A stretch of DNA of 64,000 nt, taken from Limisphaerales bacterium (GTDB lineage: Bacteria > Verrucomicrobiota > Verrucomicrobiia > Limisphaerales > AAA164-E04). The stretch lies in the NCBI GenBank assembly GCA_024761205.1, contig JAMASS010000009.1:1-64000 (forward strand). Direction: 5' to 3'. The notes under the pieces were generated by a model. That model had not been told where the DNA came from, ran no database searches, and was given only the letters and a program-made list of their open reading frames with translations. Numbering within the stretch: the first letter of the stretch is position 1; each line of letters opens with the position of its first letter. Shown here in pieces: positions 1-64,000 of this stretch. The translations under genes were made by a program, and so were the position numbers.

Positions 1-468
1 AACCTGGATGTTGCCGAGTTGGTTGACAGTATTCCGGACAACTACCAGGCAGCTGAGCGGCAACTACGCAAAATCTGGTTGGATGATCCGAAGGGTAAGC
101 GGCCTGTTCGTGATCATAAGGTGCATTCTTTGGCGGAAAATAAAACGTTTGACTGTACTTATGCCAGCCACCTCATCGCCGATATCATTCCCAATGCCTG
201 GCAGGCGCGGGAAGTGGTGGGAAAGGTCGTCACCGGCTTGCACAAACGCGGATTCAACAAGTTGCAGCTGGGCGAGTTCGGCAGTCTGATCAATGAGGAA
301 TTGCGCAAGTGGCTGGGCAGCTCTCGGCAGCGGCACGAAATCAGCATCTCAAAATTGCGCCCCACAACTCATCAAAAGGAGACAGATGACGACCGACTAG
401 CGAGATACTACGGAATAATAGCACTCAAAGCGGTGGAACCGCTCAAGGCTATATTGGTGAGAAGTTAG
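1..468 (+). CDS. C-terminal part of a helicase / type III restriction-like protein (5' truncated by window)
   Basis: The reading frame is open from the first base, so the N-terminus lies outside the window. The visible 155 residues are charged and helical. A stretch around residues 65-105 (containing AREVVGKVVTGL, then a short GEFGSLINEELRKWL segment) resembles the C-terminal region of DEAD/DEAH-type helicase or type III restriction (Res) subunits. No helicase motif is visible because those sit upstream. The last ~25 codons may not be native: a strong ribosome-binding site and an ATG for the next gene lie at about 373-388, inside this frame. The family call is by resemblance only and rests on a short fragment; a different ATP-dependent defence protein is possible. 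Confidence 0.4.
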   Translation, partial: NLDVAELVDSIPDNYQAAERQLRKIWLDDPKGKRPVRDHKVHSLAENKTFDCTYASHLIADIIPNAWQAREVVGKVVTGLHKRGFNKLQLGEFGSLINEELRKWLGSSRQRHEISISKLRPTTHQKETDDDRLARYYGIIALKAVEPLKAILVRS

Positions 469-557
469 CAAAGCGACTTGGTGTCTCAATGGCGACCCTC
501 GAGCCGCTGGTTCGTGAGCGTTTTGACGAAGAGCAAAATATCGGCGCCGTCAATTGA
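386..557 (+). pseudogene. small frameshifted gene after the helicase-like gene
   Basis: An AAAGGAG ribosome-binding site at about 374-380 precedes an ATG at 386, but the frame hits TAG after four codons (MTTD). Removing one T near 398 gives a continuous 56-codon frame ending at 555-557, with a sensible charged sequence that includes GEKLAKRLGVS and ERFDEEQNIG. This looks like a real small protein, or the start of a larger one, carrying a one-base insertion. Its 3' end overlaps the 3' end of the convergent sulfatase gene by a few bases. The family is not recognised. The GEKLAKRLGVS stretch is reminiscent of a helix-turn-helix segment, but this is too short to name. Confidence 0.4.
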
Positions 558-1989
558 GCGCCTTCTTGACCGCTGCCGACTCGGCATTGGCATCGTAGTC
601 AGGATTCAACGCTTCCGGGATCGCAGCATTGGTGGCGTCGCGCCACGCATCCAAATCTTCCATCAACTCTGAAACCAATCGAGGTCGCAGCGCCGACAAG
701 TCGTATCGCTCACCGATGTCGGTGGGTAGGTGATACAGTTCCACGCCGTCATCTTCAAAATAGTGGTGTAGTTTCCAGCTCCCCTTGCGAATAACACTAC
801 AGGGCCGCGAACGAAACAGCGGATCGCGTTGCTCATGCACCACGCTATAGGCCTGCAAGTAGGCAGGGAAATGCCAGTAAAGGGCTCTTGCACCCAAAGT
901 CGAAACGTCTTCTCTCAAAAGGGGCACTAGGTTGAGCCCATCAAGCACCTGATTCGGCCCCGGCGTCTTCATCATCGCACATAGCGTTGGATAGAGATCG
1001 ACACCAATGATGGGTTGCCCTGATCGTGACCCCGGCGCAACCACTCCCGGCCACCGTACAAAGAACGGCACCCGAATCCCTCCTTCATAGTAGGTTCCTT
1101 TGTAGCCCTTCAGCGGATCCATATCCGTTGCCGGACCATAGCCGCCATTGTCAGAGAAGAAGATCACTATCGTGTTCTGCAAGAGATCCAGCTCCTCCAG
1201 CACAGCCCGAATCCGCCCCACCCCGTCGTCAACCGCTTGTATCATCGTGGCCATCGTAACGTGATGATGAAGTTTTCCTGCGGCCTTCGCTTCGTATTTC
1301 GCGATAAGCTCACGTTTGGCGTGCAACGGTGTATGAACCGCGAAATGGGTCAGATAGAGTAACCAAGGGCGATTCGGAGTTCCGCGAATGAAACGAACGG
1401 CCTCGTTCGTCAACCGATCGGTCAGATACTCGTCCTCCAGAGCATTCTCAAGTCTAGGAACTCTTGGATGCGGCGGATAATAACCCTTTGGTGGACTCCC
1501 CGATGCGCCACCCCCAATATTAACGTCAAATCCGTAGGGGATCGGATCGTTACTCAAATGCCATTTGCCGATTGTTGCCGTACGATACCCGGTCTCCTGC
1601 GCGACCTGTGCCCACGTCTTGATTTTGGGATCCAAGACCGCTGTGCCCGAAACATGCTCCAGCTTTCGAAACCGCTTGTCGCCACGTGGCCGGGTCCCCA
1701 CATTATATATCTGATGTCGCGGCGCGTATTGCCCTGATAACAAGCAGGCCCGAGCGGGAGCACAATTCGCAGCAGCCGAATAGGCGTCGGTAAAGATCAT
1801 TCCCTCCGACGCCAATCGATCAATATGCGGCGTCTCATAAAAATCTGACCCCATGTATGACGCGTCCTTCCAACCAAAATCGTCGAGAAAAATGAAAAGG
1901 ATATTCGGCCGAGACTCCGCTGCGAATAAAGCTGCCGACCGGCACAGAAACGCGAGAATAATAATGAAAACAAATCGGTGAGCATTCAT
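550..1989 (-). CDS. secreted sulfatase (alkaline phosphatase-like superfamily)
   Basis: Predicted arylsulfatase-type hydrolase that cleaves sulfate esters from carbohydrates or other sulfated molecules outside the cytoplasm. I start it at the ATG at 1989 because a clean signal peptide follows (MNAHRFVFII, hydrophobic core, then the mature PNILFIFLDDFG). That mature start carries the first metal-binding Asp pair. The catalytic signature is CAPARACLLSGQ at about residues 76-87, with Cys (not Ser) at the formylglycine position, so it would need a formylglycine-generating enzyme encoded elsewhere. FSDNGG and a C-terminal subdomain follow, and the length is normal for the family. No neighbour indicates a substrate. 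This is the only complete sulfatase in the window; two others survive as debris at 29466-29609 and 57330-58691. Confidence 0.92.
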   Translation of the reverse strand: MNAHRFVFIIILAFLCRSAALFAAESRPNILFIFLDDFGWKDASYMGSDFYETPHIDRLASEGMIFTDAYSAAANCAPARACLLSGQYAPRHQIYNVGTRPRGDKRFRKLEHVSGTAVLDPKIKTWAQVAQETGYRTATIGKWHLSNDPIPYGFDVNIGGGASGSPPKGYYPPHPRVPRLENALEDEYLTDRLTNEAVRFIRGTPNRPWLLYLTHFAVHTPLHAKRELIAKYEAKAAGKLHHHVTMATMIQAVDDGVGRIRAVLEELDLLQNTIVIFFSDNGGYGPATDMDPLKGYKGTYYEGGIRVPFFVRWPGVVAPGSRSGQPIIGVDLYPTLCAMMKTPGPNQVLDGLNLVPLLREDVSTLGARALYWHFPAYLQAYSVVHEQRDPLFRSRPCSVIRKGSWKLHHYFEDDGVELYHLPTDIGERYDLSALRPRLVSELMEDLDAWRDATNAAIPEALNPDYDANAESAAVKKALN

Positions 1990-2172
1990 TTCACGAAAAC
2001 AACCAACTGCTAACAGGATTTCCAAAATAGCAAATCACCAACGAACGCAATGCAGTTCGGCGGATGTTTCACTGCTGAATATACTGAAAAAGCCGTTGCG
2101 CGCCCAACTTCCGCGAATTCAATGTATTCCCCGGCTAATCCCTTCATCCTCTCCTTTCCCTCCTGTTCAAAT

Positions 2173-3738
2173 TCAGATTCCCCCCGCCTCAATCTGCGCC
2201 CGCAACTCCTTTTTCAAAACCTTCCCCGTCGCACTCAACGGGAGTGAATCCACGACCTTAACAATCCGCGGATACTTATGGCTCGCCATCTCCTGTCTTG
2301 ACCACGCCACAATTTCCTCGGACATCACCGTCGCCCCCTCCTTCAATATCGTGAACGCCAACACCTCTTCCCCATATTCCTCATGAGGCACCCCGACCAC
2401 AGCGGATAACGAAATTGCAGGATGCGTCGCCAACACCTCTTCGACCTCCCTCGGATACACGTTGAACCCGCCGCGAATGATCATGTCCTTGGTTCGGTCC
2501 ACGATGTAGAGATATCCATCCTCATCGGTTTGGCCAACATCACCGGTGTGAAACCATCCGCCACGGAAGACTTCCTCAGTGAGTTCTGGTCGATTGAAGT
2601 ATCCCTGCATCACGGAGTGTCCCCGAATGACCACCTCGCCCCGCTTTCCCGGAGGCAATGGATTCAACTCGTCATCGACCACTTGAACCTCAACCCCCCA
2701 TACGGGGAGTCCCACAGAGCCGACTTTTCTAGGACGGTGCAGATAATTAAAGGTCGCCATAGCGGAGGTCTCGGAAAGCCCATAACCCTCCAATATCTGA
2801 AATTGATATTTCGCTTCGACGCCACGAAGGACCTCGACTGAAATTGGTGCCCCACCAGAGCAGCCCAAGCGAAGGTTGAAAGCGATCTTTTTGAGATCAA
2901 ACTTATCGCCCCCCTCATAATTCAACAGGGCCCAATACATCGTTGGCACTCCGCAGAAAAGTGTGACGTCATGATCCTGCATCGATTGCAGCACCAAGCC
3001 GGGATCAAACCGTTCAATCAGCACAAGAGTACTGCCACAATGGAGACCGGCATTCAGCTGGACTGTCTGCGCATAACAATGAAACATGGGCAACGCCACC
3101 AAGGAAACATCGTCTTGATTCATGCTGGACAAACGCCCGGCCGTTAGCGCAGTCGTGAAAATATTCTGATGGCTCAAGACGGCGCCTTTGGGCTTTCCAG
3201 TCGTCCCCGACGTGTAGAGAATCACCGCAAGATCTCCCGGCTCCGTCATCACGGTCCGAAAAGACTCCGACGCCCCAGCCATCAACGTCTTGATAGCTGC
3301 AACACCCTCAACGGTTTCATCACTGAAGTTGTTGGCGATATACCAAAAATAGGGGCAGGAATCGGCTTCCGAAAACGCAGCCCTGCCTTCTTCTCCTACT
3401 GACAAGGATTTCGAACCTTCGAAGCAGATGATGCCTTTCGCTTCAGTATCCTCCATGACAAACGACAGTTCCCGTCGCTTCGAAAGAATGCTCACCGGCA
3501 CGACCGCCGCTCCGGTCTTCAGAATCCCAAAAAAGGCAATGACAAATTCCACGCGATTCGGGCAAACCAAAACCACTCGATCCCCCCGCTCAATACCCGC
3601 CGCCACCAAGCCATTGGCAAACTGGCAAGCCGCCCGATCAAGCCGCTCATAAGTCCACCTCTCCCCGTCCGCAATGATCGCAGTCCGTTCGCCGGCGGTC
3701 TGCGCCGATCCATCAAGAATGACCGAGCAATTAAGCAT
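2173..3738 (-). CDS. acyl-CoA synthetase (AMP-forming, fatty-acid--CoA ligase family)
   Basis: Activates a carboxylic acid, probably a fatty acid, to its CoA thioester via an acyl-adenylate. Diagnostic motifs are the P-loop-like YTSGTTGKPKGA at about residue 175, GYGLSE near 320 (A5), WFHTGD (A7), and GGFNVYPREVEEVL with the C-terminal KVLKKELR carrying the catalytic Lys (A10). I take the ATG at 3738 because the homologous part begins at MLNCSVILDG; an in-frame start at 3804 would add 22 unsupported residues. The length, about 521 residues, is typical. It lies head-on to a decayed MBL gene and beside two acyl-CoA dehydrogenases, which fits an entry step for beta-oxidation. Chain-length specificity cannot be read from the sequence. 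Confidence 0.93.
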   Translation of the reverse strand: MLNCSVILDGSAQTAGERTAIIADGERWTYERLDRAACQFANGLVAAGIERGDRVVLVCPNRVEFVIAFFGILKTGAAVVPVSILSKRRELSFVMEDTEAKGIICFEGSKSLSVGEEGRAAFSEADSCPYFWYIANNFSDETVEGVAAIKTLMAGASESFRTVMTEPGDLAVILYTSGTTGKPKGAVLSHQNIFTTALTAGRLSSMNQDDVSLVALPMFHCYAQTVQLNAGLHCGSTLVLIERFDPGLVLQSMQDHDVTLFCGVPTMYWALLNYEGGDKFDLKKIAFNLRLGCSGGAPISVEVLRGVEAKYQFQILEGYGLSETSAMATFNYLHRPRKVGSVGLPVWGVEVQVVDDELNPLPPGKRGEVVIRGHSVMQGYFNRPELTEEVFRGGWFHTGDVGQTDEDGYLYIVDRTKDMIIRGGFNVYPREVEEVLATHPAISLSAVVGVPHEEYGEEVLAFTILKEGATVMSEEIVAWSRQEMASHKYPRIVKVVDSLPLSATGKVLKKELRAQIEAGGI

Positions 3739-3939
3739 CGTTGAGACCTTATAGAGGAAGCCCCCAACCTTGGCACAGATTTTCTTTGAGCTCCGATCCA
3801 ACAACCCTCATTCTCATGGAACGGGAGTCGCTCAGGATTTACCAGAAAAGTCATCAGCGAACGAGCTATCAGCGGACCAATTCAACCAACATCAAAACGA
3901 GTGACAAAACACGGCTAGTTCACGCTTGAGGCCCTCGAT

Positions 3940-4280
3940 TCTCAAGCCCATCCCACTGCCGAGTATGGACAGTGGATGAAGCTCCACGCCTATCTCATCC
4001 TTGGAAAAGAGCGTGCCGCAATCATCTGCTCAGGCCTGGAAATCGCCAACAATTAGTCCACGCTCCCTAGATAGAAGGAGGCGATGAGTGAGATGCCGGC
4101 GATTCGGGAGTATTTGATTGAACGACCCTTCTCGATGCCACCACCCCACCACCGCCGACTTTTGAGTTGGATCGCTACTTCCCCCGAAATGCCGACCGAC
4201 GAGTCTGATTGAAGATGGCCAGCGGATCGATCTAGATAACCGGCGCATTACACTGCTCCACACCCCTAGTCACTCGCCAA
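3940..4280 (+). pseudogene. remnant of an MBL-fold metallo-hydrolase
   Basis: Two separated patches in different reading frames read as a metallo-beta-lactamase-fold protein. From about 3961 the frame gives WMKLHAYLILGKERAAII (the N-terminal beta strand before the metal site). From about 4209 another frame gives IEDGQRIDLDNRRITLLHTP followed by SHSP, the usual strand and metal-binding HTPGHSPGH region, here without the second half of the histidine motif. The HxHxDH motif that should lie between is missing. After about 4280 the sequence becomes the antisense of the neighbouring SDR remnant, so the 3' half has been deleted. Non-functional. Confidence 0.65.
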
Positions 4281-4284
4281 GGCA

Positions 4285-4782
4285 TATTTGGCTATCGAGT
4301 ACGCCACATGCCCCGAAAACCTTCGGGGTTCCAGATCAAGCGGCGGGGCGTTGTTGAGAATATGTGGATCACCAGTTTGACCAAGTGCGGCAGACAATAC
4401 TTGGAGCAAAGAAAGGTTCCGAGACCATTGACGTCATGCATGAAGTCGTAACGCTTCATCGGCATCTCCACCGTGCCGGTGAGATGGACCGGCGCTAGCG
4501 TTGCTCACGAGAATATCAATGGCATCAAGACAAGAGACCGTCTGCTCAAACGCATTCGCCACGACCTCTTCGCTGTGGATATCAGTCGAGCAACCCAAGC
4601 CTTCGCCACCGGCGTTATTAATAGCTTCAACTGCCGTATGAATGGTAGCGGACAATTCCAGATGGAGCATCACGGTCTTCGCCCCGACGGCAATTTTGGC
4701 GCCGTCTCGGAGCGCAATCGCCAACCCAATGCCCAACTCGCGCCGGTAAATCATGAGGACGCTGATCCTTCAGCGTTGTCAT
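4285..4782 (-). pseudogene. remnant of a short-chain dehydrogenase (HSDL2-like SDR)
   Basis: The gene begins at an ATG (4782) whose bases overlap the stop of the upstream acyl-CoA dehydrogenase (ATGA), so it was once translationally coupled to it. MTTLKDQ is followed, after a frame change, by GIGLAIALR (degraded TGxxxGIG cofactor loop) and IDILVSNASA (NNAG-type motif). Further on, other frames give NGLGTFLCSKYCLPHL and later HVAYSIAKYA, the YxxxK active-site segment of HSDL2-type reductases. At least three frame changes and loss of the C-terminus make it inactive. It was probably a 3-hydroxyacyl or related dehydrogenase of the fatty-acid operon; the exact substrate is unknown. Confidence 0.75.
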
Positions 4783-5903
4783 GCGTCCAACAGAGACTCC
4801 GCCAGTTGTTCTCGATGAAAGGTTGCATCCCCGAACATCAACTCGCTGGCTTTAGCCCGCTTGTAGTAAAGATGCAGATCATGCTCCCAAGTGAATCCAA
4901 TGCCGCCGTGAACCTGAATGCTCCGGTGCCCCACTTCTCGGCACACGTCCGAACAATAGGCTTTGGCCATCGAAACAGCTCGCTCTGCAGCCGGATCCCT
5001 CTCATTTAACGCCCAAGCTGCGTAGTAAGTCGCAGAGCGAGCGCTCTCAAGCATAAGCAACATGTCCGCGCACTGCATTTGAACCATTTGGTAAGCACCG
5101 ATAGGACGCCCAAACTGTTCTCGCGTCTTGGCGTATTCAACGGCCGCCTCCATCATCCACTGCATCCCCCCCACCATATCCGCACAAAGGATCACCGAAC
5201 CGAGCTGGAACATGCGGGCCAAAGCCGACTCCACCGAACCGCCCCGGCCAATAATATCATCTTCCTTGACGACCACATTTTCAAAAACGACTTCACCAAG
5301 CGGCCTAGTTCGATCGATTGATGGCGTCACCCTCACCTGAACGCCATCTCGTGACGCCGGGATCAGTGCCACCGCAAGCTCCGTCTCATCCCGGACGACG
5401 CAAAGTATGGTCTGTCCGGCGGATGCTCCTCCCCCCACGAGCGTTTTCTTTCCATCAAGGCGAATCGAACCCGCCCCCCGTTCCAGCTCCATCCCGACCG
5501 ACCGGAGATTCCAACTGGGCGCCGATTCGTGGAGAGCGACCGAGGGCCGAGCCTGCCCGGCAGCAACATTCTTCAACAGGGAACCGGCTAAATCGTTTTC
5601 GGCCAGATCATAAAGTAACACGCCGGCGCACACCGTCGACAGGAACGGCCCGGGCACGCAGGCTCGTCCCATTTCCTCCATCAACACGGCCAGATCGACG
5701 ACTCCAAGCTCCAAACCCTCGTATGTTTCCGGCAAAATCAATCCCGTCCACCCCTGGTCGCTATACTTTTTCCAAAGTGCCGCATCAAAAGCGTCTTCCG
5801 TTTCGATCAGCTCTCGGACACGGCTCGCCGGACATTGCCGTTGAAACAACGTTCGTGCCGCCTCCTTCAACAGTTTCTGTTCCGTTGATAAATCAAATTG
5901 CAT
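4779..5903 (-). CDS. acyl-CoA dehydrogenase
   Basis: FAD-dependent acyl-CoA dehydrogenase, 374 residues, full length for the family. It would introduce the 2,3-double bond into an acyl-CoA and pass electrons to electron transfer flavoprotein. The N-terminal helical domain starts MQFDLSTEQKLL. The beta-barrel middle includes DGKKTLVGGG, and the C-terminal helices carry AKTREQFGRPIGAYQ and VHGGIGFTWEHDLHLYYKRA, the FAD/substrate-binding family signature. It lies 15 bp downstream of a second acyl-CoA dehydrogenase in the same direction, and its stop overlaps the ATG of a dead SDR. Pairs like this are common for branched, long or steroid-like acyl-CoAs and may form heteromers, which is inference. 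Confidence 0.92.
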   Translation of the reverse strand: MQFDLSTEQKLLKEAARTLFQRQCPASRVRELIETEDAFDAALWKKYSDQGWTGLILPETYEGLELGVVDLAVLMEEMGRACVPGPFLSTVCAGVLLYDLAENDLAGSLLKNVAAGQARPSVALHESAPSWNLRSVGMELERGAGSIRLDGKKTLVGGGASAGQTILCVVRDETELAVALIPASRDGVQVRVTPSIDRTRPLGEVVFENVVVKEDDIIGRGGSVESALARMFQLGSVILCADMVGGMQWMMEAAVEYAKTREQFGRPIGAYQMVQMQCADMLLMLESARSATYYAAWALNERDPAAERAVSMAKAYCSDVCREVGHRSIQVHGGIGFTWEHDLHLYYKRAKASELMFGDATFHREQLAESLLDA

Positions 5904-5918
5904 GCCCTCACCCTCGAT

Positions 5919-7094
5919 CTAATAACCCCTCGGCAATCCCAGCACTCGCTGCGCTAGGATGTTTCGTTGAATTTCACTCGTGCCTGCTTCGATCGTATTG
6001 CCGCGAGACCGGAGATACCGATAAATCCACTTGCCACCGTCAAACTCCTCCAGCTGAGCGCGATCCCCCAGCACCTCCATCGCCGTTTGAGCTTGCCGCT
6101 GATTCATCTCACTCCAAAACAGTTTGAGAATGGATCCCTCCGGACCGGGGGGCACGTTGTTCGTGATCTCGGACAAGGCCCGATTCGAGTTCAGTCTAAA
6201 AATTTCCAACTCCAAATACGCCTGCGCGATCTTCTGTCGGTGAATCGGGTTCTTAGCTAGAGTCTCGCCATCTTGAGTCAACGATTTCGCCTGCTGGATT
6301 AATTCATTCAACGCGGCCTTGAACATCACGTAGAGCCCACTCCCCAGACTCACTCGCTCATGCATTAACGCCGTGATCGTAATCTTCCACCCCTCATTGA
6401 GCTCCCCAAGCAAATGATCGGCGGGCACTCGAACATTCGTGAAAAAGACTTCGTTAAACCCCGCCTCACCGGACATCTGCCGCAAAGGACGCACCGAAAC
6501 CCCGTCGCTTTTCATATCGACTAACAGGCAGCTGATCCCTTTATGCTTCGGCGCTTCGAAATCTGTCCGCACAAGCAGGAGGCACCAGTCCGCGATTTGT
6601 GCGAAACTCGTCCAAATTTTCTGACCGTTGACCAAAAACTCATCGCCTTCGCGGACTGCTTTCGTGGCCAGCGAACCCACATCGCTTCCTGCGTTCGGCT
6701 CCGAAAACCCCTGGCACCAAATGTGGGTCCCGTCGAGAATTCGAGGCAAGAATTTTTCTTTCTGACCCTTCGTGCCCGAGGCAATAATAGTTGGGCCCAC
6801 TAAACCCTCACCAATCACCCCCACCCGCTCCGGCGCCTTGGCAGCGACCAGTTCCTCGAGATAGATCGACTCTTCGATCGGCGTCGCACCACGACCGCCG
6901 TACTCCTTAGGCCACGACACCCCGGCCCAGCCACCAGCGAATAGCTTGCATTGCCATTCTCGCAACGACTTCCAATAGTCCGGAGAGGTTTTCCGTCCAT
7001 TCCTCTCCAACGGCTCCTTTGGAAGATTCGCCTCCAGCCACGCGCGAAACTCATCCCGAAACTGCGTCTCCTCCGCTGTCAAATTCAGATCCAT
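5919..7094 (-). CDS. acyl-CoA dehydrogenase
   Basis: Second acyl-CoA dehydrogenase of the tandem, about 391 residues from the ATG at 7094, chosen because MDLNLTAEETQFRDEFR is the conserved family start. Visible landmarks are GGRGATPIEESIYLEEL, the flavin-contacting WCQGFSEPNAGSDV near residue 130, NGQKIWTSFA near 160, and the C-terminal IEAGTSEIQRNILAQRVLGLPRG, which ends with the usual Glu/Arg signature. It is followed after 15 bp by the other dehydrogenase and preceded by a ~100 bp gap and the broken Fe-S oxidoreductase. Together with etfAB upstream it forms the dehydrogenation module of a beta-oxidation operon on the minus strand. Confidence 0.93.
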   Translation of the reverse strand: MDLNLTAEETQFRDEFRAWLEANLPKEPLERNGRKTSPDYWKSLREWQCKLFAGGWAGVSWPKEYGGRGATPIEESIYLEELVAAKAPERVGVIGEGLVGPTIIASGTKGQKEKFLPRILDGTHIWCQGFSEPNAGSDVGSLATKAVREGDEFLVNGQKIWTSFAQIADWCLLLVRTDFEAPKHKGISCLLVDMKSDGVSVRPLRQMSGEAGFNEVFFTNVRVPADHLLGELNEGWKITITALMHERVSLGSGLYVMFKAALNELIQQAKSLTQDGETLAKNPIHRQKIAQAYLELEIFRLNSNRALSEITNNVPPGPEGSILKLFWSEMNQRQAQTAMEVLGDRAQLEEFDGGKWIYRYLRSRGNTIEAGTSEIQRNILAQRVLGLPRGY

Positions 7095-7196
7095 TATCCG
7101 TCTCCCACCATTCAATTCAGCCTCAAGCCTTCAACCTTCAGCCTTATTCTCCACCGCTTCCAACAGTAATTCCGAGAGTTCCTTAACCTCAATCGA

Positions 7197-9077
7197 TCAA
7201 TCCCCTTTCAGCGAATGGATCCCGTCTTCTAACATTATCGTGCAAAACGGACAGCCAACCGCAACAGTATTCGCCTGCGTTTCCAATAATTCGCGGCTTC
7301 GCTCTTGGTTCACGCGCTGTCCCGCCGGCTCATCGACAAAACTCATCCCGCCACCGCCACCACAGCAAAAACTGGCGCACCCCGATCGTTCTGATTCCGT
7401 AATCGGACGGCAACTGACCTGAGCCAGTAACTCCCGAGGCGCCTGTGTGATGCCATTGTGACGGCTCAAGTAGCAAGGGTCATGGAACGCTAACTGACGC
7501 CAGTCCGAAGGCGTGGCATTCAACCGCCCAGCCTTGATCAATTGGCCTAAGAACTCGCTGTGGTGTAACGTTTCAAAGCCCTCGCCCAAACGAGGATATT
7601 CATTGCGAAAGGAGTTGAAGCAGTGAGGACATGAGGTCGCCACTTTCTTCATACCATATTGCTTTAGCTTCGCAATGTTCTCCTGCGCCAACTGCTCAAA
7701 GAGAAGCTCGTGGCCGATTCGCCTGGCAAGATCCCCAGTACACTTCTCCTCGCGGCCTAAAATTGCATAACGCACCCCAGCTAGGTTGAGGAGAGATGCC
7801 AACGCACGAATGGATTTTTGATTCCGCTCCACCAATGCGCCGCTACAGCCCACCCATAGCAGCACCTCGATCTCTTCTGTCACCGAAGACACCACCGGCA
7901 CACCCAGTCCCTCCGTCCAATCCATTCGGGAAAAGCGGCTGCCAGCGAAGGGGTGACCGCGCGATTCCAAAGAAGAAAGCGCTCCTTGAATCATCTCCGG
8001 CGCCTCGGCCTCTTCCATCACCTGATAGCGCCGCAAGTCCACGATCTTGGGTAGTTGTTCGATACTCACCGGATAAACCTCGACGCAAGCAGCGCGGGTC
8101 GTGCACTGCCACAGCACCTCCGGAGCCAAGGAATCGACCGTTCCAACAAGCCCGACACCACCGGTTCCGATGGTTCTGTCAGCATGCATTCGATCCCTCA
8201 ACCCCAAAACGATATCTCGAGGTGATAGCGCTTTCCCCACGGTATTCGCCGGACAAGCCTCGGAACATCGTCCGCATTCTGTGCAGGCACCAGATCCAGC
8301 AAATCTTTCCACGTAAAATCAACCAACCGATTCACACCGAACCTCTCAGTCTGGTCGAAATCAATGGACTTCAACGAGCCCCCAATCGGCTCCAAATTTG
8401 CCGCATAGATATTCAGCACCGAAGTCAAAGGATGAATGAACTTCGTGTACGGCACTCAAGCGATCAACTCAAAAGCCAGTAGCAAATGCCCCCGCCACAA
8501 AACCAAGTGGGCCTGCTGCAAAACCGCATCGGAGAATACCGCCATCGATGCCCGCCCAACAAGATAACCGAAGGGAGACCAAGCCCCCCAAGGATCATTA
8601 GTGACCGCGATCCTCCAGCCCTCCACCAAAAAACCTGAAACCAGAACCACGAACAACAAAATTAAGATCCACATCGCTTCGCCTATGATCGCGAGAAACC
8701 CCAGTACATCGACAAACAAGGATTGAAAGCACAGATAGAATCCCCCCCTGCATAATCGGCAGGCCAAAATCGTGGTGGATCATCACCACCGTCGTCGCTG
8801 CCGTCAGGGTCAGAACACCCCAGAAAATGAAGGCATGAAAGATTCCAGCAAATCGATCGCGAAAATTCCGGCGTTGCAGCATCGCATGATGCCACAACAG
8901 CCGCAGCCGCTCCTGCGGACAATCCCACCGCCTAGTCGGCTGACCTTGCCGCCACAACCGAACCCGCCGATAGACCCCATATCCGGCAATCGCAAGCGTC
9001 GGCACTAAAAGAATGTAGACGACCCACCCGTAGACGATGTTCCAAAACACCTCGCGCGTGGCCTCCGCAGGATTCAT
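7197..9077 (-). pseudogene. broken FadF-like ETF-linked Fe-S oxidoreductase (NarI-like membrane domain plus CCG/HdrD-like domain)
   Basis: One gene read in three pieces. An N-terminal NarI-like membrane domain (from ATG 9077, containing FAGIFHAFIFWG) runs to about 8745. There a run of seven G on the coding strand (CAGGGGGGGATT) shifts the frame; with six G it continues as QGGFYLCFQSLF. The next piece has an in-frame TGA at 8456-8458 between FELIA and VPYTKFIHPL. It then reads FTWKDLLDL, where one missing base near 8296 would give the expected LLDLDACTECGRC ferredoxin motif. The last piece, 7197-8312, holds CTECGRCSEACP, a degenerate second cluster (CTTRAACVEVYP) and two cysteine-rich CCG-type regions. 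The ATG overlaps the etfA stop (ATGA), so its role was to pass electrons from ETF to quinone. Confidence 0.85.
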
Positions 9078-10036
9078 CCCAGTTTCACAGCTAACTTTTC
9101 CCTCAGGAGATCCACGACCTTGTCGAAATCTTCCACGATCCCAAAACGACAGTGCTTAAAGATCGGCGCCTCGGGATCTATATTGATGGCCGCGATTTGC
9201 TTGGCGTCAGCGGCCCCCATCAAATGCTGACTAGAACCGGAAAGCGCAATGGCTAGATAGAATTCAGGTGCCACCTTCTTTCCGGACTGTCCTACCTGCC
9301 ATGAATGCGGCACCCAACCCAGATCACATGCCGCCCGAGAAGCCGCCATCTCCGCCTGCATCGTCCGCGCCAACGACTGCAAACGTTCAAACGGGGCGGC
9401 GCTCCCAAGCCCCCGCCCCCCGGAAACAATGATATTCGCGTCTTCCAGACGAACGCCCTCAACAGCTTCCGCGTGCCGCTCCACGACCTCCGCCTTCACC
9501 AAAATGTCTTCACCCCGCTCGATCGCCTGAACGATTCCCGGAACATCCTGCTCGACGGCGGGTTCCATGGCTCGGGCCCGAACCCACACCACGGCTGGGA
9601 TCGAACGGAGTTCTATGCTGGCCATCGCTTTCCCGCCATAGACAGCCCGATTTACACGCACCTTGCCACCGACGACGTTGACCTCCCGAGCATCCCCTGC
9701 GCAGCTGCCGCCTAACCGATACGCCAATCGCGGTGCAATCTCTTGCGCCGCCACACCATTCCCAAAAACAACACAATGAGGTAATTCATCACGCAAGATC
9801 TGGTGGAGTCGGGCAAAACAGGCTTCTGGAGATGTTTCCGCAACATCGATTCCCGAGACGGTTTTTACAGAGTCAGCAGCCAAAGCAACCGACCTGACCG
9901 CATTCTCTGTCATCCTCTCAGGGACGATGATTTCGTGCAGCGCCTCATAGGCCCTAGCTAGTCGTTGCCCCGTTCCGCAGATTCCTGCAGCACCCCGATC
10001 AAACTCCCGATCCAAAAGCACACTAAGGACCCTCAT
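9074..10036 (-). CDS. etfA: electron transfer flavoprotein alpha subunit
   Basis: Alpha subunit of electron transfer flavoprotein, the soluble FAD carrier that accepts electrons from acyl-CoA dehydrogenases. 320 residues, normal size. The C-terminal FAD-binding domain is clear: SGGRGLGSAAPFE near residue 210, VGQSGKKVAPEFYLAIALSG near 255, then HLMG and INIDPEAPIFKHCRFGIVEDF. The usual Thr of the VGQTGK loop is Ser. The start overlaps the etfB stop by 4 bp (ATGA) and the stop overlaps the ATG of the FadF-like gene in the same way, so the three were a tightly coupled operon. The partner downstream is broken; etfA itself shows no lesion. Confidence 0.95.
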   Translation of the reverse strand: MRVLSVLLDREFDRGAAGICGTGQRLARAYEALHEIIVPERMTENAVRSVALAADSVKTVSGIDVAETSPEACFARLHQILRDELPHCVVFGNGVAAQEIAPRLAYRLGGSCAGDAREVNVVGGKVRVNRAVYGGKAMASIELRSIPAVVWVRARAMEPAVEQDVPGIVQAIERGEDILVKAEVVERHAEAVEGVRLEDANIIVSGGRGLGSAAPFERLQSLARTMQAEMAASRAACDLGWVPHSWQVGQSGKKVAPEFYLAIALSGSSQHLMGAADAKQIAAINIDPEAPIFKHCRFGIVEDFDKVVDLLREKLAVKLG

Positions 10037-10839
10037 ACCCTCTTCACAATCTCCGCGATTCGGTCCGCGAAGCGATCTACCTTTTCATCAAAAGAATCAC
10101 CATCAACAAATTCACAAGCCACACTGTCATTCGGAACAAACAAATCGACAACCTGCGTAACAGCATTCTCAGAATGCAGTTCTTCTGCAGAAAGCCCCAG
10201 GTCAGCTAACGACAGAGTACGAATCGGAATCTGAGACGATTTCATGATGTCCCGAGTTTTTGGAATCCGCGGGAGATTATCGTCACTATTGGTAATTGTA
10301 ATCGCAACCGGCAGCGGTACTCGAAAACGCTCCCATCCATCGTCAGATTGACGACGCAACAACAAACCATCGCCCTCGCGCTTCACCTCGTCGACAAAGC
10401 TCACCAAAGGGAACTCCAAAATCTCCGCAAGGTAAGCGCCCGTCTGACCCATTCCCCAATCACCTGATTCTCGCCCCACGAAGATCGCGTCAAATCTTCC
10501 TAACTTTTGGATCCCTGCCGCCAAAACTTTGGCGGTTAAGCTCGAATCCGCCGGCAAAGCATCCGGCCAATCCAAGCGCATGGCATGATCAGCCCCCATG
10601 GCCAGAGCCTTTCTCAACATATCTTCAACCGAATCGCCTCCCAACGAAAGGACGGTGACCTCGCCCTCCCCGATCTGATCGCAAAACTGAAGGGCGGTTT
10701 CCAGGGCATTCTCACAAAAAATGTTTGTGACTAAGTTGGCTCCTGCGAGATCAGCCGCCTTTTCATCTGAACGAACCCTGAAATCCCGCGCCGGGATTTC
10801 AGGATCGAGAATTTGCTTTAAACACACCAATATTTTCAT
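10033..10839 (-). CDS. etfB: electron transfer flavoprotein beta subunit
   Basis: Beta subunit of ETF, about 268 residues. It begins MKILVCLKQILDPEIP, the family N-terminus, which is why I take the ATG at 10839 rather than a GTG two codons earlier. NALETALQFCD near residue 45, SLGGDSVEDMLRKALAMGADHAM near 75-97 (AMP/phosphate-binding turn) and GRESGDWGMGQTGAYLAE near 125 are typical. It is the first gene of the minus-strand etfB-etfA-FadF-acyl-CoA dehydrogenase operon and stands about 290 bp from the divergent thiolase, so the spacer 10840-11131 should hold promoters for both directions. It is intact. Confidence 0.95.
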   Translation of the reverse strand: MKILVCLKQILDPEIPARDFRVRSDEKAADLAGANLVTNIFCENALETALQFCDQIGEGEVTVLSLGGDSVEDMLRKALAMGADHAMRLDWPDALPADSSLTAKVLAAGIQKLGRFDAIFVGRESGDWGMGQTGAYLAEILEFPLVSFVDEVKREGDGLLLRRQSDDGWERFRVPLPVAITITNSDDNLPRIPKTRDIMKSSQIPIRTLSLADLGLSAEELHSENAVTQVVDLFVPNDSVACEFVDGDSFDEKVDRFADRIAEIVKRV

Positions 10840-11131
10840 TCCCACGATTCAGCCCACGGCCAGCGTGCCACTGCCCTTAAAGATTCCGCCCCATTGTTGA
10901 GGTCCATGCTTATAGAGACCGCAAGCATTTCGAAATAAGCATCACTGCGCTCCCCTATGCAAACTCTCGAGTCAAGCCAAACCTCCTGCCACCAAAGACA
11001 CTCCACCAAGCTCAAAACGCTATGTGCAAGCCACCACTCGGTGAAAGCAACCATGCCTATCGACTAAAGAATCAGACTTCTTAAATTTGATTTTGCCATG
11101 CTACCGGACCCTCGGCAAAACTCAAGAGCGT

Positions 11132-12322
11132 ATGAGAGAAGCCGTCCTCGTCGCCACCGCCCGAACCCCGCTCGCTAAATCCTTTCGCGGTTCGCTCAAC
11201 ATCACTCGCCCCGACGACATGTTGGCCCATTGCATCAAGGCAGTGACAGACAAGACCCCGGAACTTGATCCAAACGACCTGGAAGACGTGATCATCGGCT
11301 GTGGCTTTCCCGAAGGATCACAGGGTATGAACGTTGCTCGCATAGCCTCGCTACGAGCCGGACTGCCCTCGTCCGTTGCTGCCACGACAGTCAATCGTTT
11401 CTGTTCCTCCGGACTCCAAGCCGTCATTATGGCGGCGCATCAAATCACTCAAGAAGGGGCGGATGTCGCGATTGGTGGCGGGGTCGAGAGCATCACCTTT
11501 TTGGGACAAACCAAGCCGGATGTGAACCCATGGGTGGCTGAGAAGTTTCCCGGTGTGTATATGCTCATGGGAGATACCGCCGAAATCGTGGCAAAGCGCT
11601 ATAACATCTCCAGAACTGCTCAGGACGAATACGCCCTAGCCAGCCAACAACGCACTGCCTTGGCCCAGGCAGAGGGATTCTTCAGCGATGAACTAGCCCC
11701 AATGGACGTGAAACGTGCCATCCTCGACAAGCAGACCAAGAAACCCTGCGGCGAGGAGGCGGCCCGACTTGAAAAAGATGAATGCAATCGTCCAGACACC
11801 ACCCTTGAAGGCTTGGCCGGGCTCAAACCGTACTTTGACCGGGACAGCGGCGAAGGCACCGTGACTGCCGGCAACGCCTCGCAGCTTTCTGACGGCGCGG
11901 CGGCAAATCTGCTGATGTCCCGTGAAAAAGCCACCTCTCTGGGACTTCAGGCCAAGATCGCTTATCGCGGTTTTGCCGTGGCCGGTTGTGCTCCAGATGA
12001 GATGGGCATCGGCCCAGTCCACGCCGTGCCGAAGTTGCTGAAACGACAAGGATTATCGGTCGCCGACATTGACCTTTGGGAACTCAACGAAGCCTTTGCA
12101 GTCCAAGTCGTCTACTGCCGCGACCAATTGGGCATTCCCATGGAGAAACTCAATGTCCACGGTGGCTCGATTTCAATCGGACACCCGTTTGGCATGACGG
12201 GTTCACGCCTAGTCGGCACTCTGGCCAACGGCATGCAACGACGGCAAGCGCACTACGGTGTGGTGACGATGTGCGTTGGCGGAGGCCAGGGCGCTGCCGG
12301 TTTGTTTGAATTGTGCTCCTAG
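11132..12322 (+). CDS. acetyl-CoA C-acyltransferase (thiolase)
   Basis: Thiolase performing the last, thiolytic step of beta-oxidation (3-ketoacyl-CoA + CoA to acetyl-CoA and shortened acyl-CoA). Start taken at ATG 11132, since [20 protein letters not shown] is the canonical N-terminus; upstream in-frame codons add unsupported residues. The nucleophilic Cys is in [10 protein letters not shown] near residue 88. The C-terminal catalytic His is in [13 protein letters not shown] and the second active Cys in [13 protein letters not shown]. The length, about 396 residues, is normal. Divergent from etfB and followed by a dead reductase and a dead thioesterase, then the bifunctional hydratase/dehydrogenase on the same strand. 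A degradative FadA/AtoB-like role fits the context, but a biosynthetic acetoacetyl-CoA thiolase cannot be excluded. Confidence 0.92.
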
Positions 12323-12364
12323 TCCGTTGCCCATATCAAAACTGCCCAATCAGATAGACATCCC

Positions 12365-13378
12365 ATGAACAACACCAACCGTCAGTGGCAACTAGCCTCT
12401 CGCCCCAAGGACATGGTGAACGAAACCAATTTCAGGTTAGTCGAGACTTCCATTCCCGAACCGACCAAAGGCGAGATCGTCATGAAAAGCAGCTATCTCA
12501 CTGTAGCCCCATACATGCGGGGACGGATGCGCGATCGGAAATCGTACGCTGAATCCGTCAAGATTGGTGAAGTCGTGACCGGCCAAGCAGTCGGTACTGT
12601 CCTAGCTTCGAGGAGCGACCACTTTCAGCCCGGCGATCCAGTGCTCACACCATTGGCTGGCAGGAATACGGAGTCACATCAGCAAACAAGACGCGCCGCC
12701 TCGATCCATCTCAGGCGCCCATCCCCACCGCACTCCATGTACTGGACATGCCCGGCTTGACCGCCTACTTCGGCCTTCTGAACGTGATTCAAGCCCAGTC
12801 GGGCCAAACCATCGTCGTCTCCAGTGCTGCCGGAGCGGTGGGCTCCACGGTTGGCCAGATCGCCAAAATCAAAGGATGCCGCGCCATCGGCATTGCGGGC
12901 ACTGACGAAAAAGTCAACTGGCTTACTGACGAGCTCGGATTTGACGCAGCCTTCAATTACAAGACCACTCCGAAATCCCTACCAGACACTCAAAACGCTC
13001 TGTCCCGACGGCATCCATGGATATTTCGACAACGTTGGCGGCCCGGTGACCGACGCCGTGTTTCCGCTGCTGGCATTGAATGGCCGAGACGCGGTCTGTG
13101 GCCAAATTTCCCAATACAACTTGGCCGAGGCGCCCGCGGGCCCACGGCTTCTCTGGAATCTCATCGTCAAACAAGCCACCGTCCAAGGCTTTCTCGTTTT
13201 CGATTTCACCAAAAAAGATCAAACCGCTTTGACCGATCTCAGTGCCTGGGTTCGGGAAGGCTCGCTCAAATATCGGGAGAACATCGTCGAGGGATTTAAG
13301 AATGTGCCTCAGGCATTCATCAGCCTCTTTGAAGGTGCGAACCTAGGGAAGCAATTGGTCAAAATTCCCGAGGCTTAA
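12365..13378 (+). pseudogene. frameshifted NADPH-dependent MDR oxidoreductase (prostaglandin reductase/curcumin reductase type)
   Basis: The complete coding sequence of an MDR-superfamily reductase can be pieced together from two reading frames. It opens with RQWQLASRPKDMV and MRGRMRDRKSYA in frame 2. It shifts near 12660, where GWQEYGVTSANKTRRLD is read in frame 1, and continues through LTAYFGLL and SSAAGAVGSTVGQIAK (the NADPH-binding Rossmann loop). It shifts back near 12975 to GYFDNVGGPVTDAV and ends normally with LGKQLVKIPEA. Two compensating single-base changes separated by about 310 bp leave everything between out of frame. Length and both ends match intact family members, so decay is recent or the indels are sequence errors. 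It follows the thiolase by 40 bp. Confidence 0.85.
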
Positions 13379-13394
13379 TCCAAACCAGTTGTCC

Positions 13395-13855
13395 ATGAGA
13401 CCTGAACTGCCCCAAGTCGATTTCATCAAACTCCAAAAACCTTCTCGATGGAGTTTCAGAACGATTTCTCGACGAGATGGGCCATATGAATGACACATTG
13501 ATACACCCGCATCTTCAGCGAGGCCATGGGTGGTTCCATGGATCTCCTTGGACTTTTGCTGGAATACGGATAACCCGAAAAATTAGCAGCGTGGCGCTGG
13601 AAGCCCACAATCCATTATTTGGCCGAGCTTCACATCGGCGACTAGGGGAACGTGCACAGTCGAATGATCGAACACTCCGACAAACGCCTCCATATGCGCT
13701 CCACCCTCGTCCGATTCATGGGACCAAGCGGTGGCTCTCCCTTCAAAGGCATCACGGCCTGCCTAGACCTGCAAACGCGACGCATGACAACCCTTTCGGA
13801 GGATATTACGGTGACAATCGACCGAATCATCGACGAGCATCGCAAAATCACCTGA
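13395..13855 (+). pseudogene. remnant of a 4HBT (hotdog) acyl-CoA thioesterase
   Basis: Begins with MRPELPQVDFIKLQKP at 13395. After frame changes it reads FLDEMGHMND, IFSEAMGGSMDLLGLL, a stop, AAWRWKPTIHYLAELHIGD, another stop, then MIEHSDKRLHMRSTLVRFMG to the end at 13855. The GHMN loop and the HYLAELHIGD strand are the hallmark of hotdog-fold thioesterases of the 4-hydroxybenzoyl-CoA type. Several in-frame stops and shifts disrupt it. It lies 16 bp after the dead reductase and was presumably a member of the fatty-acid operon, releasing free acid from CoA. The last 68 codons are still open. Confidence 0.7.
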
Positions 13856-13859
13856 CACC

Positions 13860-14554
13860 CACCGTTGACTGGCCTCATGAAGCCAGGTAGATCGCGCCAC
13901 GATCTCATTCGTTTCCCCCCTGTCTTAACGGCTTCAAAGCAGCAAACCGCTTTTCTGCAGCCTCATCCTTCCACAACGCTCCGCTTAGCTTGGCCTCGAT
14001 CACGCGTCTGGACAGATACAATTCACGCGGACGCAGGATTCTCCCAGTTCTCGTGCCATCCCTTGGTGAGCATGATGACCAACCCCACCTTGGCAACCAA
14101 GTGCATCCTTTGCAACAACGTCACAGACAATCCGGAGAAAGAAGCGACATTCACAATCAAGTCACCACCCGATTCCCCCATTTCCTTAGCCACTGCTCGC
14201 GAGAGGCGATACGGCCCCATGAGGTTCACACCAAAGGCTTTGCCCCAAGCCCAATCCTCGGAATCGACAATGAGGCCATAGTAGGGATTCGTAGCGGTAT
14301 TATTGACCAGGATGTTAATGCCTCCCGGCTTCTCTGATCCTAGACAACAGTTGTTGCACTTCCTCCACTCGTCCAAAGTAGTGAGTCCCTCCACCCTCGA
14401 TCCGCGATCACTGTCTCAACTCCTTCCTCTGGCGCCCGCACAGCGTGACACTGACGCCCGCTTCCAAAAAGCCTTTCACGATGGCGAGGCCAATCCTCGT
14501 GTCCTTTCAGTGGCCCAGGACATACTTTCCCGCCAACAAAAACCGATCCGCCAT
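13860..14554 (-). pseudogene. remnant of a short-chain dehydrogenase/reductase (DHRS4-like)
   Basis: From ATG 14554 the minus strand reads FLLAGKYVLGH, a stop, then IGLAIVKGFLEAGVSVTLCGR (decayed TGxxxGIG loop). In another frame it gives INILVNNTATNPYYG (NNAG motif) and GGDLIVNVASFSG (catalytic Ser region). The YxxxK segment is damaged (MHLVAKVGLVIMLTK retains the Lys). The end reads SGALWKDEAAEKRFAALKPL and, after a further stop, IYLAS. So the whole SDR is represented but in at least three frames with stops. It lies between the dead thioesterase and the intact hydratase/dehydrogenase, on the opposite strand to both. Confidence 0.75.
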
Positions 14555-14694
14555 ACCTCGGTCCTGTTATGCTGTGATTCTCGAAAGGAATTGTGGCCCC
14601 CAGTATTAACTCATAGACTTCGTTCCAAGCAGGCAAAGGAACTAAAGCCCTTCTGTGGTTCACAACAAACACGAAGCGCGAAACGAATGCCCTA

Positions 14695-16815
14695 ATGAAC
14701 GACCCCGTAACCTACGATGTTCAAGATGGCGTTGCCGTCATCACCATCAACAATCCCCCAGTCAACGCTCTTGGCCCCGGAGTCTCCGAAGGCCTTCAAA
14801 AAGCTATCCAGCAAGTCAACGAGACGGCCGTCATCATTGCCGCCGTGTTGATTGGCGGCGGTAAGACCTTCATTGCCGGCGCGGATATCAAACAGTTGAC
14901 GCGCATGGCCTCGGGTGCGGTCGGGCACGGGCCAGGCCTCAGTCCTTTGTTGACCAGCATCGAGGACACGCCCAAGCCGGTGGTCTGCGCCATCCATGGC
15001 ACGGCCTTGGGCGGGGGGTTGGAGATTGCTATGAGCTGCCATTACCGCGTGGCCGCCACCACCGCCAAAGTGGGCCAGCCCGAAGTCAAAATCGGCATCA
15101 TCCCGGGAGCCGAAGGCACCCAAAGACTCCCGCGCCTTGTCGGCATCGCGCCCGCCGCCATCATGTGCGCCACGGGAAGAATGGTGACCGCACAGGAGGG
15201 ACTCAAACTCGGCGTTTTGGACGCGATCACCAAGGATGATTTGCTCACCGAAGCGGTTCGTTTTGCCCGTGAAAAAGCGGATACCGGTGAGCCCCCACGC
15301 AAGACCCGTGAATTGTCAAAGAAACTGAAGTTGGATGACAACGCCCGGGAATCTTTGGCGGGACTCCGCCAATCCATCGCGAAACGCGCTCGGGATCTTC
15401 AGGCTCCAGGTAAGGCGATCGAGGCTGTCGAGCTTGCAGCCACCCTTTCGTTCCGGGAAGGCTGTCGGAAAGAAGCGGAAATCTTCGACACCTGCCTCAA
15501 GTCCGAAGAAGCGAATGGGCTGATGCATGTTTTTTTCAGCGAACGAGCAGCTGCCAAGGTCCCTGATCTTCCGGCTGAGGCGGCCCCACGCGTGATTCAA
15601 AGTGCGGCAGTCATTGGCGCCGGCACCATGGGCGGAGGGATCACTATGAGTTACGTCAACGCCGGCATTCCGGTCGTGCTCAAGGAGATCAACCAAGCGG
15701 CCCTAGAAAAAGGGATGGCAACCATTAAGCGGAACTACGCCTCGGCCGTTAAACGGGGGAAACTCTTGGAAGGCGAGATGGAGAAACGCCTTAACCGCAT
15801 CAAGCCAACCACGGCATACGGCGATATCGGAGAGGCCGATATTGTGGTGGAAGCGGTCTTTGAGAATCTGGATCTTAAGAAGCAGATTTTTGGCGAAATT
15901 GATACCGCCGCCAAACCCGAGGCGATCCTCGCTTCGAACACCTCCACGCTGAACATCGATCAAATTGCGGCGGCAACCAAGCGCCCCGAACAGGTCATCG
16001 GCAACCATTTCTTCAGCCCTGCCAACATCATGAAATTGCTGGAAGTTGTTCGTAGCTCAAAAACTAGCCCGGAGGTCATCGCCACCTCAATGGCACTCGC
16101 CAAGAAGCTAGGCAAGGTTGGGGTCATTGTCGGCAATTGCTTCGGATTTGTAGGCAACCGTATGTTTAGTCCCTACACCAACGAAGCTCAATTCTTAGTG
16201 GAAGAAGGTGCATCCGTCGCTCAAGTGGATCAGACGCTCTACGAGTTTGGTTGGGCCATGGGGCCTCTGGCCGTGTTGGATCTCGCCGGCAACGACGTCG
16301 GTTGGCGCATCCATCAGGAAGTCAAGCACAGCATCCCGGAAAGCAACCGCCAGCCCTTGATGACTGACATCCTTTACCAGGAAAAACGATGGGGGCAGAA
16401 AACGGGTAAGGGTTGGTATCGCTACGAGGAAGGCAACCGGCAAGGATTGGTGGATGCTGAGTTTGAGGCACAGATCCGAGCGGAGGCTGATCGGGAGGGA
16501 ATTGCCCAACGCGAGATCTCGCCAGATGAGATTCTGGAGCGCACGATCTACGCCTTGATCAATGAAGGCGCCCGTATCCTCGAAGAAGGGTTTGCGACTC
16601 GCTCCTCGGATATCGACGTGATTTACATCTACGGGTATGGATTTCCCGCCTTCCGCGGTGGTCCGATGCACTATGGCGATCGGATCGGCTTGAAAAAGGT
16701 CTACGGCCGCATCTGCGAATTCGAAAAAGAACAAGGATCCTGGTGGAAACCAGCGCCCCTGTTAAAGCTGCTGGCAGAAGCGAATCAGACCTTTGCAGAG
16801 TACGACCGCCGTTAA
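14695..16815 (+). CDS. bifunctional enoyl-CoA hydratase / 3-hydroxyacyl-CoA dehydrogenase
   Basis: Multifunctional beta-oxidation enzyme of 706 residues, FadB/FadJ or peroxisomal L-bifunctional type. The N-terminal crotonase domain (residues ~1-200) shows [10 protein letters not shown] (oxyanion hole) and two catalytic acidic positions in [17 protein letters not shown] and [20 protein letters not shown]. The dehydrogenase begins near residue 300 with [15 protein letters not shown] (NAD-binding), followed by [16 protein letters not shown] with the catalytic His, and [13 protein letters not shown] near the C-terminus. It catalyses hydration and NAD-dependent oxidation of the 2-enoyl-CoA. It is intact in a neighbourhood where nearly every accessory gene is broken, so the core enzyme seems to be under selection. 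Confidence 0.95.
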
Positions 16816-16853
16816 TAGCTCAAATAATTCAAGCTCCAAGAGACCCATTTGCC

Positions 16854-17633
16854 ATGAGCTTTCAAGGAATCCAATACACGGTCTCTGACTTGCTCTCGGC
16901 TATGTCGCAGACCAATGGAGACGACCCCATACGAGCCATCATTCTTACCGATGCCGGCAAAGGATTCTGTTCCAGCACCAATATCAACCTCCTTCGGTCC
17001 ATTACCAATGAAGACTTTGCCAACACGCCCCCAGTACACTGATTCAGAAGTATGTGCCTGAATGCCCACTCCCGGCACTCGCGAAGATTCCCAACGCTGC
17101 TGAGCTTATTTTCCTGCTAGCGAAAAGCCCATCATCGCCGAGACCAACGGAGCGGCTGTAGGTTTGGACCTTATCCTGACCACCTACTGCGATATCCATC
17201 TCGAGGCGACCAGCGCACAGTTCATCACAACCCTTTCTAAGCGAGGACTGATTGCCACACACGGTATCAGTTAATTGCTCCCCCGACTCGCCAGAGTGTC
17301 CAACGCCCACGACCTTCTCTTTTCAGCCCGAATGATTCCAGCGGACGAAGCCAAGACAATGAAACTCATATCCCGACTCTACCTAGAGGAAGACCTATTG
17401 AAGGAAGCGTTCGCCTATACCCGAGCCCTCAGTCAAAACGCCTCCCCTCACTCTCTACGCCTCACTCTCTACGCCTCATAAAACGCGAAATTTACAACGC
17501 CAAATTCCAATCGCCCGCTGAAGCCATCAATGCCGCCAACCAAGATATGCTTGAAAGTTTTCAGTGTCAGGACTTCAAAGAGGGTATCGCCCACTTTGTA
17601 AAAAAACGTCCCGCTAACTTCACGAGGCGATAG
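16854..17633 (+). pseudogene. remnant of an enoyl-CoA hydratase/isomerase
   Basis: Starts 38 bp after the bifunctional gene with MSFQGIQYTVSD. It has lost roughly 30 codons internally and resumes at DPIRAIILTDAGKGFCSSTN, the oxyanion-hole strand. Other frames give AETNGAAVGLDLILTTYCDIH, then RGLIATHGIS, a stop, LLPRLA, and finally IKREIYNAKFQSPAEAI and FKEGIAHFVKKRPANFTRR, the normal crotonase C-terminus. Conserved positions are still easy to read, so the decay is not ancient, yet the gene carries a deletion, an in-frame TAA near 17272 and several frame changes. It was probably an accessory hydratase of the same beta-oxidation cluster. Confidence 0.8.
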
Positions 17634-17729
17634 TCAAACCTGCTGTTTTAGGGGCTTATAAGACTTTGAAAACACACACACACAAAGCGCGGCTGCGGAC
17701 GTTACAGCCAGCCAGCCTGCTTGCCAATT

Positions 17730-18524
17730 TCACTTAGACCGAAACAGCCGGCTCCCCAATACGCCACCCGTCAATGCCCCCAAACACGGCGCCAGAACAT
17801 AAACCGTCAACCACCCTAAACCATTGAGCGAAAACGGCAGCATCTTCCACCCCGCCAAACTTGAAAAAAGGCGCGGCGCCAAGTCCCGTGCAGGGTTAAA
17901 TCCCGCCATCGTTAATGGTGCGAACACACAAATGAGTATCGATAGGGTCAACCCGATCGCCAGAGGCGCCATCGCGCTCGGTCCGCCAGTATTCTCTTTT
18001 GCCATAAAGCCAAAAACAGCCAAGGCGAGCAGGGCCGTGCCGAGAAACTCGGCAAACAAAGCGCGGCCATGCGACACATAGCGTTGACGCTCCTCCGGCA
18101 GCGGTTGACCGCCCGGATTCGGATAGTACTCGCCAAAGATCATGGCGCTGGCCTCGCTACCCACGTGTCCACGCCTTATTCCCCGATCAACTTCGAATTG
18201 ATGGATCGCCCCCCCGAACAAAGCGTAAACGGCGCCGGCCGCCAAAAAAGCACCCAAGAACTGCGCCAAGATGTATCCCGGAATCCGCTTGCTCGGAAAA
18301 TCCGTGAAGCAGGCCATTGCCAAGGTGATCGCTGGATTCAAATGCGCCCCGCTCAATCCGCCAGTAAGAAAGATGGCAACACTCAAACCCAACCCCCAAA
18401 CAATCGCAACCTGGAAGAGTCCCACAGGCGCCTCCAAGGCAACGGAGGTCGCCACCGTGCCACAGCCAAAGAAAACCAGCAAGAAAGTCCCCAGCAACTC
18501 GCCCCTAAACCATGGACTCATCAT
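17730..18524 (-). CDS. aqpS: aquaglyceroporin of the arsenic operon (AqpS-like)
   Basis: Major intrinsic protein (aquaporin/GlpF family) with six hydrophobic segments and both pore motifs: HLNPAITLA near residue 60 and [12 protein letters not shown] near 200. The second, NPARD, with its Asp, marks the glycerol-facilitator branch. I start at ATG 18524, just ahead of [21 protein letters not shown]; an earlier in-frame ATG would add a hydrophilic leader and overlap arsC further. It overlaps the end of arsC by about 20 bp, so the two are co-translated. In rhizobial ars operons such a channel replaces an ArsB/Acr3 pump and lets arsenite made by ArsC leave the cell. The same role is inferred here because no arsenite pump is present. 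Confidence 0.9.
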
Positions 18525-18957
18525 GTGCCAGACCTTCCCGGTAGCCAGCCACGTAGGCATTGAAAACCAATTGTATTTCATCCCGCACCCGGCGAAACGC
18601 CGCCATGATATCGGCATCATTGCCCTCCGCCTTCGCTGGATCGTCAAAGCCCCAATGGTATCGATTCACCTGACCATAAAACATCGGGCACGCCTGATCC
18701 GCATTGCCGCAAACGGTAATGACCGTATGAATATCGCGGTCTAGAAACCCATTCACGTGCTTGGACTCATGATGAGAAATATCGATCCCAATCTCTTCCA
18801 ATGCCGTCACCGCATTTGGATGCACATAGCCAGCCGGATTGGACCCGGCACTGTGAATCTCAAAAAGGTCGTCCGCTATCTGCCGCAAAATACCTTCGGC
18901 CATATGGCTCCGACAGGAATTCCCGGTGCACAAGATAAGAGCACGTGGTTTACTCAT
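18505..18957 (-). CDS. arsC: arsenate reductase (thioredoxin-coupled, low-molecular-weight phosphatase fold)
   Basis: Reduces arsenate to arsenite. The P-loop [13 protein letters not shown] (CX5R) starts at residue 10, giving the nucleophilic Cys and the phosphate-binding Arg. The two further redox cysteines sit in [13 protein letters not shown] near residue 80-90, as in the thioredoxin-dependent class. About 150 residues from ATG 18957, chosen because [13 protein letters not shown] is the family start; a longer frame to 19062 lies inside arsR. The gap to arsR is 7 bp and the 3' end overlaps aqpS, so arsR-arsC-aqpS form one transcript. Intact. Confidence 0.93.
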
Positions 18958-18964
18958 GGTGATG

Positions 18965-19321
18965 CTACTTCTGAACCCGTGGCAGCGGATAACAACGAAT
19001 TTCGGACCTGACCGCCTTAAGGCGGCAGAGATCCTCCTTGAATACCGGTTCCTCACTGGCAACGTCCTGGAGACACTTCAGACTTTCAATCAGCCACGCA
19101 TTGAGTTCCTTTGGAAACCGATAAATATTCCAATTTGCACGCCGATCGTAAGCGATCAAACCGTGTTGCCGGAGATACCCAAGGTGCTTGGAGAGTTTTA
19201 CTTGGGGCTCTTGAAGAATCTCCTGCAGGTAACAGACGCAGGGGAGGCCGTGCTGCAACAGATGCACAATCCGAAGCCGGGTCGCATCACACAGACATTT
19301 GTAAACAGAAATGACCTCCAC
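18965..19321 (-). CDS. arsR: ArsR-family metalloregulator
   Basis: Winged-helix repressor that leaves its operator when it binds As(III)/Sb(III). [17 protein letters not shown] is the first helix pair. CVCYLQEIL carries a closely spaced Cys pair where the classical ELCVCDL sensor motif sits in helix alpha-3. [21 protein letters not shown] is the recognition helix and wing. I prefer a GTG start at 19321 ([10 protein letters not shown]), which puts the helix at the usual distance from the N-terminus. An ATG at 19405 in the same frame would add 28 unusual residues and cover a tandem repeat that looks like an operator. First gene of arsR-arsC-aqpS. Confidence 0.9.
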
Positions 19322-19338
19322 TCGTCGAATACTCTCAT

Positions 19339-19364
19339 AACGGAATATTTCGTCAACGGAATAT
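19339..19364. promoter_or_regulatory. candidate ArsR operator: direct repeat AACGGAATAT
   Basis: The 10-base word AACGGAATAT occurs at 19339-19348 and again at 19355-19364, 16 bp apart, directly upstream of the preferred GTG start of arsR. Repeated AT-rich half sites in this position suit an autoregulatory site, but there is no experimental or consensus match, and it is coding if the upstream ATG is the true start. Confidence 0.35.
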
Positions 19365-19631
19365 CTTTTGAGTAAGGAAGGAAACGGGGAGGATGAACAT
19401 CCCAAATTCCCATTGCTTAACGGCCCAGATGGCCGTCTCTGCGTTCAACTGGATTGCGCTTGAGCCCTTTACGCCGGAAAACAATTTCCCCAACTTGGCC
19501 TAACGACTTGATCTTGACCTCGCCTTCGGACCACTTAGTGTTGGCAAAGCCAATTGATCGCAGATCGACGGGAATAAAATCGTCCCCATCTTATCGTTCA
19601 ACTGGCTAGACAGAATTATCCGGAGAGCAAT

Positions 19632-20204
19632 ATGACTAAGAAAACAAATACGATCATACCCTGGACCCTCGCGGGCTCAATAGCCCCGGTCATCGCGGTA
19701 GCCAGCTATTTGACCCAGCCCGAAGTGCCAGCAATCGCTGACGAAACCAAACCCACTGCGACCTCCCAAGACGATGCCGTCACCAAGATCATCAAACCCG
19801 AATCTGAGTGGAAGGAGCTCCTCACGAAAGAGCAATATCGCATCGTTCGCAAGAAAGGGACCGAGCGCGCCTTCACAGGCGCCTATTGGGACAACAAACA
19901 AGAGGGTATCTACCATTGCGTGGCCTGTGATCTCCCACTTTTCAGCTCGGAAACGAAATACAAGTCAGGGACCGGTTGGCCTAGTTATTGGAAGCCCATC
20001 AAAGAAAGCCATGTCGGCAAAAAAACCGACCGTAGCTTCTTCATGGTTCGCACCGAAGCCATCTGCAACCGATGCGACGGACATCTCGGACACGTGTTCA
20101 AGGATGGCCCCCCGCCAACGGGCCTTCGTTACTGCATCAATTCAGCATCCCTAAAATTCCGCAAAAAGGCGGAGTCACTAGAGGGTGCTGATAGTAAAAG
20201 GTGA
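19632..20204 (+). CDS. msrB: peptide-methionine (R)-S-oxide reductase, membrane-anchored or exported
   Basis: MsrB reduces R-methionine sulfoxide in proteins. Residues ~50-185 are the MsrB domain. The two CxxC zinc pairs are CVAC and [15 protein letters not shown] forms the substrate pocket, [23 protein letters not shown] carries the catalytic Cys (RYCxNS), and LKF follows. The N-terminus, [18 protein letters not shown] then a hydrophobic stretch, is a probable signal anchor, so the enzyme likely works in the periplasm; a cysteine for lipidation is not seen. It faces yciH with a strong hairpin between them. Next to an arsenic operon a role in oxidative stress repair is plausible but not shown. 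Confidence 0.93.
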
Positions 20205-20214
20205 TTTGTTTTTT

Positions 20215-20259
20215 GAGCAGGAGGGAACGGAGAATTTACCACTCCGTTCCCTCCTGCTC
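20215..20259. terminator. perfect 18-bp hairpin between convergent msrB and yciH
   Basis: GAGCAGGAGGGAACGGAG at 20215-20232 pairs perfectly with CTCCGTTCCCTCCTGCTC at 20242-20259 around a 9-nt loop. It lies exactly between two convergent stops (20204 and 20261), so it can serve as a bidirectional terminator. A T-run lies on the 5' side for plus-strand transcription, not the 3' side, so it is not a textbook intrinsic terminator. Confidence 0.7.
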
Positions 20260-20260
20260 A

Positions 20261-20653
20261 TCATCCCCCAGCAAAAACCGGACGAAAGCCCGCTTCTTTC
20301 AAAATTTCCGCCACCTGTTCTCTTCGCTCGCCCTGAATTTCAATGTTACCGTCCTTAACCGTGCCCCCTGCGCCACAAGCTTTCCGCATTTTCTTAGCCA
20401 GCGCTTCTTTCTCTGCAAGGCTGATACCGACAAAGTTTGTGACAACTGTTACGGTCCTTCCCCCTCGATGTGCTGTTTGACGGATAATGTCGACTTGCCC
20501 GCGATTCTTGTTTGGTTGGGACCGCCAGCTCGGTGGTGGATTCGCCGGAGACTTGGCCGGCCCTGCAGGAAGATTCAAGGCGTTCAACTCACCAAACGGA
20601 TTATGCGTCAGCGGATCCCCGCCACTGGTTGAGATACGTTTCTTTTTGCTCAC
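20261..20653 (-). CDS. yciH: SUI1-domain translation factor (YciH/eIF1-like)
   Basis: 130-residue protein with a basic, Pro-rich N-terminal tail (residues 1-55) and a C-terminal SUI1 domain. RGGRTVTVVTNFVG begins the domain, followed by KKMRKACGAGGTVKDGNIEIQGE, the most conserved SUI1 loop, and VAEILKEAGFRPV at the end. Bacterial YciH is the homologue of eukaryotic eIF1 and is thought to affect start-codon fidelity under stress; in many bacteria the role is unknown. It is transcribed toward msrB and separated from it by the long hairpin. Intact and normal length. Confidence 0.92.
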   Translation of the reverse strand: MSKKKRISTSGGDPLTHNPFGELNALNLPAGPAKSPANPPPSWRSQPNKNRGQVDIIRQTAHRGGRTVTVVTNFVGISLAEKEALAKKMRKACGAGGTVKDGNIEIQGERREQVAEILKEAGFRPVFAGG

Positions 20654-20671
20654 GAGAAGTTCTCCCGTTAA

Positions 20672-21390
20672 TCAAAGCCGTCTATCAATCGGTAGACGGT
20701 AGTCTTTCAAAAACTTTCCCCAAAGATACTTGCCCATGTTGAACCCGTCGATGATGGGATCAACAATCAGAGCCGCGCCGGCAACGATGTCTAGGGGCGG
20801 ATAAAACCGGTGCTGCTCGGTCTTTCGCCGGGCGATCTCTACCGGATACCCATCAATGCCCCACCCGGTATCCATGCTATTCATGTGGATGCCATCACCG
20901 TGGCAATCAGACGCAGAAGTTCGGGTCATCACATTGAGTACAGCTTTGGTCATGTTGGTGTGAGGATGCCGGGTTGTCTTGAACTTGTGATAAAGCCGCC
21001 CCTTGACGGCGGAGACATTCACGATGTGCCGATCCCTCTCCGGCCTCTTCATGAACAAAGGTTTTAATCGAGCGTTTAGGATGAATAGTACGATCACATT
21101 CACCAATTGAACCTCCATGAGTTCCACCGAAGAAACCTCATACAGCAATAGCTGCCCGAACTTCGATCTCGAAGATCAATTTGATGGAAATACTGATCGA
21201 GCCGATCCACCGGAAACAGATGTTCCTTAACATCGAAATCTTCCGCAGCCTCCGCCGTTTTTGCGTCACCTTGCTCAACAACCGCCGCTGATTGATATCC
21301 GGACAAAAGACCCCGCCGGCCGCTGTTGAAATCGCTGCCGATATTCGTGCGACAACAATACCCAATTCGCCACCTCCTCCACAAGAGACG
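20672..21390 (-). pseudogene. remnant of an SDR-family oxidoreductase
   Basis: The last 158 codons are open and strongly SDR-like: VQLVNVIVLFILNARLKPL, RHIVNVSAVKGRLYHKF, HPHTNMTKAVLNVMTRTSA (the active-site Lys helix) and GIHMNSMDTGWGIDGYPVEI. The upstream half is degraded across frames (VDRLDQYFHQIDLRD is recognisable), and no Rossmann glycine loop can be read, so the cofactor-binding half is lost. The catalytic Tyr position reads His. It lies downstream of yciH on the same strand. Family members are often annotated only as SDR oxidoreductases, so substrate is unknown. Confidence 0.65.
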
Positions 21391-21829
21391 GTCACTTCAA
21401 CGAGCCGCTTCGTTAGCGCGTCCTCCGCATCAATGGACGCGACGCCAAACTCACCGTTTCTCTGATCTCTGCTGTTCGCATGGCCGGATTACGGGACGAT
21501 CCCGGAGTCAAGCAACGTTGGCAACAGTACTTCTTAGCCAAGTGGGGTTAAATGGAAACTCACCCCTCAAGTCCGGGATCTTGCGCCCTTCGCATTGAAT
21601 CTCGGCTTTGTGCCCCGCGCAAAGCGAGCAGAGCTTCGCCAGGGTCCCTTGCCACTAAAACCCTATTGGGCTCCCCTTCCCGTTTACCGTAGCTCACGCT
21701 TCCCACGCCACACACAACCCAACTCCCATTCTCATTAATCCAGCAAGCCCCGGAACTGCCAGCGGCGCATCATTTTCAAAAAGCAGAATCTTTTCCGTCG
21801 AACGAAGAACCACGAGTTCAGTTATATCC

Positions 21830-22648
21830 ACTTGAGCGATAAATCAAAGGTGCCACCGATGGCGAAAGGCACGATCGCTTTCTGCACCTCACCGAGTATA
21901 GACGAGAAAAGACCCGCCCCCGACAGTCACCCACGCTGCTGCATATTGTAGCTTCCCAGAATCTCATCATCATCAAAGTGCCATTCCCTGATCGGGTCAA
22001 AACGCGCAAGAGAGGGTTCATATAAACCACGTCTCTGGACAATGGTGTGCTCGAAACCATGTTCCAAATATGTGAAGATTCCGTCATCAAAACTGCACCG
22101 TGCGACAATGCTCGCGTATACCCGTTTCTCTGCGTGCCGCTGATAGCGCACCGGAAAAAGAACGTCGCTGTTAGGTTCCAACACGGCTTGCGTGCAGCCA
22201 ACATTCGGAGCCAAAATCGAACATTGCCCGTGATCCTGCGCCGGCATCGGCGACCTTCTCACACAAAAAATCCGCCCCCATGCCACCAGCAGAATTAAAC
22301 GTCTTCCCCATGATCAAAAACGTTCCACTCCTTCTCATGCCATACCAACCACAGAGCACTTGAGGCAACATGACAGCCATCAGTAGCCCTCTTTCGATTC
22401 AACGAATCAATCACTTTCGGTGCCGACCATGACGCACCACCGTCAACGCTTACAGACTCATAAATATCTTGACATCCGTGCGCGCCCTTCTTGGTCGTCA
22501 TCGACATCGTTATCACCCAGCGCGGGAGTGTGCCCTGAATATATGCCGTCCGTGCCTGCACCCAGTCCCAATCGGCTAATCCCCCGATAGACGCGAGCGG
22601 TTGAATCTCGATCGGAACCAATTTGAGGGGCGTCGCCGACACCTTCAC
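21830..22648 (-). pseudogene. remnant of an exo-alpha-sialidase (BNR repeat) gene
   Basis: From 22648, the first frame reads ARTAYIQGTLPRWVITMS and then an Asp-box, SVDGGASWSAPKVI, typical of sialidase beta-propellers. After a frame change near 22300 it gives GCTQAVLEPNSDVLFPVRY, ARCSFDDGIFTYLEHG and RRGLYEPSLARF, the strand carrying the Tyr/Glu region of sialidases. WHFDDDEILGSYNMQQ and stops follow. A signal peptide is not evident at the 5' end. It would have removed terminal sialic acid or a related sugar from glycans. It sits close to the intact amino-sugar genes (ROK kinase and nagA), which suggests a former host-glycan or mucin-type utilisation locus. Confidence 0.7.
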
Positions 22649-22960
22649 CTAAACGGACACCCCCAGCACGGCAACCACGGCCCGCGGCTCCAACCCTTTG
22701 CCTAAGCACAACGGTCACGGACGGGTAATCTTACAAGCACAACAAGACACGAGCCGAGTTTCAACCCCTTAAGGTCTCGATATCTCCGCGTGAAAAAACA
22801 AATCTCGTGCTATTCATCTCGCGAGAAAGACACTCAAGACAACACGATCACTGTAATCTATCTGGCAGATATCTCCATCAACAATTAGCCGCACGCCAGA
22901 GGCAGATCCTTCTCCAACAGCATCAATGACTAGAGCATTCTGTAGTCACTATTCCCTAAC
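22649..22960. other. intergenic stretch with nothing recognised
   Basis: About 310 bp between the sialidase remnant and the end of the ROK gene. No open frame, repeat or hairpin with a T-run was noticed. It may be further decayed sequence. Confidence 0.4.
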
Positions 22961-24364
22961 TTAGTTCGAAATCGCCGGCAGGCTCGCCACCGCGATCGCC
23001 TGACCGTGGCGTTTTTGTTTCTCATCGGGAAGGTGAAACTGGATTGCCTCGGAGATCTCAGGAAACTCCAAATCGAGCACCTCGCGGGCAGCCTTCAGAA
23101 TTAATCCCCCCCCCTCTCCCGAAGTCACCCGCCCAAGAATCAGCAGATGCTCCAAGGCATAGAGCTCCGCAAACTGAGCAATAGCGTATCCAAAATTCAC
23201 CCCAATCGTCCGAAAGATCGATTCCGCCCTAGAGTCACCCTGAACCACCAATCGCTGAACTTCAATCAACCGCTCCGGGAACGCAATAGAATCATCAAAT
23301 GCGATGCCCGCTAGTTTCGCCAACCTCGCCACTCCCTGTTGCGAAAAAAACTGCACCCCACAGCCAACATCGCCCGACCATTCGTCAACCGGCCCCTCCG
23401 GTCGATGATCGATCGGCATAAAGGCCAATTCATTGAGCCTCGATGATAGCTTGCCGGAAGGCGTCACATACCCCGCTGCAAAACTGGTCCCCATGGACAG
23501 GCCCAGAAGGCCGTTACCGCCGATCGCCATCGATCCAGCCAAGGCGGCCACCTCTCCGTCGTTAACCACACCCCAGGGAATCTCCGACCACCCCAACGAA
23601 TCCATCACCCTAAAAAAGATCCGGCGCACCGATTCACCAAACTGAGCCGCCGGAATCCCCCGAAACAGCGATGCCGCTCGAACCTCGTTATCAACATAAA
23701 CCCCGGCAGCACTGCCACCCACCGCATCGACCCGAGGCAAATGCTTGGCGGCCCGCTGCAACGAATCCCGAATTCCGTTGAGGTGATAGTTAACATCACT
23801 CTGGAAGTAGGGGTTCCACTCAATTTCTTCGGAAAACACCACCTTTCCATCGATAATGGCGGCAGCCTTGCGATCACTCCCGCCCAAATCAAATCCAATC
23901 CGGCACCCTTCCAGATGCCTGCCCCATGATGATTCATCACCCTTGGTCGGCGACGGCATGTTTTCAAGGGATAGCTCTTGAACCTCAAAGGGCGCGAGAA
24001 AAATCTGCGTGCCGAGCATGTCGGCATCAAATTGACGATTGCCCTCGGCTGTATAGTCAGCAGCCAAACGAGCCGCAATCGCATCGCAGCCGGCCACGAT
24101 GATCCGATGCCCGCCATGCACATAGAGCAGCGACTTCACCAAACGCTCCACATAGCGATAATTCGTATCCACCCACGAACTCGTCTCCGGACCGAGCTGA
24201 GTTTCCACCCGGGCAAGGATAGAGTCGCTTTTGCCAACGGCAACGGAAAACGGTCGCGCCTCTCCTGTCGCCTTCGCCCTTTTCGAGTACTCTCGATTCC
24301 ATAAAACGCTCGGTTCAAATCCCCCGTCCAGCGGCGCTCTTACTTTTGGCTCAACAACAATCAC
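22961..24364 (-). CDS. ROK-family sugar kinase-like protein
   Basis: 467-residue protein of the ROK/ASKHA fold. After an N-terminal extension of about 150 residues the phosphate-1 motif appears: CRIGFDLGGSDRKAAAIIDG. VNDGEVAALAG is the adenosine/connect region with the catalytic-site Asn-Asp, and GLLGLSMGTSFAAGYV is the second phosphate loop. The usual ROK zinc motif (CxCGxxGC) is not present, so it belongs to an atypical branch. The N-terminal part contains SLLYVHGGHRIIVAGCDAIA and may be an additional domain. It is divergent from nagA with about 160 bp between starts, so phosphorylation of N-acetylglucosamine or a similar sugar is a reasonable inference. Confidence 0.75.
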   Translation of the reverse strand: MIVVEPKVRAPLDGGFEPSVLWNREYSKRAKATGEARPFSVAVGKSDSILARVETQLGPETSSWVDTNYRYVERLVKSLLYVHGGHRIIVAGCDAIAARLAADYTAEGNRQFDADMLGTQIFLAPFEVQELSLENMPSPTKGDESSWGRHLEGCRIGFDLGGSDRKAAAIIDGKVVFSEEIEWNPYFQSDVNYHLNGIRDSLQRAAKHLPRVDAVGGSAAGVYVDNEVRAASLFRGIPAAQFGESVRRIFFRVMDSLGWSEIPWGVVNDGEVAALAGSMAIGGNGLLGLSMGTSFAAGYVTPSGKLSSRLNELAFMPIDHRPEGPVDEWSGDVGCGVQFFSQQGVARLAKLAGIAFDDSIAFPERLIEVQRLVVQGDSRAESIFRTIGVNFGYAIAQFAELYALEHLLILGRVTSGEGGGLILKAAREVLDLEFPEISEAIQFHLPDEKQKRHGQAIAVASLPAISN

Positions 24365-24525
24365 TCTTTTGCATCCAGCACGCCCAGTCTCGTCTCAGAA
24401 AGCTCCGCATCAACGGGTTGGAATTCACCGCTTTAGCATGGAGGGCCCCCAACCATCCGCTTTCCGATCGCTCCGACAAACTTATCATTGCCAGGACCGG
24501 ATTAAATGAAACAAAAATAATCCAG

Positions 24526-25710
24526 ATGCAAGCCTGTCTCATCACAAATGCGCATATCATCAGTCCCGGTATCGATAAGCGGGACCTCACGATCGCCATT
24601 GCGAACGGGAAGATCGAGGCGTTGCTAACCTCCCACGATACACTGCCCGACTATCCGGTCGTTCTTGATGCCCAAAGAGCAACCGTCGTCCCCGGCTTCA
24701 TCGACATCCACACCCACGGGGCGTGGGGCCATGACATTTGCGATGGCAATCCAGACTCCCTTCGGGCAATGGCCAAGGCCAAACTCGATGAGGGCGTCAC
24801 TACCTTTCTGCCGACCACCTTGACCCTGCCGCAAGAGGACCTTATTGCGGCATTCAAACGAGCGACGGACTATTTCAGACGCCAAAGCTATGCCAAAACC
24901 CCCGGCTTTCACGTGGAGGGTCCCTTCATTAATCCAGACTGCACTGGCGCCCAGAATCCAGATTACGTGCGCCATCCTGACATCAATGAAATCGACCGCC
25001 TGCACTCCATCCTTCCGGTCAAGATCGTTTCTCTAGCAGTCGAAATGCCGGGAGGCCTGGATTTCGTTCGATCGCTTGATCGCCGAGGGATCATCCCCTC
25101 GCTGGCACACACAGCGGCAAATTTTCAACAATTTGCCGAAGCAAAAGCTGCAGGCGCAAAACACTTGACTCACTTCTGCAACCAGATGACCCGACTACAC
25201 CATCGAGAGATCGGTCTCGTGGGTGCGGGACTCCTAGATGATCAGATGATGACCGAAATCATCTGCGACAACGTCCATCTCTGCCCAGAAATGACTCAAC
25301 TGGCACTCAAAGTCATCGGCCCGGAACGCTTGATGCTCATAACCGACTCTATTGCCGCATCCGGTTTGGCGGGCAATCAAACGACAACCCTCGGAGGACT
25401 CGATATCATTGTCCAGGCGGGCGTTGCTCGTCTGCGATCCGGAGCACTGGCTGGAAGCACACTCAAAATGAATGTTGCCCTAAGAAATCTGGGCGAGCTT
25501 TCCTCTCTGCCGTTGAGCGAATTAGTGCGCACGACCTCCCTGAATCAAGCCCTGTCGCTTGGGCTAGATGGGTTGGGAAAAATCGAGCCAGACTATTGGG
25601 CAGACTTGGTCGTCCTCAACAACGATTACTCGCCCCGAGCCGTTTTCGTCAACGGAATCAAACGATCCTCAGCGCAGAACCAGGAATCGGCCAACCCCAC
25701 TATAGACTAA
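24526..25710 (+). CDS. nagA: N-acetylglucosamine-6-phosphate deacetylase
   Basis: Metal-dependent amidohydrolase converting N-acetylglucosamine-6-phosphate to glucosamine-6-phosphate and acetate. The metal-binding HTHG occurs in PGFIDIHTHGAWGHDI, the substrate Glu in FHVEGPFINPDCTGAQNP, and a metal His in SLAHTAANF. HLTHFCNQMTRLHHRE follows, and the catalytic Asp is in LMLITDSIAASGL. I take ATG 24526 (MQACLITNAHIISPG) as start because it matches the family N-terminus; an open frame back to 24346 would overlap the divergent kinase gene. About 394 residues, intact. With the ROK protein it would feed amino sugars into glycolysis. No nagB is seen nearby. Confidence 0.95.
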   Translation: MQACLITNAHIISPGIDKRDLTIAIANGKIEALLTSHDTLPDYPVVLDAQRATVVPGFIDIHTHGAWGHDICDGNPDSLRAMAKAKLDEGVTTFLPTTLTLPQEDLIAAFKRATDYFRRQSYAKTPGFHVEGPFINPDCTGAQNPDYVRHPDINEIDRLHSILPVKIVSLAVEMPGGLDFVRSLDRRGIIPSLAHTAANFQQFAEAKAAGAKHLTHFCNQMTRLHHREIGLVGAGLLDDQMMTEIICDNVHLCPEMTQLALKVIGPERLMLITDSIAASGLAGNQTTTLGGLDIIVQAGVARLRSGALAGSTLKMNVALRNLGELSSLPLSELVRTTSLNQALSLGLDGLGKIEPDYWADLVVLNNDYSPRAVFVNGIKRSSAQNQESANPTID

Positions 25711-25779
25711 CCTCAATACCAGAACACTTCCTTCCGAAGAGTATATTCACAATCACCGTCACCCTGATCTTCTGGCCGG

Positions 25780-26795
25780 CACCCTTGGGCACATCAGCCA
25801 CGATCACCACATCGAACAATGCGCCATCCAGCAAGCCCCTCAATCAGTAATGGGAAGACTGCCTGAAACTCCATCCCCTCGAAGCCACTGCCGCCGGTGA
25901 CCATTGCAACAACCACCTGCCCCCAACCCACTGAACCCACAGCATTAAGCTGCGCCCAAGAACTTCTCTACCCGCTACCAGGAGCAAGTCGCTGACCTCA
26001 GCAAGGATTCCTCACTGAAGAAGAGCAACCAGACCAGGAATTGCCACACCTGCGACAAATGGGGTTCTCGACGCATCTCCTGCCGATGAATCAATTCATT
26101 TCACTTCCCCATTGGCCAGAGATGGCTGCCGAAGCAGCACGTAGCCGTTTAAGACCATTCAGGATTACTTCAAACTGGCTCAATCGCCTTGAAGCCGTCG
26201 CCGAATGGTGCAGTTCGTCCATTCGCGAAATGAGAAAAGGGATTCAAAAAGGGCTATCCCCTTTCTCCATCGTTGGCTCGAAAAGTCATTCCACAAATGG
26301 CGGATTTGGTCAGGAAGCCAGCCAGCGAACAGCTCTTCTTCACCCCGATCAAACAACTCCCTGATCGCTCCCCCAATTTCGCTGTCCTCTCTGGTTCAGC
26401 ACCTGCAGGAAAGGCTGAGCGCTGTATTGTGCGAATCGCTTGGCATACTCAGCGCGGAGATGCACCGGGCGATCCGGTTGGTCGTGGACGTTGGACTGCA
26501 CACAAAAGGATGGACTCGGAAGCAGGCCATTTAATACTCAATGAAATGAGCAAGACGGAATCAGAAGCCGAGATTACTTCGGAAATTAAACGCTATAATG
26601 CCCTGGCCCGGTCAGGCGCTCTCCTGCAAGATTGGCCAGCTAAAGATCCGCAAACTCCGATCTCGCGCTAAGAAACCCCTGGGAGTTCCATTCGACATTC
26701 GCGAATTTCACGCTAAAGTCCTGATGTTCGGCTGCCTGCCACTGACCATCCTCGAAAGGAAGGATCGACCGGTGGGCTCAATCCGAATGAGAATA
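25780..26795 (+). pseudogene. remnant of a DUF885-family protein
   Basis: Pieces in three frames follow the order of DUF885 proteins (a HExxH-type peptidase-like family). YQEQVADLSKD lies near 25970 and LPMNQFISLPHWPEMAAEA near 26090. [22 protein letters not shown] follows to about 26240, then a change of frame to [40 protein letters not shown] lies near 26470 and finally PGQALSCKIGQLKIRKLR with FDIREFHAKVL and LPLTILERK near 26780. The zinc-binding HExxH region, expected between GLH and the C-terminal block, is disrupted. Multiple stops and frame changes. The gene directly precedes the intact pseudopilin. Confidence 0.7.
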
Positions 26796-26842
26796 AAAGC
26801 GTAACTTGAACCTCAAACAGCAAATCCTGAAACCCAGAACCT

Positions 26843-27622
26843 ATGAACGTTCCTCGATTGAAACGGCGTCTTCATGCTGCCTTTACGTTAATCGAACTGC
26901 TTGTCGTCATCACTATCATTGCCATCCTAGCCGGCATGCTCCTCCCTGCGCTATCAAAGGCAAAAGAAGGCGCACGATCGGTAGTGTGCAAAAGCAACAT
27001 GCGTCAGATTGCCTTCGGTATGTTTTTTTACCTCGATGACAATAACGAGTATCTGCCCTGGAGTGGCGACGTCGACCGCAATCTGGAACCGGACTGGGTT
27101 TGGGGAGGACAGCAAGACGTCTCACCCAACAACCCCAGCGCGTGGGCGCAACACACTTATGGGTTCCATCCCGAATCGGGATCAGTTTTTACCTATGTTA
27201 CCGGCAATGCAAGGATGCGACTGAATCTCAGCCACACCAATGAATACAAGGTGTATCGTTGCCCAAGTACGGGGCGCATCGGCAAGGCCCAAAGGGTCAA
27301 CTTCTCGATGAATTCGAAAATCGACAAGGATGTACAGCTCGCCGAGCGTCGAAATACCGGTCCCAAAGGAGTGAAGTCGAGTGCCGTTCCCACCCCCAGC
27401 CAAAAGGTCCTGCTGGTGAACGAGGATTCCGCTACCATGAGGAACGCGAGTTTCACGCCGGGCGGCACGGCATCAAAAGGTAAATTCATTACCCACAACG
27501 GCCGCATCAACATAGGCTTCATCGACGGTCACATCACGGCCTGGAAAAACGAAAAAGTCCATCAAGCCCAATACGATCGATTCAAGCGGATGTATTTTGA
27601 CCCTTACTATCAGTCGCGATGA
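26843..27622 (+). CDS. type II secretion-like pseudopilin with H-x-DG tail
   Basis: 259 residues. The prepilin segment is [19 protein letters not shown] preceded by a basic leader ([12 protein letters not shown]), with the invariant Glu at position +5 after the cleavage site. It is the class III methylation/cleavage signal processed by PilD-type peptidase. Residues ~50-90 have a conserved [22 protein letters not shown] block, and the C-terminal motif is [14 protein letters not shown], the H-X-DG tail common in Verrucomicrobiota, Lentisphaerae and Planctomycetota. These proteins occur in very large paralogous families and their role is unknown; they may be secreted surface proteins rather than pilins. 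Intact and isolated, with only debris around. Confidence 0.93.
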
Positions 27623-27938
27623 TGGATGGGCCAAAGCGGCGAAACATCGCCCCACAACTCTGAGCGTTGAATTGCCCCGCTGGTTTCTTGGCGTTCGTTG
27701 GTCCTTCCAATCGCTCCGTGAGCCGGGAGGTCGAGGTTCCTCTGCTCGGTGCCAATGCCTTGCGAGTCCTTGAGACCCCCGCTGTCTGCCTTGGGCGGGG
27801 GGAATGCGCGCCAGGGAAACGCTGATTACATAACCAGAAACTAGGTTTTCCTCGGAAAAATCACCGAAAACAGCAACGTTCAGAAATTAAATCCGCGTTT
27901 CCCCAAGCCCCTCAGCCTGCCTCCGCGGCTGATGCGCC
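27623..27938. other. intergenic stretch with nothing recognised
   Basis: About 315 bp after the pseudopilin stop. No open frame with recognisable content, no repeat and no clear terminator noticed. Ends at the PEP-CTERM gene fragment. Confidence 0.4.
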
Positions 27939-28125
27939 CTAGGGTGTCAGCGTCCAAATGGTGATGCCGGGCGGGGTGTTCTCGGGAGGCGGGCCGACTT
28001 CGAACTGTGTCAGAAGCGCATTACCAGCCCGTAGCTCGCCACGATACTGCGGTTGTTGCAGGTTGCTGACGACGTTGAAGGCGGCGACAGAAGCGGGTTG
28101 GAGGGCGAGGGTGGCTTGGTTTTAG
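27939..28125 (-). pseudogene. truncated paralogue of the neighbouring PEP-CTERM protein (N-terminal fragment)
   Basis: On the minus strand the frame ending in TAG at 27939-27941 reads ATLALQPASVAAFNVVSNLQ and later LLTQFEVGPPPE and TIWTLTP. It matches the start of the PEP-CTERM gene at 28431-29255, which has TALALQPDAAAQSVAVSNLG, IQFTVGPLPEGL and DWTLNKI at the same spacing. The fragment has a TAA just before its signal-peptide core and stops after about 60 codons, so it is an N-terminal stub left by duplication followed by deletion. No sorting signal remains. Confidence 0.7.
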
Positions 28126-28430
28126 GCTGAGATGGAATCCAGGGAATATCAAGTTCCTCATTCGGTGACCGTCCGCTGCCCGGTGTTCAAGGCTGAATGC
28201 GAGTCTCTGAGACATCTCGTCCGCAATCTCAAACGCAAGAACAACCTCAGCATCCAACTCACCGGTGGCGGCAAGAATCTGTTCCTCCACAAGAACGAGA
28301 AGCGGCGGGCGCACGTCTCTTCACCGATGGACGCCCCGCAGGTTGATTTACTTACCTCCAAATTTAACCTTTGGGTTGGGCGAGGGCTGCCTCTTGATTG
28401 GTGAGGATGCTTTAGTGCGGGGGGAAACTG

Positions 28431-29255
28431 CTAGGCGGCGGCTCGCTGCCCTGCTTGGCGGCGGCGATGCCAAAGGGCGAAGGCGCCCAAGCCCAAGGCA
28501 AAGAAAAGCGCATACTCCGAGGGCTCCGGCACCGCCACTGCGCTCACGCTGAATTGATAAGGAAGGCGTAGGCCATTTGGGTCAACAACCTCTACCCATC
28601 CCTCCCCCATATGATACCAATGATCGTCGCCAATCGACCATCCCTGCAGAGACCCGGCGTCCTCATTCGGCACGTCTGTTGCGCGTAGTATGTAAAAATC
28701 ATCCTCTGATGGTAGCCCTGCGCTCGTATACGTCAGCCAATAGGACGTCTCCGGTTCCAGGAAAACCGTAGTGCCGGCGGGCGGCACAAACTCATACTCT
28801 CTTATCGTCCTTGGTTGATCCCCGCTCAACACCGTCAACGGGCTATCGAGGGAGCCGGGGGCGCCAAAGGTATCTCTTAGAATACTGGCCTCAAAACTGC
28901 CGGGTGTGCCTTGGCCCTGGGGTTCACTAAAACTCCCGGTGATCTTGTTCAGCGTCCAGTCGGTGAGGCCTTCGGGAAGCGGGCCGACGGTGAACTGTAT
29001 CGCTGTCGATTCACCATTATAAAGAGGGAGGTCCCACTCCCAGCTCTGTCCCAAGTTGCTGACGGCGACGCTCTGAGCAGCGGCGTCAGGTTGGAGGGCG
29101 AGGGCGGTCAGGAGGCCGGCGAGGGTGAGTTTAAGCCCTTGGCCTGTCCGCCGAGGGCGGTCTGTCTTCAAGCGATAAACTCGGGGGGGGGGGGTACTCT
29201 CCGCGAATGTCCGGGTGAGGTTAATTCGGCTCCAGATTTCATCATCTCTGCACAT
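28431..29255 (-). CDS. PEP-CTERM-anchored secreted protein
   Basis: Exported beta-rich protein with a C-terminal sorting signal: VPEPSEYALFFALGLGAFAL, i.e. Pro-Glu-Pro, a single hydrophobic helix and an RRR tail (HRRRQ), recognised by exosortase. A signal-peptide core (LTLAGLLTALALQ, ending near DAAAQ) lies at about residues 43-60 of the frame from ATG 29255. The body resembles choice-of-anchor surface proteins with FLEPETSYWLTYTSAG. The start is uncertain: ATG 29255 lies upstream of a 12-G run, while a TTG at 29171 lies downstream of it and would give a normal short signal peptide. If translation begins upstream of the run, slippage would switch expression. A truncated paralogue lies 300 bp downstream. 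Confidence 0.82.
   Translation of the reverse strand: MCRDDEIWSRINLTRTFAESTPPPRVYRLKTDRPRRTGQGLKLTLAGLLTALALQPDAAAQSVAVSNLGQSWEWDLPLYNGESTAIQFTVGPLPEGLTDWTLNKITGSFSEPQGQGTPGSFEASILRDTFGAPGSLDSPLTVLSGDQPRTIREYEFVPPAGTTVFLEPETSYWLTYTSAGLPSEDDFYILRATDVPNEDAGSLQGWSIGDDHWYHMGEGWVEVVDPNGLRLPYQFSVSAVAVPEPSEYALFFALGLGAFALWHRRRQAGQRAAA
29183..29194. repeat. homopolymer run of twelve G (poly-C on the coding strand of the PEP-CTERM gene)
   Basis: Twelve consecutive G on the plus strand lie inside the 5' end of the PEP-CTERM reading frame, encoding Pro-Pro-Pro, or in its leader if the TTG at 29171 is the start. Such tracts are slippage-prone. It is the longest mononucleotide run I noticed in the window. 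Confidence 0.9.
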
Positions 29256-29465
29256 AACATAAACGGTTAAAGTTTCATTCATTCCCCCGGGCTCATTCAA
29301 AGCCGCTTGTCGGGAGACCGTTTCTCAGCAGACCTTCACGGGCGGAATCCGTCAAGGAGGAAACGTGATTTTTTTTCGGTTTTTTCTCAGCGGGCGGCCC
29401 TCAGCGGTGGAACGGGGCGAGGATGGGCGGCGAGGCTGCTTGCAAGGATGTAGCGCAACTAGTGT

Positions 29466-29609
29466 TACAAACTGACCGCGTACTGCGACGCGGGGCTAAG
29501 AGATGTCTATAATCTTGAGGCGGATTCGTGGGAGTTCATGGTTCAAGGCTTTGATAATCAGGTGTTGTTGACGACGGACGGCGGTTCTCGACGAATCGCA
29601 CTGATGTGA
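29466..29609 (+). pseudogene. C-terminal stub of a sulfatase
   Basis: An open stretch ending at TGA 29607 reads YKLTAYCDAGLRDVYNLEAD, then SWEFMVQGFDNQVLLTTDGG and SRRIALM. This matches the C-terminal end of sulfatases of the type carrying YKL..Y....G.LYDLEKDPWEF and ending near LLTTDVG. The catalytic N-terminal three-quarters are absent, and about 15 residues typical between WEF and the last helix are deleted. A bare tail of a lost gene. Confidence 0.55.
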
Positions 29610-29772
29610 AATGGGCGTGATTGGAACCACGGAAACTGAGAAGGGATGAGTCTCTGCAAAGCTATCGCTTTTGACTCGTTAGTTTAAGCATCATCTGCTG
29701 CGCTCGTGGCAATACTGCCGTCCGCGGAGCTTTAATTGCGTTTGTGTAGCACGGCGGGAGACTGAGGTTGGA

Positions 29773-30510
29773 TCAATGTCTTGCCGGTGGGGGTTGCTTT
29801 TTGTGCTGGAGAAACCAGCGGTAAAGCTCTGAATTTGCGTAGCTTGCTGTCCAAGAGTCGTGTCCTGCCTCCGGATAAATGGTGAATTTCGGCGTTCCTC
29901 CCGCCTTCTCCATGCCTTGCACCATGTCTTGGGATTGAGAGATGGGGACCACTTTATCTTTGGCGCCATGAAAGACCCAAGCGGGCAGGTGTTTGATCCG
30001 GCGGGCGTAACGGGGATTGCCGCCGCCGCAGATGGGGGCAATGGCGGCGAACTCATGGGGGTAATTCACTGCTGTGTCCCACGTCCCGTATCCCCCCATG
30101 CTGAGGCCGGTGAGATACACGCGGTCCCGGTCGACTTTATGAGTGTCCATCACGTGTCTGACAAGGGCCATGATGTCCGGCGCGTTCCAGCGTTGTCCGC
30201 TCGGGCACTGGGGGGAGAGGACAATGAATCCGAAGTCCGGATCAGATTCCACAATCTTGGGCGGGCCGTGTCTTTTAACGCGCTCGATGTTGCTTCCTCG
30301 CTCACCGGCGCCGTGCAAAAAGACAATCATCGGCAAGGATTCGGCGGTTTCATACTGCTCCGGCAGATAGAGCAGGTAATCTAGGGATCGTCGGATTTCG
30401 AAGCGGTCGGCTTTTTGACCGGCTCCGACTGGGGGCGCCGTATTGAAAAGGGCGATGAGCATGGCGAACAGCATGGCGTTGCGGTGGTTTCGATATGTAT
30501 TGGTGGACAT
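29773..30510 (-). CDS. secreted alpha/beta hydrolase (esterase/prolyl-oligopeptidase-like)
   Basis: 245-residue esterase-type hydrolase. The signal peptide (MSTNTYRNHRNAMLFAMLIA, cleavage near VGAGQ) predicts export. HGAGERGSN is the oxyanion strand. The nucleophile is the Ser of GLSMGGYGTWD near residue 140, the acid is in FHGAKDKVVP, and the catalytic His is in YPEAGHDSW near the C-terminus, so the triad is complete. Proteins of this type (phospholipase/carboxylesterase or poly-hydroxybutyrate depolymerase-like) often accompany polysaccharide-degrading genes and act on acetyl or feruloyl esters. Substrate unknown; neighbours are sulfatase debris. Confidence 0.85.
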   Translation of the reverse strand: MSTNTYRNHRNAMLFAMLIALFNTAPPVGAGQKADRFEIRRSLDYLLYLPEQYETAESLPMIVFLHGAGERGSNIERVKRHGPPKIVESDPDFGFIVLSPQCPSGQRWNAPDIMALVRHVMDTHKVDRDRVYLTGLSMGGYGTWDTAVNYPHEFAAIAPICGGGNPRYARRIKHLPAWVFHGAKDKVVPISQSQDMVQGMEKAGGTPKFTIYPEAGHDSWTASYANSELYRWFLQHKKQPPPARH

Positions 30511-30609
30511 AGGATATATTTTTTGGTTTGGAACTCAGCTGGCGCTAACCTTACCCTGGCGACTTGTTTGAAGGGATCGAGTTCCGTTGGCATTCCGGAA
30601 CCTTGAATT

Positions 30610-30901
30610 CCATCAAGTGGTCTGAAAGCGCCGATTCCGTTTGTGCTCTATCAGCTCGGAGGGGTTGATGTCGAAGAAATGTTTGAATTCTTCGTTCCGG
30701 CATTCTCGATCAGAAGGCCCGCCAACTCTGGCGGTCGAGGTGCATTTCCGATGAGTTTTCGCGGATTAGAAAGTCCTCGCTCCACCATTTATCCAATGTT
30801 GTCAATCATGGCGTTCCAGGTCTTGGATCGAGACGCATTGATTTCGACCTCGATGGAGACGTTGGCGGCGCCAGCCGTAGTATTGTCTTTTGTTCATTCA
30901 T
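30610..30901 (-). pseudogene. remnant of a SRPBCC-domain (AHSA1-like) protein
   Basis: After an ATG at 30901 and a quick frame change the minus strand reads ANVSIEVEINASRSKTWNAM followed by IDNIG and a stop. The adjacent frame continues with KWWSEDFLIRENSSEMHLD and RQSWRAF. This follows the N-terminal half of SRPBCC/AHSA1 proteins (I-V-I-xAP--VW-A-TD--WW--F----MHLE---GGR-F). The C-terminal half is unrecognisable. It starts where the preceding conserved-family remnant ends, so the two were probably neighbours in one transcript. Confidence 0.6.
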
Positions 30902-30904
30902 CTT

Positions 30905-31732
30905 GAGTGCTTTTTTGACTTCTGTGGATTTTGTCTTTGGGCTGTTTTTCAAGGTGTTTCAGCTGGGTCAGATTCTGAATATCCAAATTGATGTGGGTGA
31001 CGGGTCGGAAACTGACTCGCTTTCTTGTAAAGGGCTTCGGAAGGCTGAATCACAGTGCCGTATGGTTCGAGCATGGCCGCATTGCTGGGATCCCAGTCGG
31101 ATGAGCTGCAGACTCATGAGAGGATCATCAATATGGTGGAACTCGATGCTCGAGAATTCGATTATATCGATCTCGATATGATCAGTGGTGAAGTCCGTTC
31201 AGGAGTGATTCCAGCAGGGCTTCTGGGGTGTGGTAGAGGAAAAATGTGGCGTAGGGTAGTTTGACCTTGAGGATGCCCAGTACTTGCCTGTTGCTGGGTG
31301 TTTGAATCGTCAAGCATGCGAGGGTGGATGATGATTTGACTAGCTTCGTCTCTGGGATGTGATTGGAACTTGACGCCATTCATCCGTGACATTCGTTGGT
31401 TCCTTTGAAATTCTGTGCGGAAACGATGTCAGCAAAGGTAAAAAGATGTTCGAAGATCGCGCGAGTGATGCAGGCGCGCGAGGTTGAGTTGGCACTCGTA
31501 GTTGAGCATGTCCTGCAGAGGTATCGCTCGCAAGTGCGGCAGATGGCGCCACTCACTTGCATTGAGTTATAGGCGGAAATGCTTTTGGAAATGATTTCAG
31601 CGGCTCTCCCTGGGTAAAGAACCAAAGTATGGCTTCCTGTCCGGTGCCGATTTTCGCAAAGGTTCCGTATCGCTTGGCATCCAGATTGAGGGCCAGTGCT
31701 TTGCCGCAGGTGTCTGGTTCTTCGGTTGGCAT
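30905..31732 (-). pseudogene. remnant of a conserved uncharacterised protein family
   Basis: From ATG 31732 the frames give ALALNLDAKRYGTFAKIGTG, GQEAILWFF, then in another frame ISAYNSMQVSGAI, and next FQSHPRDEASQIIIHPRMLD and VLGILKVKLPYATFFLYHTPE. The tail VSFRPVTHINLDI remains near 31005. The pattern (NLD..YGTFAEIGAGQEV..FF, then FQTHPR.EPSQIIIHVRMLD, then VSFRPVTHVTLDM) is one I recognise as a widespread conserved protein of about 480 residues whose database names vary and whose function is not established. Frame changes and stops are frequent, and the middle is shortened. Non-functional. Confidence 0.6.
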
Positions 31733-32158
31733 GGCGTTAATTGCTGGGTGAAGATTTAGTTTGTGCTCGGATGGCTAGGGGGGCTGCTATTCACTTTTGA
31801 TTTGGCGCGAAGGGTGGGTTGCCATGCGATGAATCCCGCCAAGATGCTTGTCGATAACTCTATAGGTCCTCAAGATGTCGGTTGATGCAATTGTTTGATG
31901 ATTCACGTGAATCATGTTTTCGACTAGTCGGTATCCTCCGACTCACCTTGTTGTCGGTATGACTTTGGATGGACTTGAGTGAGGTAAGTTGCTGTGAGGC
32001 AACGCAGAGGCTAGGCTGCGCAGTCCAGGATGATCTTCGGGGTGGACCACTTGCACACTTTTACCCGCACTCTTTTGGTCGTTGGGGGGTGTGGGTGGTT
32101 GAATTGACAGTGAGGCTTGAGGGCAATTAGATTCCTCATTTCGGTATTTCCTAGTTTT
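31733..32158. other. intergenic region before the DUF1549/DUF1553 gene
   Basis: About 425 bp without a supported gene. The promoter of the 32159 gene should lie here, since everything upstream is decayed and on the other strand. No clear -35/-10 pair or hairpin was singled out. Confidence 0.4.
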
Positions 32159-35100
32159 ATGGGCAGAACCAGAGACTTAATCAGGATCGTTAACCTGCAG
32201 CGATGGGGGTCCGCTGTTTTGGCGGGGACGCTCCTTGGTCCCCTGTTGATGGTGGTCCCGTGGGGCAGGGCGGCTGCGCCGTTGTCTTTCAACCAAGATA
32301 TTCGACCGATCCTTTCTGAAAATTGTTTTCTTTGTCATGGCCCCGACGAAGAGGGACGGAAGGCGGACCTACGACTAGACGAATCAGGCAGTGCTTTTGC
32401 CGATCGAGACGGTATTCAAGCGATTGTGCCAAGCAATCCGGAGGAGAGCGAGTTGATCCGTCGAATTCTAACCGATGATTTGGACGCTCGAATGCCGCCG
32501 GAGGACTCTGAACGAATCCTGACAAATGAGGAGAAGGAACTACTAAAAGCCTGGATTGCTGCCGGGGCTAAGTATGAGCGGCATTGGGCTTTTGAACCCA
32601 TAGTCAAGCCGGTGGTGCCCGATGTCCCTGACGATACTCTTTGCGCCAACCCGATTGACCGATTCATTCTCGCCCGGTTGCGCGAGCTTGATCTTGATTT
32701 TTCCCTGGAGGTCAGCAGGGAGAAGTTGATACGCCGCGTGAGTTTTGACCTAACCGGCTTGCCACCGACGGTCGATGAGATTGACGGCTTCTTAAACGAT
32801 CTTGAGTTTGGGAGCTATGAGCGTTTGGTGGATCGGTTGTTGCAGCGAGAATCGTATGGCGAACGCTTGGCCTCTGAGTGGCTGGATGTGGCGCGGTATT
32901 CAGATACTTATGGGTATCAAGTGGATCGGGATCGTTTTGTCTGGCCGTGGCGGGATTGGGTCATTGAAGCTTTTAATGCCAACCTTCCCTACGACGAGTT
33001 TATGACCTGGCAGATCGCAGGAGATCTATTGCCCGGAGCGAATGAACGCCAAATTTTGGCAACTACCTTCAATCGTTTACATCCGCAAAAGGTAGAGGGC
33101 GGCAGCGTGCCGGAAGAATTCCGAGTCGAGTATGTAGCGGACCGGACGCAGACTTTTGCGACGGCGTTTATGGGACTGACGCTGGAGTGCGCTCGGTGTC
33201 ATGATCACAAGTATGATCCGCTGAAGCAAAAGGAGTATTATCAACTGACGTCGTTTTTCGCGAACATCGATGAGGCGGGGCTTTATTCCTACTTTACCGA
33301 TTCGATCCCCACGCCAACATTGGTTCTTGGACCGAAAGAAAGCCAGGAGCAGCTTCGCATATTGCGAGAGGAGACATTACCCGAGCGGATTGAAGCCGTG
33401 GCGAATACGGTCAAAGAAGCCGGGAAGGCGTTTGAATCTTGGCTCACGGACGGAAGGGGAACCGAGGAGGCCATCAAATCAAGCGTAGCTTACTTCGACT
33501 TTGAATCCATTGAAGATGGCAAAATTCCCAATCTGTGGGAGGCCGGGAAACCGGCGACCACAGCCGCGGCAAATCAACAAGTTGCCGGGAAGGAAGGGTT
33601 TGGCCTGGCGTTGACGGGGGATGATGAAGTGGACTTAAAGGTGGGGAATTTTCCCCGACATCAACCCTTCAGTTTTTCTCTTTGGGTCAAGCTTCCGGAA
33701 TCCTATGACCGGTCGGTCATCTTTCATCGTTCTCGGGCGTGGACGGATGCTGCCAGTCGCGGTTACCAATATCTAATCAAGGAAGGAAACCCCAGCTTTT
33801 CACTGATTCACTTTTGGCCGGGGAATGCGATCCGAGTCCGCGGCCGCAATCCCTTACCGGTGGGCCGGTTTGTTCATCTGGGGGTGACCTATGACGGCTC
33901 CTCTCGAGCGGAGGGCATTCGTCTGTTTGTCGACGGCGAGGCGATTGAACTCACGATGGTCAGGGATTGCCTGACCAAGAACATTACTGGGGGTGGTCAT
34001 GATCACGTGGCCATCGGGGCTCGGTTCCGGGACAAGGGTTTCAAGGGAGGGGTGGTCGATGAGTTCCGGATATTCGACCGAGAGTTGGCGCCGGTGGAGA
34101 TGCGCCATCTTTTTGACGGTGAGACGCTTTCCATCCTAAGGGAGAAGTCGGTGGAGGCGCTGTCCGAGAAGGAGAAGGACCTGTTAAGAGCTTATTTCTT
34201 TTTGGCCATTGACCCTCAGGTTGCGGCGGTGCGGGATGAGTTGAAAGCGGTTCGGAGTCAGATGGCGCAGATTGAGGATGGCTTGCAGGAAATCATGGTG
34301 ATGAAGGAGCGGTCCCATGCACGAACCTCCTATCTGTTGAGTCGGGGCGCTTACGATGCCCGCTCGGAACCCGTGGTTAACGAAACCCCGGCGGTACTGC
34401 CTGGTTTTCCAGAGGACCAGTCGCGGAATCGTCTTGGCTTGGCGAAATGGCTCGCCTTGCCGTCGCATCCGCTAACGGCAAGAGTGGCGGTGAACCGCTA
34501 TTGGCAGATGATTTTTGGTCAGGGCCTCGTCAGAACACCCGAGGATTTTGGCAGTCAAGGGAGTCCGCCTTCCCATCCGGAATTGTTAGATTGGTTGGCT
34601 GCGGATTTCATTGAGAATGGGTGGAACGTCAAACGATTATTGCGCCAGATGGTGGTGTCAATGACTTATCGACAAAGCTCTACGGTGAGTGCTGAGTTGA
34701 TGCGACGGGATCCCGAGAATCTTTGGTTGGCGTGGGCTCCACGATATCGTCTGCCGGCCGAGATGATCCGTGACAATGCCTTGGCTGTGAGTGGGTTGCT
34801 GGTCGACAAAATTGGCGGCCCGCCGGTCAAACCTTACGAGGTGGCCGTCTCATTCAAGCCGACGAAAGTGGACGAGGGCGAGGGGCTTTACCGAAGGAGT
34901 CTTTACACCTATTGGAAACGAACCGGGCCTGCGCCAGTGATGATGGCGTTGGATGCGTCAAAGCGGGATGTGTGTTCCGTACGGCGTGAAACCACAACGA
35001 CGCCACTCCAGTCGTTTGTATTTATGAACGATCCACAGTTTGTGGAAGCGGCGCGACATCTGGCGCTAGCGGTGATGGATAGCAGTGCCAAGGATGATGC

Positions 35101-35347
35101 CGAGCGGCTGGATCACGTCTTCCGGCAACTCACTAGTCGGCACGCAAAACCCGCGGAATTGGCCGTGCTCGGAAAATTGTTCCAAGAACAGAAAGATTAT
35201 TTTGCAGCGGACGTAGAACGGGTGAAGGCATTTCTTTCAGTGGGTTCGAGTGCGTTGTCAGAAGAAAAGCAGACGGTGGATTTGGCGGCTCTGGCTGTGG
35301 TCGCCTCGGGAGTGATGAGTCATGATGAATGCATCATGAAATGGTAA
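32159..35347 (+). CDS. PSCyt1/DUF1549/DUF1553 protein with LamG-like insertion (exported, cytochrome c-like)
   Basis: Very large exported protein of 1062 residues. After a signal peptide (MGRTRDLIRI, hydrophobic core ending WGRAAA) comes a PSCyt1 domain with a heme-c-binding motif CFLCHG and DARMPPE. DUF1549 follows (RRVSFDLTGLPPT, WLDVARYSDTYGY, and a second CxxCH in LECARCHDHKYDPL). A concanavalin/LamG-like insertion lies at about residues 450-660 (FSFSLWVKLPES, VHLGVTYDGSS). DUF1553 closes the protein (NRYWQMIFGQGLVRTPEDFG, WLAADFIENGWNVK). The stop overlaps the start of the DUF1501 gene, so the two are co-translated. The pair is abundant in Planctomycetota and Verrucomicrobiota, near sulfatases; its role is thought to concern polysaccharide degradation but is unproven. 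Confidence 0.93.
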   Translation: MGRTRDLIRIVNLQRWGSAVLAGTLLGPLLMVVPWGRAAAPLSFNQDIRPILSENCFLCHGPDEEGRKADLRLDESGSAFADRDGIQAIVPSNPEESELIRRILTDDLDARMPPEDSERILTNEEKELLKAWIAAGAKYERHWAFEPIVKPVVPDVPDDTLCANPIDRFILARLRELDLDFSLEVSREKLIRRVSFDLTGLPPTVDEIDGFLNDLEFGSYERLVDRLLQRESYGERLASEWLDVARYSDTYGYQVDRDRFVWPWRDWVIEAFNANLPYDEFMTWQIAGDLLPGANERQILATTFNRLHPQKVEGGSVPEEFRVEYVADRTQTFATAFMGLTLECARCHDHKYDPLKQKEYYQLTSFFANIDEAGLYSYFTDSIPTPTLVLGPKESQEQLRILREETLPERIEAVANTVKEAGKAFESWLTDGRGTEEAIKSSVAYFDFESIEDGKIPNLWEAGKPATTAAANQQVAGKEGFGLALTGDDEVDLKVGNFPRHQPFSFSLWVKLPESYDRSVIFHRSRAWTDAASRGYQYLIKEGNPSFSLIHFWPGNAIRVRGRNPLPVGRFVHLGVTYDGSSRAEGIRLFVDGEAIELTMVRDCLTKNITGGGHDHVAIGARFRDKGFKGGVVDEFRIFDRELAPVEMRHLFDGETLSILREKSVEALSEKEKDLLRAYFFLAIDPQVAAVRDELKAVRSQMAQIEDGLQEIMVMKERSHARTSYLLSRGAYDARSEPVVNETPAVLPGFPEDQSRNRLGLAKWLALPSHPLTARVAVNRYWQMIFGQGLVRTPEDFGSQGSPPSHPELLDWLAADFIENGWNVKRLLRQMVVSMTYRQSSTVSAELMRRDPENLWLAWAPRYRLPAEMIRDNALAVSGLLVDKIGGPPVKPYEVAVSFKPTKVDEGEGLYRRSLYTYWKRTGPAPVMMALDASKRDVCSVRRETTTTPLQSFVFMNDPQFVEAARHLALAVMDSSAKDDAERLDHVFRQLTSRHAKPAELAVLGKLFQEQKDYFAADVERVKAFLSVGSSALSEEKQTVDLAALAVVASGVMSHDECIMKW

Positions 35348-36834
35348 CGAAAGCGAATGCGATGCAACAACTGATTTCTAATGACCCGCGATGCGCTGGA
35401 TATGAGTCCCCGATAGGCATGGGACGTCGGCAGTTTCTGCGCCAGTTTGGCATGGGGCTCGGGGCGTTGGCTCTGGCCGATATGGGGTTCTCCCTTTCGC
35501 AGGCGGCAGAGCCGCTAGGTGCGCAGGATTCCCTGGGCTTGTGCCATTTCGCCCCGAAGGCGAAGCGGGTGATCTATCTATTTCAGAGTGGGGGTCCCTC
35601 GCAAATTGATCTGTACGATCCCAAGCCGGAGTTGAGCCGCCGGCACGGCGAGGAGCTGCCAGAGTCTGTGCGTCGGGGGCAGCGACTCACTGCCATGTCT
35701 GGAAATCAGGCCAGTTTGCCGATGGCCGGGTCACCGTTTAAGTTTGAGCGCCACGGCCAGAGCGGAATTCAAATCTGTGAGATCTTACCGAATGTCGCAA
35801 GTATTGTGGATGATATCTGTGTTGTTCGCTCGATGTATACCGAGGCGATCAATCATGGTCCCGGAGTGACTTTCATGCAGACGGGATCGCAGTTCCCGGG
35901 CCGGCCCAGCATGGGCGCTTGGCTGAGCTATGGGTTGGGCGCCTTGAACGCGAACCTCCCTTCTTTCGTGGTGCTCGTGACAAAAGACAAGGGAGGCCAG
36001 CCTTTGGTGTCGCGGCTGTGGGGCAGCGGATTCCTGCCGTCGAAGTTTCAAGGCGTTCGCTTTCGCTCCGGCAAGGATCCGGTCTTGTACTTGAATAATC
36101 CTGCGGGCATCAATGCCGAGGGGCGACGCATTATGCTGAATCGTCTGAGGGAATTGCATGAGCTGCAGCTTGACGAGTCCGAGAATGCGGGGATTGAAAA
36201 CCGGATTGCACAGTATGAAATGGCTTTTCGAATGCAGATGTCGATTCCCGAGGTTTTTGATTTGTCGGACGAACCGAAGTCCGTCTTAGCGAATTACGGT
36301 GAGGATGTGAAGAAGCCGGGTTCGTTTGCGGCTAATTGCTTGTTGGCGCGGCGTTTGGCAGAGCGCGGCGTGCGCTTCATTCAGTTGTATCATCCGGGAT
36401 GGGACCAACATGGCGGCCTCCAGGGTGGCATTACGAAACAGTGCCAAGAAACCGATCAACCTTCAGCGGCTCTGGTCAAAGATCTGAAGGAGCGGGGGAT
36501 GTTGGACAATACCTTGGTGATTTGGGGCGGTGAGTTTGGCCGCACGAATTATTGTCAGGGTAAGCTGACCGAAGAGAGTTTCGGGCGCGATCATCATCCG
36601 AAGTGTTTCAGTCTTTGGATGGCGGGCGGTGGAATCAAGCCGGGCACTGTTTTTGGAACCACCGATCCCTTTGGCTACAATGTAGTTGAAGACGGCGTTC
36701 ACATCCATGATTTCCATGCGACTCTGTTGCATTTGCTAGGGATTGACCACGAGCGGCTCACCTTTAAGTATCAAGGCCGGCAATTTCGTTTGACTGATGT
36801 TCATGGAAGAGTATTGCGACCGATTCTCGCCTAG
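35329..36834 (+). CDS. DUF1501 protein, Tat-exported (sulfatase-fold)
   Basis: 501 residues. A twin-arginine signal lies about 32 residues in (MGRRQFLRQFGMGLGALALA), so it is exported folded through Tat. The DUF1501 body has VIYLFQSGGPSQIDLYDPKPEL at the start and WDQHGGLQGG in the middle. VIWGGEFGRTNYCQG and GRDHHPKCFSLWMAGGGIKPG follow, carrying the conserved His pair and acidic residues of the alkaline-phosphatase-like fold, and the protein closes with HDFHATLLHLLGIDHERLTFKYQGR. The gene starts 19 bp inside the preceding gene. It is the constant partner of DUF1549/DUF1553 proteins; a sulfatase- or phosphatase-like hydrolysis is possible but no formylglycine motif exists. Confidence 0.94.
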   Translation: MHHEMVTKANAMQQLISNDPRCAGYESPIGMGRRQFLRQFGMGLGALALADMGFSLSQAAEPLGAQDSLGLCHFAPKAKRVIYLFQSGGPSQIDLYDPKPELSRRHGEELPESVRRGQRLTAMSGNQASLPMAGSPFKFERHGQSGIQICEILPNVASIVDDICVVRSMYTEAINHGPGVTFMQTGSQFPGRPSMGAWLSYGLGALNANLPSFVVLVTKDKGGQPLVSRLWGSGFLPSKFQGVRFRSGKDPVLYLNNPAGINAEGRRIMLNRLRELHELQLDESENAGIENRIAQYEMAFRMQMSIPEVFDLSDEPKSVLANYGEDVKKPGSFAANCLLARRLAERGVRFIQLYHPGWDQHGGLQGGITKQCQETDQPSAALVKDLKERGMLDNTLVIWGGEFGRTNYCQGKLTEESFGRDHHPKCFSLWMAGGGIKPGTVFGTTDPFGYNVVEDGVHIHDFHATLLHLLGIDHERLTFKYQGRQFRLTDVHGRVLRPILA

Positions 36835-36989
36835 TTCAAAAGCAAACTGCCACTCATAGGGAGCCATGAGACGCTGTCTTTATTATCTTCGCAATGAAAG
36901 TTAGGGGCTTGTAGAGCCTTTGGCGCCGAGGGGATACCGGACTACCTCAAGAAGGGGCCGAGAATTATCTTTTTGGGGTTCGATTATGG

Positions 36990-37239
36990 CTGCCGGTGAC
37001 TACATAGCCATCATTGATGCCCAACTGCGACGGGTTTGCAGCAGGACGTCCCTGAGTTGATTAAATTGCGGGAGAGTCAACCTGACTACGCCATGTCGGG
37101 AAATGGTGTCCACATGAATCGAGACAATCACCGCCTTTTGGTTAGGAGTTTGTTGGATGAGTGGGGCGTCAAACTGGAGTCTGATTTTCTGAAAACCTCG
37201 TCAACTTTTGTCATCAGCACTCCATGCAAACTTGGCTGA
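36990..37239 (+). pseudogene. C-terminal remnant of an SGNH/GDSL hydrolase
   Basis: An open tail reads ELIKLRESQPDYAMSGNGVH and then MNRDNHRLLVRSLLDEWGVK. The segment SGNGVHMNRDNHRLL occupies the place of the catalytic Asp-His block (DGVHPNxxGHRLLA) of SGNH hydrolases, but the Asp is Asn. Upstream, another frame gives YIAIIDAQLR. The Ser-containing N-terminus is gone. It stands tail to tail with a second SGNH remnant on the opposite strand. Confidence 0.5.
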
Positions 37240-37269
37240 CTCACGTCGCACAATAAGGCAGCCAAGCTT

Positions 37270-37850
37270 GAATGAACGATTGAGGGAACGCTTTGCTAAA
37301 GAGTGTGAGACTGTGTTGCCAAGCCTCATTCAACGACTTGGCTAGTTGTGATATCAGGAGCTGGTCGACTTGGGCGTGGGCTTCGGATTCCCAGCGGATG
37401 CTGTTGATGTCGCTGGTTTGGATGCCGTCACCCAGATTGAGGAAGTCGCAGCCTAGTTCGATAACGAATCTCTGGTGATGTAGGATGAGTGCTCTTGATT
37501 TTTCTGCGCCTCCCTTAAAACGGTCGGCGACTTCTGAGTTTGCCAAGCGGGGCGGTGCCAGGGGGGATTTGAAGCGCTTGTCCGGCTGGTCCAGTTTCGC
37601 TCTTTTGAACTATCTTGACCGAGACGGAAGTGCCCTTGGCGATATCGAAAGTGCTGAGCGAAAACACTTTTTAAGATCATTGGTGCCGAGGAGAATAACG
37701 GCTTGATCCAGCGGGGCAATTCCAAGCAGGGATTTAGATACTCCTTTCCGCTTCGGTAACCCCAACAATGGTATCTAGCCTAGCCATACGGTCGTCCGTC
37801 CATTTGGGTCTTTTCGATCACGCAGAAATCGCTCCGAGCCGGACCTGCAA
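37270..37850 (-). pseudogene. remnant of an SGNH/GDSL-type hydrolase
   Basis: From about 37790 downward, GRTTVW is followed in other frames by LLGIAPLDQAVILLGTNDLK, which has the conserved GTNDL of block III. The last frame reads RFKGGAEKSRALILHHQRFV, ELGCDFLNLGDGIQTSDINS and IRWESEAHAQV, the Asp-x-x-His block with DGIHLDAEAH altered to IRWESEAH. The catalytic GDS motif at the N-terminus is not readable. At least two frame changes and stops. Confidence 0.65.
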
Positions 37851-38038
37851 AATGCCAGTCCCATGAATCGTTCTGGGATAACGTTCCCTGATGCCTGAGA
37901 TAAAACCTCAGGTGCTCAAATCTTTGCAGCAGAGGGTGCTCTTCATGGTTTAGCGGCTCCTCTGGAGGCTCCTAGGTACAGCAAAAGGTCTTCTGCCCTT
38001 GGAAGCAGAAGACCCTCGGAGTCTCGGTTTAAGCCAGA

Positions 38039-38389
<351 letters not shown>

Positions 38390-38510
38390 CTACTGGTTGC
38401 CTGCCGAGCAAAGGCGTCTCTGGCGGTCCCTATTGGGGTGCTGCGAATCCTTTAGGACCTTGCCATGAAACGATTTTTTTCGGCAATCATTTAATTTGCG
38501 TGTGCCGTGC

Positions 38511-38548
38511 GGCGCTGAACCCAGACCATATAATTTGACTTCAGCGCC
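38511..38548. repeat. inverted repeat in the amtB-glnK spacer
   Basis: GGCGCTGAA at 38511-38519 is repeated inverted as TTCAGCGCC at 38540-38548, with a 20-nt loop. It begins just after the amtB stop. It has no T-run, so it may be an RNA stability or attenuation element between amtB and glnK rather than a terminator. Confidence 0.5.
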
Positions 38549-38560
38549 AGCAGGCGTTCC

Positions 38561-39928
38561 TTAACTCGTGTAACCCGTTTCACCGTGGCTGCTCAAGTCC
38601 AGCCCAACTTCTTCTTCCTCTTCGTTAACCCGGAGGCCGACGGTCTTATCGCAGATAAAGAGGGCGCTGGTTGAGACAATACCGCTCCAAATGATTGTGA
38701 CGATCACACTCTTGATCTGTGCAAAGATCTGTGCACCCACGGAATCCAATCCCAATCCTGCGCCACCGAGGAACGACGCGGCGCAAAGACCCGTCAACAC
38801 AGCGCCGACGATACCGCCGACGCCATGGACGCCGAAGACATCCAAGCTATCGTCATAACCAAATTTAGCCTTAACGCTGGTGGCAAAGATGTAGCAGATC
38901 AAGCCTGAGGCGAACCCGATGATCAGCGCGCCCAATGGACCAACAGTGCCGGAGGCTGGGGTGATGGCCACCAACCCAGCGACGGCCCCCGTCGCCGCAC
39001 CGACTGCGGTCGGCTTGCCGCGAGCGATCCATTCAACCAGTGCCCAAGTCACCACGGCCGTTGCTGTGGCGATCTGTGTTACCAAGAGAGCCATGCCGGC
39101 AATCCCGTCAGCGGCTAGTTCGCTACCGGCGTTGAAGCCAAACCACCCGACCCAGAGCATCGAGGCTCCGATGACCGTCAATGGAACGTTGTGAGGATGC
39201 ATGGCGCTGGTGCCGAAGCCACGTCGTTTACCCACCATGATGCAGGCAACCAAACCTGCGATACCGGCGTTGATGTGCACCACCGTTCCTCCGGCGAAAT
39301 CGAGCACTCCCCAATCCCAGAACAACGCACCATCTCCGGACCAGGCCATATGGCAGATGGGAAGATAGGAGAATGTGACCCAGAGAATGGTGAACAGCAG
39401 CATGGCGCTGAATTTCATCCTCTCAGCAAAGGCGCCGACAATGAGGGCGGGTGTAATGATTGCGAAAGTCATCTGAAAGGTTACAAAAACCGCTTCGGGA
39501 ATCGTTCCGTGAATGGTCTCTGCCGTGATCCCGCTCAGGAACGCCGTTCCTAGCCCTCCGACAAAGGAATTCAGGTTCGTCACTCCTGCCGTCATGCCGT
39601 CGGTGTTAAATGCGAGACTGTATCCGTAGACGACCCAGATGATGGTCATGACGCCTGCCATGGCGAAGCACTGGACGAGCACCGAAAGGACATTTTTGCT
39701 TCGGACCAGTCCGCCGTAGAAGAGCGCCAATCCCGGCAAGGTCATAAAGAAAACGAGTGCGGTCGCCGCGATCATCCAGGCAGTATCGCCGGAGTTAAGT
39801 GTGGGCGCTTTCTCCTCCACTGCTACTGCTGGAACTTCGTCCGTTTCCAGCGTCTGTGCTTGGGCTTCCGACAATCCTGCGAGGAGCAGACAGGTCATCG
39901 TGATGAAGCTGAGAATCGTTTTGTTCAT
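38561..39928 (-). CDS. amtB: ammonium transporter
   Basis: 455-residue Amt/Mep/Rh transporter. It has a cleavable signal peptide (MNKTILSFITMTCLLLAGLS), a short acidic periplasmic stretch, then eleven membrane segments. FYGGLVRSKNVLS is the family signature in helix 1-2. The twin pore histidines are in GGTVVHINAGIAGL and FGVHGVGGIVGAVLTGL, and FNAGSELAADG is also conserved. It imports ammonium and is inhibited by the GlnK encoded next. A sigma-54 type promoter lies about 175 bp upstream, so expression should rise in nitrogen limitation via NtrC. Intact. Confidence 0.95.
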   Translation of the reverse strand: MNKTILSFITMTCLLLAGLSEAQAQTLETDEVPAVAVEEKAPTLNSGDTAWMIAATALVFFMTLPGLALFYGGLVRSKNVLSVLVQCFAMAGVMTIIWVVYGYSLAFNTDGMTAGVTNLNSFVGGLGTAFLSGITAETIHGTIPEAVFVTFQMTFAIITPALIVGAFAERMKFSAMLLFTILWVTFSYLPICHMAWSGDGALFWDWGVLDFAGGTVVHINAGIAGLVACIMVGKRRGFGTSAMHPHNVPLTVIGASMLWVGWFGFNAGSELAADGIAGMALLVTQIATATAVVTWALVEWIARGKPTAVGAATGAVAGLVAITPASGTVGPLGALIIGFASGLICYIFATSVKAKFGYDDSLDVFGVHGVGGIVGAVLTGLCAASFLGGAGLGLDSVGAQIFAQIKSVIVTIIWSGIVSTSALFICDKTVGLRVNEEEEEVGLDLSSHGETGYTS

Positions 39929-40113
39929 TTTACTGGTGTGCCCTGTTTTCGTTTTTTTGGTTGTTATCTTATTTCCCGGATTTGATGAGTCAGTGACCTT
40001 GGGAAGCTGCCAAAGCGGGCGTTCTTTTTGACGGCTGCCAAATGGTTGAATGCTGGCTGATCAAAACTTTGCTCAATGAAAACGAGAAGTTATTTTCATC
40101 GTCCAAGAGCAAC

Positions 40114-40129
40114 AGCATGTCTTGTGCCA
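40114..40129 (-). promoter_or_regulatory. candidate sigma-54 (RpoN) promoter for amtB-glnK
   Basis: On the minus strand TGGCACAAGACATGCT matches the -24/-12 consensus TGGCAC-N5-TTGCW with one mismatch (A for T) and exact GG to GC spacing. Transcription would start near 40103, leaving a leader of about 175 nt before amtB. Sigma-54/NtrC control of amtB-glnK is established in several bacteria; here it is predicted from sequence. No enhancer site was identified upstream. Confidence 0.6.
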
Positions 40130-40198
40130 GGCAAGTGAATATTCTTGTCGTGCTTTTGTAAGTTGTTTGAAAATAGGAGGTTAAGTCGATGTTTCCGA

Positions 40199-40735
40199 AA
40201 TTAGGGTGATGCGGCCTAGTGTACTACATTGTTGTTTTTTGACCATTAATTCCATTAATAACCAATGGGGATTATCACCTTTTCACCACAATGGGTGTGG
40301 GATAATCGCGATCTTCGCAAGTGGCACATCTTCGCGCAGTTTGCTCCGTTTTTGCATGAGGTGTTCGAGTCGCAAACTAAAGGCAAGGGGCGCGTTGTCA
40401 CGTTCAAGACGCGGCGGGAGGGTCTGGTGAACTGGGATACGATGGAGATCATCAAGGCTGATGCCGAAGGGGAGGGTCACTGCATTGATTCAGACGCCAT
40501 TGGTGCTGCCAATGGCCTTTTATCGTGTTCGATTGCCAAGGTGTTGGGGTTGCGCGAGGTTAACTCCGGATTTCTCGCCAACAAAGGTTGTCCAACGGCA
40601 GGGAGGTTGGGGAAGCATGGGGATTGTCCCCCCATGGCCGCCCCACCTCTTCTGCAGGCAAGCCGCTTGCTGCTCTCATTCTCGAGAAACCTTCAAAATC
40701 TCGGCCACCTCATGGCGGACATCGCCATTGTCAAG
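40199..40735. other. unresolved region between amtB promoter and apbE
   Basis: A 174-codon frame on the plus strand (40265-40789) runs through here, but its last third is antisense to apbE and no domain is recognised. On the minus strand open pieces with basic composition exist (GISLDDLHRIPVHQTLPPRL) but nothing could be named. It may be a decayed gene downstream of apbE. No confident call. Confidence 0.3.
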
Positions 40736-40738
40736 AAA

Positions 40739-41767
40739 TCAGAGCTGGCCGGAGACGAAGGCTTCGAATTGGCCGAAGGATTGTTTTAGGGGATTGTCAT
40801 TGACGAGCGTCACGATGAGAGCGTGAGTCTCGGGATACCCTTCGAGAACCGCTTTGACCCTGTCAAGATCAATCACTGACAGCGCTGTTGCCAAACTGTC
40901 CGCTGTGATTCCCAAGGGAGCGATGACTGAAACCAGGCGCCTTTCTGTCAAGCCAATGCCTGTGCGGGGATCGACAATGTGGGAGTATCGTTTCCCATCG
41001 ATCACAACGAACTGATAGAGATCCCCTGAAGTGGCGATGGCTTGATTGCTGAGAACAACGTAAGTCGGTGGCGCACTTTTACTTTCTTCGGCTTGAGTGA
41101 GGCGAATGCGCCATCCTGCCGCACCGGGGGGAGGTGCTGATACGGCAATATCTCCGGCGCCTGCGACGAGTGCGCTACGAATACCGCAGACTTGGAGCAC
41201 CCGGAGTGCTTGGTCCAAGGCATCTCCCTTGGCGATTCCCCCGGGGTCCAAGCGCATCCCCGGCGTCTTTAACCAAACTTGCTGTCGAGAGTGGTCGATC
41301 CGCAGCAGCCGCCAACCGACCCGGTGAAGAAATTGCGCGAGTTGATCGCGATGCGGATACTGTTGAGTGCGGCGCGCATTGCGCCAAGAGGCGGCCAAGG
41401 GACCGACGGTCAGATCGAAGGCGCCGTCGGTTTCTGCCGCCAGTCGTTGGGCGTGAGCCACGATCCGATAAAGATCATCGCTGATGGGGATCCAGTATCC
41501 CTTGCCCGATTGATAACCCAAAAGACTGAGTTCGCTGTCGGTTTCATAGTTGCTCAGTGTGTTATTGATCTCGGCGATTCGGGCAAAGGCGGCAGTGCTG
41601 GCTCGGTTGGCGACGGCTTCAGAGCTGGCGTAGAGAATGATTTGAAATGGAACGCCCATCTGTGGTTCGGAGAACTCAAATCGTTTTTGTGGCGCTTCGG
41701 CTTTGGCGCCGATGCCGAACAGTCCGACAGACGCAATCAGCAGATGGAACGCCAAGAAGCTTTTCAT
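40739..41767 (-). CDS. apbE: FAD:protein FMN transferase
   Basis: ApbE/flavin transferase of about 342 residues, exported: MKSFLAFHLLIASVGLFGIG is a signal peptide ending near AKAEA, which is why I start at ATG 41767 and not at the upstream in-frame ATG (41878) inside the FUN14 remnant. Landmarks are MGVPFQIILYAS near residue 38, FDLTVGPLAASWR (FAD binding), LDPGGIAKGDALDQAL, and the Mg2+/catalytic segment YSHIVDPRTGIGL. The enzyme attaches FMN to Thr residues of Nqr/Rnf or similar proteins; no such complex is encoded in the window. Confidence 0.93.
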   Translation of the reverse strand: MKSFLAFHLLIASVGLFGIGAKAEAPQKRFEFSEPQMGVPFQIILYASSEAVANRASTAAFARIAEINNTLSNYETDSELSLLGYQSGKGYWIPISDDLYRIVAHAQRLAAETDGAFDLTVGPLAASWRNARRTQQYPHRDQLAQFLHRVGWRLLRIDHSRQQVWLKTPGMRLDPGGIAKGDALDQALRVLQVCGIRSALVAGAGDIAVSAPPPGAAGWRIRLTQAEESKSAPPTYVVLSNQAIATSGDLYQFVVIDGKRYSHIVDPRTGIGLTERRLVSVIAPLGITADSLATALSVIDLDRVKAVLEGYPETHALIVTLVNDNPLKQSFGQFEAFVSGQL

Positions 41768-41769
41768 TT

Positions 41770-42280
41770 CTGTCACAAACCGGAAGCGAGACCGAATAGC
41801 CCCTAGTCCCGTGGAGGGGCTGCTGCCCATCAGGAAAGTTTTAAAGGATGCAAACTGCAATTCAAAATTGCCGATCATGCGACCGAACTGACCTTTGATG
41901 ACCTACCAATAAATTTCCACCCAACCAGGCGCCTGCCATGAGTGTCAACACCAAGAAACAAATGCCGACGCGATCACCGCTGCCAGACGGAGGAAGGCCC
42001 GAATGGCATAGCCAATTGCAAATCCGATGAACATCGAGAACCCACCGCGCACCAAGCTGGGCGACCATTGTTCGAGGAGGGTTCGCTCATCTGCACTGGG
42101 AGAGGGGCGTGACGGTGTCGTGGGTGTTGAGAGGAAACCCTCCACGAACGGCTGGACTGGGCCACCTGCTATCCGTTTGGTTGCAGGACCGGGATGCAGG
42201 ATTGCTGTCAAGTGTCGACGAAGGCTGACTAGGAGATTGCGCTGTTGCTCTGGATCCGGCAAAGCCCACGACAACTAGCA
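41770..42280 (-). pseudogene. decayed FUN14-family membrane protein, in frame with apbE
   Basis: In the apbE reading frame, upstream of it, the sequence reads LVRGGFSMFIGFAIGYAIRA, a glycine-patterned helix, then FLRLAAVIASAF, a TGA at 41945, HSWQAPGWVEIYW, a TAG near 41897, and FKTFLMGSSPSTGLGAI. This order (two helices, GWVxINW, then FKxxLxGSLPSxG) matches FUN14-domain proteins. The two stops without frame change are nonsense mutations. The N-terminal 80 residues are hydrophilic and unrecognised. Function of bacterial FUN14 proteins is unknown. Confidence 0.6.
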
Positions 42281-42382
42281 CGGCAGTGACCTCGGGGAAG
42301 AAGATTTTCGGTAGAGTGAAGCGATAGCGGTTCAACCCGAATGACTCGCCAATGGTTGGTGACTGGCTGGTGTTATTGCTAT

Positions 42383-43100
42383 TCACTGGAGCGCTTTACT
42401 TGGCCATTTCGTGTCCTTCATCACGTCGACGTTGCCCTGAATCCCTCTGAGATACCAGTAATTCAAGCCAAGTTCGCGGAATGTAGAATCAGAGCTGCTG
42501 GGCCAACCAGCCCGGAGCGATTCCCGAGTTGGGCTGGCGATCTGAATCTGATCTTTCGGAAGCTGCTTGGCATGGCTCAAGGTGTCACGCATCACCGTCG
42601 CGAAAGTGTCGTAATAGGCATCTGTGAGCCCGCTGCCGAGGATGATTCTTTCAGGACAAAACGTGCGGGCAATAGTGGGCGTTGTGATGGCGACGGAGTG
42701 CTTGGCTCGTTTGATGACTTGGGTTGCCTCGGGATGTCCGTCGGTCGCCGCCTGAAAGACCTCCGGGCAAGACTGAACTCCCAGCACTTGGCCGGTCTTG
42801 CTGATTCCCGTTCCCAAAGAAGCACTTACCGAGCAGGGCTGTATGGTATCGTTCTCGAGTTGAATAGGTGCTTTGAACTTAGCCAGTAGGGGACAGGCTC
42901 TCGTCTTTTCAACCGGGCAAGGTGTACGGATTCCGAATTGACGATCCATCGAGGTGGGACAACCAATGCCTGCAGTTGGTTTGGTTGGACATGGGTGTTG
43001 ACCGCGAGTTGTTTGATTGCTTCGTGGACACGGCGACAGGCGGTCGGATACTAATGTTCGTGGCGCCATATCAGCCAGAGGAGGCATTATTGTCAGTCTA
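42383..43100 (-). pseudogene. possible ROK-family kinase remnant
   Basis: A 234-codon open frame exists, but it changes family frame internally. Its C-terminal part, ARTFCPERIILGSGLTDAYY and the following DTLSHAKQLPKDQIQIA, resembles the end of ROK kinases (FxPexIVxGGGLxxA). The N-terminal part in the next frame (VHEAIKQLAVNTHV, PRWIVNSESVHLA) resembles the region around the first ROK glycine loop. No DxGGT loop and no CxCGxxGC zinc motif is readable. If correct, it was a glucokinase-type enzyme upstream of the FUN14 gene. The assignment is weak. Confidence 0.35.
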
Positions 43101-43327
43101 GTTACTTCGGTTTGCTCGAATCCCGGAATATAGCCATTAAAATGCCGTTTGCGTCCAAGTTTCCGATTGCTTCAGATGTCGCACGCTCTTTAATGCGGAT
43201 CGAAGCAGTCAAGGAAGCTGTGTTGCACCTGCCGATTACCCTAGCTGTGTTGACGGCTTGAGGGAGACCGCACGGCTTCAGACGACACATTTACTCGACG
43301 ATGATTGAGGGGCATCATCTTATCTCT

Positions 43328-45769
43328 TTAATAAAGCAGGTGAGGGGCGCGGCGTCGGTGGAAAGTCTTTAGTTCTTCGGCCCATGAGGACTTGATGGCT
43401 GCAAGCGAAAGGTTTTCCCGAATCGCGGCTAATGTTGGAGGGCTCCTTAAGAGCTGGTTGACTTTTGTGAGGTCGAAATGTTGGGGATAGTCGCGGTATA
43501 AGATTTTGGCGATGCTGAGGCCAAGGTCAATGGGTTGGAAGCGATTTCGGTCCGTGATAGTGAATCGAAGTCCGTTGCAGGCTTGGTTGGCGAAAACGCT
43601 GGCGGTTGGAGTGTATCGAATGGCTTCAAGTTGGATGCCTGGTAGGTTGAGTTGGTCTAGTTCGGAAGCGAGTTTGGCAGCGTTGAGGTAAGGCGCCCCG
43701 ATAACTTCAAAGGGGGTTGGGGTGCCCCGGCCGACAGAGAGCTCGGTCATTTCGAGGAGGCCGATGCCGGGGTAAAGGGCCGCTTCAGTGAGGCTGCGCA
43801 TGTTTGGGGATGGATCGATCCAGGAGATGTCGGTTTCATCCAGCCACACATCTCGCCGCCAGCCAGCCAACTTGACAATCTTGAGGTCCAGACGGAGCCG
43901 CTTTTCAGCCGCGAAGAACCGAGCAAGCTCACCGACGGTCATGCCGTGTCGGATGGGAATCGGGTGGTACGCAATGAAGGTGTTCTCGTCGGTGACGGCG
44001 GGACCTTCGATGCGATTCCCTGAGATCGGATTTATGCGGTCGAGAACGACAAATTTCAGGCCCGCTTCCGCGGCCGCTTCCATGGCGAGGCCCATCGTTG
44101 AGATGTAGGTGTAAAAACGACAGCCGATGTCCTGAGTATCGAAGACCAGCGCATCGAGACCTCGCATTTGTTCTGCCGTGGGTTGGCGAGTCTTCCCGTA
44201 AAGGCTGAAAATGGTCAGTCCGGTTTTTTGGTCGACACTGTCCTCGACCTTGCTGTCCTGCTGCCCACGGATTCCGTGTTCGGGACTGAACAGTGCGGTC
44301 AGTTTTAAGTTGGGGGCTTGATAGAGGAGGTCAATGGTGGATTGTCCATTCTTGTCTCGTCCTGTGTGATTGGTAATCAGGCCGATCGACAAGCCCTTGA
44401 GCGCGGCAAATTGATCTTGCTTAAGAACATCGATGCCATTGAGTGTGTTGAGTTGCGGTTGAACCGATTTTGACGATGGGCGAGATTGGGATGATTTTTG
44501 GGGAAAGGTGTATCCGATGACCGATTCCGCGACTAGTGTGGCAATCGTGCGGCGAAGGGCGATGACGTTGCCATCTTCGGTCGGATGATTACGGTTGGAC
44601 AGGAAGATCACAAATGTTTCGGAAAACGGATCGATCCAGATCGACGTTCCGGTCCATCCGGTGTGGCCGTACGAGCCGGTCTCGAACAGATTCCCTCGGG
44701 AACTTGAGTAAGGTGAGGCAATGTCCCAGCCCAATCCGCGTTGTTCCTTGAGTCCTGCCGGGGATTGATTTTGGGTCATGAGGGTGACTGTTTCGGCTTT
44801 GAGGATCGAATTGTTTTGGTGCCGGCCCCGGTTCAGGAGCATGCGAGCGAACACCGCAAGATCCTTTGCGGTCGAAAAGAGACCGGCATGTCCAGCCACA
44901 CCCCCCATTCGAGATGAGGTCAGGTCGTGTACGATTCCGCGAGTGACTTGGGATTCCACCTTGGTTGTCGGAGTAATCCGGGGCAGCAGCGTGGAGCAAG
45001 GAAGGAATCGGGTGTCCCTCATCCCCAGAGGTGAGTAGAACGAGGCGTCCGTGAATTGGTGCAACGGTCTTCCGCTGACTCGGTGAACGATCTCACCTAG
45101 GAGGATGTAGTTGATATCGCTGTATTTGAATTTCGAACCCGGGGGTGTCTGAAGCATTTCGGCGCAGGCGAGTTTGATGGCGTGGTCATTCCCCTCCCAA
45201 TCCGGGCTGAGGGCGAGTCCGGGACGCAGGCCCGAGGTGTGGGTGAGAAGGTGTTTTAGCGTAACGGATTCTTTGTCGTTTTCCGCAAATGTCGGTAGAT
45301 GCTTTGCGACGGGATCGTTGATGTCTAGCTTTCCGAGTTCGTGCAGCTTCACAATGGCCGGTGCTGTAGCGATGACTTTGGTTAACGATGCCAGGTCAAA
45401 AATAGTGTCGAGGGTCATTGGCTCCTGATGGGGAAAGACAGTGCGATTGCCGTAGGCCTTGCGATAAATCTGTCCGTTTCTTTCGACCCATAGAACGCCG
45501 CCCGGGGTTTTGCCGTTGGCGATGGCTTCCGTAATCGCCGTGTCGATGCGACGAAACTTCTCGAGATCAAGAAATCCGGTGGGAGCGGGCTGGGGAGCGA
45601 TCCAAGGTGCCGGCTTTGATGGGGGAGTCTGCGAGTCTCTGATGTCGGCCTGCGGGTTCGGGTTGCGGGTGTTGGCTGGGCATAGGAGAGGGGGCGGAGC
45701 GGGTGGGCGGGGGCTGGTTTGGCAGGCGGCCAAATTGATGAGGAGTAAAAGGCAGAGAGGGCGTTTCAT
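43328..45769 (-). CDS. lipoprotein fusing a serine beta-lactamase-like domain to a DUF1343/NamZ exo-N-acetylmuramidase
   Basis: 813 residues from ATG 45769, chosen because MKRPLCLLLLINLAACQTS is a lipoprotein signal with the lipobox LAAC. A Pro-rich linker follows. Residues ~70-420 are a class C beta-lactamase/PBP-type hydrolase: SLTK is the SxxK nucleophile site, YSDINYILLGE is the YxN position, and YGHTGWTGTSIW holds the HTG triad. From about residue 445 a DUF1343 domain begins (GLITNHTGRDKNGQSTIDLL, LFSPEHGIRG, DTQDIGCRFYTYISTM). DUF1343 is NamZ, which removes N-acetylmuramic acid from the non-reducing end of peptidoglycan fragments. The protein would sit at a membrane face in the periplasm and process cell-wall fragments. 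Confidence 0.92.
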   Translation of the reverse strand: MKRPLCLLLLINLAACQTSPRPPAPPPLLCPANTRNPNPQADIRDSQTPPSKPAPWIAPQPAPTGFLDLEKFRRIDTAITEAIANGKTPGGVLWVERNGQIYRKAYGNRTVFPHQEPMTLDTIFDLASLTKVIATAPAIVKLHELGKLDINDPVAKHLPTFAENDKESVTLKHLLTHTSGLRPGLALSPDWEGNDHAIKLACAEMLQTPPGSKFKYSDINYILLGEIVHRVSGRPLHQFTDASFYSPLGMRDTRFLPCSTLLPRITPTTKVESQVTRGIVHDLTSSRMGGVAGHAGLFSTAKDLAVFARMLLNRGRHQNNSILKAETVTLMTQNQSPAGLKEQRGLGWDIASPYSSSRGNLFETGSYGHTGWTGTSIWIDPFSETFVIFLSNRNHPTEDGNVIALRRTIATLVAESVIGYTFPQKSSQSRPSSKSVQPQLNTLNGIDVLKQDQFAALKGLSIGLITNHTGRDKNGQSTIDLLYQAPNLKLTALFSPEHGIRGQQDSKVEDSVDQKTGLTIFSLYGKTRQPTAEQMRGLDALVFDTQDIGCRFYTYISTMGLAMEAAAEAGLKFVVLDRINPISGNRIEGPAVTDENTFIAYHPIPIRHGMTVGELARFFAAEKRLRLDLKIVKLAGWRRDVWLDETDISWIDPSPNMRSLTEAALYPGIGLLEMTELSVGRGTPTPFEVIGAPYLNAAKLASELDQLNLPGIQLEAIRYTPTASVFANQACNGLRFTITDRNRFQPIDLGLSIAKILYRDYPQHFDLTKVNQLLRSPPTLAAIRENLSLAAIKSSWAEELKTFHRRRAPHLLY

Positions 45770-46181
45770 TGCGAGGATTCGTTGGCTGGCAATTGCGATC
45801 GGACTCGACATACCATAGGTGAGTTAGATCGCCAATGAATTTGGCTGGGTTTCTCTCTAATAGGATGCGATTCAAGGTGGTGAGTTTCCGATCTCAAAGA
45901 AGTGGGGGCGAGAGTTTCTCGAGCGTTTTTCTTCGTTGGGCTACGGAGGATGGATCACGTTCGGGTAGGATGCTTGGTCGACGAAACGGTTCCGTCAGTT
46001 TGCTGTTACCGATCTCGATGGTCTCGGCTCTCGACGTAGTCTCGCCCCGCCTCGTTCGCTTACCACTTAGACCTTTGATAAATAATTCAGTTTTTTCTTT
46101 TTTTCCGTTTTCCAAAGACTAGCATACTGCGCTTTCAACGCAGGAATCGCCCGAAATCAATCAGAAATTAGATCAATCGTT
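45770..46181. other. divergent promoter region between the NamZ lipoprotein and aldolase genes
   Basis: About 410 bp between divergent starts. A 95-codon frame (45835-46122) is Ser/Arg-rich and has no recognisable domain. An AT-rich stretch at about 46075-46115 precedes the aldolase gene. No confident element named. Confidence 0.4.
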
Positions 46182-47147
46182 ATGCCGCTGACTCACACAA
46201 CCGAGTTATTTGCGAAGGCTTTAGAGGGAAAGTATGCGCTGGGTGCGTTCAACGTTAATAACATGGAGTTGCTGCAAGCCATCGTGGAAGCTTGCGAAGA
46301 GGAAAAGGCCCCTGTGATGTTGCAGATATCAAAGGGGGCTCGGGATTACGCCAATCCGGTCTATTTGATGAAGTTGATCGAGGCGGCGGTTGAGTGCACC
46401 TTGATCCCGATTGCCGTTCACTTGGATCACGGCGATACGTTTGAGCTGTGCAAGCAATGTATTGATGAGGGTTTCACGAGTGTCATGATTGATGGCAGTC
46501 ATCTTCCGTTTGAGGAAAATGCGGCGCTTTGCAAACAGGTGGTGGATTATGCACACCAGCATAATGCGGTAGTTGAGGGGGAATTGGGGCAATTGGTGGG
46601 GCCTCAGTTTGATGACGGCGAGGAGGGTGGCGAGTATTCGGAGGGCGGTGTTTATACCCATCCGGAAGAGGCGGTGAAGTTTGTGAAAGAGACAGGTGTG
46701 GATTCCTTGGCGGTGGCTATTGGGAATTCCCATGGCGCCTATAAGTTTAAAGGGGAACAGCACTTAGACCTAGAGCGATTGAAGGCCATTAAGGTGGCGC
46801 TTATGGAGGCCGGTTTGGGGGATTATCCGCTGGTGCTTCACGGAGCTTCCAGTGTACCGAAAGACTTGGTGGCTGAGATTAATCAATATGGCGGTGATTT
46901 AGGAACGGATACCGCAGGAGTGCCAGAGGAGGACATTGAGATTGCTCGGCGGATGGGTTGCACAAAGGTTAATATTGATACGGATTTGCGCTTGGCGATG
47001 ACCTCGGCTATTCGCAAGGCAATTGCTGAGGCTCCTAAGCAATTTGACCCCCGGAAATATCTTGGCTTAGCCAGAGCCAAGGTTAAGGAGTTAGTCCGAC
47101 ACAAAATCACAAACGTCCTTTGCTCTGCAGGGCATGCGTTCGATTGA
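46182..47147 (+). CDS. fba: class II fructose-bisphosphate aldolase
   Basis: 321-residue zinc-dependent aldolase cleaving fructose-1,6-bisphosphate (or a related ketose bisphosphate) in glycolysis and gluconeogenesis. MPLTHTTELFAKALEGKYAL and GAFNVNNMELLQAIVEA are the N-terminal signature. The zinc-binding HLDHGDTFE is near residue 85, a catalytic Asp/Glu region is in GELGQLVGPQFDDGEEGG, and further zinc/substrate positions are in AVAIGNSHGAY and LVLHGASSVP. KVNIDTDLRLAMT near 265 is the phosphate site. Intact, isolated, divergent from the lipoprotein gene. Confidence 0.94.
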   Translation: MPLTHTTELFAKALEGKYALGAFNVNNMELLQAIVEACEEEKAPVMLQISKGARDYANPVYLMKLIEAAVECTLIPIAVHLDHGDTFELCKQCIDEGFTSVMIDGSHLPFEENAALCKQVVDYAHQHNAVVEGELGQLVGPQFDDGEEGGEYSEGGVYTHPEEAVKFVKETGVDSLAVAIGNSHGAYKFKGEQHLDLERLKAIKVALMEAGLGDYPLVLHGASSVPKDLVAEINQYGGDLGTDTAGVPEEDIEIARRMGCTKVNIDTDLRLAMTSAIRKAIAEAPKQFDPRKYLGLARAKVKELVRHKITNVLCSAGHAFD

Positions 47148-47313
47148 TTAAATCATCTAAGAGCCTTCTGCCACTTCGAGTTTTTCGGCGCGATGTTTTT
47201 ATTTTGTGGGATCGGGTGGTTGCTTTGGGTTAGTCGCGCTTGACGCCGGGAGACTAGGGATTCTTCGTTGAGGGAGATACCGGAAATGGGAAATCAGGGC
47301 GCGACATCTCTTG

Positions 47314-47526
47314 CTATTCCAAAGGAGGACTCGAACAATTTTCCTGTGAGTCATTATTTCTCTCTTTGTTGGTTGCGTCTTTTTTGTCGATTTCCATGAA
47401 CTTGAGGCCTTGATCAATGAGATATTCGAGTTTTGGAGGAGCATCGATCTCGAGGTTCCATGTCGTACCGAAGATACTTAACATCGAGCGCAGTTCAGTT
47501 TTTGGAAGCGCTCGAAATTCCGCCAA
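47314..47526 (-). CDS. small hypothetical protein
   Basis: 70 codons from an internal start; the frame is open further upstream to about 47605 (giving FGKILLSASATLAEFRALPK first). Sequence such as SMLSIFGTTWNLEIDAPPKL and KFMEIDKKDATN looks like a real, lysine- and acid-rich polypeptide, but no family is recognised and no ribosome-binding site was identified. It may be the tail of a decayed gene. The rest of 47148-47856 holds nothing I can name; a short frame with an AAAGGAG site near 47641 (MDLRCEPRAG) also occurs. Confidence 0.3.
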   Translation of the reverse strand: MAEFRALPKTELRSMLSIFGTTWNLEIDAPPKLEYLIDQGLKFMEIDKKDATNKERNNDSQENCSSPPLE

Positions 47527-47856
47527 GGTGGCGGAAGCGGAGAGAAGAATTTTGCCGAAATCTATTTTTCGGTTGCTAGGCGTGGGAGTAACTTTGAATG
47601 GCGTCGGACAGGCTTAGGCCACTAACGCAGGAACTTAGCTCAAAAGGAGAAAATGGATTTAAGATGCGAGCCACGTGCGGGACTGGTGAGGTGGAGGCGA
47701 GGCTCCGTAGAGTCGCCGTCTTGCAGTGCGGGACGGAATTTCGAGGAGGGGGGAGCGTTTAGGGGTGGTGCTATCGTCGATACGAATAATTTAGGGGCTC
47801 GTCTTCTGTAATTGGTTTGCTAGGTTTGAGGTATTCAGTTTTAGGGTAAGTTTATA

Positions 47857-48765
47857 ATGCGAGTTATTGGATACTTAAATGGTGAATCTGCGGCCCGTTT
47901 GTTTGTCGACTATCTGTATGTAAAAGGGGTCGAGAGCGAGGCGGAGTGGGACAGTAGTGAGCGGTGGGCGATTTGGGTTCACTCCGAAGAGCAGTTGGAC
48001 TTCGCGCATCGTTTGCTGGGTGAGTTTAATGCGAATCCTGGCGATCCTCGCTTTGCTACGGAAGGGCATAAAGCAGCTGCGATGCGCCAGACGACAGCCA
48101 AGGATGACGCCCGCTATCAGAAACGGGTAAAGGGATTCGCTGAGATGGTATCCAGTCTCAGCCAAGCGCAATCTGGAAAACTCACCTTGGGGTTAATTAT
48201 CACTTGTGTTGCGATCTTTGTGCCAATGATTTCCAGTCGCGCGTTGTGGGAACAGATATTTTTTTGGCTCTCGATTTCCAATTTTGCTCCTGTAGGCGGG
48301 AGTATTGGCCTACCGGAAGTGTTACAAGGGCAGGTTTGGCGGTTGGTGACTCCCATTTTGATGCATGGAGGCTTTATTCACATTTTCTTCAACCTGTGGT
48401 GGCTAAAGGCTTTGGGTGGGATTCTCGAATGGAAAATGGGGTGGCGGCCGCTCTTGGCACTCATTATCGTCATCGCTGTGGGATCGAATTTGGCGCAGTA
48501 TTACGCGGGTGGGCACCGTTTTCTGGGAATTTCGGGTGTGGTTTTTGGGCTGTTGGGATTTATTTGGATGAAGGGTAAACATGATCCTAACTTCGGCTTA
48601 CAATTGCCCCAGGCGATTGTGTTCATGATGTTGCTTTGGTTGTTTTTGGGATACTCCGGCGTTTTGGAACGCAGCGGCATGGCTATTGCCAATACCGCCC
48701 ACTCGGCAGGCCTGATAATTGGAATGTTGTGCGCCTTTTTGCCGGTGTGGCGGTCTGATCGGTAG
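47857..48765 (+). CDS. glpG: rhomboid intramembrane serine protease
   Basis: 302 residues. An N-terminal cytoplasmic domain (1-100) is typical of GlpG-type rhomboids (RVIGYLNGESAARLFVDYL, then WAIWVHSEEQLDFAHRLLGEF). Six membrane helices follow. MHGGFIHIFFNLWWLKALG has the conserved HxxFN at helix 2. The catalytic Ser is in GISGVVFGLLGF (GxSG) and the catalytic His in NTAHSAGLIIGM. It cleaves membrane-embedded substrates. It stands alone, 700 bp after the aldolase. Intact. Confidence 0.93.
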   Translation: MRVIGYLNGESAARLFVDYLYVKGVESEAEWDSSERWAIWVHSEEQLDFAHRLLGEFNANPGDPRFATEGHKAAAMRQTTAKDDARYQKRVKGFAEMVSSLSQAQSGKLTLGLIITCVAIFVPMISSRALWEQIFFWLSISNFAPVGGSIGLPEVLQGQVWRLVTPILMHGGFIHIFFNLWWLKALGGILEWKMGWRPLLALIIVIAVGSNLAQYYAGGHRFLGISGVVFGLLGFIWMKGKHDPNFGLQLPQAIVFMMLLWLFLGYSGVLERSGMAIANTAHSAGLIIGMLCAFLPVWRSDR

Positions 48766-48929
48766 ACGAAAACTGGTCAGCCGGCCGCCTGGGTTATAGC
48801 GGTCTGGCGGTCTCTGAAGAGATTTTTTGAGGAAGGGTCGAGGCGAGTTTTGGGGCCGATTATTCCGGCCACGTCCCTAAGGGAATGTTCGAACCCAAAG
48901 AGCGCGTGGCCGGAAGTTGGCGAAAGGTT

Positions 48930-49202
48930 TTAGCGGGAGTGCCTGGGGCGCTCTTCTCGTGGACGAGCGATATTGACGGTTAAGGGGCGTCCCTCAATGT
49001 TTTGTCCGTTGAGAGCTTCTATGGCTTTGTTGGCTTCTTCTTTACTCGCCATGGTAACGAATCCAAAGCCTCTGGGGCGGGCGGTATCACGGTCTAAGAT
49101 GATTCGGACTTCTATAACATCGCCATAGGGCAAAAAAACGTCAAGGAGATCAGATTCGGTAATTTTAAACGAGAGGTTTCCAACAAATAGTCGAGTTTCC
49201 AT
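48930..49202 (-). CDS. RRM-domain RNA-binding protein
   Basis: 90-residue protein that is a single RNA-recognition motif plus a basic tail. RNP-2 is LFVGNLSF at residue 5 and RNP-1 is RGFGFVTM at residue 44. EANKAIEALNGQNIEGRPLTV completes the fold and the tail is ARPREERPRHSR. Similar single-RRM proteins in cyanobacteria and PVC bacteria bind RNA and some respond to cold. The upstream region (49203-49440) is AT-rich with T/A runs and should carry its promoter. No binding target is known here. Confidence 0.94.
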   Translation of the reverse strand: METRLFVGNLSFKITESDLLDVFLPYGDVIEVRIILDRDTARPRGFGFVTMASKEEANKAIEALNGQNIEGRPLTVNIARPREERPRHSR

Positions 49203-49490
49203 TCAGAGTGTTCGGTCGTTGGCAGTGCTGTCCGCTTCAAAGAATGTTCCCGACCACCGGGTCTCAAATCATCACTGGTGTGAATCCCACTTGATGAGTA
49301 TGCATGCCTTGGGGACGCTTAGCTGCCGCATTTGCTCTTACTTTCTCGCAGAAAGGTCTAAAAGTAAAATAGTTTTTCTGTAAAAAAAATTGTGGTCTGT
49401 GCTAAGAGTTTTGCTGTTTGTAGTGGTGATTTAAGAAGTTAAATTGAGTGTGTTTATCGGCAGTTTTGCGATGGTCATCACAGGTTGGAA

Positions 49491-50699
49491 TCAGAGACTG
49501 AATTGCTGGGTGGGAACCGTTTTCTCTGGTTGTGGATCACCGCAACGGAGATCACAGACGCATTCAATGTGTTTTGTTTGGGGAAACATGTCAAGTGGCG
49601 TGACGCTGCGCAGCAGGTATTTTCCTTCGCTGCATAGTGCCGCTAAATCGCGACAAAGTGTGGCGGGATGGCAGGATACGTAGATCAGTTGCTGCGGTTG
49701 GTGTTGGAGGAGCGAATCGAGTAGTTTTGAATCACAGCCCTTTCGAGGCGGATCGAGAATCACCGTTGTTTCGGTGGCGGTGAATTTGCTAATAATTTTA
49801 GGGATGGCCACTTCAGCGGGCAAAGCGATGAATTCGCCGTTGTCGCAATGACGCGTTTTAGCGTTTTCGCGAGCGGCTTGAACGGCCTTTTTGTCGATTT
49901 CGATGCCGGTGAAGCTCGTGACATCGCTTGCTAGTTTGAGGCAGAAGAATCCCGCCCCACAGTAGACGTCTAGTAAGTGAGTGGATCCTGATGACTGGAG
50001 ATATTGTTTCACAGTCGTCACCATCTTGGGCAGGAGATGGTAATTCACTTGAAAGAATGAGTCGGGTGGCAGGATCCAATCCTCTGGCATAAGACGAAGG
50101 TTGGATTTGATTCCGTTCTTTCGGGGCGGGTCTGTTCTAACCTTTTGGAGTTTTTGGTTGAGGAATGGCTCGGCGATGTAACATTCCTCGACATCCACCA
50201 CCAAACGGTTGTCGTGGCGAAGAAAGCCGATGCTCATTCGCTTTGTTGCCTTGCTGTATTGAGTTCGGACCAGGATTCGATTGCGATAGCCATAGGGGGT
50301 TGGGCAGGGGACGACTGGTCGGATCGGCGGTTTGGGAAAACCGCCGATCCGCTGAAAAATATCGACTAGCTGCTTGTATTTCGCTTTTTGTTGAACGGGA
50401 TAGGAGAGATGTTGATATTGGCAGCCACCACAAGCGGAGAAGTGAGGGCAACGCGGTTCGATACGATCTGGTGATGACTGGATCAGTTCGACGAGCTTGC
50501 CGCGAGCATAGTTCTTCTTCACTTCGGTAATCTCCGTCCGAATCTGCTCGCCGACAGCAACGAAGGGGACAAATATGGCCAGTCCGTTGTGATGGCCGAC
50601 GCCTTCGCCACCAAAGGCCAGGTCTGTGATCTCTAGTTGAATCGTCGCTCCGATATCCGGCAGGGCATCAGATCCGTTTTGTTGGCTTGAGTCGCTCAA
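49491..50699 (-). CDS. 23S rRNA/tRNA uracil-5-methyltransferase (TrmA/RlmD family)
   Basis: 402-residue SAM-dependent RNA m5U methyltransferase. An N-terminal TRAM domain (LEITDLAFGGEGVGHHNGLA) is followed by a four-cysteine iron-sulfur site: CPHFSACGGCQYQHL supplies three and a fourth lies downstream in the central domain. The SAM fold shows LLDVYCGAGFFCLKLA, FTGIEIDKKAVQAA and the Asp motif VILDPPRKGCD. The catalytic Cys is in IYVSCHPATLCRD and the general base Glu in HIECVCDL. It belongs to the RlmD/RlmC group. The exact U position cannot be told from sequence. It is separated from the upstream DUF3500 gene by a terminator. Confidence 0.92.
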   Translation of the reverse strand: MSDSSQQNGSDALPDIGATIQLEITDLAFGGEGVGHHNGLAIFVPFVAVGEQIRTEITEVKKNYARGKLVELIQSSPDRIEPRCPHFSACGGCQYQHLSYPVQQKAKYKQLVDIFQRIGGFPKPPIRPVVPCPTPYGYRNRILVRTQYSKATKRMSIGFLRHDNRLVVDVEECYIAEPFLNQKLQKVRTDPPRKNGIKSNLRLMPEDWILPPDSFFQVNYHLLPKMVTTVKQYLQSSGSTHLLDVYCGAGFFCLKLASDVTSFTGIEIDKKAVQAARENAKTRHCDNGEFIALPAEVAIPKIISKFTATETTVILDPPRKGCDSKLLDSLLQHQPQQLIYVSCHPATLCRDLAALCSEGKYLLRSVTPLDMFPQTKHIECVCDLRCGDPQPEKTVPTQQFSL

Positions 50700-50759
50700 G
50701 ATTGAGACTGCTTGATTTTCGATGCGGGATTGATCGAGTTATTCGACGGTCTTTGGGAC

Positions 50760-50794
50760 AAAAAATCCGGAAACAATCGTCGCTTCCGGATTTT
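50760..50794 (-). terminator. intrinsic terminator after the DUF3500 gene
   Basis: AAAATCCGGA at 50762-50771 pairs with TCCGGATTTT at 50785-50794 around a 13-nt loop. On the minus strand the stem is followed by six T (complement of 50760-50765), so it terminates transcription coming from the DUF3500 gene. Confidence 0.8.
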
Positions 50795-50814
50795 AGCTCG
50801 ATTGAAGGCAATCC

Positions 50815-51852
50815 TTAGTTGTGCGGCACCGACTCGTAGTGTTGCTTGAGGATATCGATGCCGAAATCGTTTTCGAAGTCACGCCAAGTGGCGTGTATGT
50901 GATTCGTGTCGTTCTGAATATTGTCGTATTCCAAAAGAAAGGTTGGCCCTTGAATGCTATAGTAGTGGGCCTCTCCTTCTTCAAGTCCGCCCATCCAGGC
51001 AAAGTAAATATTCTCAATGCCTGCAGCTTCAATCTTTTCGAGGTCTTGCTCGGCGATTTCGGCGCGGTTGCGGGTGGCATATTGTTCGACGATTTCCATC
51101 AACAGCTCCTTTTGATGCCAGTTCAGAGCTGTGGAACGAATGCCCTGGTGTTTGAGCGGGCCGACTTTGCGGTCAGCGCTCGTGAAAATATCTTGGGGGG
51201 CTTCTTTGCCGACGAGTGCTTTCTTGAGTTGGGCTTTGCGAAGTGATTTGACCAGCGCCCGCGCGGTATCTTCCTCCACACCGAGCACGCGCAGGCCTTT
51301 TCGAGGGCCCGATTTCACGTGAGCGGGATTGGTGCCATAGAATGAAGGCGTCCCGGATGTCAGGCGCCCTTTGACGATGGTGTAATTCAGGGAAAGGTGA
51401 TGCCCCTCGAATCGCCATCCCCAGGTGCCGGTGTTTGAAGGCGCACCGAAAATGCTGACGTGGTAGAGGGCCGGGTCGCGGGAGAATCGACGATTGGGAC
51501 CTTCCATGACTTGGAGGATTTTCTCCAAACTCATGATCGTTAGTGCCTTCAACTGGCCGTTGCGGCTTGTTCCCGTCGCAAGTAGGGCGAGCGCAAGGGC
51601 TTTCTGTTCGTCACCCATTTTGTTGAGTGGAAGGCCTTTTCGCTCTTTGGGAACAAAATGCCAGTTGAGACGTTCGTCGGCGCCGAAATCGAAAGAGGCC
51701 ACACCATGCTGTTTATCATCAAGTGCATTCAAAAAGGCGGTTGCGACGGCGGTCATTTCTGAGGCCGCTTGATCAGCGACGGAATGAATGGGAGAGGCGA
51801 GGAATGTCGAGATCACTCCAGCCAACAGAATGGCTTTCAACGCGGGCTTCAT
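50815..51852 (-). CDS. DUF3500 secreted protein
   Basis: About 345 residues. MKPALKAILLAGVISTFLAS is a signal peptide; I start at ATG 51852 for that reason. The DUF3500 body contains WHFVPKERKGLPLNKMGDEQ, LTIMSLEKILQVMEG, YHVSIFGAPSNTGTWGWRFE and GHHLSLNYTIVKGRLTSGTP. WMGGLEEGEAHYYSIQGPTF and TNHIHATWRDFENDFG close it, with conserved His residues that could bind metal. The function of DUF3500 is not established. It occurs in marine and soil Planctomycetota, Verrucomicrobiota and Bacteroidota. Intact and ended by an intrinsic terminator. Confidence 0.9.
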   Translation of the reverse strand: MKPALKAILLAGVISTFLASPIHSVADQAASEMTAVATAFLNALDDKQHGVASFDFGADERLNWHFVPKERKGLPLNKMGDEQKALALALLATGTSRNGQLKALTIMSLEKILQVMEGPNRRFSRDPALYHVSIFGAPSNTGTWGWRFEGHHLSLNYTIVKGRLTSGTPSFYGTNPAHVKSGPRKGLRVLGVEEDTARALVKSLRKAQLKKALVGKEAPQDIFTSADRKVGPLKHQGIRSTALNWHQKELLMEIVEQYATRNRAEIAEQDLEKIEAAGIENIYFAWMGGLEEGEAHYYSIQGPTFLLEYDNIQNDTNHIHATWRDFENDFGIDILKQHYESVPHN

Positions 51853-52050
51853 GAAGTGAACAATTCGCGATGCTGAGCCAAAACGCAATGTCTAAATTAC
51901 CCAGGCCGTTTGGAATCGTGGCGGGTGATCGAGGCTCCGCCCCGTCTGCCAAGACTTTCGCACAGGGCATGAAAAACCTTCCTCTCGCACTCAACGAGGG
52001 ATGCGAACGGAAGGGCGAGCTAGCCGTCGAACGCCGCTTAATCCTTTGAC

Positions 52051-52899
52051 TGTTGGGCAGCGAGTTCGGGAAACATATCTGCGTAGAAAGATCCGGGGCG
52101 GACTCGTATAATTCCTGGTTGAGTGATTCCAGCTCTTTTCGATACGGCCGGTTTTTTTCGTCCATGCGCTGTTCGATCCACACTGAATCATCCGCCGCGT
52201 CCAAGTCGATGCCGATGGTGGCGGTCGATTCCTTGATGAATCCGATCCGTTGCAGTTGCCAGCCGATATTCGCAAGCTAGTCCTTTAATCTTGCTAGTCC
52301 CATCATTCGGATGGCGACGGCGATTTCTCCGAGGGGCATCCTTGGCTTTTTCCTTCTTAAGTGGCGTAGCTGTAACTTTTTGGTTGGTTGCGGATGTATT
52401 CCTTCCAAGTCTCTCGCGAGACTCGGGCCGCCCTTTCCCTACCTTACCAAACCACAGCGAGTCCTTTCTGCTGATGGCATCATGGATGTCCTCAATGGCT
52501 CTCGCCTACGGCGTCATCGCGTTGTAGGCGACGTGGTGTTGTAGCTCGACAACTCGCTCCGCGTCTCCGTCTTCTATATAGGATTCGATCAGGCTCTCCA
52601 GATTTTCCCGGTGTGCTCCCTTGGAGCGGTTCAGATAGGCGGTGTTCCGATCAGGTCTTTTTTGGCCCCGGCTTGCTCCGGAAGCAAGTTTTCGGACGGC
52701 TTTAAGGTCTGCTCCATCAGTTTTTTGAACGGCGACTCGCTCGCCTGGGGTGCCGGGCGCTTGTCCGTCTCGCTGGCGGTTGCTGCTGGCCCGCGTCGTG
52801 CTGCGGCCCGTAGTATTTGAGATGGTTATATCGGTTGAACCCGATCAATCAGCCGACCGTTATGCCGCCGACGAGGGCGATAATAGTTCCTTTCTTCAT
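52051..52899 (-). pseudogene. broken hypothetical membrane-anchored protein
   Basis: An excellent ribosome-binding site (AGGAGG, 5 bp upstream) precedes ATG 52899 and MKKGTIIALVGGITVG, a membrane anchor that is cut by TGA at codon 17, where Trp would be expected, then LIGFNRYNHLKYYGPQHDAG. Later pieces in other frames read ESLIESYIEDGDAERVVELQ, AIEDIHDAISRKDSLWFGKV, and IAVAIRMMGLARLKD then a stop, LANIGWQLQRIGFIKESTAT and IGIDLDAADDSVWIEQR, ending near 52051. The pieces are collinear and look like one ~280-residue protein, but no family is recognised. It is preceded by a small open gene ending 10 bp upstream. Confidence 0.5.
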
Positions 52900-52909
52900 C
52901 GCTTCCTCC

Positions 52910-53131
52910 TTATTCTCCCAGGCAATATTTTTTGTAGGCATCCATTGCGGCGTTTAGAGCGCGGTCTCTTCGTCTTCCGCACTCTTGCAAGCGTCCGGCT
53001 GTCGTCGCCCTTGTGGCGGGCGTGACGCTCAACAGGAGGATTTTGAGGGTTTTATGGATTTTTGCGTTATGCTGACGGCTGCGGGTTGTTAAGGCTTTTA
53101 AGTGTTGTCCGGTTAACTCGTTGATGTTCAA
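52910..53131 (-). CDS. small hypothetical protein upstream of the broken membrane gene
   Basis: 73 residues, basic: it starts MNINELTGQHLKALTTRSRQ, contains TPATRATTAGRLQECGRRRD and ends NAAMDAYKKYCLGE. Its stop lies directly before the ribosome-binding site of the next (broken) gene, which suggests an operon. No family is recognised. It may be the degraded remainder of a larger protein. Confidence 0.4.
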   Translation of the reverse strand: MNINELTGQHLKALTTRSRQHNAKIHKTLKILLLSVTPATRATTAGRLQECGRRRDRALNAAMDAYKKYCLGE

Positions 53132-53398
53132 TAAGCCGTGTGTGGTTCAAACGGATTTCATCAAGGAGCGAAAAATCGTTTTACAGGAGTGAAGGCTTTC
53201 CAGGATGGCTGAGGGGGCTTCCTTTCAGGAGGGAAGGTTCTCACTCAGGAAGAAAAACCGGCGAAAGGGGAGGGAAGGCTCTTTTGAAGGGCGAAAAGTT
53301 TTTTCCGAGGAAGAAAATCTTTTGCGTGACCGGGGAGATGCCTTGGTTGGAGGGTTGATTCCGATTTTTACGAATGGCGGATTCGGCTCTAGGGTGAT

Positions 53399-54019
53399 TT
53401 GGTGATTGCGTTAGTTGACTACGGATCAGGGAATATTCGGAGCGTTCACAAGGCATTGATCGCCGTGGAGGCGGAAGTGAAGTTGGTTCGAGGTCCCGAA
53501 GATTTTCAGGAGGATTATCAGGGGATGGTGCTGCCCGGAGTCGGCGCGTTTGACGACTGTGTCTCAGCCCTCCAGGGACAGGAGCTTTGGCCCGCTGTTC
53601 TGGGCCATATTGGATCCGGAAAACTTTTCCTGGGTATTTGCGTTGGTTACCAAGCTTTGTTCGAAGCGAGCAATGAATTCAACAGTTGTGCGACCGGCTT
53701 GAAAGTCTTCAAGGGCAAGGTGGTTCGGTTTCCTGATGATGGCACGCTCAAGGTGCCTCAGATAGGTTGGAACCAGTTAGATATCGTCCAGCCGGGCTGC
53801 CCGTTATTTGATGGGGTGCCGAATCATAGTTATGCTTACTTCGTGCACAGTTTTCACCCGGAACCGATTGACAAGGGGATCGTTTCCAGCTGGACCAATT
53901 ACGGAAGGCGATTTGCTTCCGCGGTCTGGAGGGATAATGTGTTTGCAACTCAATTCCACCCGGAAAAGAGCCAGGCGGTGGGCCTACGCATGCTGCGGAA
54001 TTTTGTTGGCTTGGTATAG
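53399..54019 (+). CDS. hisH: imidazole glycerol phosphate synthase glutaminase subunit
   Basis: 206-residue class I glutamine amidotransferase that supplies ammonia to HisF in histidine biosynthesis. VIALVDYGSGNIRSVHKALI is the N-terminus. The nucleophile Cys is in LFLGICVGYQALFE (GxCxG) near residue 80, VPQIGWNQL is the interface segment, and the His/Glu of the triad are in FATQFHPEKS near 185. An in-frame TAG just upstream limits the start to TTG 53399 or GTG 53402. No other his gene is in the window, so the operon is dispersed. Upstream 53132-53398 is purine-rich and repetitive. Confidence 0.93.
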   Translation: MVIALVDYGSGNIRSVHKALIAVEAEVKLVRGPEDFQEDYQGMVLPGVGAFDDCVSALQGQELWPAVLGHIGSGKLFLGICVGYQALFEASNEFNSCATGLKVFKGKVVRFPDDGTLKVPQIGWNQLDIVQPGCPLFDGVPNHSYAYFVHSFHPEPIDKGIVSSWTNYGRRFASAVWRDNVFATQFHPEKSQAVGLRMLRNFVGLV

Positions 54020-54137
54020 AGTAAGGTTAGACTGTTGTGATTGATTTCGGCACTTGTGCCCTAGTGGGCGGGGTGCTAGTGTCTTTGGCTCAATCGACGA
54101 CGTAAAAACGATTGCTTTAAAACGAGAAGAAATAGTT

Positions 54138-54755
54138 ATGGCACACGAGCTACCTGCACTTCCCTACGCTACAGATGCGTTGGAACCTCACATCGACACC
54201 CGGACCATGGAGATTCATCATGGCAAGCATCATAATACTTACGTAACGAAACTGAACGCTGCCCTTGATGGGCACCCGGAGTTGGAGAGCAAATCACTTT
54301 GTGAGTTGATCAGCGATTTGAATTCGGTTCCCGAAGCGATTCGGGGAGCGGTTCGGAATAACGGCGGCGGGCACGCGAATCATTCATTTTTCTGGCAGAT
54401 TTTAGGTCCGAATGCCGGTGGTGCTCCGACCGGCGCGTTAGCAGATGACATCAACGCCGCTTTTGGCGGTTTTGATGCCTTCAAAGAGAAATTTGAAGCG
54501 GCTGGTGCCGCCCGTTTTGGAAGCGGCTGGGTTTGGTTGTTTGTCAATAAGGAAGTCAAACTTGAGGTAGGGTCTTCGCCGAATCAGGACAATCCGGTTA
54601 TTGAAGGAATGGGACGGCCGATTCTGGGCTGCGATGTTTGGGAACATGCTTACTATCTCAAATACCAAAACCGTCGCCCCGAGTATCTGAAGGCCTTTTG
54701 GAACGTGGTGAATTGGGACGAAGTCAGCAAGAACTACAACGATGCCAAGAGCTAG
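54138..54755 (+). CDS. sodA: manganese superoxide dismutase
   Basis: 205 residues from ATG 54138 ([20 protein letters not shown]). Four metal ligands can be placed: His in [20 protein letters not shown], His in HANHSFFW, and Asp and His in [22 protein letters not shown] together with SSPNQDNP (active-site Gln on the second half) and [10 protein letters not shown] point to the manganese rather than the iron type. [11 protein letters not shown] is conserved. Cytoplasmic (no signal peptide). Intact, 118 bp after hisH and followed by its own terminator. Confidence 0.95.
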
Positions 54756-54780
54756 TTTGAGGCGGTAGTTGAATTTGAGG

Positions 54781-54812
54781 CCCGTTGTCCAGTCTTTGGG
54801 CAACGGGTTTTT
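54781..54812 (+). terminator. intrinsic terminator after sodA
   Basis: CCCGTTGTCC at 54781-54790 pairs with GGGCAACGGG at 54798-54807 (one G-T pair) around a 7-nt loop, followed by five T. It lies 25 bp after the sodA stop. Confidence 0.85.
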
Positions 54813-55007
54813 GCTTGTTTTATGGTGGTTGTCTGGAACTGCCTGGAAAAAAGAATGAAGAACCACTCAATTATCGGATGACAGAGGAACAACGAATACC
54901 AAAGACCTAACTGGGAATCTGAAACGTGAATCCTGCCTTTTCCCAGCCGAGGCCATTCGTGCGGCTTGCGTGAGGAAAGCGAGCAAGTATTTTGAATCGA
55001 GAACCCT

Positions 55008-57179
55008 ATGCATGTCCTCGATTATCTTGTTTTGATCGGTTACTTTGGTGTGATGCTTCGCATTGGCCGGTTGGCGATGCGAAAGGTCAAGAAACAGGAG
55101 GATTATTTTCTTGGGGGAAGGTCTTTTGGGCAGATCATTCAGGCATTTGCCGCGTTCGGAGCCGGAACCGGGTCATCGGATCCCGTGAATACCGCGCGGA
55201 CGAGTTTCACGAGTGGGATGAGCGGCATTTGGAGTACAATGTCGTGGCTCTTCGTCACGCCTTTTTATTGGATCACGGCAGTTTGGTATCGACGCATGCG
55301 GCACCTCACCTTGGGGGATTGGTTTGTGGAGCGCTACGAATCCCGGCGGATGGGTGCAGCCTACACCGTGTTTGGCATCCTGTTTTACATGGTCTATGGC
55401 TCTATGTTGTTTTCCGCGATTGGGAAGGTTGCGGCGCCGCTCCTTGGTGACTCGGTTTCGATGCTAGGAAGGGACGTGGCATTGGAGTATGTGCTCGTTC
55501 CGATGGTCGCCGTGATTGTCATTTTGTATGGAGCCTTTGGCGGGCTAATGGCTGCTTATTGGACGGACGTCTTGCAGGGGATTTGTATTATCGTTTTGTC
55601 GGTACTGCTGATTCCTTTTGGCTTGTACGCATTGGTGGAGCGCTTTGGCGATCCGACGAGTCAAGGGCTTCTTGATGGATTCAAGATCATGCACGAGCAG
55701 CTGCCGGCGTCGATGTTCACTCTTATCGGCTCGGCAAATGCGAGTGAGTTCCCCTCGCATCGCATCGTTGCGGTGACGGTGATTTCCTTGATTGGCATTG
55801 TGGTCCAGCCGCATTTCATCGCAACCGGTGGCGGCTCGGCGAAGTCAGAGTCGAGTGCGCGGATGGGGTTGGTGGCCGGTAACCTGGCCAAACGGTTTTG
55901 CACGATTGGCTGGGCGCTGACTGCGTTAATTGTGTTAGCGCTTTTCGCGGACAATGCCGAAGTAATATCGGATCCGGATAAGGCGTGGGGCATCGCTTCG
56001 CGAGAACTGTTGCTGCCGGGACTCCGTGGCCTGATGTTGGCCTGCCTGTTGGCGGCATTAATGAGTTCGGTGGATTGCTACATGTTGGTTTCTTCGGCCC
56101 TCTTGATTCGCAATCTTTATGTCCCGTTCATCAATCCTAATGCGTCGGAGGCACAGTGTCTCAATCTGGCGAGGATTACGGGTGCGGTAGTGGTTTTGGG
56201 TGCGGTGATCTTTTCCTGGTCGATGATGAATGTTTTCCAACAGCTGCAGTTGACTTGGATCGTACCGATCCTCTTTGCGGCACCTTTCTGGGTCGGAATG
56301 TATTGGCGACGGGCGACGACGAAGGCGGCGTGGATCACGACCGGATTCACTGCGGCAGTGTTCTTTATCATCCCTTGGCTGTTGCCTACTTTGGCGCCGA
56401 GCTTGAAGTTGCACCCACGGTTCACTCAGGCAACGCATTTGGTAACGACTGCCATGAGCCGAGAAAGCACTCCGGCGGATGTGCGTCGGCGCCAGGCGGA
56501 AATCGCGGCGTGGGATGCCGCCATTGCGCAGCTCCAGCTATCGGGGACGCCTGCCAAGCGAGCGGCTTCGCTAGCGGCGCTCGGAAGTCGTCCTGAGCCC
56601 CTGGGACCTGGAGATCGGATGATCGAGGTGAGGACAACCGGAGGTCGGGCTATTTATTGGTCTCGTGGTGTGTTACCCGTTGGTGATCTGCAGCTTCGAG
56701 AGGTTTCTCGTGAGGTTCAGGGCGATATGGAAATCGTGGTCCAAGCCTATGCTGGACCTATGTCTGGGCAGGGTAATTTCAATTTGGACTTCTTAATCTA
56801 CGATTTGCTCGGCGCCGATATGCAGCGAAAGCCGGATTCTTCGTTGGCAACCATGGAGCTGCCGCCAAAGATCATTGCTCCGTTTCTCGTGATGATCGTT
56901 TGCAGCCTAATCACACGTCGCAATTCCAAGGGCACATTGGACCGCTACTACGCCAAGATGAAGACGCCCGTTGAACGGGATCCTGAGGCCGATTCTCGAG
57001 CTTTGGCTGAGGCGGTGAAACATCCGGAACGGCTCGAATCCAAAAAGCTGTTCCCGGGAACCGATCTCGAGTTTTGTCGTCCGAGCGTGAAGGATGTCTA
57101 CGGGTTTTTGGGAACGTTTGTTTTGTGTTTTTTGATTATTGGTTTGGCGGTCTGGATTGCCAGTGTGGGGGCGGTGTGA
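55008..57179 (+). CDS. sodium:solute symporter family protein
   Basis: 723-residue SSS-family transporter. It begins MHVLDYLVLIGYFGVMLRIG, then the family block EDYFLGGRSFGQIIQAFAAF and GTGSSDPVNTARTSFTSGMS (sodium and substrate region in helix 1-2). YGAFGGLMAAYWTDVLQG and LRGLMLACLLAALMSSVDCY follow. A ~130-residue hydrophilic insertion at about 470-600 (TPADVRRRQAEIAAWDAAIA) separates the last helices and is unusual for the family. The substrate is unknown. A tiny ORF is coupled to its stop (TGATG) and a dead sulfatase lies just behind, so it may once have imported desulfated sugars. Confidence 0.9.
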   Translation: MHVLDYLVLIGYFGVMLRIGRLAMRKVKKQEDYFLGGRSFGQIIQAFAAFGAGTGSSDPVNTARTSFTSGMSGIWSTMSWLFVTPFYWITAVWYRRMRHLTLGDWFVERYESRRMGAAYTVFGILFYMVYGSMLFSAIGKVAAPLLGDSVSMLGRDVALEYVLVPMVAVIVILYGAFGGLMAAYWTDVLQGICIIVLSVLLIPFGLYALVERFGDPTSQGLLDGFKIMHEQLPASMFTLIGSANASEFPSHRIVAVTVISLIGIVVQPHFIATGGGSAKSESSARMGLVAGNLAKRFCTIGWALTALIVLALFADNAEVISDPDKAWGIASRELLLPGLRGLMLACLLAALMSSVDCYMLVSSALLIRNLYVPFINPNASEAQCLNLARITGAVVVLGAVIFSWSMMNVFQQLQLTWIVPILFAAPFWVGMYWRRATTKAAWITTGFTAAVFFIIPWLLPTLAPSLKLHPRFTQATHLVTTAMSRESTPADVRRRQAEIAAWDAAIAQLQLSGTPAKRAASLAALGSRPEPLGPGDRMIEVRTTGGRAIYWSRGVLPVGDLQLREVSREVQGDMEIVVQAYAGPMSGQGNFNLDFLIYDLLGADMQRKPDSSLATMELPPKIIAPFLVMIVCSLITRRNSKGTLDRYYAKMKTPVERDPEADSRALAEAVKHPERLESKKLFPGTDLEFCRPSVKDVYGFLGTFVLCFLIIGLAVWIASVGAV

Positions 57180-57268
57180 TGGACGTTGCGCTTCTCCATG
57201 AATGTGGGGAGTACGGCGATGCTTCGCTGTTTTTGGATCTTTCGGCGGCGGAATTGAAGCACTTTTGA
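57179..57268 (+). CDS. 29-codon micro-ORF coupled to the symporter stop
   Basis: The stop of the symporter and an ATG share bases (TGATG), and 29 codons follow: MDVALLHECGEYGDASLFLD and then a short acidic/Lys tail. No ribosome-binding site beyond coupling, no family recognised. It may be translated by reinitiation or be chance. Confidence 0.2.
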   Translation: MDVALLHECGEYGDASLFLDLSAAELKHF

Positions 57269-57329
57269 GTAGGATCGGCGATGCTCTCGATACGCTGGTT
57301 TTTTTCTCAGTCTCATCTCGTCAACGGTC

Positions 57330-58691
57330 ACAGATGCGAAACAAGAACGGAAACCCAATATCTTAGTCATTGCTGTTGATGACTTGGCCGGGTTACGGCG
57401 ATTTGATGGAGAAAGCGCTAAATATCGACCGATCAACGGCAACGGGCGTTCGTTTTAATCGAGCTTACAATCAACTGCCACTTTGCAATTCGACTCGCGT
57501 TTCTGTGATGGCCGGACTCTGCCCGGATCGGATCCAGGTCTATGACTTGGATAGGCATTTTCGGGATGTGGTTCCCGATGTCATTATCCTTCCCAAAACT
57601 TCATGCAGCACGGCTGGTTTGCGGCCCTGGCGGGAAAGATTTGCCACTACAACGTGCCGTCAAGTATTGGGACCGATGGGTTTGACGATCCGCCGTCGTG
57701 GCAACGGACGGCGGATCTGAGAGAGCAAGATAAAGCCGAAGAACATTTGATCTTCAACGCGGAAGCTCACTGAAAGATCTCTGCCGCTTTGAGTTGGCTT
57801 GCGGCCGATGGTGATGACACGGAGCAGACCGACGGGATGATTGCCGCAGAGGCGATTCGTATCATGGAAGAAAAAAGGAGCGAATCTTACTTTTTTAGGG
57901 TCGGTTTCTTTTTCCAGCATACGCCTTATGCGACGCTTGAGAAATACTTCGACCGGTATTACTTTGGAGTCGATTCGTTTGCCGTATGCATACCTGAGGG
58001 ATCGTGATGATATTTCGACCGCGGCTTTCGCCCACAATTGCCCGGCACCGGATTGCGGCCTGGATAAATTGACTTTGCGCAAAGCGGTTCAAGCGTACTA
58101 CGCGTCCGTTTCATTCGTTGACGCTCAGGTAGGCTGGTTGGGTGGATGCGTTGAGACGCTTAGCACTGGCGGATGAGATGATCGTCGTTTTCTGGAGCGA
58201 TCATGGCTATCACTTAGGCGCGCACGATGGAATCTGGCAGAAATGGACTTTTTTGAGCAGGGAGTGTGGGCTCCATTGAGCATTCGGACGCCGGAAAGCC
58301 GAGGGGGTAGCTAGGCGTCGCTGCGAATCGTTGAGTTTGTCAACATTTATCCAACGCTGGTCAACCTTGGCGGGAGTTCGTCCCCCACGCGATTTAGATG
58401 GGAAGAGGCTTCAACTACTGCTGGAGTATCCGCTCGCTGAGTGGGGCAGAGTGGCGGTTACCCAAAATCCTACGCCCTGTAGATCAGCGGCTCGATGAGT
58501 TGGTCATGGGCTGTAGACATCCGCACGGACCGTTGGCGATATGCAGAATGGGGCGAAGCAGGTATGGTGTCGAGCTATACAAGCATCATGCTGATCTGCT
58601 GGAGTTCAACAACTTAGCGAGGAATCCGGATGAAGCGATGCGATGTCGATTAGCTTCAACCCTATCTGCGGCCAAGGCAAGCAGTAGGTAG
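57330..58691 (+). pseudogene. decayed iduronate-2-sulfatase-type sulfatase
   Basis: The whole length of a sulfatase is readable in three frames. It opens [14 protein letters not shown], then [20 protein letters not shown], where the formylglycine Cys is followed by N-S-T-R rather than the usual x[21 protein letters not shown] follows, then [17 protein letters not shown] and [40 protein letters not shown]-like pieces, and the C-terminus GVELYKHHADLLEFNNLARN complete it. The arrangement is that of iduronate-2-sulfatase/choline sulfatase-like enzymes. Frameshifts and stops occur roughly every 100 codons. The signal peptide has also decayed. Confidence 0.8.
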
Positions 58692-58773
58692 CGATGTCTT
58701 CGGTGAACCCGAAACGATTTTAGAAAGTGGGATCGAGAGCAATGATTTCGCTGCTAATTGCTGTGCCGCTTGA

Positions 58774-59077
58774 TCATTGGATTCCGAGATTTCGTATTTT
58801 CCAGTATCCTGATCTGCGTCTGTGATGCGCGAACGCAACTATTTGAATCTCACTAGCTGATTCTCGATAGATCAATTCGAACGGGAATCGTCTGAGCCGG
58901 ATCTTTTGCCGCCCTAGTTCGATCAGAGGGTGGAGTTTGGATGAGAGGGAGGCCTTCTCTATTGCTTTGTTGAGGTCCTCTCGAGGGAGTGAAGGCAGAT
59001 TTGTGTTGAATTGTTGATAGCATATTGTCGCCTCGCGAATTCCCTACCACACTTCCGGTGGCTTTGGGCCGGTCACT
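58774..59077 (-). pseudogene. ParE/RelE-type toxin gene with a nonsense codon
   Basis: Starts at GTG 59077 overlapping the antitoxin stop (GTGA). It reads VTGPKPPEVW, then TAG, then REATICYQQFNTNLPSLPRE, LRRFPFELIYRES and IVAFAHHRRRSGYW to a stop at 58774. The order (helical hairpin, RRFPFxLIYR strand, IVAxAHxRRxPGYW end) is that of ParE toxins of the RelE superfamily. Apart from the TAG at codon 11 the frame is open for about 90 codons, so inactivation is recent or the conserved part could still be expressed from an alternative start. Confidence 0.7.
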
Positions 59078-59296
59078 CAAAGCCCCGCTCTAGTGCGTCC
59101 ATGACTTCAGTCCATGGCAGCAATTCGATTCTTCCTTGGTCTATATCCTCAGTGCGGTGTTGAAGTTCCTCTCGCCACTTATCACTAAGCGCCGATTCCA
59201 ATTCACGAAGGAATAGCGGAGCGATATGGGCGGCAACAGTAATGCGGTTTTCAATGCTTAGGGCGCCAATTTCTCGTTGATATCCATCACACTCAT
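59074..59296 (-). pseudogene. frameshifted antitoxin partner of the ParE-like toxin
   Basis: From ATG 59296, MSVMDINEKLAP meets a stop. One frame over, GALSIENRITVAAHIAPLFL continues into RELESALSDKWREELQHRTE, IDQGRIELLPWTEVMDALER and GFE, ending at 59074. The tail (LSDKWREEL...D.G..ELLPWTEV) matches addiction-module antitoxin proteins that precede ParE-type toxins. A one-base shift near codon 11 separates the start from the rest. Together with the toxin gene it forms a dead or dying TA pair. Confidence 0.6.
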
Positions 59297-59745
59297 GGCG
59301 TTAGTCTATAAGATTGCGTTTGAGAAATTAATTGTGGCGACAGGTTAATGTCATCGATAGTTTTCAGGGTGAAGACAATCATGTAGGTCCTGTTTGTCCT
59401 GTCTGAATCTACAGAGGAACCTTCACAATAATGTCTGGTGCCGTTATGGGCGAGTTTGCTGAAGGATGATTTGACATGACAAAGTTTTCTTTCATTGTGC
59501 CTCTTGGCTTTAGTGTGCTGTTCTGTTCAAGCCGCTAAGCCAAAGCATCAAAATGTCAAGACAAATCCATATCGTCGAGTGTTGACGCTGCGAGCGGGGA
59601 TTCCGTCCTACTGCGCTGCTGCGGGTGGGTAGGGGATGCTAGAGAGAGACTCTCACTAGCATTGGTTCACTGCATTTAATCTCTAGGCCACTGCTGTTTC
59701 AATGCGCGGATTGACTCAATCTGTAGAAAGGAGCATGATGGAGGG
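59297..59745. other. intergenic region before the serine hydrolase
   Basis: About 450 bp without a supported gene. A short signal-peptide-like start (MTKFSFIVPLGFSVLFCSS) at about 59475 runs into a stop after 20 codons and may be the head of a lost exported protein. The promoter of the 59746 gene must lie here. Confidence 0.35.
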
Positions 59746-60969
59746 ATGCAACGTTTTTGGTTTTTGAGGTTCTTCTGTATACTATTTACTTTTTGCCTTT
59801 ACGCCCGTGGCACGTCCAAGGCCGCCGGAGTCTTCTCCGAGGTGAGACAGGCATTCCGCGAGGCCATTGAGTCGGGGAAGGTTGCCGGCGGCGTCCATCT
59901 GGTTGTAAGGCAAGGTGAAACACAGTATTTCGAGGTGGGCGGCTATTCGGATATTGAGCGCAAGATCCCGTTTAAGGCTGACACTATCGTGCGGATTTAC
60001 TCGATGACCAAGCCCATCACTTCCGTGGCTGCGATGATACTGTTTGAACAAGGAAAGTTTCAGCTCGATGATCCTGTCAGCCGATTCATCCCGGCTTTTA
60101 AGGAAACGATCGTACTTGAGCGCGATGGGGATTCGACCAAGATCGTTCCTGCCCGTCGAGAGATCACGGTCAGAGATGTTTTTCGACATACCACGGGATA
60201 CAGCTATGGGGATGGGAAACCGAGCCCGGTAGAATATTACCGGAAGGAGGGGATGCGGTATCGACCACCCGCTGCAATGATGCCGCCGAAGATGAGTATT
60301 GAGGCAGCGGCGGAAGCACTGGCTCGTATTCCCGCGCTCCACCATCCGGGAGAGCGATGGACTTACGGTTTTAGCACGGATCTGCTTGGGCGATTGATTG
60401 AAGTTTGGTCGGAGTTGCCGCTCGATCAGTATCTGCAGCAGGCGATCTTCGAACCGCTCGCCATGAGAGATACAGGGTTCTCTGTTCCCGTTGCTAAGCG
60501 TGGGCGTCTCGCCTCCTGCCATGCCTTTCGGGATGGTCGTTTGGTGATCGTTGACCCGGCCGCCACGAGTCCATTTGCCGAGGGCTTTGAATTTTTGTCA
60601 GGAGGGGGTGGTCTGGTATCTGAGATTGGGGACTACGCAAACTTTTGTCAGATGTTGGTTGACGGTGGCACTTTTGAAGGGCGTCGCCTCCTGAAGGAGA
60701 AAACGCTCGCACTGATGTTTACTGATCAACTGAAAGGCATCGCCGGTGACTTTCGTTTTGGGCTTGGTTTTGCGATCTCGGATGTTGAGATCGGCTCAGG
60801 TGACCGGAAACGGACTGCGGAACAGTACTCCTGGGGAGGATATGCCAGCACGGATTTTCGGGTGATACCGAGCGAGAAACTTTTTCAAATCATGATCCGG
60901 CAGCGCGTACCCTCATCACATGCGTTGGCAAGCAGGTTATTTCAAGATGTCTACCGTGGCTTGGAGTAG
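59746..60969 (+). CDS. secreted serine hydrolase (class C beta-lactamase-like)
   Basis: 407 residues with a signal peptide (MQRFWFLRFFCILFTFCLYA). SxxK nucleophile site in RIYSMTKPITSVAA near residue 87. The YxN/YxS site is YGFSTDLLG near 207, and the third motif is in YSWGGYASTDFRV, where WGG replaces KTG/HxG. FRHTTGYSYG and GGGGLVSEIGDYANFCQML are typical of the esterase/D-peptidase branch. Probably an esterase or peptidase rather than a beta-lactamase. It follows the toxin-antitoxin remnant and stands alone. Intact and of normal length. Confidence 0.9.
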   Translation: MQRFWFLRFFCILFTFCLYARGTSKAAGVFSEVRQAFREAIESGKVAGGVHLVVRQGETQYFEVGGYSDIERKIPFKADTIVRIYSMTKPITSVAAMILFEQGKFQLDDPVSRFIPAFKETIVLERDGDSTKIVPARREITVRDVFRHTTGYSYGDGKPSPVEYYRKEGMRYRPPAAMMPPKMSIEAAAEALARIPALHHPGERWTYGFSTDLLGRLIEVWSELPLDQYLQQAIFEPLAMRDTGFSVPVAKRGRLASCHAFRDGRLVIVDPAATSPFAEGFEFLSGGGGLVSEIGDYANFCQMLVDGGTFEGRRLLKEKTLALMFTDQLKGIAGDFRFGLGFAISDVEIGSGDRKRTAEQYSWGGYASTDFRVIPSEKLFQIMIRQRVPSSHALASRLFQDVYRGLE

Positions 60970-61249
60970 TCTGCCGGTTTGCCACGGGGAATTTCTGGTG
61001 GTGGCGTCTGCTCTTCGCTTGTTTGCTGAGGCAGTGGGGCCTGTCTGGAAGCTATACGTGAGGGGATATTCAGTCGCGGACGGTTCGGATTTATCTGAAA
61101 AGGTCGGCATCCCTGCCATTAAACTCGATAAAACGCATGAGGCTTGTCGTTGTTGGTCGCGTGGTGCGAAAGCCGTTTGCGTTGCCGTTCGAGAGGTTGT
61201 CGACGATGTCTTCCCAATTCATCAGGTTCGTTGATTTTTGGATCTCCGG

Positions 61250-62480
61250 ATCTTTCCGAATACGGAAGATGTGCTCAGCCGGAATTCATTGTCATTAATG
61301 ATGCGGCTCTTGCCCAATTGAACCAATGCTCGGTTCAATTGGGTGTGCAGTGGCCAATAATCGGGCAACGTCAGGGATCGGATTGTCCATCAGGCGGAGG
61401 TCAGGACCAAATGCGGTGCTTCGCCCAACACCGTCAGGGATCGGTCATTTCAGTGTTTTGGTTTTTGCTGAGTCCAAGAAAAGACGGTTGTGTCATGTCT
61501 GCCGGGATTTCGATTTCGGTGAGATCGGACGATCTCAGGATCAGGTGTTCCAACCGTGTTATGCAGGCGAGCAGTTGAAGACCACGGAGATCTGTATTTG
61601 TTGGATATAGAATGTCAAGTCGATTTAGGTCTAGGAAAGCTTGATCGTCTCAAAGCGTGAACCGGCCAGCCGGAGCACCCGGAAATTTGCATAACCAGGC
61701 GGCAGGCTGAATTTTGGAGCGACTACCTCGGAAATCCATGATTTCAGCCCGTGGCAGAGGTTTCGCAAGGGAAATGGGATCAAAGAAACCACCGCGGATC
61801 TGAAATGTTTTTAGCCCGGTGAGTGGAGTAAGAAGGGACCAATCTTCGGTTTGATTACTGTTTGCGAATCGTCGGCTCCCGCTCAATCCCAGCCAAAACA
61901 GCCCTTCGAGATTGTCCGGTCATGTGAGGTGAAGGCGGTTTTTTGGCACCAAAAGCCATTCGAGTTGATTCGCATCAGGCGGCAACTCCAACCTAGTGGC
62001 TAGCCGCTTTAGTGGATTCCGAGAGATTGACAGGATCTATCAGGCTGGCATCATTGGAAGGGATTTTCAGATCTTTCAAGCGGTTGTTGGAAAGCAAAAG
62101 CCCTTGCAAAGCTCCCAAGGTCAAGGGAAGTTGCAAGGACGCCAACTGATTCTCGGCCAAGTTCAATTTTGTGAGATTGGAAAATTGCTGTAAGCTGTCG
62201 AAGTCACCCAGTTCGATACTCGGCAGTTGTTTCGATCCGGCGGAATTTAATTCGGTGATGTTGGTTGGCGAGATCAAGTCCGGTTAAGTCTTTGATGATC
62301 GGAACTTCGGATTCCCAATTGACACGGCTGCCGTCAAAGACCGTCAGGCGCTGTATTTCTTTGGCAGCGATGGGTAACCGCCTTCCCTAAGGCTCCGGCG
62401 ATGACGCGCCGCAGGTGTTTATCCGGAGTGTTGACATTTTCAGGACTATCAGGTATTGAATTGGGTTTTGGCCGTTCGAT
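61250..62480 (-). pseudogene. decayed leucine-rich-repeat protein
   Basis: The best-kept part (61993-62277) reads SLQQFSNLTKLNLAENQLAS and then LQLPLTLGALQGLLLSNNRL and KDLKIPSN, two leucine-rich repeats with the LxxLxLxxN pattern. The N-terminal cap in another frame gives DKHLRRVIAGALG, IAAKEIQRLTVFDGS and VPIIKDLTGLDLANQ. A further repeat lies at 61650-61886 (LTPLTGLKTFQIRGG). Near 61370 and 61435 the 13-mer CGTCAGGGATCGG recurs with a spacing of about 65 bp, the LRR period. Stops and shifts break it throughout. It may have been an extracellular or interaction protein. Confidence 0.7.
61313..61343. repeat. perfect 12-bp inverted repeat with 7-nt loop
   Basis: CCCAATTGAACC at 61313-61324 and GGTTCAATTGGG at 61332-61343. 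It lies inside the decayed LRR gene and has no T-run. It may be a by-product of the repeat structure or a small hairpin element. Confidence 0.7.
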
Positions 62481-62580
62481 GAGGGACCACGTTTGCGAGG
62501 TTCTGACATTTCATTTTCTCTCAGCAAATGGAAACTGACAATATGGCTAAGCATCATACCTATTAGGCATCCTAGTCCCG

Positions 62581-63417
62581 CTATCCGAATATTCTTGCGG
62601 CTTTGCCGTAAGCGCGTAGCTCTTCATCGGTAAGCTGGTCCGAAGGCACAAGCTCGTAATGGTGTTCACGGACGATGGTGATCTGGTTGTTTGACTCGTC
62701 AAACTCGAACAACGCGATCTTGTCGCCTTCCATGAACTGTGCGGCAATAGACCGCGTTTTCAAATCCGGGAATTTTTGTTCTGCCACGCGGAAATCCTGC
62801 CAGATTTGAATCACGCTCAAAGCGTCGAATCCACCCTTGGCCTGTACCGGCAGGACGTAATGTGCTCCATGCTCACCCAGCCCGACATAAAGGTCGTCGG
62901 TTTCGACCTGGGACTTGCTTGACGTGCCATCAATGGCATTCACCACGTCAACGGAAGTCCGCAAGTGGCTTTGCAAGTGATAGCAGGCAATACCAGTAAA
63001 CACATCAAGCAAGCGGTTGTAACGCAGTTTTGCCAAGAGTGCCTGCTCATCGGACATTGCGTAACTGGAAATGATCCCCGGCGTTGCGTCCGGCAACCGG
63101 ATCACGCAAAGTCCCGTGCGGGGCTCAACCAAGCTCAAGGGAACGGCCCGCAATACGTAGATCACATTCCCGCCGGGGAAGATCGCCCATTCCAGTCCCG
63201 TTGGTGCTTGTTTACACACGCTATCGGGCAGCGGTAACCGGTATCGCAACGAGTAGATGATATCCCCGAGATTCTTGGGGCGTTTCAAACCAAGCGCTTT
63301 AGCCGTCGTTATCAGGTCGTTTCGATGAAACGCGACCTCTTTCATCCCAGGACGGAAACGATCGGCAAATATCCTGGCAACGATACGTTGAGCAGCGCTT
63401 CTTTCTTCCTCGCTCAT
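62581..63417 (-). CDS. putative type II restriction endonuclease (PD-(D/E)xK-like)
   Basis: 278 residues from ATG 63417, 7 bp after the methyltransferase stop; a longer frame to 63519 lies inside that gene. N-terminal MSEEERSAAQRIVARIFADR and FHRNDLITTAKALGLKRPKN look like a DNA-binding or helical domain. The middle (residues ~170-215) has the likely nuclease core, ETDDLYVGL followed after about 11 residues by YVLPVQAKGGFD, i.e. Asp...Gln-Ala-Lys in place of Asp...Glu-x-Lys. The order methylase then nuclease with tight spacing is the usual restriction-modification arrangement. The recognition site cannot be read from sequence. The subtype is not assigned and the nuclease call rests on this motif and the context. 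Confidence 0.65.
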   Translation of the reverse strand: MSEEERSAAQRIVARIFADRFRPGMKEVAFHRNDLITTAKALGLKRPKNLGDIIYSLRYRLPLPDSVCKQAPTGLEWAIFPGGNVIYVLRAVPLSLVEPRTGLCVIRLPDATPGIISSYAMSDEQALLAKLRYNRLLDVFTGIACYHLQSHLRTSVDVVNAIDGTSSKSQVETDDLYVGLGEHGAHYVLPVQAKGGFDALSVIQIWQDFRVAEQKFPDLKTRSIAAQFMEGDKIALFEFDESNNQITIVREHHYELVPSDQLTDEELRAYGKAARIFG

Positions 63418-63424
63418 AATGCGA

Positions 63425-64000
63425 TCAGCGCTTGTGGGTACCGGGCCATCTGAGCACAAGAACTTCTTCGCGGAGCTGTTCGTTGGTTGCCGTCGCGTGG
63501 CGGGTGCGAAACAGGTCAATGGATTCGATTTCGTATCCCGCGCGCTTTGCGATATCCCCCAGTATTTGACCGGTACGAATCATTACCCTGAGATAGGAAG
63601 CCTGATCGCCTACCACGTAGGCAAGACGGGCACCGGGACGCAATACCTTGCGCAGGGAAACGAAATGACGCGCCATACCACCGAAATAGAGGCGGGTAAC
63701 GCGGTGATACATACGTTCGAACCCAGAGTTCTTTCCAAGCTCAATACGGCGGGCCTCAATGGTATTGGCAATCCGGTCTATCTCAGCATTGTCGTTCACC
63801 CAAGCGTCGTCATCATCGTCGCGGTAAACTCCTCGCGTGTTGGAGCGTAACAGGCTGCGCTTCATTGCCTGAAGGTCTGATCGGTTATCGATATATCCGA
63901 GCAAGACGGATTCAAGCCGGACAATACGGGAATAGTCCTTCTCGTTGGGATATGGCGGCGATGTAATAACGGCATCAATGCTGCAAGGTTCGATGAGTTT
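63425..64000 (-). CDS. DNA methyltransferase, TSPPY type (N-terminus beyond window)
   Basis: Open to the window edge; 191 residues of the C-terminal two-thirds are seen. The catalytic motif IV reads DAVITSPPYPNEKDY, with TSPPY at 63950-63964, characteristic of N4-cytosine (some N6-adenine) methyltransferases. GARLAYVVGDQASYLRVMIR with IGDQ-like and GYEIESIDLFRTRHATATNE follow, resembling the SAM-binding end of circularly permuted (beta-class) enzymes. It is followed after 7 bp by the nuclease-like gene, so together they form a type II R-M pair. Intact as far as seen. Confidence 0.85.
   Translation of the reverse strand, partial: KLIEPCSIDAVITSPPYPNEKDYSRIVRLESVLLGYIDNRSDLQAMKRSLLRSNTRGVYRDDDDDAWVNDNAEIDRIANTIEARRIELGKNSGFERMYHRVTRLYFGGMARHFVSLRKVLRPGARLAYVVGDQASYLRVMIRTGQILGDIAKRAGYEIESIDLFRTRHATATNEQLREEVLVLRWPGTHKR

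Follow-up and report, generated by a model that had tools for sequence, protein, structure and literature searches.

The 64,000-nucleotide stretch of the Limisphaerales genome analysed here (the window) carries a run of twelve G residues at positions 29183–29194, located after the upstream ATG codons and ahead of the signal-peptide sequence in a gene for a predicted exported protein. The question raised by this locus is whether the run is a slipped-strand switch that alternately connects the gene to its start codon and disconnects it, as the sequence-only reading had proposed, or whether it has another origin or function.

The tract and the gene that contains it

The open reading frame that includes the run (28431–29300) lies on the minus strand, as do all of the features described below; the tract is therefore G12 on the plus strand and C12 in the message. 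It is the longest homopolymer of the window, in which no other G or C run reaches 10 nt, the next longest being a C9, and A/T runs do not exceed 8 nt. When the lengths of all G/C runs in the window other than the G12 tract itself were extrapolated, the expectation was 0.008 G/C runs of ≥12 nt per 64 kb, or approximately 0.6 per genome (4.94 Mb). The genome contains 29 such runs; a chance homopolymer was thus rejected, and the run noted from the sequence is not only present but far beyond chance. Poly-A/T runs of ≥10 nt number only five in the whole genome, so that a general richness in homopolymers is not the explanation. Subtraction of eight poly-G runs (25–87 nt, directly after the leader sequence described below) and of one run of 68 nt on contig C79, which look like sequencing artefacts, leaves approximately 20 C/G tracts of ≥12 nt that appear to be genuine, and 15 of these are located at the same leader/signal-peptide site as the tract of the window. 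Many G10/C10 runs were also found on contigs C36, C57, C62 and C64, in very long GC-rich open reading frames that, by eye, resemble genes for modular polyketide synthases; chance is the probable origin of these runs.

Read from the 5′ ATG at 29282 with a tract of 12 nt, the gene (28431–29282) encodes a protein of 283 amino acids. This protein has no Pfam match, and it exceeds the cut-offs of the choice-of-anchor R profile of NCBIfam (NF041539; 42.9 bits, cut-off 30) and of the PEP-CTERM profile TIGR02595 (21.6 bits, cut-off 16; motif VPEPSEYALFFALGLGAFALWHRRR). Two exosortase genes (PF09721), located on contigs C78 and C18 of the same genome, are also above the cut-off. The profile matches and the two exosortases bear out the earlier assignment of the product as a PEP-CTERM protein of the exosortase type. 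The signal-peptide region (LKTDRPRRTGQGLKLTLAGLLTALALQPDAAAQ, 29070–29171) is almost identical in all copies of the gene that carry a tract, and the N-terminus of all copies, as judged by eye, consists of a basic and hydrophobic stretch ending in AxA. Directly downstream of the gene lies the decayed remnant of another member of the same family (27942–28115; E = 4e-7).

A dispersed and diversifying gene family

A protein search of the same genome yielded approximately 20 relatives of the window protein; the leader, when used as a DNA query, was recovered at most of them and, in addition, at contig ends. The 150–200-nt leader, the tract and the start of the signal peptide recur together at no fewer than 19 places in the 4.9-Mb genome, and 17 paralogous genes with a tract were recovered. 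The repeated unit consists, from its 5′ end, of an A-rich stretch, the promoter-like pair TTGACG-17 nt-TTTGCT, approximately 100 nt of conserved leader, the sequence ATGATG, approximately 45 nt, GAGAGTA and the poly-C tract, followed by GAGTTTATCGCTTGAAG, the signal-peptide region, a variable body and the PEP-CTERM end. At the end of many copies is a GC-rich inverted repeat that resembles a terminator and has T residues after it, and the sequences outside the unit are mostly unrelated between copies. In the window, the conserved leader, which is common to 16 clean copies, occupies positions 29195–29380. The promoter-like pair was located there by alignment (29327–29355), where it reads TTGACG-17 nt-TCTGCT (TTTGCT in most copies) and has a weak −10 element; it was missed by a consensus promoter scan, and its position is also kept in the paralogues that lack a tract.

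The tract contains between 11 and 23 C residues in 16 other copies. In the eight copies that were cleanly assembled, its lengths are 12, 14, 15, 14, 13, 14, 11 and 14 nt and represent all three frame classes, whereas the flanking sequences are 85–92% identical and the 45 nt 3′ of the tract are often identical. The same 45 nt are shared by the copies on contigs C53, C15 and C76 and by a second copy on C89, with tracts of ~17, ≥13, ~17 and ~20 nt, respectively. Repeat length therefore differs between near-identical sequences (11–15 nt in the clean copies), a comparison that is between paralogues only. The second C89 copy is a full family member located on the same contig as the window and outside it (92.7–93.7 kb), and its tract is bridged by N residues. 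Three copies were scaffolded across the tract with N gaps (~16, ~16 and ~20 nt), six genes lie at a contig end and start with the tract, and eight leaders break off at the tract, two of which represent a divergent leader type. All of these lengths are taken from an assembly consensus that apparently rests on short reads, and they are uncertain where the tract is at the end of a contig. Irrespective of tract class, the genes are open through to the PEP-CTERM end.

The dispersed copies thus share conserved ends and differ in the middle, as in an opa-like repertoire, and the pattern of substitution follows this division. When 13 tract copies were pooled, the signal-peptide region (pS 0.079, pN 0.033) and the PEP-CTERM end (pS 0.098, pN 0.051) gave pN/pS values of 0.4–0.5, whereas in the mature region pN (0.341) exceeded pS (0.282). 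In the mature part of the closest pairs, counted after removal of residues near gaps, pN/pS was approximately 2–3 (2.6–3.1), with, for example, 38 non-synonymous versus 5 synonymous changes. For four of the closest pairs, Fisher's P values were 0.02–0.045 at kappa 1, that is, with no correction for transition bias, and 0.005–0.01 at kappa 3. The mature region thus appears to be under diversifying selection; as the pairs are few and not independent of one another, this evidence is good but not final. The low pS at both ends suggests that these parts may have been kept alike through gene conversion.

Reading frames, start codons and the proposed switch

The upstream ATGs and the TTG at 29171 are present as stated in the sequence-only reading. 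That reading was accurate in placing an ATG upstream of the tract, but the ATG is not a single one: two upstream frames, each with its own ATGs, compete for the gene. The first of them, here called f1, contains an ATG in 15 of the 16 clean leaders and joins the frame of the gene when the tract length is 0 mod 3. In the window, where this is the case, f1 begins at the alternative 5′ ATG (29280–29282) after a G-rich, Shine-Dalgarno-like stretch, and the ATGs at 29282 and 29255 are in frame and give products of 283 or 274 amino acids. The second frame, f2 (ATGATGAAA...), includes ATGATG (29240–29245), which is conserved in all of the 16 clean leaders, and is open as far as the tract in every one of them. 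It joins the frame of the gene only at a length of 1 mod 3; at the 12 nt of the window it is out of frame, and at 13 nt the ATGs at 29260, 29245 and 29242 would be in frame instead. The third frame, f3, which would require a length of 2 mod 3, has no ATG start (TTG in one copy). Two types of leader were distinguished. In type 1 (n = 8), the 5′ ATG opens f1 all the way to the tract, and in type 2 (n = 7), there is a short upstream open reading frame beginning with MKLNF, the stop codon of which overlaps ATGATG by 4 nt in four of the seven copies. Both clean copies with a length of 0 mod 3 have a type 1 leader, a suggestive pattern, although two cases are far from enough for a test.

A long simple repeat thus lies between start codon and gene body, and its length sets the frame. 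We consider it likely, from these sequence features, that the genes constitute an opa-like multigene family of PEP-CTERM surface proteins, the translation of which is randomly turned on and off by slipped-strand changes in poly-C length. Each locus has the same promoter-like region and leader, and the long poly-C would fall within the first part of the coding region. Mispairing of slipped strands at replication would lengthen or shorten the tract by one base or by a few. The start codon used would precede the tract, being ATGATG or, for some leaders, the 5′ ATG of the other frame, and the length modulo 3 would decide whether the signal peptide and the protein are made. A gene would be on from ATGATG at 1 mod 3, on from f1 at 0 mod 3 where that ATG is present, and off from both ATG frames at 2 mod 3. 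Since there are two upstream start frames, up to two of the three lengths may be on, so that the switch may be leaky. With at least 19 loci, a population would display ever-changing combinations of these presumably surface-located proteins, possibly selected by pressure from a host, phages or rivals. The mutL gene of this genome is intact, so that no mutator background is implied, and loss of MutL was rejected as the cause. Phase variation, as proposed from the single window copy, gains support from the ≥19 copies of leader plus tract, with variable lengths in all frame classes, and from the diversifying mature region, and also from the two observations on start codons described below.

The strongest alternative, which we nevertheless regard as unlikely, is that translation starts at the TTG 3′ of the tract (29169–29171). 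The tract would then be located in the 5′ untranslated region and would switch no frame, being either inert or a gradual modulator of translation or mRNA folding. Every copy with the standard downstream sequence retains this TTG, which would give a good, compact signal peptide, and in the copy on contig C68 an ATG follows the tract at a distance of approximately 65 nt. That genes stay intact where the tract puts them out of frame would be expected from a TTG start, but also from genes that are expressed part-time through frame switching. Against the TTG, no strong Shine-Dalgarno sequence precedes it, and ATGATG is conserved, with its frame open, in 16 of 16 clean leaders. Furthermore, the four paralogues without a tract (on C2, C34, C14 and C47) lack the TTG at the matching place and have an ATG, in frame with the signal peptide, at the place that matches ATGATG. 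The copy on C43, in which the tract of 11 C is out of frame, contains a 2-nt insertion between the tract and the signal peptide; this insertion restores a frame of 261 amino acids from ATGATG and breaks the frame from the TTG, so that the protein is possible from ATGATG alone. The compensated frame of C43 and the ATG of the tractless paralogues favour translation through the tract, and the TTG is judged to be the less likely start.

It is very improbable that the tract is an artefact of assembly or sequencing, or an inert repeat spread by duplication and conversion. After several leaders, 25–87 G residues are present in place of C, always beside a contig end or an N gap, and these resemble the signal loss of two-colour Illumina chemistry, in which a lost signal is called as G (PMC13218037). 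Because they are sited only after leaders that read poly-C in other copies, or before N gaps or contig ends, the poly-G runs were rejected as real tracts and are probably such signal loss. However, in eight copies the assembly runs cleanly across the tract into normal sequence on either side, and the poly-G runs are most simply read as a failure of reads where poly-C begins, genuine poly-C being the likely cause of the artefact. If so, the true lengths at broken loci may exceed the assembled ones. Short-read assemblies break at poly-C in exactly these genes, and similar repertoires may be widely missed. As for an inert repeat, duplication alone leaves the preserved genes, the compensated frame and the excess of non-synonymous change unexplained.

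In fim-type switches of Bordetella, the tract lies between the activator site or the −35 element and the −10 element. A transcriptional switch of this kind, acting through promoter spacing, is the least probable alternative: poly-C of ~15 nt is indeed found upstream of surface-protein genes, but the sole conserved promoter-like pair is located ~130–160 nt upstream of the tract with a constant spacing of 17 nt, and the tract sits within a conserved open frame.

The frame switch preferred here may be part of a wider system, in which a phase-variable and positively selected PEP-CTERM repertoire of at least 19 loci uses length modulo 3 to select between two start frames and their N-terminal leaders (two states on, one off), while a sigma factor and two DUF1559 prepilin-like proteins are switched by similar tracts. 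We regard this wider reading as possible, though somewhat short of probable.

Comparison with known systems and other tracts in the genome

Most known examples of large phase-variable surface repertoires under diversifying selection come from pathogens. In the opa genes of Neisseria the repeat is placed in the signal-peptide region. The opa system comprises several unlinked intact loci with a frame-shifting coding repeat, constant and hypervariable parts, and positive selection on the exposed parts (PMC5020929). The family described here is similar to opa in its several unlinked loci, its repeat within the coding region, its predicted slipped-strand frame switching and its apparently positively selected variable parts. 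It differs in having poly-C instead of the pentamer CTCTT, at least 19 loci versus 3–12, and two upstream start frames. The products are not Opa proteins proper, having a PEP-CTERM/choice-of-anchor R architecture instead of an eight-stranded outer-membrane β-barrel. The pmp genes of Chlamydia (pmpG family), a surface-protein multigene family for which poly-G has been proposed to mediate slipped-strand phase variation (PMC4488443), likewise combine a homopolymer tract with a surface-protein multigene family and belong to the same superphylum; however, they encode autotransporters of unrelated sequence, and only some members have a tract. In Akkermansia muciniphila, which is of the same phylum, long homopolymers are enriched at gene ends and have been suggested to phase-vary, and 21 PEP-CTERM proteins are present (PMC3048395); its highlighted tracts are short (G8, C10) and located in capsule genes, not in a PEP-CTERM family.

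Our literature search found no phase-variable PEP-CTERM family. The leader was found neither in 57 related genomes, three of which belong to the same genus, nor in the viral contigs searched, and in those three genomes the family is nearly absent, with weak protein relatives only. The repertoire thus looks recent or lineage-specific. A repertoire that relies on exosortase/PEP-CTERM export, and in a lineage that is not known to be pathogenic, points to some pressure (host recognition, phages or rivals) as the driver of antigenic-style variation, and PEP-CTERM proteins might then serve as variable surface antigens.

Several further C/G tracts were found elsewhere in the genome. An intergenic repeat with a C/G tract (10 and 14 nt) is present at the ends of contigs C78 and C79 and is unrelated to the PEP-CTERM family. 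A C20 (C4: 86047–86066) lies in a short open reading frame with no family match. A C15 (C5: 19752–19766) precedes the conserved regions of a possibly phase-variable sigma-70-type factor (PF04542, PF04545). Two DUF1559-type proteins have a tract directly before the prepilin motif, one of C15 (C11: 25023–25037) and the other of G16 (C78: 46615–46630). The G16 tract codes for the glycines that precede the cleavage site, and an ATG is in frame with it.
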